Assembly: GCA_018883185.1 (NCBI GenBank)
Contig: VEQP01000003.1
Span: forward strand, 1 to 64,000
Direction of reading: 5' to 3'
DNA length: 64,000 bases
DNA from: Nevskiaceae bacterium
Lineage (GTDB): Bacteria > Pseudomonadota > Gammaproteobacteria > Steroidobacterales > Steroidobacteraceae
A program made the position numbers and the translations under genes. Under the pieces are notes generated by a model. That model had not been told where the DNA came from and did not search any database. It worked only from the letters and a program-made list of their open reading frames with translations. Shown piece by piece: positions 1 to 64,000 of this stretch (the stretch's first letter is position 1; each line of letters starts with the position of its first letter).

Positions 1-248
1 GCATCAGTATGTGCACGCGAACATGCTCACGAGTCGATGCTTGACCTAGCACGTGTGCGCGTTCCAAAAAATTAAACTCGCGCAACGCATCGCCTTGCGC
101 TCGCGCCTCACGGGCAGTTTCAAGTTCGTCATTGACGATCGGGCGAATTCTGTTGCTGAAAGATGCTTTCCGGCTCATATTCGATCGATTCTAAAGGTTA
201 CGAAAAAGCTTGTAGTTCGCCGCGTTGACGGGTTGATCTAAACTGTCA

Positions 249-680
249 ATGCCATCTGACATCCACGCACGAGTTTTCAGCCTACTTATGCGCTACGTTC
301 TATCGGCCATGCTGACGATCGTCGGGGTCATCCACCTTTTGCCCCTATCCGGGGTGCTAGGTGTCTCCCGTCTCCAAGCGCTGTACGGCGTCACAATTGC
401 CGATCCGAATCTTGAGATCTTGATGCGTCATCGAGCGGTCCTATTCGGGATACTCGGCGCGTTCCTTATCTATGCCGCATTTAGACCGAGCTATCAGCTC
501 ATGGCCTTGATCGCGGGTAGTGTAAGCGTGATTTCGTTTTTGGTGATAGCGGGACTGATCGGTGGCTACAACACCGGAATCGCTCGGGTCGTGAGCGCGG
601 ATGTCCTTGCGGTCATTTGCCTGCTGATCGCTGCCTTCGCCTATTGGAAAGATCGAGCCACGATCGGGGTGAACGGATGA
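249..680 (+). CDS. Small integral membrane protein of unknown function (about 4 TM segments)
   Basis: 143-aa ORF with several hydrophobic segments; its stop overlaps the next start (ATGA at 677-680). Confidence 0.65.
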   Translation: MPSDIHARVFSLLMRYVLSAMLTIVGVIHLLPLSGVLGVSRLQALYGVTIADPNLEILMRHRAVLFGILGAFLIYAAFRPSYQLMALIAGSVSVISFLVIAGLIGGYNTGIARVVSADVLAVICLLIAAFAYWKDRATIGVNG

Positions 681-985
681 CCGAATCTTGGGTTGTGATA
701 TTTACAAGTACTCGAACGTCCGAAGATGCCGACGGGTATCGGGCTATGGCAGCGCAAATGGGGGCACTCGCGCATGCACAACCCGGCTTTGTCTCTATGC
801 AGAGCGTCCGCGGCGATGATGGGGTAGGGATCACCGTCTGTTACTGGGAATCCGAGCAAGCGATTGCGAACTGGAAACGAAATGTCGATCACGCAAGCGC
901 GCAGCAGCAGGGGAAAAGCACTTGGTATTCTGACTACAGCGTGACTATCGCCAAAGTCGAGCGTCAGTATGGAAAACGCCGCTAG
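677..985 (+). CDS. Antibiotic-biosynthesis-monooxygenase (ABM)-like small protein
   Basis: In-frame ATG at 677 inside ORF 617..985; translation MTESWVVIFTSTRTSEDADGYRAMAAQMGALAHAQPGFVSMQSVRGDDGVGITVCYWESEQAIANWK resembles the ABM ferredoxin-like fold. Confidence 0.75.
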   Translation: MTESWVVIFTSTRTSEDADGYRAMAAQMGALAHAQPGFVSMQSVRGDDGVGITVCYWESEQAIANWKRNVDHASAQQQGKSTWYSDYSVTIAKVERQYGKRR

Positions 986-1100
986 CGATCAAACAGTGAG
1001 ACGTGCAAAAGGATTGCTCCGGGTGCTTTGGCTTCCCAAGATATGCGACGGGCGTGTCCAAGCGATTAACCCGGGGTTCGATGCCCATCGCCCGCTGATC

Positions 1101-1646
1101 ATGAGTCGTCTGCTCATTCTCGCTCCGCTCGCCATCGTCTGCCTGCTGTCCGGCTGTGCCTCCGTGCCTTTGGCGAGTATGTTAAAGCTCGCCTCGCTCG
1201 GGACTGACGGACTAGCGGCAATCGAGCCGTTACAGCTACGTGTCCGGCTATCGGTTTCGCCTGGATATGAAATAGATGTTGGAAACGCCCGCTTGCGGTT
1301 GTCGCTGCCGGAGGGCGAAGGGCGCTCCCGAGAAACCGAGTTGTCTCTGGATTTGATGGAAAGATCGATAATCAATCGCTCTGCCGGGCTCTTTCGCGGC
1401 AGCGTTGCAACGCCGACATATCTGCTTAGGCTGACCCCAGGGAGCGCGAACGAGCTCGCAGCACTAAAAGCGCGACTTGCAACTAAAAGCGGTGGCAAGC
1501 GAGGTTTCAGCGTCAACGCTCCGTTCTCGAAGATTCCAAGTAATGCCGAGACAGTCAGCTTTTGGGCTGACTTGCGTCTTGCCACGGACGCCGATTGGAT
1601 TGCTCTGATCGACGGCGCGAAGTTGAAAATCAGAAAAAAAGAGTAG
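1101..1646 (+). CDS. Putative lipoprotein of unknown function
   Basis: In-frame start MSRLLILAPLAIVCLLSGCASVP with an LSGC lipobox; ORF extends to 1646. Confidence 0.6.
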   Translation: MSRLLILAPLAIVCLLSGCASVPLASMLKLASLGTDGLAAIEPLQLRVRLSVSPGYEIDVGNARLRLSLPEGEGRSRETELSLDLMERSIINRSAGLFRGSVATPTYLLRLTPGSANELAALKARLATKSGGKRGFSVNAPFSKIPSNAETVSFWADLRLATDADWIALIDGAKLKIRKKE

Positions 1647-1692
1647 ACCAAGTGCCCGCATACCCGCTGCTGCGGGTAGATCTTGTGGGAAC

Positions 1693-2367
1693 CTAAGTTG
1701 ACAGATCGATAAGCAGAGATCGGAGCTTGCGATCGAGATCGATCTCGGTATTGCAGGCTCCTTCGCTGAGCACTCTTTCATCCTTGAAGCGGGATACGGT
1801 GATGTGGAGCGTGCGAAGCGCCGCTCGAGCATCAATCCGCGCCGTTGCGGTTTCGCTCCGAATGTCGAGAGCCAGCTGATCCGCTGTTCGGCGGGACACT
1901 ACTGTCGACAGTTTGACGCTGAAGTTGCCTCGGGCGAGCGATGCCCAGCGTGTTTCGACAAGATCGACGAAAGACGAGTCCACGAAATCCTCCAAGTTCA
2001 TTTCGACGCCAGATTGTATCGACTCCAGCGCAAATTGACACTTCAGTTGCTCGGCGCGAGTTGTAAGACGGCTCGAGGTCGCGCTGCCGACACCTAAACA
2101 CCCGCTCGTTACTCGATACGGCACGGAAGTCGCGAGGCCGGATATCTTCGTTTTTTCATAGATTATGAAATCCGTCGGTGCCGTCACGGTTAAATAGTTG
2201 GCGATGTCCGTCAACCATCCGCCGTTACCCTGCGCAAAGTCAAAAGTTTGATCTACCGTGGGGATGGGCGTTGAGGGCTGTCGAGGCGTATCGCCACTGC
2301 GGGATCCAGTTGTGCTGAGATCATGTCCCTTATCGAAGCCTGGCTCGCAAGCTTTCGAGCTCGCCAA
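1693..2367 (-). CDS. Hypothetical protein
   Basis: Long ORF with protein-like composition; no family recognised; exact start uncertain. Confidence 0.4.
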   Translation of the reverse strand: MASSKACEPGFDKGHDLSTTGSRSGDTPRQPSTPIPTVDQTFDFAQGNGGWLTDIANYLTVTAPTDFIIYEKTKISGLATSVPYRVTSGCLGVGSATSSRLTTRAEQLKCQFALESIQSGVEMNLEDFVDSSFVDLVETRWASLARGNFSVKLSTVVSRRTADQLALDIRSETATARIDARAALRTLHITVSRFKDERVLSEGACNTEIDLDRKLRSLLIDLST

Positions 2368-2743
2368 AGAATTGTCTGCGATCTCGTGGTGAGATCATGA
2401 TGCTCTGGTATAGATTGTAGGTAATTTCCAGGCGGTCTATCGACAGCGCGCTACTGGAGAGCAAGCTGCGCACTTCGCTAACTTCCCTGATCTGATCGAG
2501 AGCGATGCGTGTCTTGAATGGGCCGCAGCGCACATCGAGGCTCGTGGGTGAGAGCGTGTAATGCGTGTCCAATAGCACCCACAACGGCAGCGCGATGCCA
2601 AGCATGCCAACGGGAAGCGCCAGCAGAAGCAACGGCCAACCGCCATTCATCAGGGTCCAGCAGGCATACAGCGATACGAGCATAGCAACGCCCATGACGA
2701 ACACCAGCCAACTGTCGATGGCAGAGTAGTAACGGGTGCTCAT
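2330..2743 (-). CDS. Membrane protein with bacterial PH-like domain
   Basis: Internal start MSTRYYSAIDSWLVFVMGVAMLVSLYACW..., two TM segments then a beta-rich PH-like region (YTLSPTSLDVRCGPFKTRIALDQIREVSEV). ATGA overlap with the upstream MAPEG gene. Confidence 0.65.
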   Translation of the reverse strand: MSTRYYSAIDSWLVFVMGVAMLVSLYACWTLMNGGWPLLLLALPVGMLGIALPLWVLLDTHYTLSPTSLDVRCGPFKTRIALDQIREVSEVRSLLSSSALSIDRLEITYNLYQSIMISPRDRRQFFGELESLRARLR

Positions 2744-3186
2744 CCGATATGTGTCGACAGGTGGATCATCGCCATCACCGCGTGTACGGCGAGCGCGATG
2801 AGAAATGCGCTCGAAATCAGGAACAGCGTGAAGCGCAGCCTGACATCGTTGACGGTGCCGTGCACGATGGTGTGCAGGACTCGTGTGGCGACGTATCCCC
2901 ACGCCAGGCCGATGTTGATCGGGTGATTGCCTTGGCCAATGAACTGCAGGCTGAGACACACCGCATAGAAGAGGGTCGGCTGCTCCATCAGGTGGGTGTA
3001 ATTCGCTGATACTTGCCGAGCCCGCTCGGGCATCAACGCATCGAGATCCCGTGCAAACTTGCCGGCACTGGGCTTGAGGCGCAGACGCAAGATGTTGCGG
3101 ACGCGTTCGTAGCCGAGCCACACCATGACGAAGAGCGACCAGCACGCCAAAGCGACGATCGGCGCAATCAATCCGTGGTCATACAT
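2740..3186 (-). CDS. MAPEG family membrane protein
   Basis: 148-aa four-TM protein, MEQPTLFYAVCLSLQF...ATRVLHTIVHGTVNDVRLRFTLF typical of MAPEG. Confidence 0.8.
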   Translation of the reverse strand: MYDHGLIAPIVALACWSLFVMVWLGYERVRNILRLRLKPSAGKFARDLDALMPERARQVSANYTHLMEQPTLFYAVCLSLQFIGQGNHPINIGLAWGYVATRVLHTIVHGTVNDVRLRFTLFLISSAFLIALAVHAVMAMIHLSTHIG

Positions 3187-3208
3187 GAAATCTGCTCCAC
3201 GCGCGTCA

Positions 3209-5872
3209 CTATTGCAGGTCAGTCGTTGGCAACAGTCGATAGACGTTGTCGAGCAATGTTTGGTCCTCGTAATCGGCTTTGGTCAGATAGATGTTGGCTC
3301 CGGCGTCGAGGCCCCGTTGCCGCTCCTCGGCCGATGCGCGATACGACATGACGATGATTGGCACTTTACGGAGGCGGCCGTCCTGTCTGATGGAGCGAAT
3401 CAGACCGATACCATCCAACCTCGGCATGTCAACGTCGGTCACCACGAGATCGAAATCCGTGTCCCGCATTACGCCCCAAGCTTCCATCCCGTCTGCGGCA
3501 AGCGTGACCTTGAATCCGGCCTCCTCAAGCAACTCTCGTTCCATGGCTCGCACGGTTGGTGAGTCGTCGACCACCAGGATGTGCACGGCCTTCTTGCCTG
3601 CGTTCCGCCCAGCGAGGCCGAATTCCCGGACCTGCAAGACATCCCGATTCAGTGCTGACCGAATCATGTCATCGGTGTCAATGATTAGGACAGGCTGCCC
3701 ATCGGGAAGGACGGCCGCGGCACTCAGATTGGGCACCCGGCCGAGACGAGCGTCGATGGCCTGCAGCACCATGTCTTGCTCGCCCCGAACGGCGTCAACG
3801 ATGAACCCGATGTGATGGCCGAAGCTGCTGACTACAACTATGTCTAGAGCAACCGGCGAGGCCGTTGATGGTTCGAACTCCAGGACCTCCGAAGCCGCAA
3901 TCAGCGTGATGGTTCGTCCTTCCCGGACCACGTAGCGGCGATTCTCCGCGATCAAAACTTCCGTGCTCGCAAGCCGCAGTACTTGATCGACGCGTGTCAG
4001 GGCAAAGGCATACGCCTCGCCTCCGATCATGACCACCACTGCCCGAAGCACTGAGCGGCTAATGGGTACCTTTAATTGAAACCGCGCTCCGCGACCGGCT
4101 TCCGTCTGTACGTTCACCGAACCGCCGATGTCGCGCATTACACTGCGAACCACAGCGAGACCGACGCCGCGCCCCGACAGTTCGGTGACCTGTTCCGCTG
4201 TAGAGAAGCCGGATACGAAAAGCTGATCGAGTAGACGCTCGGTGGACAACTGCTGGGCGGATTCCACGCTGGCCAGCCCCATGGCAACGACGCGCTTTCG
4301 GACTTTGGCCAGATCGATGCCGGTACCGTCGTCGATGACAGTGATCTCCATCGAACCGGACGCAACGCGTATCTCGATGCGTATCAATCCGATTTCCGGT
4401 TTTCCGCTGTCCCTTCGGACCACGGGTTTCTCCAGTCCGTGGTCGAGAGCATTGCGTAAAAGATGATTTAGCGGTGCTTCGATGCGCTCGAGGATATCCC
4501 GATCGATGCGATGGTTTTCGCCGCTTATGGTCAAGGATACTTGCTTGCCGAGACGTTTCGCGACATCACGAACCAGGCGTGGGAACGCCGTCAAACCGTC
4601 GGCGACAGGCCGCATGCGGCTGTCGATAGCCTCGCCATAGAGGCGCAGTACCAAGTCTTCCTTGCGGCGAAGGTACAACTCGTGATCTTCCGACCACATC
4701 GAGTTGGCAACGCGAACGTCGTTCAATTGGATCTTTAAATCCTCAACCCGGGTGCGAATTCGACCGTCGACCGCGGCTGTGGCGATGGTCTGTTGCAGTG
4801 TGTCCAGCGAGTCGGCGATGTTGAGCAACTTTATGCGGAGTCTTTGATGCTCCTTCGCCAAGTAACGATGTTGGCTCGTCTCGACGACCAGTTCGCCCGA
4901 CATCGCAACGAGTCGCGACAACTGTCCGGCCCGGATGCGCACGGTTCGCTCGTCATCGCCTGCGGTCCGGGTGGGTGCGGCAGTCTTCGCCGTAGTGGAT
5001 ACCGCCGCCGCTTCATCGCTGGTCTGCGGCGGTAAAGCCTTTCGTTCGACCGGGACAACGAGGTTACCGGAGGACTGCACGGCAGCCTGCAACCCTGCTT
5101 GATTGATGCGCTCTGCACAGTCCAAAACGGCTTCATCGTTAGGCGGCGGCGTGCTGGCGGCGGCGGCGGCCCCGATCCTCTGGAAAAAGTCGCCGGCGGC
5201 CAGCAAGGCGTCCACCAGATCTGGGCTGATCAACACCTGCCCACGCCGGGCACGTTCCAGTTGGTCCTCAGCGGCGTGAGCCAGCACCACCGCGGCATCG
5301 AGCCCGACTGCACGTGCCGCGCCTTTTATGGAGTGGGACGCGCGCATGAGCCGGTCGATCAACTCGGGTTGGTCAGGCTGCTTCTCCAGAGACAGCAGGC
5401 CCTCGTTCAAAGTGTTGGCGTGCAGTTCGCACTCTTGTCTGAACAGCTCCAGTGTGCCGGCAGGCACTGACGTGAGCGGTTTGTTTCTTCGCGTAGGGGC
5501 CGTCGCAGCCGCGCGCACGGAAAGTCGTCCGAGCAGTTCGACAATTTGGGCTTCGGGCGCGACCTCACTCGCTGTCGCCGAACCTGACTGCGCCACGGCT
5601 TCGATCAATTCCAAAGAATCGGTACAGGCTTGCAATTGTGCCGGGCTCAACATCGTTCCTGCAGATTCGGCCGTACTGATCATCGTTTCGAAAGCATCGG
5701 CAATGCGCTCGGCCTCACGGATACCGACTACCCGGGCTGCACCCTTCAATGCTTGGGCTGCGAACAGCATTTCGCCATCGGGGGGGAAATGCGCACAGCG
5801 TTCGAAGCTCTCGCGCAGTGTGAAAGCCTGCCGATCGACCTCGTCACGGAACAGGGCGTCGAGGGCGTTCAC
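3209..5872 (-). CDS. Hybrid chemotaxis histidine kinase CheA-REC (WspE-like)
   Basis: 887 aa; Hpt motif SHSIKGAARAVGL, HATPase LRNALDHGLEKPVVRRDSGKP...GRGVGLAVVRS, CheW-like domain, C-terminal receiver HILVVDDSPTVRAMERELLEEAGF...VVTDVDMPRLDG. Confidence 0.93.
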   Translation of the reverse strand: MNALDALFRDEVDRQAFTLRESFERCAHFPPDGEMLFAAQALKGAARVVGIREAERIADAFETMISTAESAGTMLSPAQLQACTDSLELIEAVAQSGSATASEVAPEAQIVELLGRLSVRAAATAPTRRNKPLTSVPAGTLELFRQECELHANTLNEGLLSLEKQPDQPELIDRLMRASHSIKGAARAVGLDAAVVLAHAAEDQLERARRGQVLISPDLVDALLAAGDFFQRIGAAAAASTPPPNDEAVLDCAERINQAGLQAAVQSSGNLVVPVERKALPPQTSDEAAAVSTTAKTAAPTRTAGDDERTVRIRAGQLSRLVAMSGELVVETSQHRYLAKEHQRLRIKLLNIADSLDTLQQTIATAAVDGRIRTRVEDLKIQLNDVRVANSMWSEDHELYLRRKEDLVLRLYGEAIDSRMRPVADGLTAFPRLVRDVAKRLGKQVSLTISGENHRIDRDILERIEAPLNHLLRNALDHGLEKPVVRRDSGKPEIGLIRIEIRVASGSMEITVIDDGTGIDLAKVRKRVVAMGLASVESAQQLSTERLLDQLFVSGFSTAEQVTELSGRGVGLAVVRSVMRDIGGSVNVQTEAGRGARFQLKVPISRSVLRAVVVMIGGEAYAFALTRVDQVLRLASTEVLIAENRRYVVREGRTITLIAASEVLEFEPSTASPVALDIVVVSSFGHHIGFIVDAVRGEQDMVLQAIDARLGRVPNLSAAAVLPDGQPVLIIDTDDMIRSALNRDVLQVREFGLAGRNAGKKAVHILVVDDSPTVRAMERELLEEAGFKVTLAADGMEAWGVMRDTDFDLVVTDVDMPRLDGIGLIRSIRQDGRLRKVPIIVMSYRASAEERQRGLDAGANIYLTKADYEDQTLLDNVYRLLPTTDLQ

Positions 5873-6516
5873 TGCAGGATCCTTTGTCGCAGCAGATCAA
5901 AAAGAGCGTCGCTGGAGAGTAGCGTGACGCGACTGTCATCCCAGGCCACGGTTCCGCGAGTGACACCCGTGAGCACGGGCGAGGCAGTAGCGGGTATCGG
6001 CAGCCGCTCCGCCGGGTCGAAGGACACCACGCCTCTCACTTCGTCCGCGACAAACGCCCAGCGCTCTCCAGCTTGGCGTATGACGACGATGCGCTGGCCC
6101 ATTGCGGAGGACTTCTTGTTCGTCCCTGCGGAGGCTTCGAGCAGGGCACCCAGATGCACCGCCAGCAGCAATTGCCCGCGTACATTGACAAGGCCGGCGA
6201 CAAGACCGGCGCGGTGCGGCACACGATGAATCGGTTTGCTGGCGGCAATCTCTTCAACACAATGACTGTCGAGAGCCATCCACTCCTGCGCGAGTTTGAA
6301 GAACAGTGCCGTCTCCAACTTAGGAGGTCTCGGGACAGGCAGTGCCACTGACGCCAGTGCGGCATCGGCGTATCCGGCAGGCAAATCGCGCTGTCGAATG
6401 CCGCTTGCCGCTGCCGACAGCACCGGACAATTGCGACAGTGAATATGCTGCACAAGTTCAGGGCAGCTAAGATCGCCGCCCGTGCCTATGGTTCGCCAGC
6501 AGTCGCGCATGATCAT
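5869..6516 (-). CDS. CheW-like coupling protein, WspD-like with N-terminal Cys-rich motif
   Basis: MIMRDCWRTIGTGGDLSCPELVQHIHCRNCPVLSAAA followed by CheW domain; start overlaps upstream stop (ATGA at 6513-6516). Confidence 0.88.
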   Translation of the reverse strand: MIMRDCWRTIGTGGDLSCPELVQHIHCRNCPVLSAAASGIRQRDLPAGYADAALASVALPVPRPPKLETALFFKLAQEWMALDSHCVEEIAASKPIHRVPHRAGLVAGLVNVRGQLLLAVHLGALLEASAGTNKKSSAMGQRIVVIRQAGERWAFVADEVRGVVSFDPAERLPIPATASPVLTGVTRGTVAWDDSRVTLLSSDALFDLLRQRILQ

Positions 6517-7031
6517 CCGGTTAGCGGGGTCGGGGTTTCGTGACCTAGGTCGGGCATCGTAGGCGTGGTGGCGCCGCACAGCACATCCAAGACCTGCTCG
6601 CTCAGCAACTGATCAGGCTTCAACAAAGGGATCATGCGCTCGCGGTCGACGAGAACATCACCGAGGAACGGGGAGTCCGGCAGGTTCAAGCCCGGTTGCA
6701 AAGAGGCATCATTCGCGGATGACAGTTCGCAACCTTCCACCAAAAGTCCGACAACCCGTTCCGCATTACGGCCTACAGCCACGACCACGATGCGACTCGC
6801 GAGCCATTTCGGGCAGTCACGCGCCGCGAGTAGCCTGCATAAGTCGACGATCGGCACCACCCGTCCACGATGGTTTATCACGCCTACGACGCTTTCCGGT
6901 GCGAGGGCGACGGTTTGACACGGCAGCCAAGGCAATACTTCGATTACCTGCTGTGCTGACAACGCGTACCGTTGGCCGGCAACTGCCAGAACGATGAGCA
7001 GCGAATCTCGCGATGCCCGTCGACTGAGCAT
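6513..7031 (-). CDS. CheW-like coupling protein (WspB-like)
   Basis: VAGQRYALSAQQVIEVLPWLP...VVGVINHRGRVVPIVDLCRLL is a CheW domain. Confidence 0.88.
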   Translation of the reverse strand: MLSRRASRDSLLIVLAVAGQRYALSAQQVIEVLPWLPCQTVALAPESVVGVINHRGRVVPIVDLCRLLAARDCPKWLASRIVVVAVGRNAERVVGLLVEGCELSSANDASLQPGLNLPDSPFLGDVLVDRERMIPLLKPDQLLSEQVLDVLCGATTPTMPDLGHETPTPLTG

Positions 7032-7032
7032 G

Positions 7033-8685
7033 TCAGTTTCCGAGCTTGAAGCGCGCGATGTCTTGAGTCAAAGAGTCGACGGCCTGTCGCAGTCGGGTGA
7101 TCGCAGCGTTGAATTCCGGTAGCGCATCTGCGCTCAGCTGTGCCGTGTCCATCAGTTGCGTCATCGCTTCGCTGATCTGCCTGGCGCCCTGCGATTGACT
7201 CCGCATGCCTCGATTGACATCGTCAAAACGCTCCGACAGCGACTGAACCTGCCCCATGATCTGGCCGAGTTGCGTGCTGACTTCCGTGGTGACGCCCGCA
7301 CCGCGCCTGACTTGTGCCGAAAAGCCGTCCATCTCCATCACGCCGGCCGATACTGCCGACTGCATGTGGCGCACCATCTGTTCGATGTCGAGCGTGGCAA
7401 CAGCAGTCTGGTCGGCCAGCCGACGAATTTCACGTGCGAGGACCAGGAAACCCAGACCTTGGTCGCCGGCTTTTTCCGCTTCGATGGCGGCGTTGATGGA
7501 AAGCAAATTAGTCTGATCGGCGATCTTGGTAATCGTCGTCACGACACTGCTGATGTCGGAGGCCTTCTCGCGAATGGTGCCGAGACGGGTCGAAATGGAG
7601 GAGGTCGCTTGCTGAAGCTCTTGCATCGCCCCATTCAGTTCGTCAAGCGAAGTTCGTCCGCCCGAGGCTACTTGGGCGGTCTGGCCGGCAACCGTGTTGA
7701 CCGCCTCCATCGTGGTCATCAGGACTGCGCTGGTGTCCGAGATACCGCGTGCCGTACCGGCGATCTGCACCGCCGAGTCACGCAGGCCACCGACGCTGGT
7801 TTCCTGTCGTTTACCGGACAGAGAAAACTCGCCAGCAGACTCTCCGAGATTCAGTGAGGTTTGTCTGACACGCGCTACGAGATTGTGAAGATTGGCAGTC
7901 ATCGCCTGTATAGCCGCGAGCAGACGGCCGGATTCGTCCGTCGTACCCGTATCCGGCACCCGAACGGTGAGGTCGCCCTCCGCTACCCGCGCTGCCACGC
8001 TGGCGGCGAGAGACAGTCTGCCGTTCAGGGACTGCGCCATGCCGCGGGTGATCCACGCCAGCCCAATAACCACGGCGACCACCAGCGCACCCAGTAACAA
8101 CAAATTTCTTTGACTACTGCTCAGCGTCGACTCCGCTAATCGTTCGAATTCGAGGTTGCGCGCCGTGGTCAACTTCACGACCTCGTCTACTGCTTTCCGG
8201 TGCTCCTCGTAGCGTTGCTTCAACGTGGTCAATGCTGCGGCGATACGCTGCGGATCGCGAGCGAGGACCGCGGGTACGAGCTCGTTATCGCGAATTTGGT
8301 AGTACTCGAATGCGGGCCGGTAGGCCGCTATGTTCATCGTGTCGCCCAAAGGGCCCGGTGCGAGCGCCCGCGTCCAATACTCGTGGCGTTTCTCGAACTC
8401 GACGCGCAGTCCGTTACCCCTGTCTATCAGCTCGGCCTGACGCGCCGGCTCCTGCTCGTCGATCAGTTGCAGCGTCAACAGGTGGGATTCGATGATGTAC
8501 GCGGGCGGTGGCAGGATGTCGGCAATCAGATCTTTGCCTTCGATGATGGACGAATACAAAGGACCGTTGACCCTAACAGTCTCTATGGTTCGCCAAGACA
8601 CCAGCGCGAAGGCGAAGAAGACGAACGTGAAGGATCCGAGCAGCAGCAGCAACGTCTTGTTGAGGCTGAGATTGCGAAACGCCAT
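7033..8685 (-). CDS. Methyl-accepting chemotaxis protein (WspA-like)
   Basis: TM, periplasmic domain with ADILPPPAYIIESHLL, TM, HAMP, signalling hairpin KIADQTNLLSINAAIEAEKAGDQGLGFLVLAREIRRLADQTAVATLDIEQMV. Confidence 0.93.
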   Translation of the reverse strand: MAFRNLSLNKTLLLLLGSFTFVFFAFALVSWRTIETVRVNGPLYSSIIEGKDLIADILPPPAYIIESHLLTLQLIDEQEPARQAELIDRGNGLRVEFEKRHEYWTRALAPGPLGDTMNIAAYRPAFEYYQIRDNELVPAVLARDPQRIAAALTTLKQRYEEHRKAVDEVVKLTTARNLEFERLAESTLSSSQRNLLLLGALVVAVVIGLAWITRGMAQSLNGRLSLAASVAARVAEGDLTVRVPDTGTTDESGRLLAAIQAMTANLHNLVARVRQTSLNLGESAGEFSLSGKRQETSVGGLRDSAVQIAGTARGISDTSAVLMTTMEAVNTVAGQTAQVASGGRTSLDELNGAMQELQQATSSISTRLGTIREKASDISSVVTTITKIADQTNLLSINAAIEAEKAGDQGLGFLVLAREIRRLADQTAVATLDIEQMVRHMQSAVSAGVMEMDGFSAQVRRGAGVTTEVSTQLGQIMGQVQSLSERFDDVNRGMRSQSQGARQISEAMTQLMDTAQLSADALPEFNAAITRLRQAVDSLTQDIARFKLGN

Positions 8686-8784
8686 TCGATATACCTCAGG
8701 TAGGCAACACTTCTACTTGCCGCACCGAGGGTACAACGGTGGTGAAATTCCGTGCAAAAAAATTTTTGTTGAGGTTCGTCAGCG

Positions 8785-10338
8785 TTAGCCGCCCGGAGAC
8801 CGCGGTGCGTGACGACGATCCGTCAGTTCGGAAATACCGGCAAATTGCAGTAGCACGCCATCGGCATCGCTTTGCATTACACGCGCCCAGATCTCGGTGC
8901 CGGCGGGCCCGGGCTCGTCGGGTTCGATAACGAGACGTACTTCAGTGAATTGCGGCAAGGCAATTTCAGTGCGAATTCGCGCCCCGTATTCGTTGGCACT
9001 GATCATGAAGCCGGTGGTAGGGGGGCCGGAAGCGTGCTTGTTCTTGGCCAGCCAGAGTTGCAACGGACGCGGTGGATCGAACCGTTGCTGGATTCCGCTG
9101 CGCGTGGGCAGCAGCAGGCGCTGCGACCCGTCTAGACCGAGCAGCTCCCACGCGCACATCTCCTTCTGGAAGCCTTTGGCTTGAAAGCGCAGTTCGCGAC
9201 CCGTGATCGCCGACAAGCCGATGGCTTGGCGTGTCGCATCCGAGATCAATACCTGCCCGCCGACGCTTAGCGACTCGATTCTCGCGGCGAGATTGACGTT
9301 GCTGCCGATGACGCTGTACTCGGTGCGCAGATCAGAGCCGATGTTCCCTACGACAACCTCGCCCGTATGCAGTGCAACCCCCATATCGAGCATCGGCAGT
9401 CCGCTTGAACGATGGGTGTCGTTGACGGTCTGCAGTGCATGATGCATTTCGATCGCGCAGCGTGCCGCGCGCAGCGCATCGTCCTCGCGCGATACCGGCG
9501 CGCCGAATATCGCCATCACCGCGTCACCCATGAACTTGTCGATAGTGCCCTGGTGAGCGGTGATTACGCGAGACATTGCTGCCAAGAAACCGTTGAGCAT
9601 AAGCACGACGTCGGTCGCCGGCAGCTTGTCGCTGATGGCGGTGAAACCTCGAAGATCCGCCAGCATGATCGTGACGACACGATTTTCGCCGCCGAGTTTC
9701 AGCCCTTCGGGCGATTCGAGCAATTGGTTCACGACTTCGTCGGAGAGGTAGCGTCCGAATGTCTTGGTAATGAATCTGTTACGCGTCTCGAGGACGACCG
9801 CTTGTCTAGCGATCTGCTCGTGGCTGCGACGCAGCTCCTCACGACTTTCGGTAAGCGCCTGCATCGCCATTTGCCGCATGTTCTCGTTGCGAAACGCTTC
9901 GGAGTGATAGCGCAGACGTGCGATGAGTTCGACGGCGCTCGGGAGTTTGATCAGGTAGTCGTTGGCACCGACTCTGAACGCTTTTGCCTTGATGGCGGGA
10001 TCTTCCTTCGTAGACAGGACCACTACTGGCACGTCCCGAGTCGAGGGGCTTTGTTTGAGTTGCTGGAGCACCTCCAGCCCATCGACGCCCGGCATCATCA
10101 AATCTTGCAGGATCACGGTCGGCTTCACGGACTTCGCGGTATCGAATGCGGCGACAGGATCCTGGCAGTGATGCACCGCGATGTAGTTCTCTGTGCCCAG
10201 CAGCTCGCGAATGCGTTCGGCGATGATCAATTGGTCATCGATGAGTAAAACCACGATCGACGGTCGCCGTGAATGAGCCATTACTAACGAGGTTAGGGGT
10301 TTTCGAGTCGAGGTGCTCGGTCGGCTACGGCGATTCAC
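8785..10338 (-). CDS. Response regulator: WspR-like receiver + class III nucleotide cyclase + PilZ-like C-terminus
   Basis: REC: VVLLIDDQLIIAERI...KPTVILQDLMMPGVDGLEV...VVVLSTKEDP...GANDYLIKLP; cyclase: VTIMLADLRGFTAISDKL...GTIDKFMGDAVMAIFGAP...YSVIGSNVNLAARIES; tail: GFMISANEYGARIRTEIALPQFTEVRLVIEP. Alternative start at 10281. Confidence 0.9.
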   Translation of the reverse strand: MNRRSRPSTSTRKPLTSLVMAHSRRPSIVVLLIDDQLIIAERIRELLGTENYIAVHHCQDPVAAFDTAKSVKPTVILQDLMMPGVDGLEVLQQLKQSPSTRDVPVVVLSTKEDPAIKAKAFRVGANDYLIKLPSAVELIARLRYHSEAFRNENMRQMAMQALTESREELRRSHEQIARQAVVLETRNRFITKTFGRYLSDEVVNQLLESPEGLKLGGENRVVTIMLADLRGFTAISDKLPATDVVLMLNGFLAAMSRVITAHQGTIDKFMGDAVMAIFGAPVSREDDALRAARCAIEMHHALQTVNDTHRSSGLPMLDMGVALHTGEVVVGNIGSDLRTEYSVIGSNVNLAARIESLSVGGQVLISDATRQAIGLSAITGRELRFQAKGFQKEMCAWELLGLDGSQRLLLPTRSGIQQRFDPPRPLQLWLAKNKHASGPPTTGFMISANEYGARIRTEIALPQFTEVRLVIEPDEPGPAGTEIWARVMQSDADGVLLQFAGISELTDRRHAPRSPGG

Positions 10339-10347
10339 AGGTTTGGA

Positions 10348-10378
10348 TTGACAAGTTCATAGGTGATATAGTTAACTA
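10348..10378 (+). promoter_or_regulatory. Candidate promoter/operator with palindrome TAGTTAACTA
   Basis: TTGACA at 10348-10353; perfect 10-bp palindrome TAGTTAACTA at 10369-10378, in the divergent intergenic region before the gene at 10415. Confidence 0.35.
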
Positions 10379-10414
10379 CAACACTAATTAAGCCGAAATT
10401 CGCTGGAGGTTTCC

Positions 10415-11101
10415 ATGTCTCGTGTCGTTTCGCTGTCCGTGTGTGCGGTTATCGGTCTGCTAACCGCCACCCCCTCGATGGCGGCCAGCGAGGTCACCCG
10501 CACCCGAATCCTGAGCGCCGCTGATGTTTCCGCGCTGGTCGTCACGGCCCAGGTCGGCGATGTGCGCATCGAGCAAGGGGACAGCGACGCCATCGTTGCC
10601 AAGGTCACGCTCAAGGCGAAGCGCACGATGGGGGTGTTCAGCTCTCTGCCTGATGTGTCGATTCTCGAGATGTCGGTTACGACCCGCGGCGATCAACTGC
10701 GCCTAGGTGTGGACGCGAAGAACGTCGAGGAGCGTTGGCTGATCCGCATGCCGCGAAAACCGCTCTCAGCCATCGAGGTCAAAGCCGGCGTTGGCAGCGT
10801 CACCGTTGCCGCTGTCGCGCGACGGATCGAAGTCGACCTTGGAGTCGGTGACGCGACAGTCGATGTGCCTAGCGGAGCGATCTCCGTGCAAATCGGCACA
10901 GGCGATGCGACTGTGCGTACGACTCTTGCCAACGCCGGCGCCATCGATGGCAAAACGGGCGTCGGCCGCGTGTCGTTGTCCGGCCTCGATGGAACCATCA
11001 ACAGTCGCGCGGTGGGCGGCTCGGTGAGTGGCAAAGGTCGCGGCCAGGAACCGATCAACGCGATGGTTGGCGTCGGCGACTTATCGATCAGCTTGCAGTA
11101 G
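10415..11101 (+). CDS. Exported GVGD-repeat protein (DUF4097-like / adhesin-like beta structure)
   Basis: Signal peptide (VCAVIGLLTATPSMA), repeated GVGS/GVGD/GTGD strands; paralogous to 14624..15310. Confidence 0.75.
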   Translation: MSRVVSLSVCAVIGLLTATPSMAASEVTRTRILSAADVSALVVTAQVGDVRIEQGDSDAIVAKVTLKAKRTMGVFSSLPDVSILEMSVTTRGDQLRLGVDAKNVEERWLIRMPRKPLSAIEVKAGVGSVTVAAVARRIEVDLGVGDATVDVPSGAISVQIGTGDATVRTTLANAGAIDGKTGVGRVSLSGLDGTINSRAVGGSVSGKGRGQEPINAMVGVGDLSISLQ

Positions 11102-11133
11102 CGCCGTTAACCCACGAGCCGTAGCGCGCGACC

Positions 11134-11973
11134 ATGTTGAATTCGTTGATCGCAGAATCGTTTAGCCGCTGGGCTGCCGCCTGGCGCGACCGCCCGACGA
11201 ATGGCTGGCGCATCGCGTTGGTGCTGCTCGCCTACGTCGGCGGCCTGATTCTTGTCATGGTGCTGGCCAATCTGCTGCTGATTCCGGCGTTGAAGTCGAT
11301 GCTCGGTACGGTCACCCCTTACCTGCGAGAGCTCGTGCAGCTGCTGATCCTGGGCGCCGCCTTCAGCACGGGGTTGTGGGCTGCACTGCGCAGCCAGCGT
11401 GCGCTACATGGTCCGCGCGTGCCCTCGCTCTGGGCTGCGCCCGGGGTCAACGCCCGCTATGCCGATGCCGTGATGTCGGGTGTGTTGTGGCTACTGCTGT
11501 TCCTGCTGTCCTCGGTCATCACCGGCGTTGACGAGATCCGTGAGCGCTTGCTCACTTACAGCCTCGCCCAATGGCTATTGCTCGGCGCGGTCGCGGTCGT
11601 GACCATAGGCATTCAGGCGAGCAGTGAGGAGTTGATCTTCCGCGGATATCTGTTGCCGAGTCTTGCGGCTCGCCTGTCGATCGGTGTCACCGTCTTGCTC
11701 TCCATCCTGCTGTTCACCGTCGGGCATCCGGGTTCGGGAATCTATGGCACTCTCGGCGTCGCGGCGTTTGCCGCCGTATTCGCGCTGGCGGTGCTCAAGA
11801 CCGGCACCGTGAGCTACGGGGCGGGTGCGCACGTCGCCAACAACCTGGCGATGTTCCTGCTGTACCCCACAGTCGAGAACGCCGATGCCACGCCGCTCGA
11901 TCTCGCCCTACTGAGCGGATCGCTCGTGATCTGGTTCCTTTGGGTGCAGCGACGCGAGGCGGCTCGCCACTAA
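11134..11973 (+). CDS. CPBP (CAAX-like) intramembrane glutamic endopeptidase
   Basis: Multi-TM protein with EELIFRGYLLP, HPGSG and HVANNLAMFLL motifs. Confidence 0.88.
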   Translation: MLNSLIAESFSRWAAAWRDRPTNGWRIALVLLAYVGGLILVMVLANLLLIPALKSMLGTVTPYLRELVQLLILGAAFSTGLWAALRSQRALHGPRVPSLWAAPGVNARYADAVMSGVLWLLLFLLSSVITGVDEIRERLLTYSLAQWLLLGAVAVVTIGIQASSEELIFRGYLLPSLAARLSIGVTVLLSILLFTVGHPGSGIYGTLGVAAFAAVFALAVLKTGTVSYGAGAHVANNLAMFLLYPTVENADATPLDLALLSGSLVIWFLWVQRREAARH

Positions 11974-12579
11974 GGCCGCCGCTTCCTGTGTGGCCGTCTG
12001 TTCGGCGAGCCCCCGCGCGACGCCGAGCTGATCCTGCGGCAGTCGATTTTGGCTTGCTTTGCTCTTGGCAGTAACGGAAGTCACTTCGAGGGTCAGCGCC
12101 ACCAGCCCCTTGAGCATCTTGTCGATGTAAGGCGCTGGGGCATCGGATACGGCCCACGGTTCGGCCCGTTGCGCTTCAAACGCTCTCGTCAGCCGCTCGA
12201 CGTACTGCAGTTTGAGCGCCGCGTCATGCGAGTGACTCAAGATCCCGCGTACATGCACACTCACGTAGTTGTAGGTGGGAACCACTTCGTGTGTCTGCTG
12301 CTTCGAGGGGTACAGCGAGGGTGAGACGTAAGCGGTGGCGCCGCTGAAGATCAGCAACACTTCCGGACGACTCTCGGCGAGTTTCCAACTCGGGTTGGCA
12401 AGCGAAGTGTGGGCGATGAAGGTGCCGCCGACCGCAACCTGATCGAGACAGAGGAAGGGCAGGTGGTCGGCGTGCGGGCGCCCCTCCTGAACGGCGATCA
12501 GCGTCGCTAACGGATGCTGCGCGACGAATTGGGCTATTCGCTCCGCGTCGGTTTCTTTAAAAACATCGGGTAGGTACAC
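11908..12579 (-). CDS. PaiB-like FMN-binding protein
   Basis: MYLPDVFKETDAERIAQFVAQHPLATLIA...LPFLCL...FSGATAYVSPSLYPSK...VPTYNYVSVHVRG is typical of PaiB. Confidence 0.9.
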   Translation of the reverse strand: MYLPDVFKETDAERIAQFVAQHPLATLIAVQEGRPHADHLPFLCLDQVAVGGTFIAHTSLANPSWKLAESRPEVLLIFSGATAYVSPSLYPSKQQTHEVVPTYNYVSVHVRGILSHSHDAALKLQYVERLTRAFEAQRAEPWAVSDAPAPYIDKMLKGLVALTLEVTSVTAKSKASQNRLPQDQLGVARGLAEQTATQEAAALVASRLASLHPKEPDHERSAQ

Positions 12580-12628
12580 GAGGTGCTCCGAGTCGATCTA
12601 GCCTGGTCGATCATGCTACGTTTCGCGG

Positions 12629-13159
12629 ATGAATACTTCCTTGATGCAACCCACACTTCACGGTTCTCTCGTTCACCTGTCTCCCATGCGGGCAGATGAT
12701 TACGACGCGCTCTTCGCTGTCGCCAAAGATCCCTTGATCTGGGAGCAGCATCCCGCGCGGGATCGCTATAAACCCGAGGTGTTTCGTCTGCTCTTCGATA
12801 AAGGCCTTGCCTCGGGCGGCGCTTTGGTGGTTCGGGAGGCTGCGACGGGCGAGGTCATTGGTTCAACCCGTTACTATGACTATCGGCCCGAGGATCCCTC
12901 GATTGCGATCGGGTACACTTTTATCGCGCGCCGTTGTTGGGGCGGCACGTATAACCCCGAGATGAAACGCTTGTTGTTGCAGCATGCCTTCGGCTTCGTG
13001 GATCGAGTGTGGTTCCACATTGGCGTCCACAACCGCCGCTCGCGCGAGGCCATCTTGCGGGTGGGCGGACAGTTCAGCCACGAGATCTTCAGCGACCCGG
13101 CTTGGGCTGGGGCCGATCAATCGTACTACTACGTCGACAAGTCGTCCGTCGATCGTTGA
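12629..13159 (+). CDS. GNAT family N-acetyltransferase
   Basis: LVHLSPMRADDYDALFAVAKDPLIWEQHP...GYTFIARRCWGGTYNPEMKRLLLQHAF. Confidence 0.88.
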   Translation: MNTSLMQPTLHGSLVHLSPMRADDYDALFAVAKDPLIWEQHPARDRYKPEVFRLLFDKGLASGGALVVREAATGEVIGSTRYYDYRPEDPSIAIGYTFIARRCWGGTYNPEMKRLLLQHAFGFVDRVWFHIGVHNRRSREAILRVGGQFSHEIFSDPAWAGADQSYYYVDKSSVDR

Positions 13160-13163
13160 TCGC

Positions 13164-13571
13164 TCAACTCTCCTGCCGCAACTTGATCTTCTCGAGACTC
13201 ATTTTGTCTTTGTAACTCATCAGCAAGGCGGCGCCCGCGAGAATCAGGATGCCGCCCGCTTCATAGAGGATGTTGACCGGGTCGATATCTTTGCTCTGCA
13301 GGATGATCATCCGACAGAGCGCGGTCATGGCGATGATGATGGGCAGCGTCACCGGAATTCGATGGCTCTTGTAAAACGCCCCGACCATGCCGAGCACCTC
13401 GGCGTAGATGAACAGCAGAAATAAATCGCTGAGGTTGACTACGCCCGACTCCAGCAGCCGCTTCACCTCGACGCCCGAGGCATAAAGGGTTGCTAGGCCG
13501 ATCACCAGCAAAATCGCGTTTTCGCTGATCTGCACCAGGCGTGAACTCAGGGTCTTGACGTCGTTCGACAT
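13164..13571 (-). CDS. PsiE-like phosphate-starvation-inducible membrane protein
   Basis: MSNDVKTLSSRLVQISENAILLVIGLATLYASG...FIYAEVLGMVGAFYKSHRIPVTLPIIIAMTALCRMIIL matches the PsiE family pattern. Confidence 0.75.
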   Translation of the reverse strand: MSNDVKTLSSRLVQISENAILLVIGLATLYASGVEVKRLLESGVVNLSDLFLLFIYAEVLGMVGAFYKSHRIPVTLPIIIAMTALCRMIILQSKDIDPVNILYEAGGILILAGAALLMSYKDKMSLEKIKLRQES

Positions 13572-13645
13572 GGGCGAGCCCTCAGGATTTGGCCGATCTC
13601 GGCGCTGCCCCAAGCGTAGATCAAGCGACCGACCCGCGCCACCGA

Positions 13646-14563
13646 TCAGATCAGAAGGTGCTGCAGGACCGCCTCGCGCAGTCGCTGGCTGAACGCCTTG
13701 TGATCATCTTCGTAGGCTTGGCGTGCCGCCCGTCCGGACTCGCTTCGTTGCTTCGCCGACATGAGACGTATTTCATTGATGCCGTGTTCGAGTTCGGCAG
13801 CGCTGAAAGATTCCGATCGGACGGCGAGCACCACCGCCCCCATGGCTCTGCCCTCGTTGTGGTAGTGGCAGAACGATTCGGGCGGCGCGAAGGACAACTG
13901 AATTCCGTGCCGTGCGAGCTCGGCAAAGTAGTCATCGTGCTTCGGAAAGTGATGCAGCATCAACTGTACGTTGTCGCGTTGCAGCCATTTCGGGAAGTTG
14001 AGCGGTGCCGCAGGGTCGTGCCATTGCACATGAAGAGCAGGCAAATCCGCTCTGCGACGCCACAGATCGAGCAAGGCCTGCGAGCCGCGGTTGGTGCTGC
14101 GGGCACCGAAGTGAGCGAACGTTTCGTGTCGTTCGACCTGCCGTTTGGGATCGGGCGAGCTGAAGCCGACCCACACTTGTGGCTGGCGGCTGAACGTCAA
14201 GGCGAGATCCTTCTGCGCCGCCACCGTCTTGAAGAGGACGAGATCGACGAGTTCCTCCGCACGCTGGATCGATTGGATGTCACACCACTTCGGCGTGGCG
14301 ATCAGGGCGCGGCGCTTGTACCGACGAACCTCCTTCGAGTCGAGCACGCGCTCGAGAAAGATCGCAACGTCTCCTGGCGTGTCGACGGTCGTGAGTGCGG
14401 CAGTGTGCCGGTCGGAATCGCGATACAGGCTCTCGGGTACGAACAGCACGCGACAGGTCAGGGTGCCCGGGAAGGCCTCCTGAAGCGTGGCGCGCAGCAC
14501 TTGGGCATCGACCTTGCGGGCGTTGCTCCAGCTCGGGCAGAAAATATCGACCAGACGGCTCAT
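13646..14563 (-). CDS. Glycosyltransferase-like protein
   Basis: 305-aa ORF; LMLHHFPKHDDYFAELARHGIQLSFAPPESFCHYHNEGRAMGAVVLA resembles a GT-B C-terminal region; family assignment tentative. Confidence 0.5.
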   Translation of the reverse strand: MSRLVDIFCPSWSNARKVDAQVLRATLQEAFPGTLTCRVLFVPESLYRDSDRHTAALTTVDTPGDVAIFLERVLDSKEVRRYKRRALIATPKWCDIQSIQRAEELVDLVLFKTVAAQKDLALTFSRQPQVWVGFSSPDPKRQVERHETFAHFGARSTNRGSQALLDLWRRRADLPALHVQWHDPAAPLNFPKWLQRDNVQLMLHHFPKHDDYFAELARHGIQLSFAPPESFCHYHNEGRAMGAVVLAVRSESFSAAELEHGINEIRLMSAKQRSESGRAARQAYEDDHKAFSQRLREAVLQHLLI

Positions 14564-14623
14564 GGTAAGCGGCTGATTCTACTAAAATGACACCCGTCGA
14601 CGGACCGATATACCGGAGAGACG

Positions 14624-15310
14624 ATGGCTCGAACTGCGTGGCTGGGGTGGTTGATGGTGGGTTGTATGGCAGGCCTTGCTCAGGCGGCAGAGGGGCCGGT
14701 GACCCGTCAAAAAGACTTTTCAGCGACCGGCATCACCGCCGTCTCGCTCGATGCCGGGGTTGGGAGTGTTCGCATCGAACAGGGCGACGCCGATCGCATC
14801 AAAGTAACCGCCCGGCTTGAAGCCAAGCGCATGAGCAACCCGCTCAGTGCCCTGCCCGATGTCAGCAAGCTCGATATCCGTCATTCCGTGGTCAATGGCA
14901 CGCTCGAACTGCGCGTCGATGCCAAAAATCTCAACGAGGACTGGGTGGTGACGCTCGCCCGTGTTCCGCTTAACCGCATCGACGTCGAACTTGGCGTCGG
15001 CGATGTCGAAGTGCAAAGCAGCGCCCGGCGAATCTCGGTGGAGGCGGGCGTGGGTGATGTGCGCGTTGATGCAGCGCTTGCCGAGATCAACATCGATGTC
15101 GACGTGGGTGATGCCCGGGTCGTGACATCTCAAAAAAGTGCGGGCTCCATTGACGCTAAGACTCGCGTGGGTGCAGTGACGCTCAAGGGTTCGAAGACGA
15201 GTTCCATGAGCGGCTCGGTCGGGGCCAGCGTCAGCAGTCAGGCCGAAGGCTCCAATCCCGTCATCATCAAGGTGGGCGTGGGTGACGTTCGAATAGATCT
15301 CACGCCGTGA
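14624..15310 (+). CDS. Exported GVGD-repeat protein, paralogue of 10415..11101
   Basis: Signal peptide; repeats GVGSVRIEQGDADRI, GVGDVEVQSSARRI, GVGDVRVDAALAEI, GVGDVRIDL. Confidence 0.75.
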   Translation: MARTAWLGWLMVGCMAGLAQAAEGPVTRQKDFSATGITAVSLDAGVGSVRIEQGDADRIKVTARLEAKRMSNPLSALPDVSKLDIRHSVVNGTLELRVDAKNLNEDWVVTLARVPLNRIDVELGVGDVEVQSSARRISVEAGVGDVRVDAALAEINIDVDVGDARVVTSQKSAGSIDAKTRVGAVTLKGSKTSSMSGSVGASVSSQAEGSNPVIIKVGVGDVRIDLTP

Positions 15311-15999
15311 AATTCACGCCTCGCTTCGACCTCTGGCATGCCTACGTGCCTTTGCTTGTTTTTGGCGTGATCATCTCTTTGTTGGTGTACTTTGACGTCG
15401 ATCGACGGTTAGCAGAGCGCTTTTTCGTCGACACGCAGACCGGACACTGGCTCGGCGAAGGCACGTTCTGGGCCGACATCTTGCTCCACCGCTGGGGACG
15501 TAACTTTGCCCGTCTGCTCGGTGTGCTCGGTATCGTGGCCTTGCTGCTTAGTTTCAAGTTGCCGCGTCTGCGACCGCACCGGCGGGCGCTCGGCTATTAC
15601 GTCGCCTGCATGGCCGTGGTGCCGTTGCTGGTCGGGGGGTTGAAAGTCGCGACCAACGTCGATTGCCCGCGTGATCTACAGGGTTACGGCGGTGATCGCC
15701 CCTATGTCGAATTGTTCGATGATCGACCTGACGAATTGCCGCGAGCCGAGTGTTTCCCGGGTGCGCACTCCTCGTCGGCGTTTGCGTTGTTTTGCCTGTA
15801 TTTCTTAGGGTTGGCCTACAATCGGAGAATGGCTTGGACCGGTTTGGCGGCAGCCCTGACGGCTGGCAGTGCTTTTTCTTTTGCTCAGCAGGCTCGCGGA
15901 GCCCACTTTATCGGCGATGATCTGTGGTCTGCCGCCATCGCTTGGGCCATTTGCTACCTCTTTTACCGTTTTCTATGGCGTGGGGAGCTGCGTTCATGA
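15307..15999 (+). CDS. PAP2 superfamily phosphatase (membrane; possible lipid phosphatase)
   Basis: KVATNVDCPRDL, FPGAHSSSAFALF, ARGAHFIGDDLWSA motifs; GTGA overlap with upstream gene. Confidence 0.85.
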   Translation: MKFTPRFDLWHAYVPLLVFGVIISLLVYFDVDRRLAERFFVDTQTGHWLGEGTFWADILLHRWGRNFARLLGVLGIVALLLSFKLPRLRPHRRALGYYVACMAVVPLLVGGLKVATNVDCPRDLQGYGGDRPYVELFDDRPDELPRAECFPGAHSSSAFALFCLYFLGLAYNRRMAWTGLAAALTAGSAFSFAQQARGAHFIGDDLWSAAIAWAICYLFYRFLWRGELRS

Positions 16000-16574
16000 A
16001 GCGACTCGGACGCATCCTGCTCAAGGGTTTGATCACCATCTTGCCGATCGGTTTGACGCTGTATTTCGCCTACTGGCTGGGCGTGACTGCCGAGTCGGTG
16101 CTCGCCGGAACCCTGAAATGGATGCTGCCCGTGGGCGCCTACCGCCCTGGCATGGGTCTGATCGCCGGCTTTTTGGTCATGTTTATCGTGGGTCTCGCCG
16201 TCAATGCCTACGTGGTTCGGCGGGTGCTGTTGTGGGGCGAGACCTTGGTCTTGCGCGTGCCACTGTTGAAAACCGTCTATGCAGCGCTGCGCGATCTGAC
16301 AGCCCTGATGAAGCTGGGCGAGACGCCCGGAGAGCTGCAGCGAGTCGTGATGGTGCAGTGGGGACCGGGGCGCGCGATCGGCTTCGTTACCCAGGAGAAC
16401 GCCACCGTGCCCGGACTTGGCACCGATGAGGCCTTGGTCGCCGTCTACTTGCCGATGAGTTACCAGATTGGCGGTTACACTCTGTACCTGCCACGTGACC
16501 GGCTACAGCCGACCGATCTGACGGTCGAGGCGGCCATGCGCATCGTGTTGACCGGCGGGCTGCAGACACAGTGA
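15996..16574 (+). CDS. DUF502 family membrane protein
   Basis: LLKGLITILPIGLTLYFAYWL...VPLLKTVYAALRDLTALM...YLPMSYQIGGYTLYLPRD; ATGA overlap with upstream gene. Confidence 0.88.
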   Translation: MKRLGRILLKGLITILPIGLTLYFAYWLGVTAESVLAGTLKWMLPVGAYRPGMGLIAGFLVMFIVGLAVNAYVVRRVLLWGETLVLRVPLLKTVYAALRDLTALMKLGETPGELQRVVMVQWGPGRAIGFVTQENATVPGLGTDEALVAVYLPMSYQIGGYTLYLPRDRLQPTDLTVEAAMRIVLTGGLQTQ

Positions 16575-16580
16575 GGTGAA

Positions 16581-18695
16581 GTGATGTCAAACGTCGACTA
16601 TTCGATCCGCGGACGCATTGCCGTCATCGCGTTCCAAGCGCCCCCCGTGAACAGCCTCGGGTTCAACTTGCGTGACGGGTTGCTGGCCGCGTTGGAACGC
16701 GGTGCTGCGGACCCTGCCGTGGACGGCCTCGTGCTGATCGGTAGCAACGGAACGTTCAGCGCCGGGGCCGACATCCGCGAATTCGGCTCTGCTGCGATGC
16801 AGCGTGGCCCGAGTCTGTGGACGCTCAATGCGCTGCTCGATTCACTGCCGAAGCCTGTGGTGGCCGCCATTGAGGGCGTGGCACTGGGCGGTGGTCTCGA
16901 GTTGGCCATGAGCTGTCACCACCGTGTGGCCTTGGCCACAGCCAAGGTCGGACTGCCGGAGGTCAAACTCGGATTGCTGCCGGGTGCCGGGGGTACGCAA
17001 CGTTTGCCGCGCCTGATCGGCATCGAGAATGCCCTCAATGTGATGCTCTCGGGCGAGCCGTTATCTGTCGGGCTATTCGCCAAGTCACCACTGGTCGATG
17101 CGGTGGTCGAAGCGGATCTCATCAGCGCTGCAGTCAAGCTGGCCGAGACGTCGGCCGCCGCAGTGAAGGCCGGCCAACCGCTGCCGCGGGCGCGTGATCA
17201 GAAGATCCGCGAACCCGATCTCGAGGCGTTGTTGCAGTTTGCTCGTAACACGGCCAAGACCGCATTCAAGGAGTATCCGGCTCCGCTCTCCATCATCGAT
17301 GCCGTGGGTTTCGGTGCGAAGAACGGCTTTGATGCTGGCTTGCTCGAGGAGGGCAGGCTGTTCCGGCAACTGATGGATGGGTCGGTGTCGGCGGCCTTGC
17401 GGCATATTTTCTTTGCCGAGCGCGCCGCGTCGCGAATCGCCGACTTACCGGCTGATGTCCGGCCACGTGCGGTACAGCGGATCGCCGTGATCGGTGCTGG
17501 GACGATGGGCACCGGCATCAGCATCAACTTCCTCAATGCCGGCATCGAAGTGCGCTTGCTCGAGCTCAATAAGGACGCACTCGATCGTGGTGTCGCGCGG
17601 ATCCGCGAGGTGTTCGAGGGGCAAGTCAAGAAAGGCAAGCTCGATGCCGCCAAGCTCGAGACGCGCATGGCGCTGCTGAAGCCGGTCCTCGCCTACGAAG
17701 ATATCGCCGACGTCGATCTGGTCATCGAGGCGGTGTTCGAGGAGATGAGTGTCAAGGAGCAGGTGTTCACCAAACTCGATTCCGTCGTCAAGCCGGGTGC
17801 CATCCTCGCGACCAACACGTCTACGCTCGATGTCGATCACATCGCTGCAATCACCAAGCGCCCCCAAGACGTTATCGGACTGCATTTCTTCAGTCCCGCC
17901 AACGTCATGAAGCTGCTCGAGGTGGTACGCGGCGCGAAGACCGCACCGGATGTTCTGGCTACCGCAATGACGCTAGCCAAAAAGATCAAGAAGACTGCCG
18001 TGGTCTCCGGCGTCTGCGATGGCTTCATCGGCAATCGCATGATCAACCAGTATTCGGCCCAGGCCATGGCGATGGTCAACGAAGGTGCGAGCCCGGAGCA
18101 GATCGATAAGGCAGTCGAGAAGTTTGGCTTTGCCATGGGCCCCTTCCGCATGGGCGATCTGGCGGGTAACGATATCGGCTGGCACATCCGCAAACGCCAG
18201 TACGCCGCGGGCACGCTCACCCGCAAGCAGGTGATCGCCGATCGACTCTGCGAGATGGGAAGATTCGGGCAGAAAACCGGCAGCGGTTGGTACGACTACA
18301 AGAAGGGCGATCGCACCGCGTATCCGTCACCTGTGGTTGCACAAATCATTGAGGAAGCGCGTGCGGCAGCCGGCATCACGCCGCGCAAGATCGACGCGTC
18401 CGAAATCGTCGACCGTTTGGTGTATGCCCTCGTCAACGAGGGTGCGCGCATCCTTGAGGAGAAGATCGCGCAGCGCGCTTCGGACATCGACCTCGTCTAC
18501 CTGACCGGCTACGGCTTCCCGATCTGGCGTGGCGGTCCGATGCGCTATGCGGATTCGCAAACGCTGTACGAGGTCGCGCGACGCATGCGCGCGTTCGGCG
18601 CGCAGCCGGGCGGCGACAACGATTTCTGGACGCCTGCGCCGTTGCTGGCGCGTCTTGCCGCCGAGGGCGGCTCATTTACGGGAGGTGCCGCATGA
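16581..18695 (+). CDS. fadJ: Bifunctional enoyl-CoA hydratase / 3-hydroxyacyl-CoA dehydrogenase (FadB/FadJ family)
   Basis: Crotonase AGADIREFG...[20 protein letters not shown] domain [22 protein letters not shown]...[20 protein letters not shown] at 16581 or ATG at 16584. Confidence 0.92.
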
Positions 18696-19891
18696 GTCAC
18701 GCCGCATCGGGCCGCGAGGCCGTGATTGTTTCCACTGCACGAACTGCGCTCACCAAGAGTTGGAAGGGCGCCTTCAACATGACGCACGGGGCCACGCTCG
18801 GCGGTCATGTGGTCAAAGCGGCAGTCGAACGCGCGAAGGTCGATCCGGCGTCCATCGAGGATGTGATCATGGGTTGCGCAAACCCTGAGGGCGCGACAGG
18901 CTTCAACATCGCGCGCCAGGCGGCTTTGCGTGCCGGTTTGCCGGTGAGCGTAGCTGGCGTGACCGTCAATCGTTTCTGCTCCTCGGGATTGCAGAGCATT
19001 GCACTGGCTGCACAACGCATCATCGCGGGAGAAGGCGATGTGTACGTGGCTGGCGGCCTCGAATCGATTTCCTGTGTGCAGGCCGAGATCAACCAGCACA
19101 TGGCGCTCGAGAACTGGCTGAACCGCAACAAGCCGGCCATCTACCACTCGATGCTGCAGACTGCCGAGACGGTGGCCGCACGCTATTCGATCTCGCGCGA
19201 GCGGCAAGACGAATACGGTGCACGCAGCCAGCAGCGAGCCTGTGCGGCGCAAGCAGCCGGGCACTTCACGGCGGAAATCGCGCCGATCACCGTTCGAACG
19301 GCGGGAGTCGATCAGGCGGCAGGTGGTCGTTTGTTCACTCGCGAGGTCACGGTCACCCAGGATGAGGGTTTGCGTGAGGGCACGACGGTCGAGGCGGTCG
19401 CGCGCATTCGCAGCGCCATGCCGGGCGGCACGGTAGCCGCGGGCAACGCGAGCCAGTTCTCAGATGGTGCTGGAGCGTGTGTTGTCATGAGCGCTTCTGA
19501 AGCCGCCCGACAGGGCATCGAGCCGCTTGGCGCGTTTCGTGGTTTCGCCGTTGCCGGGTGCGAACCCGACGAAATGGGCATTGGCCCGGTATTCGCGATC
19601 CCGAAGCTGCTGTCCCGGACCGGCGTCAATATTCAAGATATCGGGCTTTGGGAACTCAACGAAGCGTTTGCGGTGCAGGTGATCTACTGCCGTGATCGGC
19701 TCGGCTTGCCCGACGAGCGGTTGAACGTGGATGGTGGTGCCATCGCCGTGGGTCATCCGTACGGCATGAGCGGTCAGCGTCTCGTCGGTCACGCGCTAAT
19801 GGCCGGCAAGCGTCTGGGTGCGAAGTTCGTCGTCGCTACCATGTGCATCGGTGGCGGGATGGGAGCGGCCGGCCTGTTCGAGGTGTTCTGA
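18692..19891 (+). CDS. fadA: Acetyl-CoA acyltransferase (thiolase, FadA/FadI-like)
   Basis: [19 protein letters not shown] (nucleophilic Cys), [36 protein letters not shown]. Confidence 0.92.
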
Positions 19892-20541
19892 TGCGCAGGT
19901 CGGGCGGAGCTCTCGTAGTCTCTGCTCTGGCGGGCTTATTGGGTGCAGGGGCGGCTATGGCGATCGAAATACCGCAGTACCGTGTCCTCGAGCAGGAGGG
20001 CGCCTATGAATTGCGCGAGTACGGGCCGTACCTGCTCGCCGAAACGGAAGTCGAGTCCGGTTTCATGAACGCCGGCAACGTCGCGTTCGGGCGCTTGTTC
20101 CGCTATATCAGCGGCGCTAATTCGGCGCAGACCGAGATCGCGATGACCGCACCCGTCGAGCAGGGTAGCCGCCCGCAGGGCGAGAAGATCGCCATGACCG
20201 CACCCGTCGAGCAATCACGCGGTGAGGGTGTGTACCGGGTGGGTTTCGTGGTACCGAGTAAATACTCGCGCGACACCGTGCCGAAGCCGCTTGATCCGCG
20301 TGTCAGCATCCGCGAAGTGGGTGCGCGCAAGGTGGCGGTGTGGCGCTACTCGGGGCGCTGGACCGAAGAGAATTTCCGCGAGCACGAGCAGCAGTTGCGA
20401 CAGATCATCGCGCGCAAGCAACTGCAGGCCGAGTCTGGAGACAGCGCGATCATCGCGCGGTACGATGCGCCCTTCATGCCGTGGTTCATGCGGCGCAACG
20501 AGGTGATCATCCCGTTGCGCGGCACGCCGACATTGCACTAG
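19891..20541 (+). CDS. SOUL family heme-binding protein
   Basis: PQYRVLEQEGAYELREYGPYLLAETEV...IAMTAPVEQ...YDAPFMPWFMRRNEVIIPL. Confidence 0.9.
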   Translation: MRRSGGALVVSALAGLLGAGAAMAIEIPQYRVLEQEGAYELREYGPYLLAETEVESGFMNAGNVAFGRLFRYISGANSAQTEIAMTAPVEQGSRPQGEKIAMTAPVEQSRGEGVYRVGFVVPSKYSRDTVPKPLDPRVSIREVGARKVAVWRYSGRWTEENFREHEQQLRQIIARKQLQAESGDSAIIARYDAPFMPWFMRRNEVIIPLRGTPTLH

Positions 20542-20924
20542 TTGGGGCCTGCGGTTAGCGTGCCCGTCCAGTCATCGGCATGTTGAGCGACCGCGCGGCG
20601 TGTCTTGCGATCGAAAAGACAGAGCATCACGGCTTGCTTGCCTCGCATGTGTGCCTGCGGCCAGGTGCCTCGCACCAGCCGCGCATCGATGCCGATAGCA
20701 TCATCGAAGCGAACTACGGCAGCTTGGACTTGCGGTTCGCGCAGGCCCGAGGCCTTGCGGCACGCAGCAGCGACATCCTTGTCGTGTTGGGCCCAAGCGG
20801 CTGGTGAACTGGCAATGGCGACGCGGGTGAGTCCCGCGAGACCGACGAGCGCCAATACGCACAAAGTCAATGTGTGTAAGGTCGTTGATGTCGCATCTTT
20901 GAACGACAAACGGAGGTTTCTCAT
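20538..20924 (-). CDS. Small exported protein of unknown function
   Basis: In-frame ATG at 20924 preceded (minus strand) by TTCAGGAGAAGTGGTC; signal peptide; mature region AAWAQHDKDVAAACRKASGLREPQVQAAVVRFDDAIGIDARLVRG. Confidence 0.65.
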   Translation of the reverse strand: MRNLRLSFKDATSTTLHTLTLCVLALVGLAGLTRVAIASSPAAWAQHDKDVAAACRKASGLREPQVQAAVVRFDDAIGIDARLVRGTWPQAHMRGKQAVMLCLFDRKTRRAVAQHADDWTGTLTAGPN

Positions 20925-21822
20925 GACCACTTCTCCTGAAGACTTGCGCAGTCTGCAACCACTGGGTTCGCTGGATCGTCGCACATTCGTCACGACTGCG
21001 TTGGCGGGAGGTTTCGCGGCGGCCACTTTACCGGTCAGCGCATCGACTCTCGTGACGGATGCCACCGGGCTCGAGGCTGGCGAGACGCGGATCCCCGTCA
21101 GCGACGGTGAACTGCCTGCCTACTTCGCGCGGCCTGCGGGCAATGCCGCGGTGCCTGTGATCCTCGTCATCCAAGAAATCTTTGGTGTCCATGAGCACAT
21201 CCGCGATGTATGCCGGCGCTTTGCCAAGCTCGGCGCCCTGGCGGTAGCCCCGGAGCTGTTCGCCCGACAGGGTAATCCCGCGACCGTCAGCGATATGACC
21301 GTGTTGATGCGCGATATTGTGGCCCGCGTTCCCGACGCACAGGTCATGGCGGATCTCGATGCCACGGTCGCTTGGGCGCGCGGTCGCGGCGGGCGCGAGC
21401 GAGTGGGTATCACGGGTTTTTGCTGGGGCGGGCGAATCACTTGGTTATATGCCGCCCACAGTGCCGACGTGGCCGCGGGCGTTGCATGGTACGGTCGTCT
21501 CGTCGGCACGGCGAGTGAGTTGCAGCCCAAGCATCCGGTGGATGTGGCTGCGCGCCTGCAAGCCCCCGTGCTCGGTTTGTATGCGGGCCGCGATGGAGGC
21601 ATTCCGCTGCAGTCGGTCGATACGATGCGCAGCGCACTCGGTGAGCCAGGCGTGTCTCGCGCTGCATCGGCTTCGACCATCGTCGTCTTCCCCGAAGCTC
21701 AGCATGGTTTCTACGCCGATTACCGAGCCTCTTACCGCGCCGAAGATGCAATCCCGGCTTTCGACCGAGCCTGCAATTGGTTCCGCGCCAATGGGCTGGC
21801 GCTTGCGCAGACGAAGACCTGA
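20923..21822 (+). CDS. Dienelactone hydrolase family protein with Tat-like signal
   Basis: Start MTTSPEDLRSLQPLGSLDRRTFVTTALAGGFAAATL; VIQEIFGVHEHIRDVCRRFA; nucleophile GFCWGG; EAQHGFYADYRASY. Confidence 0.9.
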   Translation: MTTSPEDLRSLQPLGSLDRRTFVTTALAGGFAAATLPVSASTLVTDATGLEAGETRIPVSDGELPAYFARPAGNAAVPVILVIQEIFGVHEHIRDVCRRFAKLGALAVAPELFARQGNPATVSDMTVLMRDIVARVPDAQVMADLDATVAWARGRGGRERVGITGFCWGGRITWLYAAHSADVAAGVAWYGRLVGTASELQPKHPVDVAARLQAPVLGLYAGRDGGIPLQSVDTMRSALGEPGVSRAASASTIVVFPEAQHGFYADYRASYRAEDAIPAFDRACNWFRANGLALAQTKT

Positions 21823-23640
21823 GTGCTGCTGAAGTTCGACGACGTTTGTCTCGCATTCGGTTCGAGGCCGCTGCTCGATCGGGTGTCACTGCAGGTCGCA
21901 GAAGGCGAGCGCGTCTGTGTGGTCGGCCGAAATGGCGAAGGCAAATCGTCGCTGTTGCGTCTGGTTGCGGGACGTTCACCACCCGATGACGGCACAGTGT
22001 GGGTTAAACCCGGGGCGCGACTGGCGATGCTGGCGCAGGATCTTGATGTCGTCGAGGGTACGCGCGTCGGCGAGGTCGTGCGGAGCGGACTGCCTGCCGA
22101 CGCGGGTGAGAGTTGGGAAATAGGCCATCAAATCGAATCGATCCAGACGCGACTCGGGCTGGATCCCGATCGTGAATTTGCCGAGTTATCCGGCGGCTGG
22201 CAGCGGCGCGCCCTGCTCGGGCGAGCGTTGGTGAGCGACCCTGACATCCTGCTGCTTGATGAGCCCACCAATCATCTCGACATCGAGGCCATCGAATGGC
22301 TCGAACAGATGATGTTGGAGTTTCGGGGTGCTTTGCTGTTCGTCAGCCACGATCGCGCCTTCGTCAACCGGTTGGCTACCCGAGTCGTGGAGCTCGATCG
22401 CGGACAGCTGAGTTCATGGCCGGGAAACTACGACGACTTCGTCGTCAAAAAAAATCTTCAGTTGCAGATCGAAGTCAAGGCCAACGCGCACTTCGACAAG
22501 AAGCTTGCGCAGGAAGAGGTCTGGATACGCCGGGGCGTCGAGGCGCGACGTACGCGTAACGAAGGCCGGGTCCGAGAGTTGAAGGCGATGCGTGAACAGC
22601 GACGGCAGCGACGTGATCGCATTGGCCAGGCCGAGTTCGCTTTGAGTGAGGCAAACGAGTCAGGCAAGCGGGTGTTCGAGGCCGAAGGTGCACTCGTGCG
22701 CTTCGCCGAAAAGACGGTGATTCGTGACTTCTCGACGCGGATCCAGCGAGGTGATCGGATCGGCATAGTCGGACCGAATGGTGCGGGCAAGAGCACGCTG
22801 ATCAAACTGTTGTTGGGGGAGGTCGAGCCTCAGGAAGGCAAGGTCTGGCGCGGTTCGCGCCTCGAGATTGCTTACTACGATCAGCAGCGCGAGCAGCTCG
22901 ATCTGGCCGCTTCGGTGTTCGATAACGTCAACGGTGGCAACGCGTTCGTGCCGATCGGGGGCGAAAACCGCCATGTCTCGGGTTATCTGCGCGAGTTTCT
23001 CTTTCGTCCTGACCAGTTACTGACGCCCGCTTCCGCGCTCTCGGGTGGTGAGCGTAATCGACTGTTGTTGGCGCGATTGTTCGCGCGACCCGCCAATGTG
23101 CTGGTGATGGACGAACCCACCAACGATCTCGACATCGATACGCTCGAACTACTCGAGGAGTTGGTCGCCGAGTTCACAGGAACGCTGCTGCTCGTCAGTC
23201 ACGACCGCGCATTTCTCGACAACGTCGTGACCAGTCTGCTCGTCCTCGAAGGCGATGGTAGTGTGCGCGAATTCGTGGGTGGTTGGACTGATTGGCGGAA
23301 GTGGCGCACGGCGGCGCGTGAGCAGGAATTGGCATCACAACGTGCTGCGCACATACCGACACCGACCGCCGAGGCATCCCGCAGTTCGGCAATCCCGGCG
23401 CGACGAGCGAAGCGCTTGTCGTTCAAGGAACAGCGCGAGTTCGATGAGCTGCCGCAGCGGATCGAGTCACTTGAGTCTCGCAAAGGCGAGCTTGAAATCC
23501 GCGTGGCCCAACCCCATTTCTATCAGGGTACGGCAGAGTCCATCCGTGACAGCCTGCAGCAATTGCAGCAACTGATCGAAGATATCGATGCGGCGTACGC
23601 GCGCTGGGCCGAACTCGAAGCGCTGCGCGATGCCACTTAG
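21823..23640 (+). CDS. uup: ABC-F family ATPase (Uup-like)
   Basis: Two Walker A (GRNGEGKSS; GPNGAGKST), two signatures (LSGGWQRRALLGRAL; LSGGERNRLLLARLF), C-terminal coiled-coil. GTG start. Confidence 0.92.
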   Translation: MLLKFDDVCLAFGSRPLLDRVSLQVAEGERVCVVGRNGEGKSSLLRLVAGRSPPDDGTVWVKPGARLAMLAQDLDVVEGTRVGEVVRSGLPADAGESWEIGHQIESIQTRLGLDPDREFAELSGGWQRRALLGRALVSDPDILLLDEPTNHLDIEAIEWLEQMMLEFRGALLFVSHDRAFVNRLATRVVELDRGQLSSWPGNYDDFVVKKNLQLQIEVKANAHFDKKLAQEEVWIRRGVEARRTRNEGRVRELKAMREQRRQRRDRIGQAEFALSEANESGKRVFEAEGALVRFAEKTVIRDFSTRIQRGDRIGIVGPNGAGKSTLIKLLLGEVEPQEGKVWRGSRLEIAYYDQQREQLDLAASVFDNVNGGNAFVPIGGENRHVSGYLREFLFRPDQLLTPASALSGGERNRLLLARLFARPANVLVMDEPTNDLDIDTLELLEELVAEFTGTLLLVSHDRAFLDNVVTSLLVLEGDGSVREFVGGWTDWRKWRTAAREQELASQRAAHIPTPTAEASRSSAIPARRAKRLSFKEQREFDELPQRIESLESRKGELEIRVAQPHFYQGTAESIRDSLQQLQQLIEDIDAAYARWAELEALRDAT

Positions 23641-23674
23641 TGTATAGTCCGACCCCTTTTTCCAGAGTATTTCC

Positions 23675-24985
23675 ATGAATTTTTCCGAACTCGGGCTCGT
23701 GCCCGAGCTGCTGCGCGCCGTCGCCGAAAAGGGCTACGACACGCCGACGCCGATCCAGGCCAAAGCCATCCCCGCCGTACTCTCCGGACGCGACGTTCTT
23801 GCAGGGGCCCAGACCGGCACGGGCAAGACGGCGGGTTTCGTGCTGCCGCTGCTGCAGAAACTCGACAGTGCCCAAGGCCGTGCGCCGCGCGCGCTGGTAC
23901 TGAGCCCCACGCGCGAACTGACCGCGCAGATCGCTGAGAACGCCCGGGTGTACGGTCGTTACAAGAACCTGCGCACGCTGGTGGTGTTCGGCGGCGTCAG
24001 CGAGCGACCGCAGATCGACGGTTTGCGACAGGGGTGTGACCTGCTCATCGCCACGCCGGGTCGCTTGCTCGATCTCGTCGAACAGAAGGCCTGCGACTTG
24101 TCTGCCGTACGTCATCTCGTGCTCGACGAGGCTGATCGTATGCTCGACATGGGCTTCATCCATGCCATTCGCCGGATTATTCGTTTGCTGCCTGCGGAAC
24201 GGCAGAACCTGATGTTTTCGGCGACCTATTCAGACGATATTCGTGACCTCGCTGCGCGCATGTTGCGCAACCCGATCACTGTTGAGGTTGCTTCGCGCAA
24301 CACGACGGCCGAGCGCGTCGAGCAGGTCGCGTTCAAGGTGCCCAAAGAGCACAAGCGGCATCTGCTCGTGCACTTATTTGAGTCGGGTGCTGCAGGCGAG
24401 GGCTCCTGGCATCAGGCGCTGGTATTCACGCGCACCAAGCACGGAGCGAACCGTCTCGCACAGCAACTTGAAGCGGCGGGCATTCGTGCGGCAGCCATCC
24501 ATGGCAACAAGAGTCAGGCTGCGCGAGTGCGGGCGCTGAGCGATTTCAAGGCGGGCAAGATCGCCGCGCTTGTGGCAACAGAGGTCGCCTCGCGTGGGCT
24601 CGACATCAAGGAGTTGCCGCAGGTCGTCAACTACGAATTGCCGAACGTGCCCGAGGACTATGTCCACCGTATCGGTCGTACCGCTCGGGCGGGCGCCACC
24701 GGCCGCGCCGTCAGTTTGGTGTCGGCCGACGAGGCAGGGCTGCTACGTGACATCGAGCGCACCATGCGACAAACCGTGCCCGTGCTCGCCACTCCGCCGT
24801 TTAAAATTGTCGAGAGTCGACCCGCAGCCACAGCCGATGCGCCGGCGCGTGGCGAGGTCAACCGCCCGAACGCTTCGCCGGGTAACCGAGCCGGGTCAAC
24901 TCCGCGACGAGCAGGTCACGGTGGTCGCCCTGGATCTCGATCACACCATTCCGGACCGTCCCGCCGCAACCGCAGCGCTTTTTAA
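23675..24985 (+). CDS. rhlE: DEAD-box RNA helicase (RhlE-like)
   Basis: [67 protein letters not shown], basic low-complexity tail. Confidence 0.94.
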
Positions 24986-25166
24986 GCTGTTTGGCGAGCT
25001 CCTCGAGCCGCTCCTGCGTCAGCGGCAGTCCGGTGATGACCGATACTCCCTTGCCGCCGCGGCCCTGAGTCTCTCGGCCCACGCGGACCATGGAGGTTTT
25101 TTGTCCGCCAGAGAGCGGTGCGACGATTCCGCCGGCTAGGGCTTTGCGTTTCGCATCGGTGTTCAT
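24858..25166 (-). CDS. yciH: SUI1/eIF1-like translation factor (YciH family)
   Basis: [61 protein letters not shown]. Overlaps the 3' end of rhlE antiparallel. Confidence 0.92.
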
Positions 25167-25209
25167 GCTGCAGAGTCTAGGCGAAGCGCCTGCGGGCTAG
25201 AATGGCCTC

Positions 25210-26703
25210 ATGCGCAAAGCCCACCCGATGCTCGCTCTCCTGTGCGCGTCCCTGCCGATGGCGGCGTGGAGCGCATCGTCGCCACCTTCGCAGTCGCCTT
25301 CGCCGCTTGATGCCGAGTTAAGCCGGATCCTGACTCTCCTGCCCGGCCGGTATGCCGGGTCGATGGCCGATCCGCTTGATCCGAGCGGCGGCAAAATAAT
25401 CCGGCTGCATCACAAGATCGTGCCCATCGAGGCGCCGCAGTTCGGGCAGAAGGTCTTCTACCACCAGATCTCGCGCGATGCCGTCGACTCGCTGCAGCCC
25501 ACGCAGCAGAAGATCTACGTTTTTGATCTCGACCCTGAACGCAAGCGCAATCGCATGCGCTCGTTCGTGTTCTATCCGAAGTCGGGATACGCCAATCTCG
25601 AGCGCGACGCCGTGGCCCTGCGCCAACTGCAGCCTCAGCAATTGATGTCCTTTCCGCCAGGCTGTGAGATCAACTGGAGTGAGGAGGCCGGCGAAGTTTT
25701 CTTTGCCCGCGTTCGGCTCGGTGACTGCCGGTACGACAGTGTCGCGTTCAAGCAGCCCATCCTGCCGTTGCTCACCTATCGCGTCAGCCGCGAGGCCTTC
25801 GCCATCGAGGACGTGCTGCACGATGCCAATCGAAAGCCCCTGTATCCGTCGGGAGGTCTCGCGTCAGCGGCTCGTTTGCCGAGCACGCTCGCTACGGTTC
25901 TCGCCGCAACTTCGCCAGCGGAGTGGCGCGAACTCGATCCTGCGCGAACGCTCTACATGGATCTCGACGCCGGTCGAGTCGTATTCGAGTTATCCGCCAC
26001 GTTTGCACCGGCGCATCTCGCCAATATTCGTACGCTCGTCAAAGCCGGCTGGTTCGATGGTCTATCCATCAATCGTGTGCAGGACAACTTCGTCACGCAG
26101 TGGGGTGACGCCACGAGCTCGCGGAAGCTGAATGGTGCTACCGAGCGAGTAGCCCCGGAATTCGAGCGTCAGTGGAGTGCGGATCTGCCGTTTACTGCAC
26201 TGCCGGATGGCGACGTGTATGCGCCGCAGGTGGGATTCGTCGACGGCTTTCCAGTGGGCGGCGATCGGGAGCAGGGGCGAATCTGGCTTGCACACTGCTA
26301 CGGTACGCTCGGTGTGGGGCGCGATAACGCGGCGGATTCGGGAAACGGGAGCGAGCTGTATGTCGTGATCGGCCACGCTCCACGCCAGCTTGATCGAAAT
26401 ATCACCGTCGCCGGCCGTGCCCTGCAAGGTATGGAGCTGCTGGCGGCACTGCCGCGCGGCGGCGAGGCCATGGGGTTCTACGGCAGCGCGACGCAGCGGG
26501 TGCCGATCCGTCGCATGCGCATGGCCGAGGACTTGCCTTTGGCGGAGCGTGTCCCGCTCGAGGTGTTGCGCACCGATACGCCAAGCTTTGTGGAAGTCGT
26601 TGAGGCGCGTCGCAATCGTCGCGATGAATGGTATCTGCGCCCTGCTGGGCGTATCGACCTGTGCAGCGTGCCGTTACCCGTGCGTCGCAAGGTCTCGCCA
26701 TGA
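25210..26703 (+). CDS. Exported two-domain protein: CpcT/CpeT-like N-terminus + cyclophilin-type peptidyl-prolyl isomerase C-terminus
   Basis: N-term [12 protein letters not shown]...[25 protein letters not shown]...[30 protein letters not shown]-term [36 protein letters not shown]...[44 protein letters not shown]. Confidence 0.75.
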
Positions 26704-27872
26704 CTCGAAGTGCCCACGTCATCGTCGTTGGTGGTGGTATCGGCGGTCTCGCCGCTGCTCTGGGATTATTACGAGCTGGGCAGCGGGTGACCTTGCTCGA
26801 ACAGGTCGCAAGTCTTGCCGAAGTCGGCGCGGGTCTCAGCATCACGCCGAATGCTGGCAAGGCCTTGGATTTCTTGGGGCTCGGCGATGTACTCACGCGG
26901 ATCGGCAACACGCCGCCCGCGGGGCAGATCCGGCATTTCCAAACGGGCGCGACGCTAGTTAATTTGCCGCAGGATCAGAGTCGGGAGAAATACGGCAAAC
27001 CGCTCTATCACGTGCATCGGGCCGATCTACATGCGGCGCTCGCCGCTGCGGTAGCCGCACTTGATGCAGGTTGTCTGCACACGGGCTGCGAGGTGCAGCA
27101 GGTTGACTCGCGCGCCGATGGAGTCCGCGTTACGTTGGCCGATGGCAGCGGTATCGATGCCGACTGGTTGGTAGGCGCGGATGGCATCCACTCGCGCGTG
27201 CGTAGCGAATTGATGGGGCCTGATCGACCCAACTTCACCGGGTATGTCGCGTGGCGCGGCTTGATTCCGGGGGAGCTCGTCGATCCCGCGCTGCTCGATC
27301 CGCCGCTCTGCATGACGGTGGGGCCGCGGCGCATGCTGATGCGTTATCCGTTGCGTCGCGGTGCCTTGGTGAACTTCGTCGCTATAGCCCGGCGGAGCGC
27401 GTGGATGGAAGAGGGCTGGTCGGTGCGTTCCGAACCGCACGAGCTGCTCGATGAGTTCGCCGATTTCGAGACGCACACCTTGCGCCTGCTCGCGCTGACT
27501 CCTGCCGATCGCCTGTTCAAGTGGGGACTCTTTGATCGTGATCCGCTGTCGGGTTGGACGCGCGGCCGGGCAACGCTGCTCGGCGACGCGGCTCACGCCA
27601 TGCCACCCTTTACGGGTCAGGGCGCTGTAATGGCGCTCGAGGATGCGGCGATTCTTGGGCGTGCCGCCGCGGCGACGGCAGATGTCGACGAACTCATGCG
27701 TCGCTATGAGGCGGCTCGCTTGCCGCGCGTGACGGCTGCGCTCGCGATGTCGCGGGCGCGCTCCGAGTTGTACTTCGCGGACGATCCGCTGCAGCAGGTG
27801 CGTGCGCTGGGTGCGGGTATGGCGGAGTTACGAACGCTGTACGACTACGATGCCGCGACGGTTCCGGTGTAG
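26700..27872 (+). CDS. FAD-dependent monooxygenase (salicylate hydroxylase-like)
   Basis: [66 protein letters not shown] overlap with the preceding gene. Confidence 0.9.
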
Positions 27873-27898
27873 CGCGTTGGCGGTCAGCGCGAGGGCGG

Positions 27899-29023
27899 TT
27901 AAAGAGCGAGCGTTTGGCGCAGGGTGGTGCCGCTGGCGAGGCGATCGAACCCCGCGTTGATATCGTCCAGTTGCAGCGTCTCGGCCAGCAGCAGATTCAC
28001 CGGCAACCGCCCACTCTGATACCACTCGACGTAGCGGGGAATGTCACGTGAGGGAATGCAGCTGCCAAGGTAACTGCCCTTGATCGTGCGCTCCTCAGCC
28101 ACGAGCAGCGTCTGTGCGATCGAGAACTGGGCCTGGGGATGGGGCAGCCCCGCCGTCACCGTCGTGCCGCCGCGCCGCGTGATGCGATAGGCGAGTTCCA
28201 TCGCTTTGACCGAGCCTGCCATCTCGAACGCATACTCCACACCGCCCGAGGTCGCGGCGCGAATGGCCTCTGCGCAATCCACATCGGCGGCGTTAAAGGT
28301 GTGTGTGGCGCCGAGTGATCGGGCGAGGGCGAGTTTGTCGTCCGACAAATCGACGGCGACCAGCGTGCGAGCCTGCTGCATGCGTGCACCTAGCAGGGCC
28401 GCAAGACCGACGCCCCCCAGGCCGATCACCGCGACGCTGCGCTCGAGCGGCAGTTGCGCCGTGTTGATGACCGCGCCCGTTCCTGTGATGACGGCACAGC
28501 CGAATACGGCAGCCTCGGCAAAGCCGAGCGATCGATCGACTTTGACCACCGATTGGCGCGACACCGTGGTGTACTCGGCAAACGCCGACACGCCCATGTG
28601 ATGATTGAGTTCGGCTGCATCTCGTCGCAAGCGGCGGGCGCCGCTCAGCAGCGTTCCTGCCGTGTTGGCGGCGAGACCAGGCTCGCACAAGGCCGGACGG
28701 CCGCCCTCGCAGGGAGCGCAGTGGCCGCAGCTCGGTACGAAAGCGGTGACCACGTGGTCGCCGACGACGAGATCCGTTACGCCCGGCCCCACTTCCTCGA
28801 CGACTCCTGCGCCTTCGTGACCGAGCACCATCGGCAGTGGCCGCGGGCGGTTGCCATCGATCACCGACAGATCCGAGTGACAGAGCCCTGCAGCCCGCAT
28901 ACGCAGCAACACCTCGCCCTCGCCCGGAGGCAAGAGTTCGACATCGGCGACTTCGATGGGGCGGGAATCGGCGTAGGGCGCCGGAGCGCTCATGCGGGTG
29001 AGAATAGCAGCGCGGGTTTTCAT
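27899..29023 (-). CDS. Zn-dependent alcohol dehydrogenase (class III-like MDR)
   Basis: GLCHSDLSVIDG, GHEGAGVVEEVG, structural Zn motif CGHCAPCEGGRPALCEPG, GLGGVGLAALLGA. Confidence 0.9.
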   Translation of the reverse strand: MKTRAAILTRMSAPAPYADSRPIEVADVELLPPGEGEVLLRMRAAGLCHSDLSVIDGNRPRPLPMVLGHEGAGVVEEVGPGVTDLVVGDHVVTAFVPSCGHCAPCEGGRPALCEPGLAANTAGTLLSGARRLRRDAAELNHHMGVSAFAEYTTVSRQSVVKVDRSLGFAEAAVFGCAVITGTGAVINTAQLPLERSVAVIGLGGVGLAALLGARMQQARTLVAVDLSDDKLALARSLGATHTFNAADVDCAEAIRAATSGGVEYAFEMAGSVKAMELAYRITRRGGTTVTAGLPHPQAQFSIAQTLLVAEERTIKGSYLGSCIPSRDIPRYVEWYQSGRLPVNLLLAETLQLDDINAGFDRLASGTTLRQTLAL

Positions 29024-29068
29024 GCGCGGACGCTAAGGCTTCACGACAGATATGGCAACATTCAACCC

Positions 29069-29503
29069 ATGACGCGTTCACCTCCCCCCCACCGTGCGGA
29101 TTTCGCCTGTTTCCGGCCGATCGGTACCCGGTGGCTCGACAATGATGCATACGGCCATATCAACAACGTGGTGTATTACGCGTACTTCGATACCGTCGTG
29201 AACGCCTACCTCATCGAGCATGCCGGCTGTGACATTCGCCAGTTACAGGCCATTGGTGTCGTTGCCGAGACGGGTTGTCGATTTTTTTCGTCCTTGTCTT
29301 TTCCCCAACAACTCGAGGTTGGTCTAAGCATTGATCGCCTCGGTCGCAGCAGCATCACCTATCGGCTGGGTGTATTTGCCCAAGGTGCCGATATCGCTGC
29401 CGCGCAGGGCTCGTTTGTCCACGTCTACGTGGACAGCAGCACGCGCGAGGTCGTCCCTGTTCCCTCGATCATTGTGGAAGCAGTACAATCTTTGCTCATA
29501 TGA
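29069..29503 (+). CDS. 4-hydroxybenzoyl-CoA thioesterase-like hotdog protein
   Basis: In-frame start MTRSPPPHRADFACFRPIGTRWLDNDAYGHINNVVYYAYFDTVVNAYL. Confidence 0.88.
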   Translation: MTRSPPPHRADFACFRPIGTRWLDNDAYGHINNVVYYAYFDTVVNAYLIEHAGCDIRQLQAIGVVAETGCRFFSSLSFPQQLEVGLSIDRLGRSSITYRLGVFAQGADIAAAQGSFVHVYVDSSTREVVPVPSIIVEAVQSLLI

Positions 29504-30171
29504 GCATTGATACGATCAAGACGTTAATTGTTGTAGCGGTGGTCTTACCCGCTGCGCTCGTGATCATTTGGGCGCTGGCCTCGTGGGGTTGGCGCAAGAG
29601 CGGTGTGGATAAACCCTGGAGCTCACTCTCCAAGGTGTTTCACTGGACGATCGCTGGCAGCGTAGTGCTGACCACCATGATCATGTACTACATGATCAAT
29701 CTCGGTGACACCACCGTGCCGGAGATTCGAGCCGAATACAGTCGGTTGTTGAAGACGCACAAGTCCCTTGGTCTAGTCGTGCTGTTTCTCGTCGCCTTTC
29801 GCTTCGGCTGGAATCGTTGGCGCGCCCGACCGCCCGTCACCGAGTCACTGACGCCGCTGCAACGGCGCGCCTCGGCCAACATGCATCGCCTGTTGTATGG
29901 CTTCATGTTGTTCGTGCCCTTGCTGGGCTGGATGGCGTCGATGACCTACGGTGGCAAGACGAGCTTCTTTGGCTTATTTGAGCTGCCGGTGTGGCTGCCG
30001 AAGAACATCGAGTGGGCCAACGTGCTGCAACCGGCACATGTCTGGCTCGCTTGGGGAATGGTGGTATTGGTGGGAGTGCACTTCGCAGCCGCACTATGGC
30101 ACCACCTCGTGCGTCGCGATGCGACCCTAAAGCGAATGTTGCCGGAGCGGCGCGGCTCAGACGCTGCGTGA
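29500..30171 (+). CDS. Cytochrome b561 family protein
   Basis: Multi-TM with conserved His: WSSLSKVFHWTIAGSVV, LLKTHKSLGLVVLFLVAFR, NMHRLLYGFMLFVPLLGW, HFAAALWHHLVRRD; ATGA overlap with upstream gene. Confidence 0.87.
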   Translation: MSIDTIKTLIVVAVVLPAALVIIWALASWGWRKSGVDKPWSSLSKVFHWTIAGSVVLTTMIMYYMINLGDTTVPEIRAEYSRLLKTHKSLGLVVLFLVAFRFGWNRWRARPPVTESLTPLQRRASANMHRLLYGFMLFVPLLGWMASMTYGGKTSFFGLFELPVWLPKNIEWANVLQPAHVWLAWGMVVLVGVHFAAALWHHLVRRDATLKRMLPERRGSDAA

Positions 30172-30660
30172 TCGGGCGGCGCGCTCGAGGCGACTGATGC
30201 CGAGAGCGCCGCTGCGCACCACTTCCTGCAATTCCGCACCGCGGCCAAGTTCGGCGATGAACTCATCGACCTCAGCTTCACTCGCGGTGAGCTCGACAAT
30301 GAATCCATCGATGGCCGGATCAAGCACCCGCCCGCCCGCACGCACGACATAGCCGCGGACCGCATCTGCTTGCTCGTAGCGGACCTTGAGCTTCAGCAGC
30401 ACGAGCTCGCGCTCGAGATGTTCGCCTTGTGTCATGTCCTCGACGGCGACTACATCGATCAACTTGTTAAGTTGGTTGACGATCTGCTGGATGACCGAAT
30501 CGGAGCCGCGAGTCACGAGCGTGATGCGCGAGACGGTCGGATCGTCGGTGGCTGCCACCGAGAGGGACTCGATGTTGTAGCCGCGTGTGGAAAACAAACC
30601 GGCGACGCGGGTGAGCGCACCGGCCTCGTTCTGCAGGTGGATGGCGATGATGTGGCGCAT
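30157..30660 (-). CDS. ilvH: Acetolactate synthase small (regulatory) subunit
   Basis: MRHIIAIHLQNEAGALTRVAGLFSTRGYNIESLSVAATDDPTVSRITLVT is a classic ACT N-terminus of AHAS small subunit. Confidence 0.94.
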   Translation of the reverse strand: MRHIIAIHLQNEAGALTRVAGLFSTRGYNIESLSVAATDDPTVSRITLVTRGSDSVIQQIVNQLNKLIDVVAVEDMTQGEHLERELVLLKLKVRYEQADAVRGYVVRAGGRVLDPAIDGFIVELTASEAEVDEFIAELGRGAELQEVVRSGALGISRLERAARSRSV

Positions 30661-30733
30661 GGTTGAAGCCACAGCATATTGCACGAATGGCCTGAACTGG
30701 TAGTCTGGAAGGCCCCCCGCGTCCGTTTGCCGA

Positions 30734-32590
30734 GTGTCACCACCCATGCCCGCCTCTGCCCAAGCCGCCGCTCATCCCCGTGCCGGGACCACGATGACGG
30801 GCGCCGAAATCATCGTCCAAGTGCTGGCCGATGAAGGTACGACCACCATCTTCGGCTATTCCGGCGGCGCCATCCTGCCGACCTACGACGCCGTATTTCT
30901 CTACAACCAAGCGCAGACCGAAAAGGGCGCGCCGCAGATGCCGCTGATCGTTCCAGCCAACGAGCAGGGTGCGGGATTCATGGCAGCGGGCTATGCGCGG
31001 GCGAGCGGACGGGTCGGGGTGTGTCTCGTGACCTCCGGACCGGGCGCCACCAACACGGTGACGCCAGTGCGGGACTCCATGGCCGACTCGGTGCCGATGA
31101 TCGTGATCTGCGGTCAGGTGCCGACGGCAGCCATCGGCACCGACGCCTTTCAAGAAGCCCCCGTACCGGCACTGATGGGTTCGGTAGCCAAGCACATTTT
31201 CCTGGTCACCGATCCAACGCAACTCGAGGCTACCGTGCGCACCGCGTTCGAGATCGCCCGCACGGGGCGACCGGGCCCCGTCGTCATCGATGTACCCAAA
31301 GACGTCCAGAACTGGGTTGGCACCTTTCGTGGCGAGGGCGTGTTGCCGATCCCGGGCTATCGGAAGCGCTTGTTTGCCGCGACGCATGCAGCCATCGAGG
31401 ACGACGAGGCGGCTGAATTCTTTGCGATGCTGAGTGCCGCGAAGAAGCCACTGATCTACGCTGGCGGTGGGGTGATCAATGCCGGGGCCGCCGCTGCGCT
31501 GACCGAGTTCGCGAAGACATTCAACCTGCCCGTGGTCACCACACTGATGGGCATCGGTGCGTTCGATACGACAGATGCTTTGTCCATGCGCATGCTCGGC
31601 ATGCATGGCGCAGCGTTCGCCAACTACGCCGTCGATGATTGCGACATGTTGATTGCGCTCGGGTCACGATTTGATGATCGCGTCGCCGGCGTGCCGACCA
31701 AGTTCGCGCCTAATGCCCGGCGCATTGCCCACATCGACATCGACCGTGCCGAGATCAACAAGGTGAAGTCGGTTGACTGGAGCCACGTGGGGCAGTTGCC
31801 TGATGCACTCGAGACTCTGACCCGGTACGGCCGTCGAACGGGCTTCCGGCCGGATTACAGCGCTTGGCACGCGGCGCTGGCTGCATTGCGCGAGACGCAT
31901 GCCATGAACTACGACCGGCAAAGCGAGCTCATCCAACCGTATTACGTCATCGAGGAGATCAACCGGCTGACGCGGGGTGAGGCCATCATCGCCACAGGCG
32001 TGGGTCAGCACCAGATGTGGGCCGCGCAGTACTTCGATTTTCGGCACCCGCGCTTGTGGTTGACGTCGGGGTCGATGGGCACGATGGGCTTCGGTCTTCC
32101 CGCTGCCATCGGTGCGCAGTTCGCTCGGCCTGAGGCGCTCGTCATCGACATCGATGGTGATGCGTCGGTGCGCATGAACATCGGCGAGCTTGAAACGGTG
32201 ACCACCTACGATCTGCCGGTAAAGGTCGTGGTGCTCAATAATTTCGGCGATGGCATGGTCAAGCAGTGGCAGAAACTCTTCTTCAAGGGGCGCTTGTCAG
32301 CCAGCGACAAGTCGCTGCACAAGAAGGACTTCGTCAAAGCGGCGCAAGCCGATGGGTTCAAGTTTGCCGTGCGGCTCGAGCGCAAGGCCGATGTATCGCG
32401 CGTGGTGGAGGAGTTCATCCGCTATCCCGGCCCGGCGTTCCTCGAGGTCATCATCGATCCGGACGCCGGCGTTTATCCGATGGTGGGTCCCGGCCAGTCC
32501 TACGATGCCATGATCACGGGCGATTTCATTAAAGCCCGGCACAAGCAGCCGGTCGATGCAGTAGCGCCCGGCCCGTCGCAGATGTTTTGA
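30734..32590 (+). CDS. ilvB: Acetolactate synthase large (catalytic) subunit
   Basis: MTGAEIIVQVLADEGTTTIFGYSGGAILPTYDAVF...; ThDP motif GDASVRMNIGELETVTTYDLPVKVVVLNN; start may be GTG 30734, ATG 30747 or later. Confidence 0.94.
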   Translation: MSPPMPASAQAAAHPRAGTTMTGAEIIVQVLADEGTTTIFGYSGGAILPTYDAVFLYNQAQTEKGAPQMPLIVPANEQGAGFMAAGYARASGRVGVCLVTSGPGATNTVTPVRDSMADSVPMIVICGQVPTAAIGTDAFQEAPVPALMGSVAKHIFLVTDPTQLEATVRTAFEIARTGRPGPVVIDVPKDVQNWVGTFRGEGVLPIPGYRKRLFAATHAAIEDDEAAEFFAMLSAAKKPLIYAGGGVINAGAAAALTEFAKTFNLPVVTTLMGIGAFDTTDALSMRMLGMHGAAFANYAVDDCDMLIALGSRFDDRVAGVPTKFAPNARRIAHIDIDRAEINKVKSVDWSHVGQLPDALETLTRYGRRTGFRPDYSAWHAALAALRETHAMNYDRQSELIQPYYVIEEINRLTRGEAIIATGVGQHQMWAAQYFDFRHPRLWLTSGSMGTMGFGLPAAIGAQFARPEALVIDIDGDASVRMNIGELETVTTYDLPVKVVVLNNFGDGMVKQWQKLFFKGRLSASDKSLHKKDFVKAAQADGFKFAVRLERKADVSRVVEEFIRYPGPAFLEVIIDPDAGVYPMVGPGQSYDAMITGDFIKARHKQPVDAVAPGPSQMF

Positions 32591-32606
32591 GGTTGAGCGG
32601 CTCGTC

Positions 32607-33026
32607 ATGAAATATTTGCACACCATGGTTCGAGTGGCTGATCCCGAGGCGTCGCTGCGCTTTTATCGCGACGCCCTGGGTCTCGAAGTGCTGTCGCGCA
32701 AGGATGTTCCACAAGGTCGGTTCACGCTGATTTTTCTTGCGGCGCCGGGTGATCATTCCGCGCAGATCGAGTTGACCCATAACTGGGACCCGGAGGTGTA
32801 CGAGGGAGGGCGCAATTTCGGCCACGTGGCCTATGCCGTGCCGGATATCTACGCCACCTGCCAGCGCCTGCGCGATCACGGAGTGACGATCCTCAGGCCG
32901 CCTCGAGACGGGCGTATGGCGTTCGTGCGTTCGCCCGACGGGATTTCGATCGAGTTGCTACAGCATGGCTCAGCGCTGGCTCCCGCCCAGCCTTGGGCCT
33001 CAATGCCCAACACCGGCACCTGGTAG
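32607..33026 (+). CDS. VOC family protein (lactoylglutathione lyase-like)
   Basis: HTMVRVADPEASLRFYRDALGLEVLSR...FGHVAYAVPDIYATCQRLRDHGV...VRSPDGISIELLQ. Confidence 0.88.
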   Translation: MKYLHTMVRVADPEASLRFYRDALGLEVLSRKDVPQGRFTLIFLAAPGDHSAQIELTHNWDPEVYEGGRNFGHVAYAVPDIYATCQRLRDHGVTILRPPRDGRMAFVRSPDGISIELLQHGSALAPAQPWASMPNTGTW

Positions 33027-33046
33027 CGCTCGAGCCTTAGCGACTC

Positions 33047-33514
33047 TCAGGGTTTCGGCGCGGCCTTGATCAGCGCCTGCACCGCATCTGCGGTAGGTGG
33101 CAAACCCTCTACGCTTGCGACATGGGCGAGTACGCCGTGCTGCCACCTGAACGCCATGCCGGAGAGATAGCCGCCCGAGCCTGCTGATTGGGTGATCACG
33201 ACGACTTCCTCGCCGGGTCGGCCGTCGATCTCGGCAGCGAGTAGCTTGAGTAGCCCGCCGTCGCGCGGCCAGATGATGCCGCTGCGGAAATTGTCGTAGC
33301 GGAACTCCGGATCCCCTGCCGCATAGGCCGCAATGACCACGCTGCCGATACTGCGCGGCTCGACGAGCCCTTCGCTCGCCACGATGGTCGTGCCATCGGC
33401 CAGGCGTGTCTCGAGTTGCCGGGTGTCGATGCTGGGCGATTCGGCCGCAGGGGCCGCCGGCAGCATCAACAACGCCAACATGGTAATTTGCGTCGCGGTG
33501 AGGAGTCTGTTCAT
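33047..33514 (-). CDS. PliI-like (I-type lysozyme inhibitor family) exported protein
   Basis: Signal peptide; VEPRSIGSVVIAAYAAGDPEFRYDNFRSGIIWPRDGG...VVITQSAGSGGYLSGMAFRW resembles the PliI family pattern. Confidence 0.55.
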   Translation of the reverse strand: MNRLLTATQITMLALLMLPAAPAAESPSIDTRQLETRLADGTTIVASEGLVEPRSIGSVVIAAYAAGDPEFRYDNFRSGIIWPRDGGLLKLLAAEIDGRPGEEVVVITQSAGSGGYLSGMAFRWQHGVLAHVASVEGLPPTADAVQALIKAAPKP

Positions 33515-33542
33515 GGACCAAGCATGCCACAGTCGTGCCGCG

Positions 33543-34937
33543 ATGCGCCGCGGCGGTCGATTCGTTGGCCTGTGCCTGCTGCTGATGGCGACGTCGGGCT
33601 GCACCACCCCGAGCGCGTTTCTCGGTGATCCGATCACGCAGGTCGATTCGACGCGCGGCTACCGACTGGGTCCTGCGATCGAGGCGCGACCTTCTCCCGA
33701 CATGCTCGTCGTCGTCACTCTGTCGGGCGGCGGTAAACGAGCCTCGGCCATGGCCTATGGGCTACTGGAGCAGTTGGCGACAGACCGTCTTCGCTACGAC
33801 GGCCTGGAGAGGCGGGTGCTCGACGAGGTGGATGTCATCTCGGCGGTATCCGGTGGGGCGATACCCGCGGCCTACTATGCGCTGTACGGCGATCGGGTGT
33901 TTACCGAATTCGAACGCGGATTCCTGAATCGTGACGTCGCGGGTGGCTTACGCCGCCGAATTTTTTTTGATCCACGTAATTGGTTTCGTCTTGCTTCGAG
34001 CGAGTTCTCGCGGGGCGATATCTACGCCGAGTATTTTGACCAAAAACTGTTTCGCGGGGCGACCTACGCCGACTTGCTCAACGCGCGGCAGCGGCCATTT
34101 CTGATCCTCAACGCCACCGACATCGGCAATGCGGGCCGTTTTGACTTTACGCAGGATTCCTTCGACGTCTTGTGCATGAAACTCGATTCGTACCCCTTGA
34201 GTCGTGCGTTGGCTGCGTCATCGTCCGTGCCCGCCTTGTTCACGCCGATTACTTTGCATAACGAGGGCGGCCGTTGCGGTCATCGCCTGCCTGCTTGGGT
34301 TGGCGAGGCAATCAAGGCAGACGACCATGCTTCACGGCGCCATTTCCGCGCGAGCATTCTTGCTTCCAGAGCCGACGCTTCGCGATTTCCCTACCTGCAT
34401 CTCGTCGATGGCGCGCTAAGCGACAACCTCGGCGTACGTGCCCCGCTCGATGCGCTGACTGACGAAGATGACCCGAGCGGCTTACAGCGCTTGCTCGCGC
34501 AAGGTGCGATACGCACAGTAGTGTTCATTTCTCTCAATGCGTCTGACTCGCAGGCTGAGCGCATTGCGGGGTCTCGCCAACCGCCGGCGCTGTTCGACAT
34601 GTTGCGCCTAATGGGTACGGTGCCGGTCGATCGGTACTCCGTCGAAAGCAAAGTGCTGTTGCAACAGACGCTTGAAGCTTGGAGCACGCGTCTCGATGGT
34701 GGCGCGGGATCGAACGGACTGTACTTCATCGATCTGGAACTCGATGCGCTGCAGAGCGATGCGCGCTACGGGCGACTGACGCGCCTCAAGACCTCCCTCA
34801 GTGATCCTCCTCGGGACATCGCGGAGTTGCGTTGTGCAGCCAAGGTATTGCTGAGCAATGCCGTGGAGTATCAGCGACTGATCAAAGAAAAAGGGGGGCA
34901 GCATTCGCTACCCCCCTCGTGTGTTGCCGCGCCCTGA
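33543..34937 (+). CDS. Patatin-like phospholipase lipoprotein
   Basis: Start MRRGGRFVGLCLLLMATSGC (lipobox); TLSGGGKRASAMAYGLLEQL, SAVSGGAIPAAYYALYG, VDGALSDNLG. Confidence 0.88.
   Translation: MRRGGRFVGLCLLLMATSGCTTPSAFLGDPITQVDSTRGYRLGPAIEARPSPDMLVVVTLSGGGKRASAMAYGLLEQLATDRLRYDGLERRVLDEVDVISAVSGGAIPAAYYALYGDRVFTEFERGFLNRDVAGGLRRRIFFDPRNWFRLASSEFSRGDIYAEYFDQKLFRGATYADLLNARQRPFLILNATDIGNAGRFDFTQDSFDVLCMKLDSYPLSRALAASSSVPALFTPITLHNEGGRCGHRLPAWVGEAIKADDHASRRHFRASILASRADASRFPYLHLVDGALSDNLGVRAPLDALTDEDDPSGLQRLLAQGAIRTVVFISLNASDSQAERIAGSRQPPALFDMLRLMGTVPVDRYSVESKVLLQQTLEAWSTRLDGGAGSNGLYFIDLELDALQSDARYGRLTRLKTSLSDPPRDIAELRCAAKVLLSNAVEYQRLIKEKGGQHSLPPSCVAAP
34885..34916 (-). terminator. Rho-independent terminator for the minus-strand gene 34956..35549, inside the 3' end of the convergent patatin CDS
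   Basis: Minus strand reads GGGGGG-TAGCGAATGCTG-CCCCCC followed by TTTTTCTTT. Confidence 0.7.
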
Positions 34938-34955
34938 CGGCGCAGACTGACGTCT

Positions 34956-35549
34956 TCAGTTATTACAAAGGATCTTGACCTTGCGGATCGCAAGATCGAT
35001 GGCCTCTGCCGATGTGGCAGCCACGAGTTGGTCCTTGGCCAGTGAGCACTCAGAAGCCTCGCTCTGGAATTCCGGTTGCAACTGCGTCACCACTTTTTGG
35101 GAGGCTTTGTCGCAGACTTCCATCGACACGCGACGGATGTTGTTGGTTTGACCTGCTTCTTCCACGACGACGCAATCGCCTACCATGATCCCCGTCTGGT
35201 CGCTCACGATACGGATTGAACTGCTGGGTCCCGTGCGCACGGTGTAGACCATGCCGTCGCGGCTGCCTTGCGCAGCGTTGGCGATCATCGCACCGGCCCC
35301 GGCGCCGATGATGGCGTTACGCGCCTTCTTGCCGTCTGATTTACCCGATGCCGACAGCAAGCCCAAGGTGCCACCAACGAGGACGCCCGGTGCGGCGTTG
35401 GAGTCGAGCCGAGTGCGATCGGCGCGCTCCACCGTGCCGGTGGTGATGCGGGCCGCGGCGCCGGGCTTGCCCTGCGCGAAAGCGGCGATGGGCAGCACAC
35501 AAGCGGCGAGACTTGCGATGAGCAAACGTGAAGTGATTCCCATGGTCAT
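34956..35549 (-). CDS. Exported glycine-zipper protein
   Basis: Signal peptide; GVLVGGTLGLLSASG...NAIIGAGAGAMIANAAQG glycine-zipper segment. Confidence 0.7.
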   Translation of the reverse strand: MTMGITSRLLIASLAACVLPIAAFAQGKPGAAARITTGTVERADRTRLDSNAAPGVLVGGTLGLLSASGKSDGKKARNAIIGAGAGAMIANAAQGSRDGMVYTVRTGPSSSIRIVSDQTGIMVGDCVVVEEAGQTNNIRRVSMEVCDKASQKVVTQLQPEFQSEASECSLAKDQLVAATSAEAIDLAIRKVKILCNN

Positions 35550-35570
35550 GCGATATATCCTCTGCGGTGG

Positions 35571-37085
35571 TTACCAAGTCATCGAGATGCCCTTGGTCTT
35601 GAGATACGGTTCGAGCCCTTCTTTGCCGAACTCGCGACCCCATCCGGACTGTTTATTCCCGCCGAATGGCATCGCGGGGTCAATGGCGGCGTGCATATTC
35701 ACGCTGACCTGACCCGAGTCTATTTTACGCACCATCTTCATTGCCGTGCCAAGGTCGCGTGTCCACACGCTGCCCGAAAGCCCGTAGATCGTCGAGTTCG
35801 CCGCGCGCGCCACACTGTCGAGATCCTCGTCACCAAAGGTTTGCACGCAGAGTACGGGCCCGAAGATTTCGTTCTTGACCGGTGTCATGTCGTTACGCGT
35901 GCGCGCGAGTACGGTCGGCTCGAAAAAGTATCCCGGGCGTGTGGGTGTGTTGCCGCCGCAGACGACTTCGGCGCCTTCTTTGCGACCCGCATCGACGAAA
36001 CCGGCGACACGAGTGCGTTGCTCCGCCGAGATCAGCGGACCGAACTCCGAGCTCGGATCGAGTCCCGGGCCGATCTTCATGGCCCGCGCCACGGCAGCGA
36101 CGCCCTCAACGACCTTATCGTGGATCTTTTCGTGCACGAAGAGTCGTGTGCCCGCCATGCAGTTCTGGCCTTGCAGGAAAAAGCAGGCCCGTGCCGCCCC
36201 CGGAATCACCTGCTCGAGATCCGCATCTGCGAAGACGACGACGGGCGACTTGCCACCGAGTTCGAGGGTGACTTTCTTCAAGTTGCCGGCCGCCGCTTTG
36301 ACGATCAGCCTGCCTACTTCGGTGGATCCGGTGAAGGCGATTTTGTCGACGCCAGGATGTGCCGCCAGCGCGGCGCCGGCGTCTTCGCCATAGCCATTGA
36401 CGATGTTGATCACGCCATCGGGAACGCCCGCCTCCTGACACAGTTCCGCCAGACGCATGGCGGTGAGCGGCGTGAGCTCAGCCGGCTTCAACACCAGCGT
36501 ACAGCCGGTAGCGAGTGCCGGTGCGATCTTCAGCATCACCATTGGTAAGGGCGAGTTCCAGGGCGTGATGGCGCCGACGACGCCGATCGGTTCGCGCAGC
36601 GTGAAGGACAAAGCTTCGCCCGGTAACTTGCCCTGCGGTGCAGCCGGGATCGTTGCGCCTTCAATCTTGGTGGGCCAGCCTGCGTAATAGCGAAAGAACT
36701 CCGGCACCACCATGCCGCACACATACTGCGCGAGCGGGGTGGGCAGGCCGTTGTCGAGGATTTCGAGTTCGCAGAGTTGCTGGAAATTTTGCTGTACGAG
36801 GTCAGCGATCTTCCACAGCACTGCACTGCGCTGCGCTGCGGTGAATCGCGACCAGGGCCCCTCGAAGGCCGCTCGCGCGGCGCGCACGGCCGCATCGATC
36901 TCCGCGGCGCCTCCTGCTGCGCAGCCGGCGATGCGCTCGCCCGTGGCGGGGTCGTGGATATCGATCAGCGCGCCATCAGTCGGGTGAACCCAACGCCCGC
37001 CGATGAAGTGGCCGTGCTGACGAGCGAGAAATGCGAGCGTCGCGGGGGACAAGGCGGGGGCGGAACTGATCGATGATTCATTCAT
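35571..37085 (-). CDS. NAD(P)-dependent aldehyde dehydrogenase
   Basis: Internal start MNESSISSAPALSPATLAFLARQHGHFIGGRW; TPWNSPL, FTGSTEVGR, ELGGKSP, GQNCMAGTR. Confidence 0.93.
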   Translation of the reverse strand: MNESSISSAPALSPATLAFLARQHGHFIGGRWVHPTDGALIDIHDPATGERIAGCAAGGAAEIDAAVRAARAAFEGPWSRFTAAQRSAVLWKIADLVQQNFQQLCELEILDNGLPTPLAQYVCGMVVPEFFRYYAGWPTKIEGATIPAAPQGKLPGEALSFTLREPIGVVGAITPWNSPLPMVMLKIAPALATGCTLVLKPAELTPLTAMRLAELCQEAGVPDGVINIVNGYGEDAGAALAAHPGVDKIAFTGSTEVGRLIVKAAAGNLKKVTLELGGKSPVVVFADADLEQVIPGAARACFFLQGQNCMAGTRLFVHEKIHDKVVEGVAAVARAMKIGPGLDPSSEFGPLISAEQRTRVAGFVDAGRKEGAEVVCGGNTPTRPGYFFEPTVLARTRNDMTPVKNEIFGPVLCVQTFGDEDLDSVARAANSTIYGLSGSVWTRDLGTAMKMVRKIDSGQVSVNMHAAIDPAMPFGGNKQSGWGREFGKEGLEPYLKTKGISMTW

Positions 37086-37230
37086 GATGGACTCCTGCTG
37101 ATGCGATGGATCGTATGCCGCACCATCGTTGATCGTGCGGGCCTCGCGGCACAACGTCCGGTCAGTGGCCGCATAAATCCGCGGCTGCGCATTGAGTCGA
37201 CCCCTCGCTTGCCGGTAGGCTGCACGCCCC

Positions 37231-38652
37231 ATGAACGACACTGCACTGACCATAGGTTCCGGCATTCTCGATCCGAGCGACGCCCGCTATTCGGGCAACG
37301 TCAGGGTGTTGGTGGTCGGCGGTGGCGGCTGTGGCCTGACCGCTGCACTCTCCGCGCAGCAGTCGGGTGCGGAAGTCTTGGTACTGGAACGCGATGCCTC
37401 CACGCTAGGCACGACTGCCATGTCCACCGGGCTGATCCCCGCGGCCGGCACGCGCCTGCAGCGCGAGCGGGGCATCGACGATAGCCCCGAACTCTTTGCC
37501 GCAGACATCGTTCGCAAGACGGGTGGGAAGACCGATCCGGCGATTGCACTGGCGCTCGCCGAGGCCTCGGCAGCAACAGTGGAGTGGTTGATCGACGATC
37601 ACGCGGTGCCTTTGTCGCTCGTCGACAGCTTCCTGTATCCGGGGCACAGCGTGAAGCGTATGCACGGCAGCCCAAATCGTACCGGCTCCGAATTAATGGC
37701 GGGGCTGGCTGCGGCGGTCGAGCGTCGCGGCATTGACGTCGTCACCGAAGCGCTGGTCGAGGGTGTATTCGCCGATCGGTCGGACGGTCGTGTGCGCGGC
37801 GTTCGCGTGCGTCGCCCTGATCAGACCCATGAAGATTTCGCCTGCGATGCGTTGGTGCTGGCATGTTGCGGCTTCGGCGGCAATGCCGAGATGGTGCGTC
37901 ACTACATTCCCGAAATTGCCGAGGCCACCTTCTTCGGGCATCCCGGCAACAAGGGTGACGCCATTCGTTGGGGGCTCGCGCTCGGTGCTGCTGTCGAGGA
38001 CATACACAGCTATCAGGGACACGGCGGCTTGGCTGCGGGACGGGGCATTCCAATTCTTTGGCCACTCATCATGGAGGGCGGCTTCCAGGTCAACGTCCAT
38101 GGCGAGCGTTTTTCGAATGAAGCGCGCGGCTACTCCGAGCAGGCGGTCGATGTCGTCGCGCAGCCGGGTCATGTGGCGTGGGACATTTACGATGAGCGCC
38201 TGCATCGACTGATGCTCGAGTTCGATGATTATCGCGATGCCGTGGAGGCGCGGGCGATCCTGCGTGCTGATGATCCGGCCTCGCTCGCGGCGCTCACGGG
38301 TATCGACGCCGCAGGCCTCGCGGCAACCGTCGAGAATGTCGCCGCACTCGTTCGCGGAGAGACACAAGATCGATGGGGTCGCGATTTCACCGGCAAGAAG
38401 GCGCTGAGCTCGCCGTACTACGCCGTGAAGGTCACCGGCGCGCTGTTTCACACCCAAGGTGGTCTGAAAGTCGATGCCGATGGAAGGGTGCTGCGCGCCG
38501 ACGGTGGTCGTCTGCCGAATCTCTTTGCAGGCGGCGGTGCGGCGCGCGGCGTATCGGGCCCCGGCTGTTCGGGCTACATGGCTGGCAACGGTCTGCTGAC
38601 GGCGACGACCTTCGGTCGTCTCGCGGGTCGTGCCGCAGCACGACTCGACTGA
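37231..38652 (+). CDS. FAD-dependent dehydrogenase, fumarate-reductase flavoprotein / 3-ketosteroid dehydrogenase superfamily
   Basis: VRVLVVGGGGCGLTAALSAQQSGAEVLVLERD; GNAEMVRHYIPE; LPNLFAGGGAARGVSGPGCSGYMAGNGLLTATTFGRLAG. Confidence 0.88.
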   Translation: MNDTALTIGSGILDPSDARYSGNVRVLVVGGGGCGLTAALSAQQSGAEVLVLERDASTLGTTAMSTGLIPAAGTRLQRERGIDDSPELFAADIVRKTGGKTDPAIALALAEASAATVEWLIDDHAVPLSLVDSFLYPGHSVKRMHGSPNRTGSELMAGLAAAVERRGIDVVTEALVEGVFADRSDGRVRGVRVRRPDQTHEDFACDALVLACCGFGGNAEMVRHYIPEIAEATFFGHPGNKGDAIRWGLALGAAVEDIHSYQGHGGLAAGRGIPILWPLIMEGGFQVNVHGERFSNEARGYSEQAVDVVAQPGHVAWDIYDERLHRLMLEFDDYRDAVEARAILRADDPASLAALTGIDAAGLAATVENVAALVRGETQDRWGRDFTGKKALSSPYYAVKVTGALFHTQGGLKVDADGRVLRADGGRLPNLFAGGGAARGVSGPGCSGYMAGNGLLTATTFGRLAGRAAARLD

Positions 38653-38659
38653 CAAAGAA

Positions 38660-38691
38660 AAAGGCCCGGCCGCTTTCGCGACCGGGCCTTT
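38660..38691. terminator. Bidirectional rho-independent terminator between convergent genes
   Basis: Perfect 10-bp inverted repeat AAAGGCCCGG / CCGGGCCTTT separated by 12 nt; minus strand followed by T-rich TTTTTCTTT. Confidence 0.85.
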
Positions 38692-38716
38692 GCCCTTGAG
38701 GCGTTGTGACTGCGGC

Positions 38717-40939
38717 TCAGTCGAGCTTGTAGTTCACCGACACCATGTACTCGCGCGGACGCAGCGGGATGAAACCGCCGAGGAAGCCGCGTGAGCCGGT
38801 GGTGATCACGTACTCGTCGGTGAAGTTCTTCACCGAGCCACGCACCGACCAGCTGTCGTTGAACGAGTGGTTTACGAACGCATTGCCCTGACCGTAGCCC
38901 TTGACCTTGAAGTCGTTAGTGGCTGCGGTGACGTAGTCGTCCGTCTGGAACCAGTCAGCTCCAAAGGTGGTGCGACCGTAACGGTTGTCGAAACCGTAAT
39001 CGAAGCCCGTCGTGAACGAGTAACTCGGCGTCTGCGGCACGACCGCACGCACGCCGAAGTTGGCAAGCGCATTGGCGGGCGCGCTCGTCGGATTCAGCGA
39101 GTCGTACTTGCCGTCCATCATCGCCGTGCCGCTGAGGAACAGCGTCAGACCATCGGCCGGTACCGCCGTGATTTCGAACTCGAGGCCTTGGATCGTGGCC
39201 TTGCCCGAGTTCTGCACGGGGAAAGCCGTGGTGCCGTCCGTGTTCGTCACCGTGGCGTTGAGCGCGAGGTCGTCGGCCTTGGCGAGGAAGTAGTTGGCGT
39301 TGATGCGCAACCGATTGCCGAGCAGGTCCGTCTTGATGCCCGCCTCGTAGGTCCAGTTGCTCTCCGGCGCGTAGCCTTTCTTGGCGTCGTTGAAGCCGAA
39401 GATCGCGATGCCGTTGTAGCCACCCGACTTGAAGCCGCTCGCCGCCGAAGCGTAGACCAGCATGCTGTCGATGTTGCCGTTCGAGGTCGGCACCGTGTAG
39501 TCGATACCGAGGCGCGGCGACACTTCCGAGTAGGTATTGCTGAGATCGACGATGCCGACGGCCGGCGTGATGGGCGGCAACAACCCGCGGAACACGAAGT
39601 CGAAGTCCTTCTTGTCGTTGGTGTAGCGAATGCCCGCGGTGACTTTCAGCGCATCCGTCATCAGGTAGTCGAGCTGCGTGAAGGCCGAGTAGGACTTGGT
39701 CTTCGCCTTGATGAGTGAGGTTGAGATCGGAATCGCCGACGGAATCGGCGGCGGCAGATAGGAGTTCCAAGCGAACGCCTGAGTGCCTTCTTCCGAGAAC
39801 AGGTAGATGCCGGCGAGATAGCTGAGCTTGTCGCCGAATGCCTTACCCGACACCTGAATTTCTTCGCTGTACTGCTCGGCCAAGGCGTTGTTCGCCGCCA
39901 TGACGTTGCCGTTGCCGCTGAAGTCGTTGGTGAAGGAGTCCTCGGTCTTCACGTAACCGGTGATCGAACGCAGGGTCGAGTCACCCATGTCGTAGGCGAC
40001 GTTGAGCGAGGCGATGGTCTGCTTGGTCTTGCCGTACGGGTAGTTGGCGAGGTTGGTGCGCGCGACGTTCGGCGTGTTGAGCACGTAGTTGCCGAACTGC
40101 GGCACGAGATCGTTGGAAGTGAACTGCTTGTTCGAGGCGACTCCCGGCGTGCTGGCCGGAATCAGCTGGCCGCCGTCATTGTCAGCGTCCGCGTAAGAAA
40201 ACGAGGCCGTGACATCGAGCCCTTCGACGCCCATGTAACGCAGTTTGCCGCGTGCGGCATAGCTGCGCTCGAGGCCGGTCTTCTCGCCCTTCGTGGGGTT
40301 GCGATTGAAGAATTGGCCGTCCTTGTTGGTGTACAGGGCCGAGAAAGAACCCGCCCAGTTGTCGGAGAGCTTGTCGCCGATGCTGACGCTGGCGCGCTGC
40401 TGGTTGAAATTGCCGGCGCCGACGCTAACGTTGCGCCAGGTGTCCTCACCCGGTGTGCGCGAGACGAACTTGATGGCGCCTGCCAGCGTGTTGCGGCCGT
40501 AGAGTGTGCCCTGCGGGCCACGCAGCACTTCAACGCGCTCGATGTCCGACAGCGTGATGTTGTTGCCGTTGAGGCGCGCGATGTAAACGTCATCGACGTA
40601 GATGCCGAACGGCGACTCCGCCACGACCAGCGAGGCGTCCTGCTGCAGCGAGCCGCGCAGCGAGGGCGAGAGGTTGGTCGGGGTGGTGATGTTGTTGAAC
40701 ATCTTGAGGCTAGGCGCGTAGCGGGCGAGGTCACGTGCTTCGGTGACCTGCTTGTTGGCCAGCGCTTCGGCCGTGATGGCGGTGACGGGCACCGGCACCG
40801 ACTGGAGCGAGGCCTCGCGGCGCTCTGCGGTCACGACGATTTCCTCGAGCACGGCCGAGGATGAAGTGCCCTGCGCGTAAAGGCTGGCCGGCATGACGGC
40901 GAGGCCGACCGCGACATTCAACAGACGATTTTTCGACAT
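38717..40939 (-). CDS. TonB-dependent outer membrane receptor
   Basis: Signal peptide, LEEIVVTAERREASLQSVPVPVTAI plug, IERVEVLRGPQGTLYGRNTLAGAIKFVSRTP, C-terminal beta-barrel ending NYKLD. Confidence 0.94.
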   Translation of the reverse strand: MSKNRLLNVAVGLAVMPASLYAQGTSSSAVLEEIVVTAERREASLQSVPVPVTAITAEALANKQVTEARDLARYAPSLKMFNNITTPTNLSPSLRGSLQQDASLVVAESPFGIYVDDVYIARLNGNNITLSDIERVEVLRGPQGTLYGRNTLAGAIKFVSRTPGEDTWRNVSVGAGNFNQQRASVSIGDKLSDNWAGSFSALYTNKDGQFFNRNPTKGEKTGLERSYAARGKLRYMGVEGLDVTASFSYADADNDGGQLIPASTPGVASNKQFTSNDLVPQFGNYVLNTPNVARTNLANYPYGKTKQTIASLNVAYDMGDSTLRSITGYVKTEDSFTNDFSGNGNVMAANNALAEQYSEEIQVSGKAFGDKLSYLAGIYLFSEEGTQAFAWNSYLPPPIPSAIPISTSLIKAKTKSYSAFTQLDYLMTDALKVTAGIRYTNDKKDFDFVFRGLLPPITPAVGIVDLSNTYSEVSPRLGIDYTVPTSNGNIDSMLVYASAASGFKSGGYNGIAIFGFNDAKKGYAPESNWTYEAGIKTDLLGNRLRINANYFLAKADDLALNATVTNTDGTTAFPVQNSGKATIQGLEFEITAVPADGLTLFLSGTAMMDGKYDSLNPTSAPANALANFGVRAVVPQTPSYSFTTGFDYGFDNRYGRTTFGADWFQTDDYVTAATNDFKVKGYGQGNAFVNHSFNDSWSVRGSVKNFTDEYVITTGSRGFLGGFIPLRPREYMVSVNYKLD

Positions 40940-41075
40940 GCGTTGTCCCTGTGTGGTTGGGTGATCCCTGATCTGCCGCGAGCCACTGGGTTTGGCCCCT
41001 ACGGCAGCGCCCGTAATCTAGCAGAGCGGACGCCCAGATGGAGGCGGTTTCGTTGCGGAGGGGCTAGCGCTGTTG

Positions 41076-42086
41076 CTATATCGCAACAACCACTTTGCCG
41101 CGATTACGGCCGCTTAGTAGGTGTTCAACGGCGTCTGCCGTGCGCTCCAGCCCATCGAATGGAGTGGGGTCGACGAGTACTTGCAGCCGACCGCGATAGT
41201 AGAGATCGAGGATGCGCTCGGCGGCCTCGGCGAAGAACTCGGGAAATGCCTGGTTCTGGAACGCGCGTAGCGAGGCCGACTTCCAGTAGAGCTTGCGATA
41301 CACCCGCGGCTGGGCGATGAGCTCGACCTCTTTGTCGAAGTCTGAAGTGTGCCCGCTGATCACCAACCGGCCACGATGGGCGAGGTGATCGACGAAGGCA
41401 TCGAAGATCTCGCCACCGGCCGAGTCATACGCCACGTCGATGCCCCGCGGGTATTCGGCCGCCAGCACTTCGCGCAGGTTCTCCCGTCGATGGTTGATGG
41501 CCCGATCGACACCGAGCGAGCGCAGAAGGGCGGCTTTCTCGTCCGTACTCGTAATACCGATGACGTGGCAGCCGGCGAGTTTGGCGAGCTGTACCACGAG
41601 GTGCCCGAGCCCACCGGCTGCGGCTGACACGGCTACGGTGTCGCCCGGCCGAACTTCGCCGATGCGTTCGAGGCCGACCATGCCGGAGATGCCTGTTGGA
41701 ATCAGTGCGAGGATCTGCGGGCTCGGCTCACGAATGCGGATGGCGCGGGCGGCCTCTGCGATCTGATACTCGCGATAGCCTGAACCCAATCTTGAAGTGG
41801 CGACCGCATCGCCAGGCTGCAGCTGCGTAACGCCTGCACCGCAGGCCACGACTTCACCCACCGATTCGATGCCCATGTCGAAGGGCGGCTGCACCGTCAG
41901 ATACCGAATGCTATTGCGACAGAGGTTCTTATCGAAAATGGCGTTGCAACCGGCAAAGCGATTGCGCACGACGATCTGCCCGGGTAGGGGATCACGCCAG
42001 GCTTCCTCCGTCACCGACGTCGAGGAACGAAAGTCGCCGGTCAGCGTGTGGATGACGAGTTTGCGGTAGCGGGCGGGAGGGATCAC
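41076..42086 (-). CDS. Zinc-binding/quinone oxidoreductase (MDR)
   Basis: AAAGGLGHLVVQLAKLAGCHVIGITSTDEKAALLRSLGVDRAINHR. Confidence 0.88.
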   Translation of the reverse strand: MIPPARYRKLVIHTLTGDFRSSTSVTEEAWRDPLPGQIVVRNRFAGCNAIFDKNLCRNSIRYLTVQPPFDMGIESVGEVVACGAGVTQLQPGDAVATSRLGSGYREYQIAEAARAIRIREPSPQILALIPTGISGMVGLERIGEVRPGDTVAVSAAAGGLGHLVVQLAKLAGCHVIGITSTDEKAALLRSLGVDRAINHRRENLREVLAAEYPRGIDVAYDSAGGEIFDAFVDHLAHRGRLVISGHTSDFDKEVELIAQPRVYRKLYWKSASLRAFQNQAFPEFFAEAAERILDLYYRGRLQVLVDPTPFDGLERTADAVEHLLSGRNRGKVVVAI

Positions 42087-42172
42087 GGTGTGGTGCCGAA
42101 GCGTGGCGCGTTGGTGGGCGCGGGAGCCGAAGCGTAAATTGACCCCTCGTTCAAAGTCTACGGAGAACTGTC

Positions 42173-42895
42173 TTGCCCACCGTACTGATTACAGGTGCCT
42201 CGCGCGGCCTCGGTCTCGAGTTCGTTCGGCAGTATGCCGCCGATGGTTGGCGCGTATTCGCTGGCGTCCGCAGTGTCCAGCGTGCCGCCGAGCTGCAACA
42301 ACTCGCAACGCAAGCCGACGGCCGGGTGACGCTCCACGCCCTCGATGTCGAGGATCACGCCTCCATCGATGCACTGGCGAGGGAGATCTCTGCGGAAGCC
42401 ATCGACGTGCTCATTAATTCGGCGGGCACGATGGGCGCTGGGAGTTTCGCTCTGCAGGGACGTGCGTTTGGCAAGTTCGGCAACTCCGATTTCGCCGATT
42501 GGGAGCGCGTGCATCGTATCAACGTCATCGGGCCCATGAAGATGGCCGAGGCATTTGTTAGCCATGTTGCTCGGTCGTCTCAGAAAAAAATCATCACCCT
42601 GACGAGTATCTTGGGTTCGGTCGGCAAGAACAGCATCGGTGGTCTGTACGCCTATCGGGCGAGCAAGGCTGCGGTCAATGCCGTGATGCGCTCCATGGCC
42701 ATCGATCTCGCCGCAGCGCATGGCATCGCTGCCACGGCGCTGCACCCGGGTTGGGTGCGTACCGACATGGGAGGTCCTAGGGCCGACATCGATGCAGTGA
42801 CCAGCGTAAGTGGGATGCGCCGGGTGATCGACGAACTGACGCCGGAAAACGCCGGACGATTTTGGATGTACGACGGCAGCAAGCTGCCGTGGTGA
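42173..42895 (+). CDS. Short-chain dehydrogenase/reductase
   Basis: TTG start preceded by CGGAGAAC; VLITGASRGLGLEFVRQYA, LINSAG, YRASKAAVNAVMRSMAIDLA. Confidence 0.9.
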   Translation: MPTVLITGASRGLGLEFVRQYAADGWRVFAGVRSVQRAAELQQLATQADGRVTLHALDVEDHASIDALAREISAEAIDVLINSAGTMGAGSFALQGRAFGKFGNSDFADWERVHRINVIGPMKMAEAFVSHVARSSQKKIITLTSILGSVGKNSIGGLYAYRASKAAVNAVMRSMAIDLAAAHGIAATALHPGWVRTDMGGPRADIDAVTSVSGMRRVIDELTPENAGRFWMYDGSKLPW

Positions 42896-42910
42896 GCGCG
42901 ATGGTCGCGA

Positions 42911-43714
42911 TCAATCGTTGAACATTTTCCAAAGCGTCGGTCGCGACGGATCGTAGGCGGTGTAGGTCTTGTTCGCGGCCGCCGGATCGCCGAGCGCTTG
43001 CACGGCAAGATCCGCCAGATCCGCACGCGAGATGTAACTGAATGCCTGAGGGTCTTCGGTAAGGACCGCAGTGCCCGTCGCCTTCACGTCGCCGAGTCCA
43101 CCCGGACGAATGATGGTGTACTCGAGGCCGCTCGCACGCAGATGATCCTCGGCTTGAGTTTTGAGTTTGATCACTTCAGCCAGAAACCGTCGCGACGGCG
43201 CAGGCGCTGAGTCGCGCGAGTTGCCGGCGCCGATCACCGTGATGAACACCATGCGTTTGACGCCGCTCATCTTGGCGGCATCGATGACGTTGCGGTTGCC
43301 CACATAATCCGGGCGATTTTTTTGATCGCCACGCGAAGTGCCGAGCGTGGAGATCACGGCGGCGTAGCTCTTGCCAGCGAACGCGGCCTGCACCTGTTCG
43401 GCATCGAGTGCGTTCGCCACTACCGTCTCGACGCCCATGGCGGTCAGTTCGCTCGTGTCTGCACTCGGGCGTACGGCGACCGTGACCGACTCTCCGCGTT
43501 CGCGCAACTTGCGCACGATGTCGAGACCGGTGGCGCGATTGCCGCCGAACACGATGATCGGCCCGCTCGGCGAGGCGTAGGCGCTTGCGACCCGTATGCT
43601 CGTCGGTTCATGCGAGGAACCGCTCAGCCAGAATACATAGGCAGCCACCAGTACGACCAAGGTCAGTACGGTATAGCCGGCGATTTTAAGTATGAGTCCA
43701 AGCAGCTTGAGCAT
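42911..43714 (-). CDS. Membrane-anchored NAD(P)-binding (atypical SDR/NmrA-like) protein
   Basis: N-terminal TM MLKLLGLILKIAGYTVLTLVVLVAAYVFWLSG; IIVFGGNRATGLDIVRKLRERGESVTV. Confidence 0.82.
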   Translation of the reverse strand: MLKLLGLILKIAGYTVLTLVVLVAAYVFWLSGSSHEPTSIRVASAYASPSGPIIVFGGNRATGLDIVRKLRERGESVTVAVRPSADTSELTAMGVETVVANALDAEQVQAAFAGKSYAAVISTLGTSRGDQKNRPDYVGNRNVIDAAKMSGVKRMVFITVIGAGNSRDSAPAPSRRFLAEVIKLKTQAEDHLRASGLEYTIIRPGGLGDVKATGTAVLTEDPQAFSYISRADLADLAVQALGDPAAANKTYTAYDPSRPTLWKMFND

Positions 43715-43739
43715 GGTTAGGCTCCTTGCAAGTCGTGGG

Positions 43740-45806
43740 TCAGCGGGCTCCCGGGGGCGCGTACTTTTCCACCCAGGCACGTACCTCGGTGTACCAGAAC
43801 AACGAGTTTTGCGGCTTCAGTATCCAATGGTTCTCGTCGGGATAATAGACGAGGCGCGATGGCACGCCGCGCTTTTGCAGGGTGTTGAAGAGTTCTATGC
43901 CGTGGTTCACGGGCACGCGGAAATCTTGCTGACCATGGATGACGAGCGTCGGGGTGACGAAGTTGCCGGCTGAGGTATGTGGCGAATAGCGCGCAAATTC
44001 CTCTGGGCGATCCCAGAACTCGAAAAACCGGTCGCGCTCGGCGCCGTAGTCGGCACCGATCTGCGTGAAGCTGTTGTAGACGGCGGCGTGGGCGATCAGC
44101 GCTTTGTACGGGTGGCTGCGTCCGAGCAGGGTGGAGGCGAGGAAACCGCCATAGCTGCCGCCCCCGGCCACCATGCGTTCGGCATCAACGTAGGGCCTTG
44201 CGGCGAGCCACTCGGCCGCCTTGATCGTATCTTCGTAGGGTTTGCTGATCCGATCGGGGTTGATCGAATCGGTAAAGTTTTGCCCGAAGCCGCTCGAGCC
44301 GTGGAAGTTGTGCCAGGTGACGATGTAGCCCCAACTGGCGAATACATGTGCATTCCACCGCCACTGCACCGCGTCCTGGATGCCGTTGTGCGGACCGCCA
44401 TGCAGCAGCATGAAAACCGGATATTTCTTTGAAGGATCGAAGCCCGGGGGGTAGACCACCCACATCTGGATGGGCGCACCGCCCGCTCCCGAATAGTTCA
44501 CGCTGTCGACCTTGCCGAACTCGACGCCTGCAAGCGTGGCATCGTTGAAGGTGGTGAGCTTGACCGATTGACCATTCGCCAGATCGAGCCGCACCAGCGT
44601 GGGCGGTTCCGTGAAACTTTGCCGCAGCGCAATCGCGAGCGGCTTCGCACCACCGCGTCGCGCCAGGGCAAGCGCGCCGAAGCTGGAGGAGGCGGTGACG
44701 GCCACGGGCTTGCCGGGTGCGTTGAGATCGAAGCGGTAGATGCGGTTGGTCGCGGCGTCGTCGACGGCACTGAAGGCGGCTTTCGAGTCGCCGCGCCAGA
44801 CGATTTCACCGACGGAGCGATCCCACTCACCGCTGAGGTTGCGCGCGAGGCCGCTCGAGCGATCCAGCAGCATCAGTCGCGCGCGGTCGGCATAGAACCC
44901 CGGAATCGCTTGTGCACTCCAAGCCAACCATCGACCATCGGGGCTGTAGGCGGGCGAGCCATCGTCGGCGGCGTTCTCGGGCGTGCGATTCACCGCGGGC
45001 TTGCAGCCGCAGGTTTCGAGCGTGATCAGATCGTAGTTGGGCGCGACGCCGCTCGGGTCCGTGTTGGCGGCGAAGGCAATTTCGAGACCATCGGGGGAAA
45101 TGTCATAGGACGAAGCGGAGTATTCCGCCTTCGAGAGGTGGTAGCCGGAGAGCCGGCTGATGGCGATTACCGAACCGTCTGCGACGTCGATCGAGAATAG
45201 ATGCGGTTCGGTGTCGTCGAGGTAGCGATCCCAGTAGGCAATGGGCGCCTTATCCCACACGCGCGCGCTGACCTTGCGTTCGGCCCGCTCTTCCAGACGC
45301 GCGGCCTGATCCTCAGGGCGCACGAGATCGGTCCAGATGGAAGACACGAAGGCGATCCGACGCCCGTCGGGGAACCACTTGGGTGCGTCAGCGCCAGTGG
45401 GCGCTGCGGTGACTCGCTGCGCTTCACCCCCATCGATGGCAATGCGGTAGATCTGCGATACCTTGTCGTCGTCTCGCTTGGAGACAAAGGCGATGCTTCG
45501 ACCATCTGGGCTGAAGGTCGGCGCACTGTCGGGCGCGGGATCGCTCGTCAGCGGTCGGGCGCTGCTGCCATCGGTGGCGATCAGCCACAGATCGGTGAAG
45601 CCCTTGTTTTTCTTTGTATCAAAGCGTGTAACCGAGACTACAGCGAGCCGACCATCCGGTGAAATGTCGGTGTCACCAAGTCGCGTGAGCGACCACATCT
45701 TCTCGGCCGACAGGGTGTCCTGCGCTACGGCAACCGTAGTGGTCATCGTCGCCGCGAGCGGCGATAGCGCGAGCAAGAGGTTCAGCAGCCAACGATTTGG
45801 GGTCAC
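43740..45806 (-). CDS. S9 family prolyl-oligopeptidase-like peptidase
   Basis: Signal peptide, beta-propeller WD40-like repeats (SPDGRxxAFVS), catalytic GGGSYGGFLASTLLGR, HGQQDFRVPVNHGIELFNTLQ. Confidence 0.93.
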   Translation of the reverse strand: MTPNRWLLNLLLALSPLAATMTTTVAVAQDTLSAEKMWSLTRLGDTDISPDGRLAVVSVTRFDTKKNKGFTDLWLIATDGSSARPLTSDPAPDSAPTFSPDGRSIAFVSKRDDDKVSQIYRIAIDGGEAQRVTAAPTGADAPKWFPDGRRIAFVSSIWTDLVRPEDQAARLEERAERKVSARVWDKAPIAYWDRYLDDTEPHLFSIDVADGSVIAISRLSGYHLSKAEYSASSYDISPDGLEIAFAANTDPSGVAPNYDLITLETCGCKPAVNRTPENAADDGSPAYSPDGRWLAWSAQAIPGFYADRARLMLLDRSSGLARNLSGEWDRSVGEIVWRGDSKAAFSAVDDAATNRIYRFDLNAPGKPVAVTASSSFGALALARRGGAKPLAIALRQSFTEPPTLVRLDLANGQSVKLTTFNDATLAGVEFGKVDSVNYSGAGGAPIQMWVVYPPGFDPSKKYPVFMLLHGGPHNGIQDAVQWRWNAHVFASWGYIVTWHNFHGSSGFGQNFTDSINPDRISKPYEDTIKAAEWLAARPYVDAERMVAGGGSYGGFLASTLLGRSHPYKALIAHAAVYNSFTQIGADYGAERDRFFEFWDRPEEFARYSPHTSAGNFVTPTLVIHGQQDFRVPVNHGIELFNTLQKRGVPSRLVYYPDENHWILKPQNSLFWYTEVRAWVEKYAPPGAR

Positions 45807-46897
45807 GCGCGAACTCCTTTCACTTTTTTCAAGGCTTCAATGAATGCAGTGGTTTCCGCCGTCGTGCCGACCGTGACGCGACAGTAGTCGGTGAGTGGCG
45901 CAAATGGGCGCCCCACCTCGAAGCCCAGCGGCTTGAGCGCACCACGAAACACTTCGAGGGGCATGCCCGGCTTCATGAATACGAAGTTGCCCTGCGGCGG
46001 CGCGTAAGTGATGCCCAGCGCATCGCAAGCGGCGCAAAGGCGTCGTCGGTCGGCGCGCAGACGCTCGCCCGTAATGCGCAGGAACTCCGCATCGCCGAGA
46101 CTGGCGGTGGCAGCCGCGAGTCCCGGAACGTTGGGCGAGACCATCTGTAAGGGTCGAAGCGCCTTGATCGTATCCGGATGCCCAATGCCGTAGCCCACGC
46201 GCAGGCCAGCGAGTCCGTGGATTTTCGAGAACGTTCGCAGCACCAGCACATTGCTGTGGTTGCGGGCGAGTTCGATCATGCTGGTCGTGGCGCCGGGCTC
46301 GATCAAATCCATATAGGCCTCATCCACTACGACCAGCGCCTTGCTCGCCATCTGCCGGCAAAAATCCTGCAACGCTGCGCCGGAGACCACGGTGCCGGTG
46401 GGGTTGTTGGGGTTGCAGACATAGACGAGCCCCGTGTCGGGCGACACGCTCGCGGCCAGAGCGTCGAGGTCGTGACGCAGCTGCGCATCGAGAGGTACGC
46501 GTCGTACGGGTACACCGAGTTGCTCGCCGAAGCCCATCATTTGGCCGAAGGTCGGCCATGCACAACTGATCGCGCGGCCCCGACTGTGCATGAGCAGCGC
46601 CAGCATGTGCAGCAATTCCCCGGAACCTGAGCCCAGGATGATGCGTTCGGTGGCGACGGCTTCGTGCGCGGCGATGGCTGCGGTAAGTCGCGTGGCGTAT
46701 TCGGGACCGTAGCGAGAGCCATCGACGAGCGATTCGACGATGGCGGCGCGTGCCTTGGGCCCTGGACCCCAGGGGTTCTCGTTGAACGACAGGCGGATCG
46801 GGTACTGCAGCGGCGCGTTGGCGTCCCGTGCGCGCAGCGGTAACGCCGCGAGTCCTAGCGCCAAAGCAAGCGCTTGTCGGCGATCGAGTTCCGTCAT
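45803..46897 (-). CDS. HisC-like PLP-dependent aminotransferase with Tat-like signal peptide
   Basis: MTELDRRQALALALGLAALPLRARDANA; SFNENPWGPGPKAR, VCNPNNPTGTVV, VDEAYMDL, RTFSKIHGLAGLRVGYGIG. Confidence 0.88.
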   Translation of the reverse strand: MTELDRRQALALALGLAALPLRARDANAPLQYPIRLSFNENPWGPGPKARAAIVESLVDGSRYGPEYATRLTAAIAAHEAVATERIILGSGSGELLHMLALLMHSRGRAISCAWPTFGQMMGFGEQLGVPVRRVPLDAQLRHDLDALAASVSPDTGLVYVCNPNNPTGTVVSGAALQDFCRQMASKALVVVDEAYMDLIEPGATTSMIELARNHSNVLVLRTFSKIHGLAGLRVGYGIGHPDTIKALRPLQMVSPNVPGLAAATASLGDAEFLRITGERLRADRRRLCAACDALGITYAPPQGNFVFMKPGMPLEVFRGALKPLGFEVGRPFAPLTDYCRVTVGTTAETTAFIEALKKVKGVRA

Positions 46898-46914
46898 GTC
46901 GCAGTCTCCTCGTG

Positions 46915-47793
46915 TCAGGGGTCGGTGGCAGGCAGGCACACCGGACAGTCGCTCTCGGGCGGCGGTGCGCGTGTCGCACCCTCCTCCGTCCAATTCGATA
47001 CCAGAGCGGGAATGAGCGCCGGATCACGCACCCGACCCGACCAGATGGATCGCGTCTCACGGCTGGGGGCGAGTGGCGCGCGCCCAGCCACGAGTGAGGC
47101 GCGCAGGGCGGCCCTCGAGGACTCGATCACCGGGACGGAGCAACCCGTTTGCAGCAGCTCACCGATCGGCGCCATGCAGGTACAACCGAGAACGATGGCG
47201 GCGGCGCCATCGTCTTTTACGGCCGCCTCGCAGAGGGCACGCAACGACGCGATGACCGAGGGCTCATGGCGTGCCATGCGTGGCATCACCCCGTCATCGT
47301 GGCCGAGTTTGCTTAACTCGTCCTCGTCTGAGGCATGCCGGATGCTGCGACAGAGCGACTGCAGACCTGTTGCCTGCAGTCGCTCCTCGTATATGAAGCC
47401 CATCGAGCGCGGCCACACAGTCACGATCGAAAAGGGCCGTGAGCCTTCGGCAGAGGCCTCGCGCAAGGCGGCTTCGCCCGCTCCGATCAATGGAACGGTC
47501 AGTGCCGCACGCGCCGCGTTCAGACCGTAGTCGGCGAACGAGTTGATCAAGATGGCATCGCTGCCGTTTTGAGCGGCCTGCAGCGCCGCATCGACAAACC
47601 CCAGATCAACCAGCAGCCGTTCGTAGGCCGTCGCAGCAAATAACGACAGGCGCGGGTTCACGAGTGTGAGTTCCAACTCAGCCGAGCGCTGCGCCATGGC
47701 AGAGAAGTGAGCCGGAAGCTCACGGCTGGCGGTGCCGCTGCCCAAAATGCTGATGCGCATGGTGTGGAAGGCTACGGCATCCCCGGTCGTCAC
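46915..47793 (-). CDS. Aspartate/glutamate/hydantoin racemase family protein
   Basis: ISILGSGTASRELPAHF; DAILINSFADYGL; AAAIVLGCTCMAPIGELL; start may be downstream (MRISILG). Confidence 0.82.
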   Translation of the reverse strand: MTTGDAVAFHTMRISILGSGTASRELPAHFSAMAQRSAELELTLVNPRLSLFAATAYERLLVDLGFVDAALQAAQNGSDAILINSFADYGLNAARAALTVPLIGAGEAALREASAEGSRPFSIVTVWPRSMGFIYEERLQATGLQSLCRSIRHASDEDELSKLGHDDGVMPRMARHEPSVIASLRALCEAAVKDDGAAAIVLGCTCMAPIGELLQTGCSVPVIESSRAALRASLVAGRAPLAPSRETRSIWSGRVRDPALIPALVSNWTEEGATRAPPPESDCPVCLPATDP

Positions 47794-47822
47794 GTCACGT
47801 CCCGCTGAGGCATACTCGGCGC

Positions 47823-48248
47823 ATGGGAGTCCAACTTGGAGAGGGTCGTATCGTCGTTGGCGCCGCGCGAACTGAGCGGGCCGACTCCATCGATCTCGTG
47901 CGTCGCTGGTTCGACGCCTTGGCCGTTACGGACCTCGGGACGGCTGCCGCGCTGATGACCGAGCCCTGCAGTATCACGATCTCGGGTGGCCATCGTTTTA
48001 CCCGCCTCGAAGACTTCGTCGCTCACAGCGCCCGCCGGTATCAGGCCGTGCGCAAGAGGGCCGACCAATTCGAGGCTTGCGAGGCGGCAGGGGGTCTCGC
48101 GGTCTACGTGACCGGCGAACTGTCGGGCAGTTGGGCCGACGGTGTGGCGTTCTCGGGCGTACGTTGGTGCGATCGTTTCTTGCTGCGCTCCGGGCGCATC
48201 GTCGAATTGCAGACGTGGAGTGATTTGGCCGAGACGCGCATCGGCTGA
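47823..48248 (+). CDS. SnoaL/NTF2-like protein
   Basis: DSIDLVRRWFDALAVTDLGTAAALMTEPCSITISGGHRFTRLEDFVAHSARRY...WCDRFLLRSGRIVELQTWSDL. Confidence 0.75.
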   Translation: MGVQLGEGRIVVGAARTERADSIDLVRRWFDALAVTDLGTAAALMTEPCSITISGGHRFTRLEDFVAHSARRYQAVRKRADQFEACEAAGGLAVYVTGELSGSWADGVAFSGVRWCDRFLLRSGRIVELQTWSDLAETRIG

Positions 48249-48270
48249 GCGTGGAACACGGAGGTTCGGA

Positions 48271-50682
48271 GTGATCGACCAACGATGGTTGAGTGTGGCT
48301 GTGGCTGCCGTGTCGGCGGCCTGCAACGTGGGCGTCGCGCAGGATAGAGCGAGCGGGGCGGGGGCCCTTGAGGAAATAGTCGTCACCGCGCGAAAGCGTG
48401 AGGAGTCCTTGCAGGACATTCCGCTCGTGGTCAACGCGGTCACCGCCGAGCAAATCGAACGCAGCACGCTGCAGGGCCTCAGCGATCTGTCGCTGCGTAC
48501 CCCCGGCCTCAATTACGAAGGGTATGTTTCGGCGGGACTCTCCGGAGGTCTCGTACTGCGCGGTCTTACCAACACGCAGCTGACCAACCGCACGCAAAAC
48601 GTCGCCGTGTTCTACGACGGAGTTTACCTGCCCAATCAGGCGATGTTCGATCTCGGGCTCGTGGATATCGAGCGAGTCGAAGTGCTGAAGGGTCCGCAGA
48701 GCGCCCTGTACGGACGCAACGCCTTCGCCGGTGCCGTGAACTATATCTCGCGTCGACCCTCGAGCGAGTGGCAGGCGGACGCCACGGTGACCACCGGCAG
48801 CGATGATCGACTCGACTACTCCGCCTTCGTCAGTGGTCCGCTCACCGAGGGGAAGGCGTTATTCAAGTTGGCCTACGCCCATAGCGAGTCCGATGGCACG
48901 ATCGGCAATAACCACCCGAACGCGGCGACGGGCATCAGTCCCGGCAATCGCGGCAATCTCGGCGGCTACGATACCGAGGTGTATTCGGCGGGTCTCACGC
49001 TGCTGCCCATCGACGGGCTCGAAATCGATCTGGGTTACTTCGGCACCGACATCAGTCGTGAGCCGGCCGGCAACTACGCGCTGCAGGGCGCAGCCTCGAA
49101 CCTCTTCGGGCTGACGAGCTTCAATGATCTGAACTGCCTGCCGCGCGCTATTGCTCCGGGCGTGAACCGCAACACGGCTTGGTGCGGTGAGTTGCCGTAT
49201 GAACGACCGCAAGCTGCGGGCGATACGCGTCTGCCTGGCGTCGTGGTCGATCCGCGGCAACTCGGGTTGAACGGCAGCAGCGCCATTCGTACCGCCACGG
49301 CTCGCTACGACATTACCGAGCAGATCGAGTTGTTCTATGAATTCGGGCGGGCTGATTACTCGGGTATCGGCGGCGGACCGAGTGATCGGGATCCGGTCAA
49401 AGGCAGCAACGTGCAGTTCCTGGTGGGTTCACCCGTGCCGCTGTTCCTCAACGTGGTCGATTCGCGACCTAACGGCAATCTGCGCGCGAATTCGCACGAA
49501 CTGCGTCTGCAATCCGCCGCGAGTGAGCGCCTGTCTTGGCTGGCGGGCGCCTATTTCTCGGAGGTCGATGAATACACGACCGGTATCTCGCTCTACGTAC
49601 AGCCGCGCGGCACGGTCTCGCTCGCGTCGGATCTGCGCGGCTCAAATTTGTCGGCTTCCCGATTCGAGGATCGCATCCGCGCCGTATACGGCTCGCTCGA
49701 CTTCCGCGTGGCCGATGCGTGGGTGGTCGCCGCCGAGGCGCGGCGCAACGATGAAGACAAGAAAATTTTCCGTTTGACGACCTCGACCGGTGCCGCGGTG
49801 GTCAATACGCCCGCTGCGCCGCAAAACACTTTTCAGAATCGAAACTTCACCAGTACGACTTGGCGCGGCACCGTGTCCTGGCAGCCGCGCGAGTCCTTGC
49901 TGGCGTATGTATCGGCGGCCAAAGGCGAGAAGGCCGGTGGGTTCAACAACGCGCGTAACCCCGACTTGCAAGGATCCTTCAACCCCGAGACCAACACGAC
50001 GTGGGAGCTCGGCCTGAAGAGCGAGTGGCTCGATGGGCGCCTGCGTCTGAATGGCGCGGTGTACGCGATCGACTGGAGCGATATCCAGGGAGCAGCGCCG
50101 CAGCGCGGTCCGGGCATCGTGCCCACGGACCCCAACATCATCGAAAATCGCGGTGGCGCTGAGTCGAGCGGCATCGAGATGGAACTCGGCTACGCCTTCA
50201 CCGATTCGTTTAGCGCCACGCTTGCGGCCTCGTTCAACGATCCGCGCTATACCAACGCCACCTTCCTTGCCTCGACGGTGTTCTGCGATGCATCGCTGTG
50301 CACCAACGGTGCCATCGTCAACGGGGTCGGCAACAACAACATCGATGGTAACTCCCTCGAGCGTCAATCGAAGACGTCCGCCTCCTTGTTGCTGAGCTAC
50401 GCCGGGGAGCGTGCGGGCTTTGGCATGTATTCGAATCTCGATTTCAACTACCAGTCGAAGCAGTACCTCGAGGCACTCAATCTCGGTACGACGGGTAGTC
50501 GCATGCTGGCCAATGCCAAGCTCGGCGTGACGCGCGGCAATTGGGACGTGTCGCTGTGGTCAAAGAACCTGTTCGACGAAAAGTACGTTGCCAATTCGTT
50601 CGTGATTTTCTTTGCCAACTCGTACGTCGTGGGTTTGGGCGAAGGACGACAGCTCGGGCTGACCGCGCGCTACAAACTCTAG
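48271..50682 (+). CDS. TonB-dependent outer membrane receptor
   Basis: GTG start at 48271 after ACGGAGG; LEEIVVTARKREESLQDIPLVVNAVTAEQ; IERVEVLKGPQSALYGRNAFAGAVNYISRRP; ends RQLGLTARYKL. Confidence 0.93.
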   Translation: MIDQRWLSVAVAAVSAACNVGVAQDRASGAGALEEIVVTARKREESLQDIPLVVNAVTAEQIERSTLQGLSDLSLRTPGLNYEGYVSAGLSGGLVLRGLTNTQLTNRTQNVAVFYDGVYLPNQAMFDLGLVDIERVEVLKGPQSALYGRNAFAGAVNYISRRPSSEWQADATVTTGSDDRLDYSAFVSGPLTEGKALFKLAYAHSESDGTIGNNHPNAATGISPGNRGNLGGYDTEVYSAGLTLLPIDGLEIDLGYFGTDISREPAGNYALQGAASNLFGLTSFNDLNCLPRAIAPGVNRNTAWCGELPYERPQAAGDTRLPGVVVDPRQLGLNGSSAIRTATARYDITEQIELFYEFGRADYSGIGGGPSDRDPVKGSNVQFLVGSPVPLFLNVVDSRPNGNLRANSHELRLQSAASERLSWLAGAYFSEVDEYTTGISLYVQPRGTVSLASDLRGSNLSASRFEDRIRAVYGSLDFRVADAWVVAAEARRNDEDKKIFRLTTSTGAAVVNTPAAPQNTFQNRNFTSTTWRGTVSWQPRESLLAYVSAAKGEKAGGFNNARNPDLQGSFNPETNTTWELGLKSEWLDGRLRLNGAVYAIDWSDIQGAAPQRGPGIVPTDPNIIENRGGAESSGIEMELGYAFTDSFSATLAASFNDPRYTNATFLASTVFCDASLCTNGAIVNGVGNNNIDGNSLERQSKTSASLLLSYAGERAGFGMYSNLDFNYQSKQYLEALNLGTTGSRMLANAKLGVTRGNWDVSLWSKNLFDEKYVANSFVIFFANSYVVGLGEGRQLGLTARYKL

Positions 50683-50705
50683 CCCATTCCAGACACGAGG
50701 CATCC

Positions 50706-51758
50706 ATGAGTATCAACAGACTCGATCGTTTCGTCGCGCTCGCCTTGCAGATCGACTGCGATGGTGTGCACCCGGATACGGATCGCGAATCGGCGGCGCG
50801 ACGTATGGCAGCATCGCTGCGTCGTATCGATCAAGCCATCGGTGGCGCGAAGCGCTGGGTCGGCCAAGACCTCAAGTTAGTGGTGCTTCCCGAATACATA
50901 CTGAGCGGTCCGCCTTGGGGCGAGACGATTCCACAGTGGGCAGAGAAAGGTGCGATCGCACCAGAGGGGCCAGAGTACGAAACACTCGCGGCGATTGCGC
51001 AGAAACACGGCGTGTTCCTCGCCGGCAACGGATACGAAACCGATCGGCATTTCCCGGGTTTGTATTTTCAGGCTTGCTGGGCGTTTTCGCCTACCGGGCA
51101 GCGGGTGCTGACCTATCGTCGCTTGATTTCGATTTTCGCGCCGACGCCTCATGACGTGTGGGACAAGTATCTCGACATCTATGGTCTTGACGGCGTTTTC
51201 CCCGTCGCCGACACCGAGATTGGACGGCTGGCTGCCATCGCATCCGAAGAGATCCTCTATCCAGAGATCGCTCGTGCGCACGCCATCCGCGGCGCCGAAA
51301 TCTTCTTGCATTCGACCAGCGAAGTGGCTTCGCCGAATCTCACCATCAAGCAGATCGCCCGTCGTGCGCGGGCACTCGAGAATCTCGCGTACGTGGTGTC
51401 GGCCAACAATGCAGCGTTGCACGGCATCGACGTGCCTGTGGATTCGAGCAATGGCTACTCCGATATCCTCGACTACCACGGCAACCAGATGATTCTCGCG
51501 GGTGCGGGCGAGAGCTCGGTCGCCAACGCGTTCCTCGACATGGCTGGCTTACGTGCGTATCGACGCCGTCCAGCGATGAGCAACATGCTCTCGCGTCAGG
51601 CCCTCGAAATGTTCGCCGAGTCGTTTGCGGGAGCCGACTTGCGTCGGCGTAATGGGCTCTTGCAGGGCGGCACGCTCGTGATTCCCGATCGGGCTTACTT
51701 CCAGCAGCGGCAGGCCGATGCCATTGCACGCATGGTCGAGCGCGGCATTCTGGTCTGA
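50706..51758 (+). CDS. Nitrilase/carbon-nitrogen hydrolase superfamily homologue lacking the canonical Cys and Lys
   Basis: LKLVVLPEYILSGPPWGETIPQWAEKG; LTYRRLISIF; IGRLAAIASEEILYPEIARAHAIRGAEIFLHSTSE (Ser at the position of the catalytic Cys). Confidence 0.85.
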   Translation: MSINRLDRFVALALQIDCDGVHPDTDRESAARRMAASLRRIDQAIGGAKRWVGQDLKLVVLPEYILSGPPWGETIPQWAEKGAIAPEGPEYETLAAIAQKHGVFLAGNGYETDRHFPGLYFQACWAFSPTGQRVLTYRRLISIFAPTPHDVWDKYLDIYGLDGVFPVADTEIGRLAAIASEEILYPEIARAHAIRGAEIFLHSTSEVASPNLTIKQIARRARALENLAYVVSANNAALHGIDVPVDSSNGYSDILDYHGNQMILAGAGESSVANAFLDMAGLRAYRRRPAMSNMLSRQALEMFAESFAGADLRRRNGLLQGGTLVIPDRAYFQQRQADAIARMVERGILV

Positions 51759-51763
51759 CACCC

Positions 51764-52750
51764 ATGCCCAAACTCTCCATCCACGAATCCTACGGCGCGC
51801 CAGCCGATGTCTTGCGCGTCATCGACGGACCGTCAGAGCAGCCAGGCCCAGGCGAAGTCGTTATCCGGATGGAAGCGGCGGCGATGCACATTGCCGACCT
51901 GCGCACCATTACGGGTGCCGATACCTTCCGCTTCCCGTTGCCACGTACGCCGGGATTCGAGGGCATCGGGCATGTGATTCGCGTCGGCGAGGGTGTGACC
52001 ACACCGCAAGTGGGCGATCGGGTTTTTCCGGCGCTCGCTTCGGGCACCTTCCGCGAAGAAGTACGCTGCCGCGCCGAAGCCTGCATGCCTGCGCCGCAGG
52101 GCGACGCGGTACAGCTGAGTCTGCTCACGGTTAACGGTCCTACGGCGCAGGTGCTGCTCGACGACTTCGCTGACTTCTCGCCCGGCGATTGGTTGATCCA
52201 AAACGCGGCTAATTCGAGCTGCGGCCGTTATTTGATCCGGCTTGCGCGGCGTCGCGGAGTGCGCACCGTCAATGTCGTGCGCCGCGATAGCATGATCGCC
52301 GATCTGCGGGAGCTTGGTGGCGACGTAGTGATTCTCGATGGTCCCGAGCTGCCGGCGCGCGTGGCCGCAGCGACCGGCGGCGCCCCCATAAAGCTGGGTA
52401 TCGATGCGGTGGGCGGTGCGGCGACACAAAGAATTGCCGAATGTCTTGCGCCGGAGACTAATCTCGTGAGTTACGGCTCGATGAGTGCCGAGCCTTGCCA
52501 CCTCGATTTTTACCTGATGTTTCGGCAGGGCATCACGCTGCATGGTTTGAGTTTTGCGCGCCAGTTCAGACGGCGAACGCCGCAGCAGGTGCGGGAGATG
52601 TACGCGAACCTCGCGCAGTTGATGGCGAGTGGCGAACTGGTTACGCCGATTGCCGGGGTCTACCCGCTCGAGCGCGTGGTCGAGGCCTGTGCCCACGCAG
52701 CGCGTACTGGCAGTGAGCGTGAAGGCAAGGTAGTGATCGGTTTCAGTTGA
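51764..52750 (+). CDS. MDR family oxidoreductase (MECR/2-enoyl reductase-like)
   Basis: PTAQVLLDDFADFSPGDWLIQNAANSSCGRYLIRLARRRGVRTVNVVRRDS typical of MECR-like MDRs. Confidence 0.87.
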   Translation: MPKLSIHESYGAPADVLRVIDGPSEQPGPGEVVIRMEAAAMHIADLRTITGADTFRFPLPRTPGFEGIGHVIRVGEGVTTPQVGDRVFPALASGTFREEVRCRAEACMPAPQGDAVQLSLLTVNGPTAQVLLDDFADFSPGDWLIQNAANSSCGRYLIRLARRRGVRTVNVVRRDSMIADLRELGGDVVILDGPELPARVAAATGGAPIKLGIDAVGGAATQRIAECLAPETNLVSYGSMSAEPCHLDFYLMFRQGITLHGLSFARQFRRRTPQQVREMYANLAQLMASGELVTPIAGVYPLERVVEACAHAARTGSEREGKVVIGFS

Positions 52751-53708
52751 CCAGCACGACTTTGCCGAAGTGGGTGCGCGAATCCACCATCTCATGGGCT
52801 CGTACCAGCTCGGACATCGGCAGCGTGGTATCGACGACAGCCTTGAAGGCGCCCGATGCAAACAAGCCTATGGCGACTTGACGGAAACTGCGCATTGATT
52901 CGGGCACGAAACGTGCGCTGGTCGAGATGCTCATCGCGAGCAGTTGCAGATTGCGGGTGCCGATGTTGAGGTTGAAACACACCTGACGGCCACCGGTGCT
53001 GCCGTACATCACGATGCGACCTTCCGCTGCCATGGAGTCGAAGAGCGCCGCGGCGGTTTCTTCTCCGATGGTCATCAGCCCGATGTCGATGCCGTGCCCG
53101 CCGGTGTCGCGCAGTACGCACTCGGGCAGGTTCATAGTCTTGTAGTTATACGCAGCCTCGGCACCCGCCGTGACAGCCCGCGCACATTTATCGTCGCGAC
53201 TGGCCGTGCCTGCAACCCAGCAGCCTTGCCAGCGGGCGATCTGCAGTGCAGCACTACCGACGCTGCTGGCGATCGCTTCGATCAATACGCGCTCGCCGGC
53301 GCGCGCGCGCGCCACGGTCACAAGGGCGTGCCAGGCCGTGAGCCAGCCGACGGGAATGGCTGCGCCTTCGACGAAGCTGAGGGACTCTGGCAGCGGCAGC
53401 GTGTGGACCTCATCGAACAGTACGTGCGTCGCGTGTGAGCCGCGTGCCCGACCAAACACTCGATCGCCGACCTTCACGCTCGTCACACCAGGCCCGACGG
53501 CCTCGACCACACCAGCCGATTCCATGCCCATGACGAACGGCAACTGCTGGCCGGAATAGGTTCCGGCGCGCATGCGTGTTTCCGCAAAATTGATGCCCGA
53601 GGCATGCACCTTGACGCGCAACTGTCCGGGGCCAGGGATAGGGTCGGGCAGCTCGACCCAACGCATCACGTCGGTGCCGCCAAACTCGGCCACATTCCAG
53701 CCGTACAT
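52743..53708 (-). CDS. Quinone oxidoreductase-like MDR protein
   Basis: HASGINFAETRMRAGTYSG, MGMESAGVVEAVGPGVTSVKVGDRVFG, ERVLIEAIASSVGSAALQIARWQG. Confidence 0.88.
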   Translation of the reverse strand: MYGWNVAEFGGTDVMRWVELPDPIPGPGQLRVKVHASGINFAETRMRAGTYSGQQLPFVMGMESAGVVEAVGPGVTSVKVGDRVFGRARGSHATHVLFDEVHTLPLPESLSFVEGAAIPVGWLTAWHALVTVARARAGERVLIEAIASSVGSAALQIARWQGCWVAGTASRDDKCARAVTAGAEAAYNYKTMNLPECVLRDTGGHGIDIGLMTIGEETAAALFDSMAAEGRIVMYGSTGGRQVCFNLNIGTRNLQLLAMSISTSARFVPESMRSFRQVAIGLFASGAFKAVVDTTLPMSELVRAHEMVDSRTHFGKVVLVN

Positions 53709-54359
53709 CTAGCGGCGGCTCTGCATGAAGCCCGTGAATGCCGTAGCGTATTCCTTGACCATGCCAGCGGCGATCGGGTCTGACTGCATTTGTGCCCACC
53801 AGCGCGTGAGCTTGGGCAGACCGTTGAAGGCATTGCTGAGGCCGCAGGGTTCAGCAACGAGATTCATCATTTGTAGGCAGGGCAGAATGGCGATGTCTGC
53901 GTAACCGAACGTGCTGCCGACGGCATACGGACCTTCGCCCATGAAGTGCTCGAGTTGCGCGAGGGATTTCAGATAGGCCGCTTTGCCGGCTTCCAGTTCC
54001 TCGGCGTTGCGCTTCTCCGGGTTCATATTGACGAAAAACGCGCGGCTGTTCGAAGTGACGTAGAGATCGACGATACGACCTAGCAGTCTTGCGCGGGCTC
54101 GGCCCAGCGCATCGGCCGGCAGCAGCGGCGGATTCGGATAGGCGTCTTCCAGGTAATCGAGCAGCACCATCGATTCGGCGATGCACTGGCCGTCGACGTC
54201 CATCGCCGGCATCTTGCCGATCGGATTGAGCTTGAGAAATTCGGCGCTCTTGATGCCGCCGCCCGGTGCAGCCTCGGGCGTCAGCGGCAAACCTTTAAGG
54301 CGCGCAGCGAAGGCCACGCGGGCGACGTAGGGGGAAACGATGTGACCGTAGAGTTTCAT
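53709..54359 (-). CDS. Glutathione S-transferase family protein
   Basis: MKLYGHIVSPYVARVAFAARLKGLPL...LKLNPIGKMPAMDVDGQCIAESMVLLDYLED. Confidence 0.92.
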   Translation of the reverse strand: MKLYGHIVSPYVARVAFAARLKGLPLTPEAAPGGGIKSAEFLKLNPIGKMPAMDVDGQCIAESMVLLDYLEDAYPNPPLLPADALGRARARLLGRIVDLYVTSNSRAFFVNMNPEKRNAEELEAGKAAYLKSLAQLEHFMGEGPYAVGSTFGYADIAILPCLQMMNLVAEPCGLSNAFNGLPKLTRWWAQMQSDPIAAGMVKEYATAFTGFMQSRR

Positions 54360-54367
54360 GGGCAGGA

Positions 54368-55543
54368 CTATGCGTTCGGCCGAGGCGCAGCGTCAACAGG
54401 CGTGCGCCACAACGACCACGCCACCAAAGCGAGCAGTGGCAGAGCAACGAGGTTTAGGGTTTGCCAGCCGAGCGTCTCAATGGCTGTACCGGCGAGAAGT
54501 GAAGCCATGGCCTGCGAGCCGAATACGCTGAGATCGTTGTAGCCCTGCGCCCTGAAGCGATCGGCCGGTGCGTAATGTGCGGCGAGCATCACGGTGGCGC
54601 CGACGAACATCAGGTTCCAGCCCACGCCGAGAATCAGCAGCGCCGTGAAGTAATGCAAGAACTCATGCCCGACCCACGCCGCGATGCCGATGCACAGTAC
54701 ATTGGCCAGCAGGCCCGTCGCGATCATGCCGCGTGGTCCGAGTTTGGCGACGAGCCATGGCGTGACGAGTGACGGCAGATACATGCCAAGCAGATGGGCC
54801 GTGATCACCAGGGTGGTTTCCGAGCTCGAAAAACCGTCGTGCACGTGCATGCTGAGCGGCGTTGCCGTCATGATGAAGCTCATCACTGCGTACGATGAGA
54901 GCCCTGCGAACACGGCGAGGCGATAGCCGGGAACTTTTAGAAAATCGCTGAACCGCTTCGTGCTCCGAGCCTCGAGGCGACCTGCCGGGCGGGCCAAAGG
55001 AATACGCGATAGCACGAGCGCGGCGAGCACGCAGAGCGCTGATAGCACGACGAACGAGCCCGTGTACTCGCTCCAACCGCCCAGATTCTTGGCAAACTCG
55101 CCGACGGTTGGGCCAAGCAGCGCTGCGCCCAGCGTGCCGATCATCACAGTGGAGGCTGCTCGACCCGCCTCGTTAGTGGACACGAGCTCCATGGCTGCAA
55201 AACGGTACTGCTGCACGAACGCCATGTTGCCGCCGATGAAAAAGGCCATGCTGCAGAGCAGTACAAAATTCGACGTATGGATCGCTCGTGCGCAACCGAG
55301 CGCTGCCAGCGAGGCGATGAGTGCGCTGGCGACGAAAGCGGGTTTCCGGCCGATGCGCTGCATCAACAGCGCCGCGGGCAGCGACATCGAGGCAACACCG
55401 AGCACAGATAGGGATAGCGGAAGGGTCGCGAGCGCAGGGCTTGGGGCGATGTGCGTGCCGATGATGCCTGCAAACGAGACGAGGATGATTGTGCCGCAGG
55501 CCGCCAGTCCTTGGGCGAGCGTCAGGATCCAGACTTGGCGCAT
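54368..55543 (-). CDS. MFS transporter
   Basis: About 12 TM segments; SLPAALLMQRIGRKPAFVASALIASLAAL; start MRQVWILTLAQGLAACG. Confidence 0.88.
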   Translation of the reverse strand: MRQVWILTLAQGLAACGTIILVSFAGIIGTHIAPSPALATLPLSLSVLGVASMSLPAALLMQRIGRKPAFVASALIASLAALGCARAIHTSNFVLLCSMAFFIGGNMAFVQQYRFAAMELVSTNEAGRAASTVMIGTLGAALLGPTVGEFAKNLGGWSEYTGSFVVLSALCVLAALVLSRIPLARPAGRLEARSTKRFSDFLKVPGYRLAVFAGLSSYAVMSFIMTATPLSMHVHDGFSSSETTLVITAHLLGMYLPSLVTPWLVAKLGPRGMIATGLLANVLCIGIAAWVGHEFLHYFTALLILGVGWNLMFVGATVMLAAHYAPADRFRAQGYNDLSVFGSQAMASLLAGTAIETLGWQTLNLVALPLLALVAWSLWRTPVDAAPRPNA

Positions 55544-55592
55544 GGGTTGACTCACGAGAGGGGCGAAGTATATCCGCTCGGGACTCTCGGTT

Positions 55593-57167
55593 ATGCTTGC
55601 ATGCCTTGTGAGTCGAACCCACCCCACCATCGCCGGCGAATACATCGACCGCATTTTGCGGGCGCGGGTGTACGACGTTGCCATGGAATCGCCCCTCGAG
55701 CTCGCGTCACGTTTGTCGCGTCGTCTAGGGAACGAGGTCTTGCTCAAGCGCGAGGATCTGCAGCCGACATTCTCGTTCAAGTTGCGAGGCGCCTATAACA
55801 AGATTGCGGGCCTCTCTGATCACTCGGCAGCCCGCGGTGTGATCTGCGCTTCTGCCGGTAACCACGCGCAGGGGGTGGCGCTCGCTGCGAGCCGGCGGCG
55901 GATTCCCGCCGTGATCGTGATGCCGGTGACGACTCCGCGCATCAAGGTTCAAGCTGTTGCGGATCTCGGCGGCGAGGTTGTTCTGCACGGCGATGATTAC
56001 GACAGCGCGTATGAGCGTGCGTTGGTCATCGCGCGCGAGCGACAGATGGTGTTCGTCCATCCATTCGATGATCCGGATGTCATCGCGGGTCAGGGCACGA
56101 TCGGCATGGAGATCTCCCGCCAGACCGGCGGCAACATCGATGCGGTGTTCGTACCGGTGGGTGGCGGCGGTCTGATCGCTGGCATTGCGGCCTACCTCAA
56201 ATACGTACACCCACAAGTGCGGATCGTCGGCGTCAACGCCGTCGACTCGACCGCGATGCATGACTCGCTTCGAGATGGCGAGCGAAAGGCCCTGCAGAGA
56301 GTCGGCATCTTTGCCGATGGCGTGGCCGTGCGACGGGTTGGCGAGGAAACATTCCGTGTGGCGAGCGAGCTCGTCGACGAGATGATTCTGGTCGATACCG
56401 ACGAGATCTGTGCCGGTATCCAAGATATCTTTGAAGACACACGATCGATTGTCGAGCCGGCAGGCGCACTCGCCGTCGCAGCGATCAAAAAATATATCCG
56501 CCGCACTGGCAGTGTGGGGCGACGATTCGTCGCCATCAATTGCGGTGCCAACATGAACTTCGATCGTCTGCGCCACGTAGCCGAGCGGGCCGAGATCGGC
56601 GCGCAGCGCGAGGCTCTGCTTGCCGTGAATATCCCGGAGCGACCAGGCAGTTTCCTGCAGTTATGTCGCGTGCTCGATGGCCGCAGTGTCACTGAGTTCA
56701 ACTATCGCTGGAGCGGTAGTGCCGGGGCCGAGGTGTTTCTTGGCTTTGCTCTTTCTGGCTCCGGCAAAGACAAGGACGATGTGCTCGCTGCGTTGCGCGC
56801 CGCAGGTTACGGCGCGGTCGATCTCACCGACAACGAACTGGCAAAGTTGCACGTGCGCTACATGATCGGCGGAAGACCTGGAGGGTTGCAGGAGGAGATG
56901 CTGTTGCGCTTCGAGTTTCCGGAGCGTCCCGGTGCCTTGCGCAAATTTCTCGAGGCCGTGGGCGGCCGCTGGAACATCACCTTGTTCCACTACCGCAATC
57001 ATGGGTCTGACGCCGGTCGCGTAGTCGCTGGCATTCAAGTGCCGGCAGCGACCCGTGCGGATTTCCTGCTGCATCTGGCCGAACTGCATTACCCCTGGGT
57101 CGACGAGACCGGCAATCCCGCGTATCGACTGTTTCTCGGGGCGGGTTCCTCGAGTCCCGCACAGTGA
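55593..57167 (+). CDS. ilvA: Threonine ammonia-lyase, biosynthetic
   Basis: LLKREDLQPTFSFKLRGAYNKIAGL, SAGNHAQGVALAASR, VGGGGLIAGIAAYLK, two C-terminal ACT-like regulatory domains. Confidence 0.94.
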   Translation: MLACLVSRTHPTIAGEYIDRILRARVYDVAMESPLELASRLSRRLGNEVLLKREDLQPTFSFKLRGAYNKIAGLSDHSAARGVICASAGNHAQGVALAASRRRIPAVIVMPVTTPRIKVQAVADLGGEVVLHGDDYDSAYERALVIARERQMVFVHPFDDPDVIAGQGTIGMEISRQTGGNIDAVFVPVGGGGLIAGIAAYLKYVHPQVRIVGVNAVDSTAMHDSLRDGERKALQRVGIFADGVAVRRVGEETFRVASELVDEMILVDTDEICAGIQDIFEDTRSIVEPAGALAVAAIKKYIRRTGSVGRRFVAINCGANMNFDRLRHVAERAEIGAQREALLAVNIPERPGSFLQLCRVLDGRSVTEFNYRWSGSAGAEVFLGFALSGSGKDKDDVLAALRAAGYGAVDLTDNELAKLHVRYMIGGRPGGLQEEMLLRFEFPERPGALRKFLEAVGGRWNITLFHYRNHGSDAGRVVAGIQVPAATRADFLLHLAELHYPWVDETGNPAYRLFLGAGSSSPAQ

Positions 57168-58072
57168 GCGAGACCTCTCAGCTTACCTATCAAGCCATAG
57201 TGGCTCCGCGCGAGCATCGGCTGCAGTTGCGGGGCTTGCAGCACCGCATCTTGCAGTGGGGTCCGAGCGATGCAGCGCCGGTGCTGCTACTGCATGGTTT
57301 TCAGGATTGCGCCGACACCTTTCAGTTTTTCGTCGATGCAATGCCCAGAGAGTGGCATTTCATCGCGCCTGATCTGCGTGGCTTCGGTGGTACCCAGTGG
57401 ACAAATCAGCCGTACTGGTTCCCCGACTACTTGGCGGATTTTGAAGCACTGCTCGATCACTTTGCGCTGCACGAGTCCGTCCGGGTCATCGGACACAGCA
57501 TGGGTGGCAACGTGGCGATGTTGTACGCCGGCGTGCGGCCGCAACGGATATCGGCGGTGGTATCGCTCGAGGGTTTTGGCTTGCGCCGCTCGTCCGCCGA
57601 GCGTGCCCCAAAGCGTTATGCCGAGTGGCTGGATCAGCTTCACAAGGCGCCCGCGCACTCCACCTACGCGTCGGTGGAGGGCCTCGCGGAAAAACTACTA
57701 CGCCGTAATCCGCGCCTTACCGCGGATCGCGCGCGTTTCGTGGCGACCGCCTGGTCGAAACTGGGTGACACGCGCTACGAGCTGCGTTTCGATCCGTGGC
57801 ATAGACTCGTCAACCCGGTCCCTTACCGCCGCGAGGAGGCCGAGGCCTGCTGGCGCAGCATCAGCGCCCCCGTGCTTTCGGTATTGGGCGGCGCGTCCGA
57901 GTATCGTCAGGCGCTCGATGCAGACGGTGACACGCAACGCTTTCATCAAGCGCTGGGGCGGGTCACGGTCGCCGATCTTGCGGGCGTGGGTCATATGCTG
58001 CATCACGAGGCGCCGGAACTCGTGGCTGAAGTCGTCAGTCAATGGTTCGTCAAAGAAGGAGTTACTCCATGA
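57164..58072 (+). CDS. Alpha/beta hydrolase
   Basis: LLLHGFQDCADTFQF, APDLRGFGGT, VIGHSMGGNVAMLYAG (intact GHSMGG elbow), GVGHMLHHEAPELVAEVVSQW; GTGA overlap with ilvA. Confidence 0.9.
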   Translation: MSETSQLTYQAIVAPREHRLQLRGLQHRILQWGPSDAAPVLLLHGFQDCADTFQFFVDAMPREWHFIAPDLRGFGGTQWTNQPYWFPDYLADFEALLDHFALHESVRVIGHSMGGNVAMLYAGVRPQRISAVVSLEGFGLRRSSAERAPKRYAEWLDQLHKAPAHSTYASVEGLAEKLLRRNPRLTADRARFVATAWSKLGDTRYELRFDPWHRLVNPVPYRREEAEACWRSISAPVLSVLGGASEYRQALDADGDTQRFHQALGRVTVADLAGVGHMLHHEAPELVAEVVSQWFVKEGVTP

Positions 58073-58707
58073 AACAATCTTACATAGCGCTTACGTTATT
58101 CGCCGTGGCGACGATTGCTATGTCGACCGCAGTGCGCGCGCAGGATGTGCAGCCGTTTGATCCGTCTCGGTATTCACAAGAGGTGACCGAGTGCGACCGC
58201 CTCGCTTCGCACCCCGATGATCCGAATCGCGTCGCCCCCGGTCTCGAGCGACCGCAGATCGATCTGCCAAAGGCCATCGAAGCATGCAAAGCGGCGGTGG
58301 CGCGCGACCCTGGCAATCCGCGCCTGAATTATTTGCTTGGCCGAACGCTCGGCTACAGCGGCCGTGGCGCCGAAGGACTCGGCAATCGCAAGGTCGCCGT
58401 CGATGCCGACTACCCGCAGGCCCTGTTCGTCATCGGCTACATGTCGCTGACTGGCATGAATCAGCAACCCAAAGATGTCTGCGGTGGTGCAGAGCTCATC
58501 CGTCGCTCAGCGCTGCAAGGTCGAATCGCCGGGCAACTCGGCTTTCCGCGTTACGTGCTCAGCGGTCTGTTCGACAGCTGCGCGGTGCGCAAGGACAAGG
58601 CCGAGATGCTGAGTTTTGTGGCAGCCGCGCGCAAGCAAGCCAAAGGAGACTATTACCAGGGTTTGCTCGCCGACATGCTCGAAGAGGATTTGAAGCGACT
58701 GCCTTGA
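58069..58707 (+). CDS. Exported TPR/Sel1-like protein
   Basis: Signal peptide ending VRAQ; AIEACKAAVARDPGNPRLNYLLGRTLGYSGRGAEGLGNRKVAVDADYPQALFVIGYMSLTG; ATGA overlap. Confidence 0.72.
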   Translation: MKQSYIALTLFAVATIAMSTAVRAQDVQPFDPSRYSQEVTECDRLASHPDDPNRVAPGLERPQIDLPKAIEACKAAVARDPGNPRLNYLLGRTLGYSGRGAEGLGNRKVAVDADYPQALFVIGYMSLTGMNQQPKDVCGGAELIRRSALQGRIAGQLGFPRYVLSGLFDSCAVRKDKAEMLSFVAAARKQAKGDYYQGLLADMLEEDLKRLP

Positions 58708-58756
58708 GGTCGACACCGGCTGTCGCAACTCCGTGCGTCCTGCGAGAATACCTCGC

Positions 58757-59215
58757 ATGGACGATTCCTCGCGCTACCCGGTGCTCTCGCCTCTCGCTCG
58801 GCAAGCGGGTTATCTCGGCGTGCTGCCGTTCGTCGCGGCCTTGGCGGGCGTGCTGTCGGGGTCTGCGGAACTGCAGCTGCTCGGCGAACGCCTCGCGCTA
58901 GGCTGGGGTGCGGCGATTCTGGCCTTCGTCGCTGCAGTGCACTGGGGGCTCGCGGTGGCGGGCCGGTGGCGATGGTCGCTCGGCGTGGTGGTGTCATCGA
59001 CGCTGCCGTCGCTGGTCGGTGCGTTGGCGGTGGTGCTGGGCGGCTCACGCGGCACGGCTCTGCTCGTGGTCGGCTTCGGTTTCTTCTGGCTGTACGAGCA
59101 TCGTCGGCACGGCGATGAGTTGCCGCAGGACTACCTGCAACTACGGCGTGTGTTGTCATTGACGGTGTGCATACTGCTTGCCCTGATCACCATCGGTCTT
59201 GGAGAGAGGGGCTGA
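58757..59215 (+). CDS. DUF3429-like membrane protein
   Basis: LARQAGYLGVLPFVAALAG...GWGAAILAFVAAVHWGLAVAG...LPQDYLQLRRVLSLTVCILLA. Confidence 0.8.
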   Translation: MDDSSRYPVLSPLARQAGYLGVLPFVAALAGVLSGSAELQLLGERLALGWGAAILAFVAAVHWGLAVAGRWRWSLGVVVSSTLPSLVGALAVVLGGSRGTALLVVGFGFFWLYEHRRHGDELPQDYLQLRRVLSLTVCILLALITIGLGERG

Positions 59216-59216
59216 G

Positions 59217-60284
59217 ATGATTCTCGAAGATTTATCCGAAGCGAAGTGGCTGCGGCGTCTGATCGTCGCTGTGCTGCTCGCTGTGCTGGTGTTGCTTGCG
59301 TTCCAGGTGCTGCAGCCGTTCATCGTGCCGGTGATCTGGGCCGTGATCCTGGCCTACGTGACGTGGCCCGTACACGGGCGACTGGTTCGGCTCTGCGGCG
59401 GTCGTCGCGAGCTCGCTGCGCTGCTGATGACGCTGCTGCTGAGCGCGGCAATCATCCTGCCCGTGGTGTGGATCGTCTTGCTCGTTCAGGCGGAAGCACT
59501 GCCCGTTTATCGCGAGTTGGCGCCGTTGATCTCGAAGGTACAGTTGCCGCCTGTCATTGCGGACTTGCCTTTGCTCGGCCCCCGCCTGCAAGAGATTCTC
59601 GCTCAGGTAGCCAAGGATCCGGGTGCAATCGACACCGCCATTAGAAATTTTCTCAATCAATCTTCCGGCGAGATGGCTGCATTGATTGGCGGCGTGGGCC
59701 GCAACCTCGTCAAGCTTGTGATCGCCATGGTGTCGCTGTTCTTTATGTACCGCGACGGCGAATACTTTGCCTCGCAAGTCGAGCGCGGGCTGCAGCAGTT
59801 CTTCGGTGAGGCGCGAATTGCCCACTACATCGAAGCCATTGGTAATACGGTCAAGGCTGTCGTATATGGCATCGTTGCCGCCGCGCTCGCACAGGGCGCT
59901 CTCGCCGGGCTGGGTTATTGGGTCGCTGGATTACCCGCGCCGGTGCTGCTGGCTTTGCTGACCTTTCTCGTCGGCTTGGTGCCCTTCATCGTGCCCTTCA
60001 TGTGGGGCAGCGCCAGCGTATGGCTGTATTTGACCGGCGAGACGACGGCCGCCATTGGTCTTGCTTTGTGGGGTCTCACCGCCGTCAGTTGGATCGACAA
60101 CATCGTTCGTCCGCTCGTTATCAGCGGCGCAACGCGCATTCCGTTCCTGCTCGTGCTGTTTGGGGTGCTCGGTGGTCTTGCAGCCTTCGGTCTGGTCGGC
60201 TTGTTCATCGGGCCGGTGATCCTCGCGGTGCTGATGGCGATCTGGCGCGAGTGGTTAGCCGAAAAACGTTCCCAGAAGGAGTAA
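59217..60284 (+). CDS. AI-2E family transporter (PerM-like)
   Basis: LLAFQVLQPFIVPVIWAVILAYVTWPVHGRL...LVGLVPFIVPFMWGSASVWLYLTGETTAAIGLALWG...IDNIVRPLVISG. Confidence 0.92.
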   Translation: MILEDLSEAKWLRRLIVAVLLAVLVLLAFQVLQPFIVPVIWAVILAYVTWPVHGRLVRLCGGRRELAALLMTLLLSAAIILPVVWIVLLVQAEALPVYRELAPLISKVQLPPVIADLPLLGPRLQEILAQVAKDPGAIDTAIRNFLNQSSGEMAALIGGVGRNLVKLVIAMVSLFFMYRDGEYFASQVERGLQQFFGEARIAHYIEAIGNTVKAVVYGIVAAALAQGALAGLGYWVAGLPAPVLLALLTFLVGLVPFIVPFMWGSASVWLYLTGETTAAIGLALWGLTAVSWIDNIVRPLVISGATRIPFLLVLFGVLGGLAAFGLVGLFIGPVILAVLMAIWREWLAEKRSQKE

Positions 60285-60287
60285 TCC

Positions 60288-60755
60288 ATGCCCTCGATTC
60301 TTAGGCGCACTACCTTCATTGTTGCCGACGCGCAGCGAGCCGCGGCATTTTACGAGAGCGTGTTTGGCTGGACGCGGTTTTACGATCACTCGCTGACGGC
60401 CAAAGCAGGCTTTCCGCCAGTGGGTCCGCGCGACGAGCCCGTGAAACTCGTGCTACTGAAGGCGCAGGATCCGCAAATCGGCATGATCGGCTTTCTGCAA
60501 TACATCGATGCGCCCTTCGACACGGCCCGGGTCGTCGAGCGCACGAAGGTGCGCATGGGCGAGTCCATACTCGTCGTGCAGACCGACGATGTGCGTGGCG
60601 TGCACGAGCGGGCCATTGCCGCGGGAGCCACCATCTCGATGCCACCGACCGATTGGTCGGTGCCATCACACGACGGTAAATCAGTCATCCACCTGCGCTC
60701 GATGTCGATGTTCGATCTCGACGGCATCTACTCAGAGATCAACCAGCACCTGTAG
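60288..60755 (+). CDS. VOC (glyoxalase-like) family protein
   Basis: [31 protein letters not shown]...[20 protein letters not shown]. Confidence 0.87.
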
Positions 60756-61292
60756 TTCGCGCATGGTGGCGATCATCCGGATCGGGTCGTCGTCCATCAG
60801 CAGCATGTCGCGGACGCCATCGCGCAGAAAGCCTTCCTGCTGCACATGGTCGATGAAGCGGCCCAGACCCGAATAAAAGCCTGCGACATCGAGCAAGCCG
60901 CAAGGTTTGCGATGCAACCCGAGGTGCGACCACGTCCACACCTCGAAGAGTTCTTCCAGCGTGCCTACGCCGCCCGGCAAGGCGATGAAACCATCCGAGA
61001 GATCCGCCATCAGCGCCTTGCGCTCGTGCATGGAATTCACCACGCGCAGATCGGCGAGACCATGATGCGCGACTTCTCGTGCCACGAGGGTCTGCGGAAT
61101 CACACCGATGACCTCGCCGCCCTCAGCGAGTGCCGCATCCGCTACCGCGCCCATTAAACCGATCGAGGCGCCGCCATAGACGAGACCCAGTCCTGCCTGC
61201 GCGATGCAGCGGCCGAGTACCTTAGCGGCTTCTGCATAACGCGGGTCGTGGCCTGTGTTGGCGCCGCAAAAAACGCAGAGGCGCTTCACCAT
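60732..61292 (-). CDS. LOG family protein (cytokinin riboside 5'-monophosphate phosphoribohydrolase-like)
   Basis: [72 protein letters not shown]. Confidence 0.94.
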
Positions 61293-62185
61293 CCCATCCC
61301 ATAGTAGGTGATGGTGCGGCGGACGTTGTCGCGCACGATGCCGTTGAACCCGCGCAGATGCTGGAATCGAGCTTGCAGCGCGCCAGCGACCCGATCCGGG
61401 ATTTGCTCGAGCGGTGTGCCGGCATCGAGCTCACGTTTGGTCTCGCCCATCAAAGCTTCGAGGTACTCGCGGCGCTCCGTAAGCCGTGATTTCGGCGCGA
61501 GCGGTATTCCATGCCCGCCGACGTACTCGGCGAAATCCCAGCTCTCGAGTTCACGCAGGCTGCGCACCCAATTGTGCAGCGAGTAGTCGGCGATGAAGGG
61601 CAGCGGCATGCCCCCGGCCGTACCCAAATCGACTATGAATGGCACGTTGACGTGATCGGGCGTCATGACTATGAGGCAATCGCCGTGGTTCACGCCGAGC
61701 CAGCGCAGTTGCAAGGTGCGTTCACCCAGGGCCAGCTGATACCGATCCCCTGCGAAGGTCTGATCGGGCATGACGATATCCGGCTCCGGTAAATCTTTGA
61801 AGTGGGCAAGACAGCGCTCATGACTGATGAAGCGCGCACCCTCATCCTTGAAGATCTTGCCGCCCCGCACGTGATCCCAGTGCTGATGGCTGTAGACCAC
61901 ATATTTCACCGGCAGCGGTGTGCGCTGGCGAATTTCCTGGCGCAGGACTTTGGCTGCTTCGGGGTCGATCGGGTCGGTGACGATCACGCCCTCGCGCGTA
62001 ATCAAGAACACGTTGCGCAAGCCCTTGTGGCGGAAAGTGAAGTATCCCGGGCCTATTTCCGTCACTTCGTGACCTTGCACAGGTGCAGGCAGAGGCGTCT
62101 GCGCCGTAGCAGTCGACATGAGTGCCACAAGCAGCGTACGGCCGAGCCAATGTTTCACCGTCGATCGAGTCATAAGTGCCCGCAT
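61286..62185 (-). CDS. MBL-fold metallo-hydrolase, exported
   Basis: Signal peptide; [17 protein letters not shown] (HxHxDH), [21 protein letters not shown]. Confidence 0.9.
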
Positions 62186-62189
62186 GACT

Positions 62190-63893
62190 TCAGTCCTCGC
62201 GTGCAAGCTGCGGCAGCAGCACGTCGGCCCACTCACGCATGTCGTCGGGCAGTTTGACGAAAGGCACTCGCGGGTACAGCCGCGAAGCTTCGACTGACAT
62301 GTCGTACTGAGGGTCCCAGCGCGGCGCGCCAAAAGTCATCGGCACCCGGGTGCGCGCCATCTTCGATTGCAGCGGATAGGTGAAATGGGCGTGGTACGCG
62401 TGACGCCACATGCCTTCTGAGCGGAACAATTCCAGCACGCGTCCGTTGACCATGGCCGGATCGATATACGGTTCACGGCGGATGATGCCGCGCCGAGTGC
62501 GGTCGTACCACGGCCAGAACAAGCCTTGGTCGCGCATCAGGTGCCAGGCTTCCAACAGGTGCCCGCCGTACCAGACGGGTTTGATGTCCGGCGTGTAGTG
62601 CGCGAGCAGATCTTTGCGAAGTTTGTTGTCGAGTAGCAAAACATCGGTCATCACCACGTGCTTGATGCGCGTCGGCGCCTGCACGGCGAGCTCGAGCCCG
62701 ACGAGGCCACCGCCCCAAGTGCCGACGAAGTCCGCTTCCTTGATGCCAAGCGAGTCCAGCGCTGCGAGGACGACCTTTGCGTATGCCGCCACAGTCACTT
62801 TGCCGCGCGGCAGCGTGTTATCCGACTCGCCATGTCCAGGAAGATTGATCGCGATCACGGGACGTCGCCCGATAAAGCCGAGCGCCAAATCGTGGATCAC
62901 CTCGGACGATCCTGCCGCATCGTGCTGGATGAGCACGGGTCGCCCGCTGCCTTCGTGGTTGCGTCGAATGCGCAACTGGCCACCAGGCACGTCCACATAG
63001 TCCTGCCACAGTCGGCAGGGCAGTGGCGCAGGGCGCGGCGGTTTGGTGGCCCGCGGTGGCATGTGCTGACGGATGAAGTCACGGCAAAGGTTCAAGGTTG
63101 CATCGGGTGTGCCGCCCGCCTGCACGGTGACATTTGCCGAGGCGTGCTGTACCCGCGCAAGGTGCATCGCGAGCACATCGCTGTCGGCGGCGGTGACGAG
63201 CATCGGTACACCTACGTTACGCAAGGCGAGATCCGAGCGCATTTCGAACGCAGCTCGATAGCCCACGCGGTAATGATCGCCCGAGCGCATGAAGTCGAGC
63301 AGAGCTGCCTGCAGCCCGTCCGGCGAGGGCACGTCGAAGTCGAGTCTTGCGGCCAAGGACTTGCGGTACCACGGGAAGAAAATGGTCTGTTCGCGCAGGC
63401 GCGCCCACAGCCATGCCAGATGCGAGCCGTCCCACTTCGGTTCGAGTTTCGGCAGGTAATGACCGACGATGTCGAGACGCTCTTGTTCGGTCAGCAGCAC
63501 GTAGCCGTTGGCCGCTGCGCAGACGATGCGTTCGGGGTAGGCCGCCGCGATCGCCCCGGAAATCATCGCGCCCGTGTGAAAACCGTAGACCGCTGCGCGG
63601 TCCACGCCGATGGCATCCATGAACTCGATGGCGGCGTCGGCGAAATCCGACATCTGCGCCGACTCCACTCCGAGCGGATCGGACAGACCGAAGCCCGGCG
63701 AGTCGGGTGCGATGCAGGTGAAATGGTCCTTCCAGCGTTCCATCGTAGCGAGCATGTCGCGCGAGGACAGCGGCGATTGGTGGAAGCAGATCACGACGGG
63801 CCCGGAGCCGACTCGGCGGTAGTGAACTTGTCGTGGACCCCATCGCCCCGTGGTGATTGATGCGAAATGTCGGGTGATCCTGGACGTGCTCAT
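62190..63893 (-). CDS. Two-domain tandem alpha/beta-hydrolase-fold protein with degenerate nucleophile elbows
   Basis: Domain 1 VVICFHQSPLSSRDML...APDSPGFGLSD...VYGFHTGAMISG; domain 2 RPVLIQHDAAGSSEVI...AINLPGHGESD...FVGTWGGGLVGLELA; shared cap motif HYLPKLEPKWDGSHLAWLWARLREQTIFFPWYRKS / HYTPDIKPVWYGGHLLEAWHLMRDQGLFWPWYDRT. Confidence 0.85.
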   Translation of the reverse strand: MSTSRITRHFASITTGRWGPRQVHYRRVGSGPVVICFHQSPLSSRDMLATMERWKDHFTCIAPDSPGFGLSDPLGVESAQMSDFADAAIEFMDAIGVDRAAVYGFHTGAMISGAIAAAYPERIVCAAANGYVLLTEQERLDIVGHYLPKLEPKWDGSHLAWLWARLREQTIFFPWYRKSLAARLDFDVPSPDGLQAALLDFMRSGDHYRVGYRAAFEMRSDLALRNVGVPMLVTAADSDVLAMHLARVQHASANVTVQAGGTPDATLNLCRDFIRQHMPPRATKPPRPAPLPCRLWQDYVDVPGGQLRIRRNHEGSGRPVLIQHDAAGSSEVIHDLALGFIGRRPVIAINLPGHGESDNTLPRGKVTVAAYAKVVLAALDSLGIKEADFVGTWGGGLVGLELAVQAPTRIKHVVMTDVLLLDNKLRKDLLAHYTPDIKPVWYGGHLLEAWHLMRDQGLFWPWYDRTRRGIIRREPYIDPAMVNGRVLELFRSEGMWRHAYHAHFTYPLQSKMARTRVPMTFGAPRWDPQYDMSVEASRLYPRVPFVKLPDDMREWADVLLPQLARED

Positions 63894-63927
63894 GCGAGAC
63901 TCTCGGCGCAGTTGACTGACCTAGACG

Positions 63928-64000
63928 TTACCACTTGAACATGTCTCCATCGAACGGTTCCACGAGCGGCGTCCGAGCAGCGCTCTCCATCCCCGATTTC
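63928..64000 (-). CDS. Partial CDS (3' end), unknown product
   Basis: Minus-strand frame ends ...ESAARTPLVEPFDGDMFKW-TAA; rest lies beyond the window. Confidence 0.35.
   Translation of the reverse strand, partial: KSGMESAARTPLVEPFDGDMFKW

Follow-up and report, generated by a model that had tools for sequence, protein, structure and literature searches.

Introduction

The Wsp pathway is the textbook example of how contact with a surface is converted into a c-di-GMP signal. Five genes near one end of a contig from a Nevskiaceae bacterium raise the question of whether a core of this kind can serve another second messenger. Within the window, the 64,000-nucleotide stretch of DNA analysed here, a preliminary description had pointed to a Wsp-like array whose output appeared switched from c-di-GMP to a class III nucleotide cyclase.

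Results

Gene layout

The cluster consists of five codirectional genes (Table 1), the last four tightly packed, as first described: a single nucleotide separates the MCP gene from the first CheW gene, the two CheW genes meet in an ATGA overlap with its ATG at 6516, and the second CheW gene overlaps cheA by 4 nt. This ATG is likely the true start of the second CheW, which would shift the annotated ORF start, and orthologue alignment places the true start of the REC-cyclase probably at an ATG near 10281, giving 498 aa. Every domain scores far above its Pfam cut-off, which rules out chance or mis-annotation of the cluster. Downstream of cheA lie MAPEG and bPH_4 genes, neither wspC nor wspF, and on this side the contig ends 3.2 kb from the cluster. 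GC3 is 0.66–0.72 in the operon and 0.69–0.87 in the remaining window genes, a base composition that is suggestive only of recent horizontal gain; a plasmid search returned partial matches only.

Table 1. Features of the cluster, with window positions and the evidence behind each assignment.
Feature	Position	Strand	Description	Evidence
REC-cyclase	8785..10338	-	517 aa from GTG; REC, long helix, class III nucleotide cyclase, degenerate PilZ	Pfam; alignments with WspR (3bre/3i5a) and Cya2 (2w01); ortholog alignment; model and fold matches
Gap between REC-cyclase and MCP genes	8686..8784	-	99 bp	Flanking genes in same direction
MCP	7033..8685	-	WspA-type chemoreceptor, 550 aa	Pfam; WspA alignment; methylation-motif scan
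CheW 1	6513..7031	-	WspB position	Pfam CheW
CheW 2	5869..6579	-	N-terminal WspD-type motif	Pfam CheW; motif alignment with Wsp clusters; sequence
CheA-REC	3209..5872	-	WspE-type, 887 aa	Pfam; CheA tree; alignment

A Wsp-type signalling core

The receptor has HAMP and MCPsignal domains by Pfam, with transmembrane segments at about residues 11–29 and 195–213 enclosing a periplasmic region of about 165 aa that has no Pfam match; a role in surface or envelope sensing is conjecture. Its signalling domain carries the WspA tip signature, and the second CheW opens with the WspD-type Cys motif CWRTIG-GDLSCPEL-HCRNCPV. Both signatures had been read from the sequence alone and prove real, aligning column by column with genuine WspA proteins and Wsp clusters, respectively. 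The CheA-REC contains two Hpt domains, HATPase_c, CheW and Response_reg (Pfam); the N-terminal Hpt is without the His, and the second has HSIKGAAR.

Phylogenies support Wsp-type descent of the CheA and of the receiver. The CheA falls inside the WspE clade (100/100), apart from nine non-Wsp CheAs. For the receiver we used a 73-row tree in place of a smaller one with long outgroup branches, and the window protein, which had been said to resemble WspR, lies in the WspR-type clade (100/99) and separate from the rest of the sampled receivers; its motifs likewise align column by column with those of genuine Wsp proteins, and among solved structures it is most closely related to the WspR receivers of P. 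aeruginosa and P. syringae (3bre/3i5a). In the phylogeny of CheA (95/90), and again in the larger one of REC (97/86), the window lineage stands outside a GGDEF clade, near SpoIIE-output and other cyclase-output Wsp systems, and the placement of the receiver beside a SpoIIE-type receiver is weak (84/62).

Missing adaptation arm and missing WspR

Neither CheR (WspC; PF01739) nor CheB (WspF; PF01339) was found in the operon or elsewhere in the host genome, in searches that detected their positive controls, and all three CheW-domain matches of that genome lie inside this cluster. The receptor has also lost the methylation motif, of which none occurs in the MCPs of the window and the two matching operons, L001 and L002 (described below), versus at least one in each of the 33 canonical WspA proteins examined. 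No WspR-type REC-GGDEF protein was found in the host genome or in genomes G760 and G761, including outside the window, where such a protein would have argued against the proposed rewiring; the REC-cyclase carries the only WspR-type receiver found in the host. The host assembly comprises 71 contigs, with 89.6% completeness and 4% contamination, so CheR, CheB or WspR could sit in missing sequence. The label "Wsp-like pathway" thus holds for the CheA, the receiver, the receptor tip and the CheWs, and fails for WspC, WspF and the methylation motif. Since the latter are missing, the cluster falls short of a Wsp system in the strict sense, and judged by its genes it is a reduced Wsp-type variant rather than a full Wsp pathway, a reduction that the preliminary description had overlooked.

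A predicted adenylyl cyclase with a degenerate PilZ tail

The output protein combines Response_reg (residues 30–142) with Guanylate_cyc (221–374; Pfam, E 1e-22 and 1e-24), which bears out the earlier assignment of a class III cyclase where WspR has GGDEF. In numbering from the GTG, the receiver phospho-Asp is D79, and a structure model shows a single helix (135–194) linking REC to cyclase. Alignment finds the metal-binding Asp pair D228/D272, the purine-specifying pair K268/S342 and the transition-state pair N349/R353 all present, in catalytic columns conserved across homologues. By these residues the protein is a class III nucleotidyl cyclase of predicted activity. The closest solved relative of the catalytic domain is Cya2 (45–48% identity). 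Guanylyl cyclases have Glu where adenylyl cyclases have Lys, the Cya2 pair being E-G (PMC4215837), and one substitution, E488K, at the site equivalent to K268, is enough to make Cya2 an adenylyl instead of a guanylyl cyclase (PMC5995499). The choice between cAMP and cGMP, initially left undecided, can be narrowed accordingly: the ATP-type residues K268/S342 predict cAMP here, and the GTP-type residues of the Burkholderiales relatives indicate that their product is probably cGMP.

The C-terminal tail, for which Pfam detects no PilZ domain, had been called PilZ-like. This reading gained ground, as PilZ structures are the top match to the tail model (probability ~1.0, E 0.01, with an alignment that contained true PilZ rows) and the homologous segment of Thiocapsa and Planctomycetota cyclases is PilZ by Pfam. 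The c-di-GMP-binding motifs RxxxR and D/NxSxxG are present in the Thiocapsa homologues and absent from the tails of the window, L001 and L002 proteins. We therefore rejected the tail as a c-di-GMP sensor, and its PilZ fold alone does not tie the REC-cyclase to c-di-GMP.

Relatives and the range of Wsp outputs

The same operon, in the order REC-cyclase/MCP/CheW/CheW/CheA, occurs in two Burkholderiales MAGs (L001 and L002), so that the predicted architecture does recur beside WspA and WspE homologues. Their proteins are 51–73% identical to those of the window, and the gap between the REC-cyclase and MCP genes is similarly short. L001 and L002 are 95% identical at the DNA level and hence close to one observation, which leaves the synteny resting on two lineages. 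Neither of these operons contains cheR or cheB, and both run out into unrelated genes for transporters; other CheR genes are present in trans in their genomes. SulP-STAS-cNMP_binding genes adjoin both operons. We kept these as weak support for a cyclic-nucleotide effector rather than as proof, because the neighbours are convergent and the two MAGs near relatives. Among 396 genomes sampled in the host's order, the window cluster is the sole match at E <= 1e-60.

REC-GGDEF is the terminal output in 54 of the 59 Wsp clusters sampled from the class. In two (L139 and L152) a WspR-type receiver is instead joined to a SpoIIE phosphatase, one cluster is without wspR and has an orphan WspR-type REC-cyclase in its genome, and two are cut off. 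In genome G426, a Wsp operon without wspR is independently linked to an orphan WspR-type REC-cyclase, and the L163 cyclase gene stands apart from its wsp operon. Trees place the window-type and G426-type REC-cyclases apart; the AU test does not reject one clade for the two (REC p 0.395, cyclase p 0.235). These REC-SpoIIE and orphan REC-cyclase cases suggest that Wsp output diversity is wider than the window locus.

Discussion

We propose, as a probable though not assured reading of the sequence evidence, that the cluster encodes a reduced chemosensory pathway of Wsp descent whose output, reached through CheA-to-D79 transfer, is a cyclic nucleotide, the predicted product here being cAMP. The computations establish the gene content, the domain identities, the kinship with WspE and WspR, the conservation of the operon, the intact catalytic residues and the lack of CheR, CheB and the methylation motif, whereas phosphotransfer, activation mechanism, product and stimulus are inferred. 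In this scheme the membrane MCP with its WspA-type tip, the two CheWs and the WspE-type CheA-REC would assemble into a signalling array, whose CheA would donate the phosphoryl group of its second Hpt, the intact one, to D79 in the WspR-type receiver. Phosphorylation of D79 would then act through the ~60-residue helix and an FGRY element to bring about dimerisation or rearrangement, turning on a class III cyclase that works as a homodimer and yields cAMP here (K268/S342) and, in the Burkholderiales orthologues, probably cGMP. With no methylation system acting on the receptor, signalling may be non-adapting, or reset solely by dephosphorylation and the C-terminal receiver of CheA. The host encodes cNMP-binding proteins, including a CRP-family regulator, and cAMP could act through a protein of this kind.

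An unlikely alternative makes the REC-cyclase a neighbour instead of the cognate output, the array driving another response regulator or the CheA receiver alone and the cyclase answering another kinase. The 99-bp gap to the MCP gene, where the other four genes are tightly joined, would fit this, as would other hybrid kinases in the genome, such as one beside another REC-cyclase at C41:113200. Yet the cyclase/MCP pair keeps its order and direction in the Burkholderiales MAGs, canonical Wsp operons likewise place their receiver output beside the array, and the receiver is both of the type that canonical Wsp arrays phosphorylate and the only one of its type found in the host.

It is less credible still that this is an ordinary Wsp system, with WspC, WspF and WspR encoded in sequence that the assembly lacks and the cyclase as an extra output branch. 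An assembly about 90% complete and a contig that stops shortly after cheA leave room for such a case. Against it stand the lost methylation motif, the MAPEG and bPH_4 genes downstream of cheA, the L001 and L002 operons that end without cheR or cheB, and the usual location of wspC and wspF, which in most of the canonical clusters scanned lie between wspB and wspR. We also hold it improbable that the cyclase domain lacks activity, or yields a different product, and serves as a regulatory or binding module. The lost ligand motifs of the PilZ-like domain indicate that domain decay does occur in this protein, but the catalytic residues are complete and their columns conserved across homologues. The reduced Wsp-derived pathway with a cyclase output remains our preferred reading.

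The preliminary description spoke of an output switched from c-di-GMP. Wsp descent and a cyclase in the place of GGDEF stand; a GGDEF ancestor does not follow, as the lineage lies outside the GGDEF clade. Alternative-output Wsp lineages also lie outside that clade, leaving the direction of output change unpolarised. More speculatively, and with considerable doubt, the Wsp core may be a general module whose early relatives drove several outputs (cAMP/cGMP cyclases, SpoIIE), the c-di-GMP version being one derived branch. The cluster would then be a living, adaptation-free cAMP member of that diversity, in which substitutions in the active site could shift the product from cAMP to cGMP or back inside a single operon family.

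Our literature searches found no described Wsp-cyclase system. One survey of Wsp distribution, based on a synteny search that required wspA–wspF, reports WspR and WspH as the only outputs (PMC8552884). With the GGDEF enzyme replaced by a predicted cAMP cyclase and CheR and CheB missing, a sensing core shared with Wsp may be coupled to a second messenger other than c-di-GMP. If a Wsp-type array is indeed wired to a cAMP/cGMP cyclase without a methylation arm, array output would be exchangeable, and the cluster would offer a simple system of few parts for testing array signalling without adaptation.

Among known systems, the Wsp R-system (wspABCDEF-wspR; reference C. metallidurans CH34 megaplasmid, L122) shares the WspA-type receptor tip, two CheWs, the second with the Cys motif, a CheA-REC without P2 in the same 100/100 clade, and a WspR-type receiver as a separate output. 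It differs in having CheR-TPR (WspC) and CheB (WspF), in keeping the receptor methylation motif, and in its GGDEF output, encoded after wspF; the window output, a class III cyclase with a PilZ-like tail, is encoded upstream of the MCP. The REC-SpoIIE operons (L139, L152) and the wsp operons with an orphan REC-cyclase (L131, L163) likewise pair a WspR-type receiver with a non-GGDEF effector, and the canonical GGDEF clade excludes their CheAs too, but they keep CheR and CheB. REC-linked bacterial cyclases are known elsewhere, CyaC working in a phosphorelay, and neither Cya2 nor CyaC-type cyclases are known to be tied to an MCP array. Cya2, a Synechocystis guanylyl cyclase with a catalytic domain akin to that of the window, is membrane-bound with CHASE2 (PMC5995499). 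In the Wsp H-system of Burkholderia, WspH is a non-GGDEF output at the 5' end of the cluster (PMC8552884); compared by description rather than by WspH sequence, it shares with the window cluster a Wsp-type core and the position of its output, and unlike it keeps wspA–wspF. In the Pil-Chp system of P. aeruginosa, PilG activates CyaB (PMC12632253). There too a chemosensory array raises cAMP, as predicted for the window cluster, but through a separate response regulator and cyclase, with a CheA of another kind and in the control of type IV pili.

An operon of WspR- and WspE-type parts with a probable cyclase output

By its anatomy, the cluster would work as a Wsp-like pathway with cyclic-nucleotide output. 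ORFs and a domain search bear out the five genes of the preliminary description, in position and in domain content (see table), and orthologue alignment suggests starts near 10281 for the REC-cyclase and at 6516 for the second CheW. The closest solved relatives of the receiver are the WspR receivers 3bre and 3i5a, and in a 73-row tree it falls with its two orthologues inside the WspR-type receiver clade (100/99; paired figures are tree support), as its described resemblance to WspR had implied; its position beside a REC-SpoIIE receiver is a weak placement (84/62). The CheA lies inside the WspE clade (100/100) against nine non-Wsp CheAs in a 54-row tree, in which L084, tallied as a tenth outgroup member, is the window's own CheA. 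The MCP tip aligns with WspA and the Cys motif of the second CheW with WspD. Because the N-terminal Hpt of CheA has lost its histidine (AAQALKGAAR) and the second retains it (ASHSIKGAAR), the second is the likely phosphodonor.

The whole operon recurs, in the same order, in two Burkholderiales MAGs (loci L001 and L002; 63-64, 73, 51, 53 and 61% identity to the window for REC-cyclase, MCP, CheW, CheW and CheA). Being 95% identical across 7 kb, these loci are close to a single observation. Within the host's order, where 396 genomes were sampled, the window gene is the only match at E ≤ 1e-60.

Table. Features discussed, with coordinates in the window or in fetched loci
Feature	Location	Strand	Remark
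CheA, two Hpt domains and C-terminal receiver	3209-5872	minus
Second CheW, N-terminal Cys motif	5869-6579	minus
First CheW	6513-7031	minus
MCP	7033-8685	minus
REC-class III cyclase	8785-10338	minus	purine-specifying residues K/S
Secreted protein	10415-11101	+	resembles next; just below DUF4097 cut-off
Secreted protein	14624-15310	+
Orthologous cyclase	L001:1052-2527		E/G, as in Cya2
Orthologous cyclase	L002:10022-11497		E/G, as in Cya2
REC-SpoIIE-type PP2C phosphatase, WspR-type receiver	L139:12276-13448	+	operon with CheR and CheB
REC-SpoIIE-type PP2C phosphatase, WspR-type receiver	L152:12407-13583	+	operon with CheR and CheB; reaches contig end
G426 wspB-F without wspA or wspR	L131:7796-13961	minus
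G426 WspR-type REC-cyclase	L163:8653-10119	+	adjoins thiC, away from wsp operon
Second host REC-cyclase	L170:13153-14256	+	window's contig
Treponema MAG che cluster	L047:5029-19464
Treponema MAG che cluster	L037:1-7387
WspR-type receiver fused to HisKA-HATPase	L259:522-1730	+	Pfam
WspR-type receiver fused to HisKA-HATPase	L266:748-1950	minus	Pfam
WspR-type receiver without GGDEF	L267:754-1959	minus	grouped by tree only, 99/95
WspR-type receiver without GGDEF	L268:754-1974	minus	grouped by tree only, 99/95

Predicted product, tail and candidate downstream parts

An eight-row alignment shows no variation at the metal aspartates D228 and D272, at N349 or at R353 (numbering from the GTG start). 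K268 aligns to Cya2 E488, whose change to Lys yields an adenylyl cyclase (PMC5995499); the E/G pair is read on the basis of PMC4215837. From these two positions we read the window enzyme as ATP-specific, with cAMP as predicted product, and those of L001 and L002 as GTP-specific, with cGMP, so that the predicted product flips within the operon family. In an AlphaFold model (mean pLDDT 77), a single helix, 135 to 194, joins receiver to cyclase. Pfam places no domain in the C-terminal tail; in Thiocapsa and Planctomycetota cyclases it calls the corresponding segment PilZ, and the tail modelled separately matches PilZ structures first (E around 0.01, probability near 1), a match that true PilZ rows in its alignment may have helped. 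The PilZ-like tail proposed earlier is retained as a structural resemblance, but neither the window protein nor its L001 and L002 orthologues have the PilZ binding motifs.

The host encodes several cNMP-binding-domain proteins, among them a CRP-family regulator that is a possible downstream part; so are two SulP-STAS-cNMP_binding genes that adjoin the operon, convergent to it, in L001 and L002. The second host REC-cyclase lies near hybrid sensor kinases, and its receiver is not WspR-type. In the Treponema clusters a degenerate-REC-cyclase gene immediately follows the CheA-REC gene, with four MCP genes after it in L047; these clusters are a second, non-Wsp link between chemosensory array and cyclase.

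Probable loss of the methylation arm

Searches of the host genome for CheR and for CheB were negative with positive controls, and its three CheW-family matches all lie within the cluster. The absence is strong but not final, because the genome is 89.6% complete. Both genes are also absent from the L001 and L002 operons; other CheR genes lie elsewhere in those genomes. All 33 canonical WspA proteins scanned carry from one to four copies of a loose methylation motif in the first methylation helix, and the receptors of the window, L001 and L002 carry none; in the window, gene loss and site loss agree. The motif is likewise missing from both L152 MCPs although that operon retains CheR and CheB, and site loss alone is therefore not proof of enzyme loss.

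Outputs and origin

Sampling 350 genomes of the class gave 62 with a strong match to the window CheA, the host's own genome among them, and 59 Wsp clusters were fetched from this sample. REC-GGDEF is the output in 54, a WspR-type receiver fused to SpoIIE in two (L139, L152); contig ends interrupt two, and one (L131), which has wspB to wspF, belongs to a genome, G426, with an orphan WspR-type REC-cyclase. In a published survey, WspR and WspH were the sole outputs described (PMC8552884). WspR-type receivers without GGDEF also occur in another class of the phylum, in four genomes that all belong to a single family.

The cyclase may have replaced a GGDEF domain or may descend from older output diversity. 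The proposed switch from c-di-GMP holds in that a cyclase occupies the GGDEF place, but GGDEF systems form their own group in the CheA and larger receiver trees: 38 CheAs of ordinary Wsp clusters unite (95/90) within the WspE clade, leaving outside them the window group, both REC-SpoIIE systems and G426, and canonical WspR receivers form a separate group of 47 (97/86). The CheA sampling covers one class, and support near the tree base is modest. A single origin of the window-type and G426-type REC-cyclases is neither shown nor rejected.

The cluster is not a strict Wsp system, because three defining parts of canonical Wsp, namely CheR, CheB and the REC-GGDEF WspR, were tested for and not found; we regard it as a reduced Wsp-type variant.
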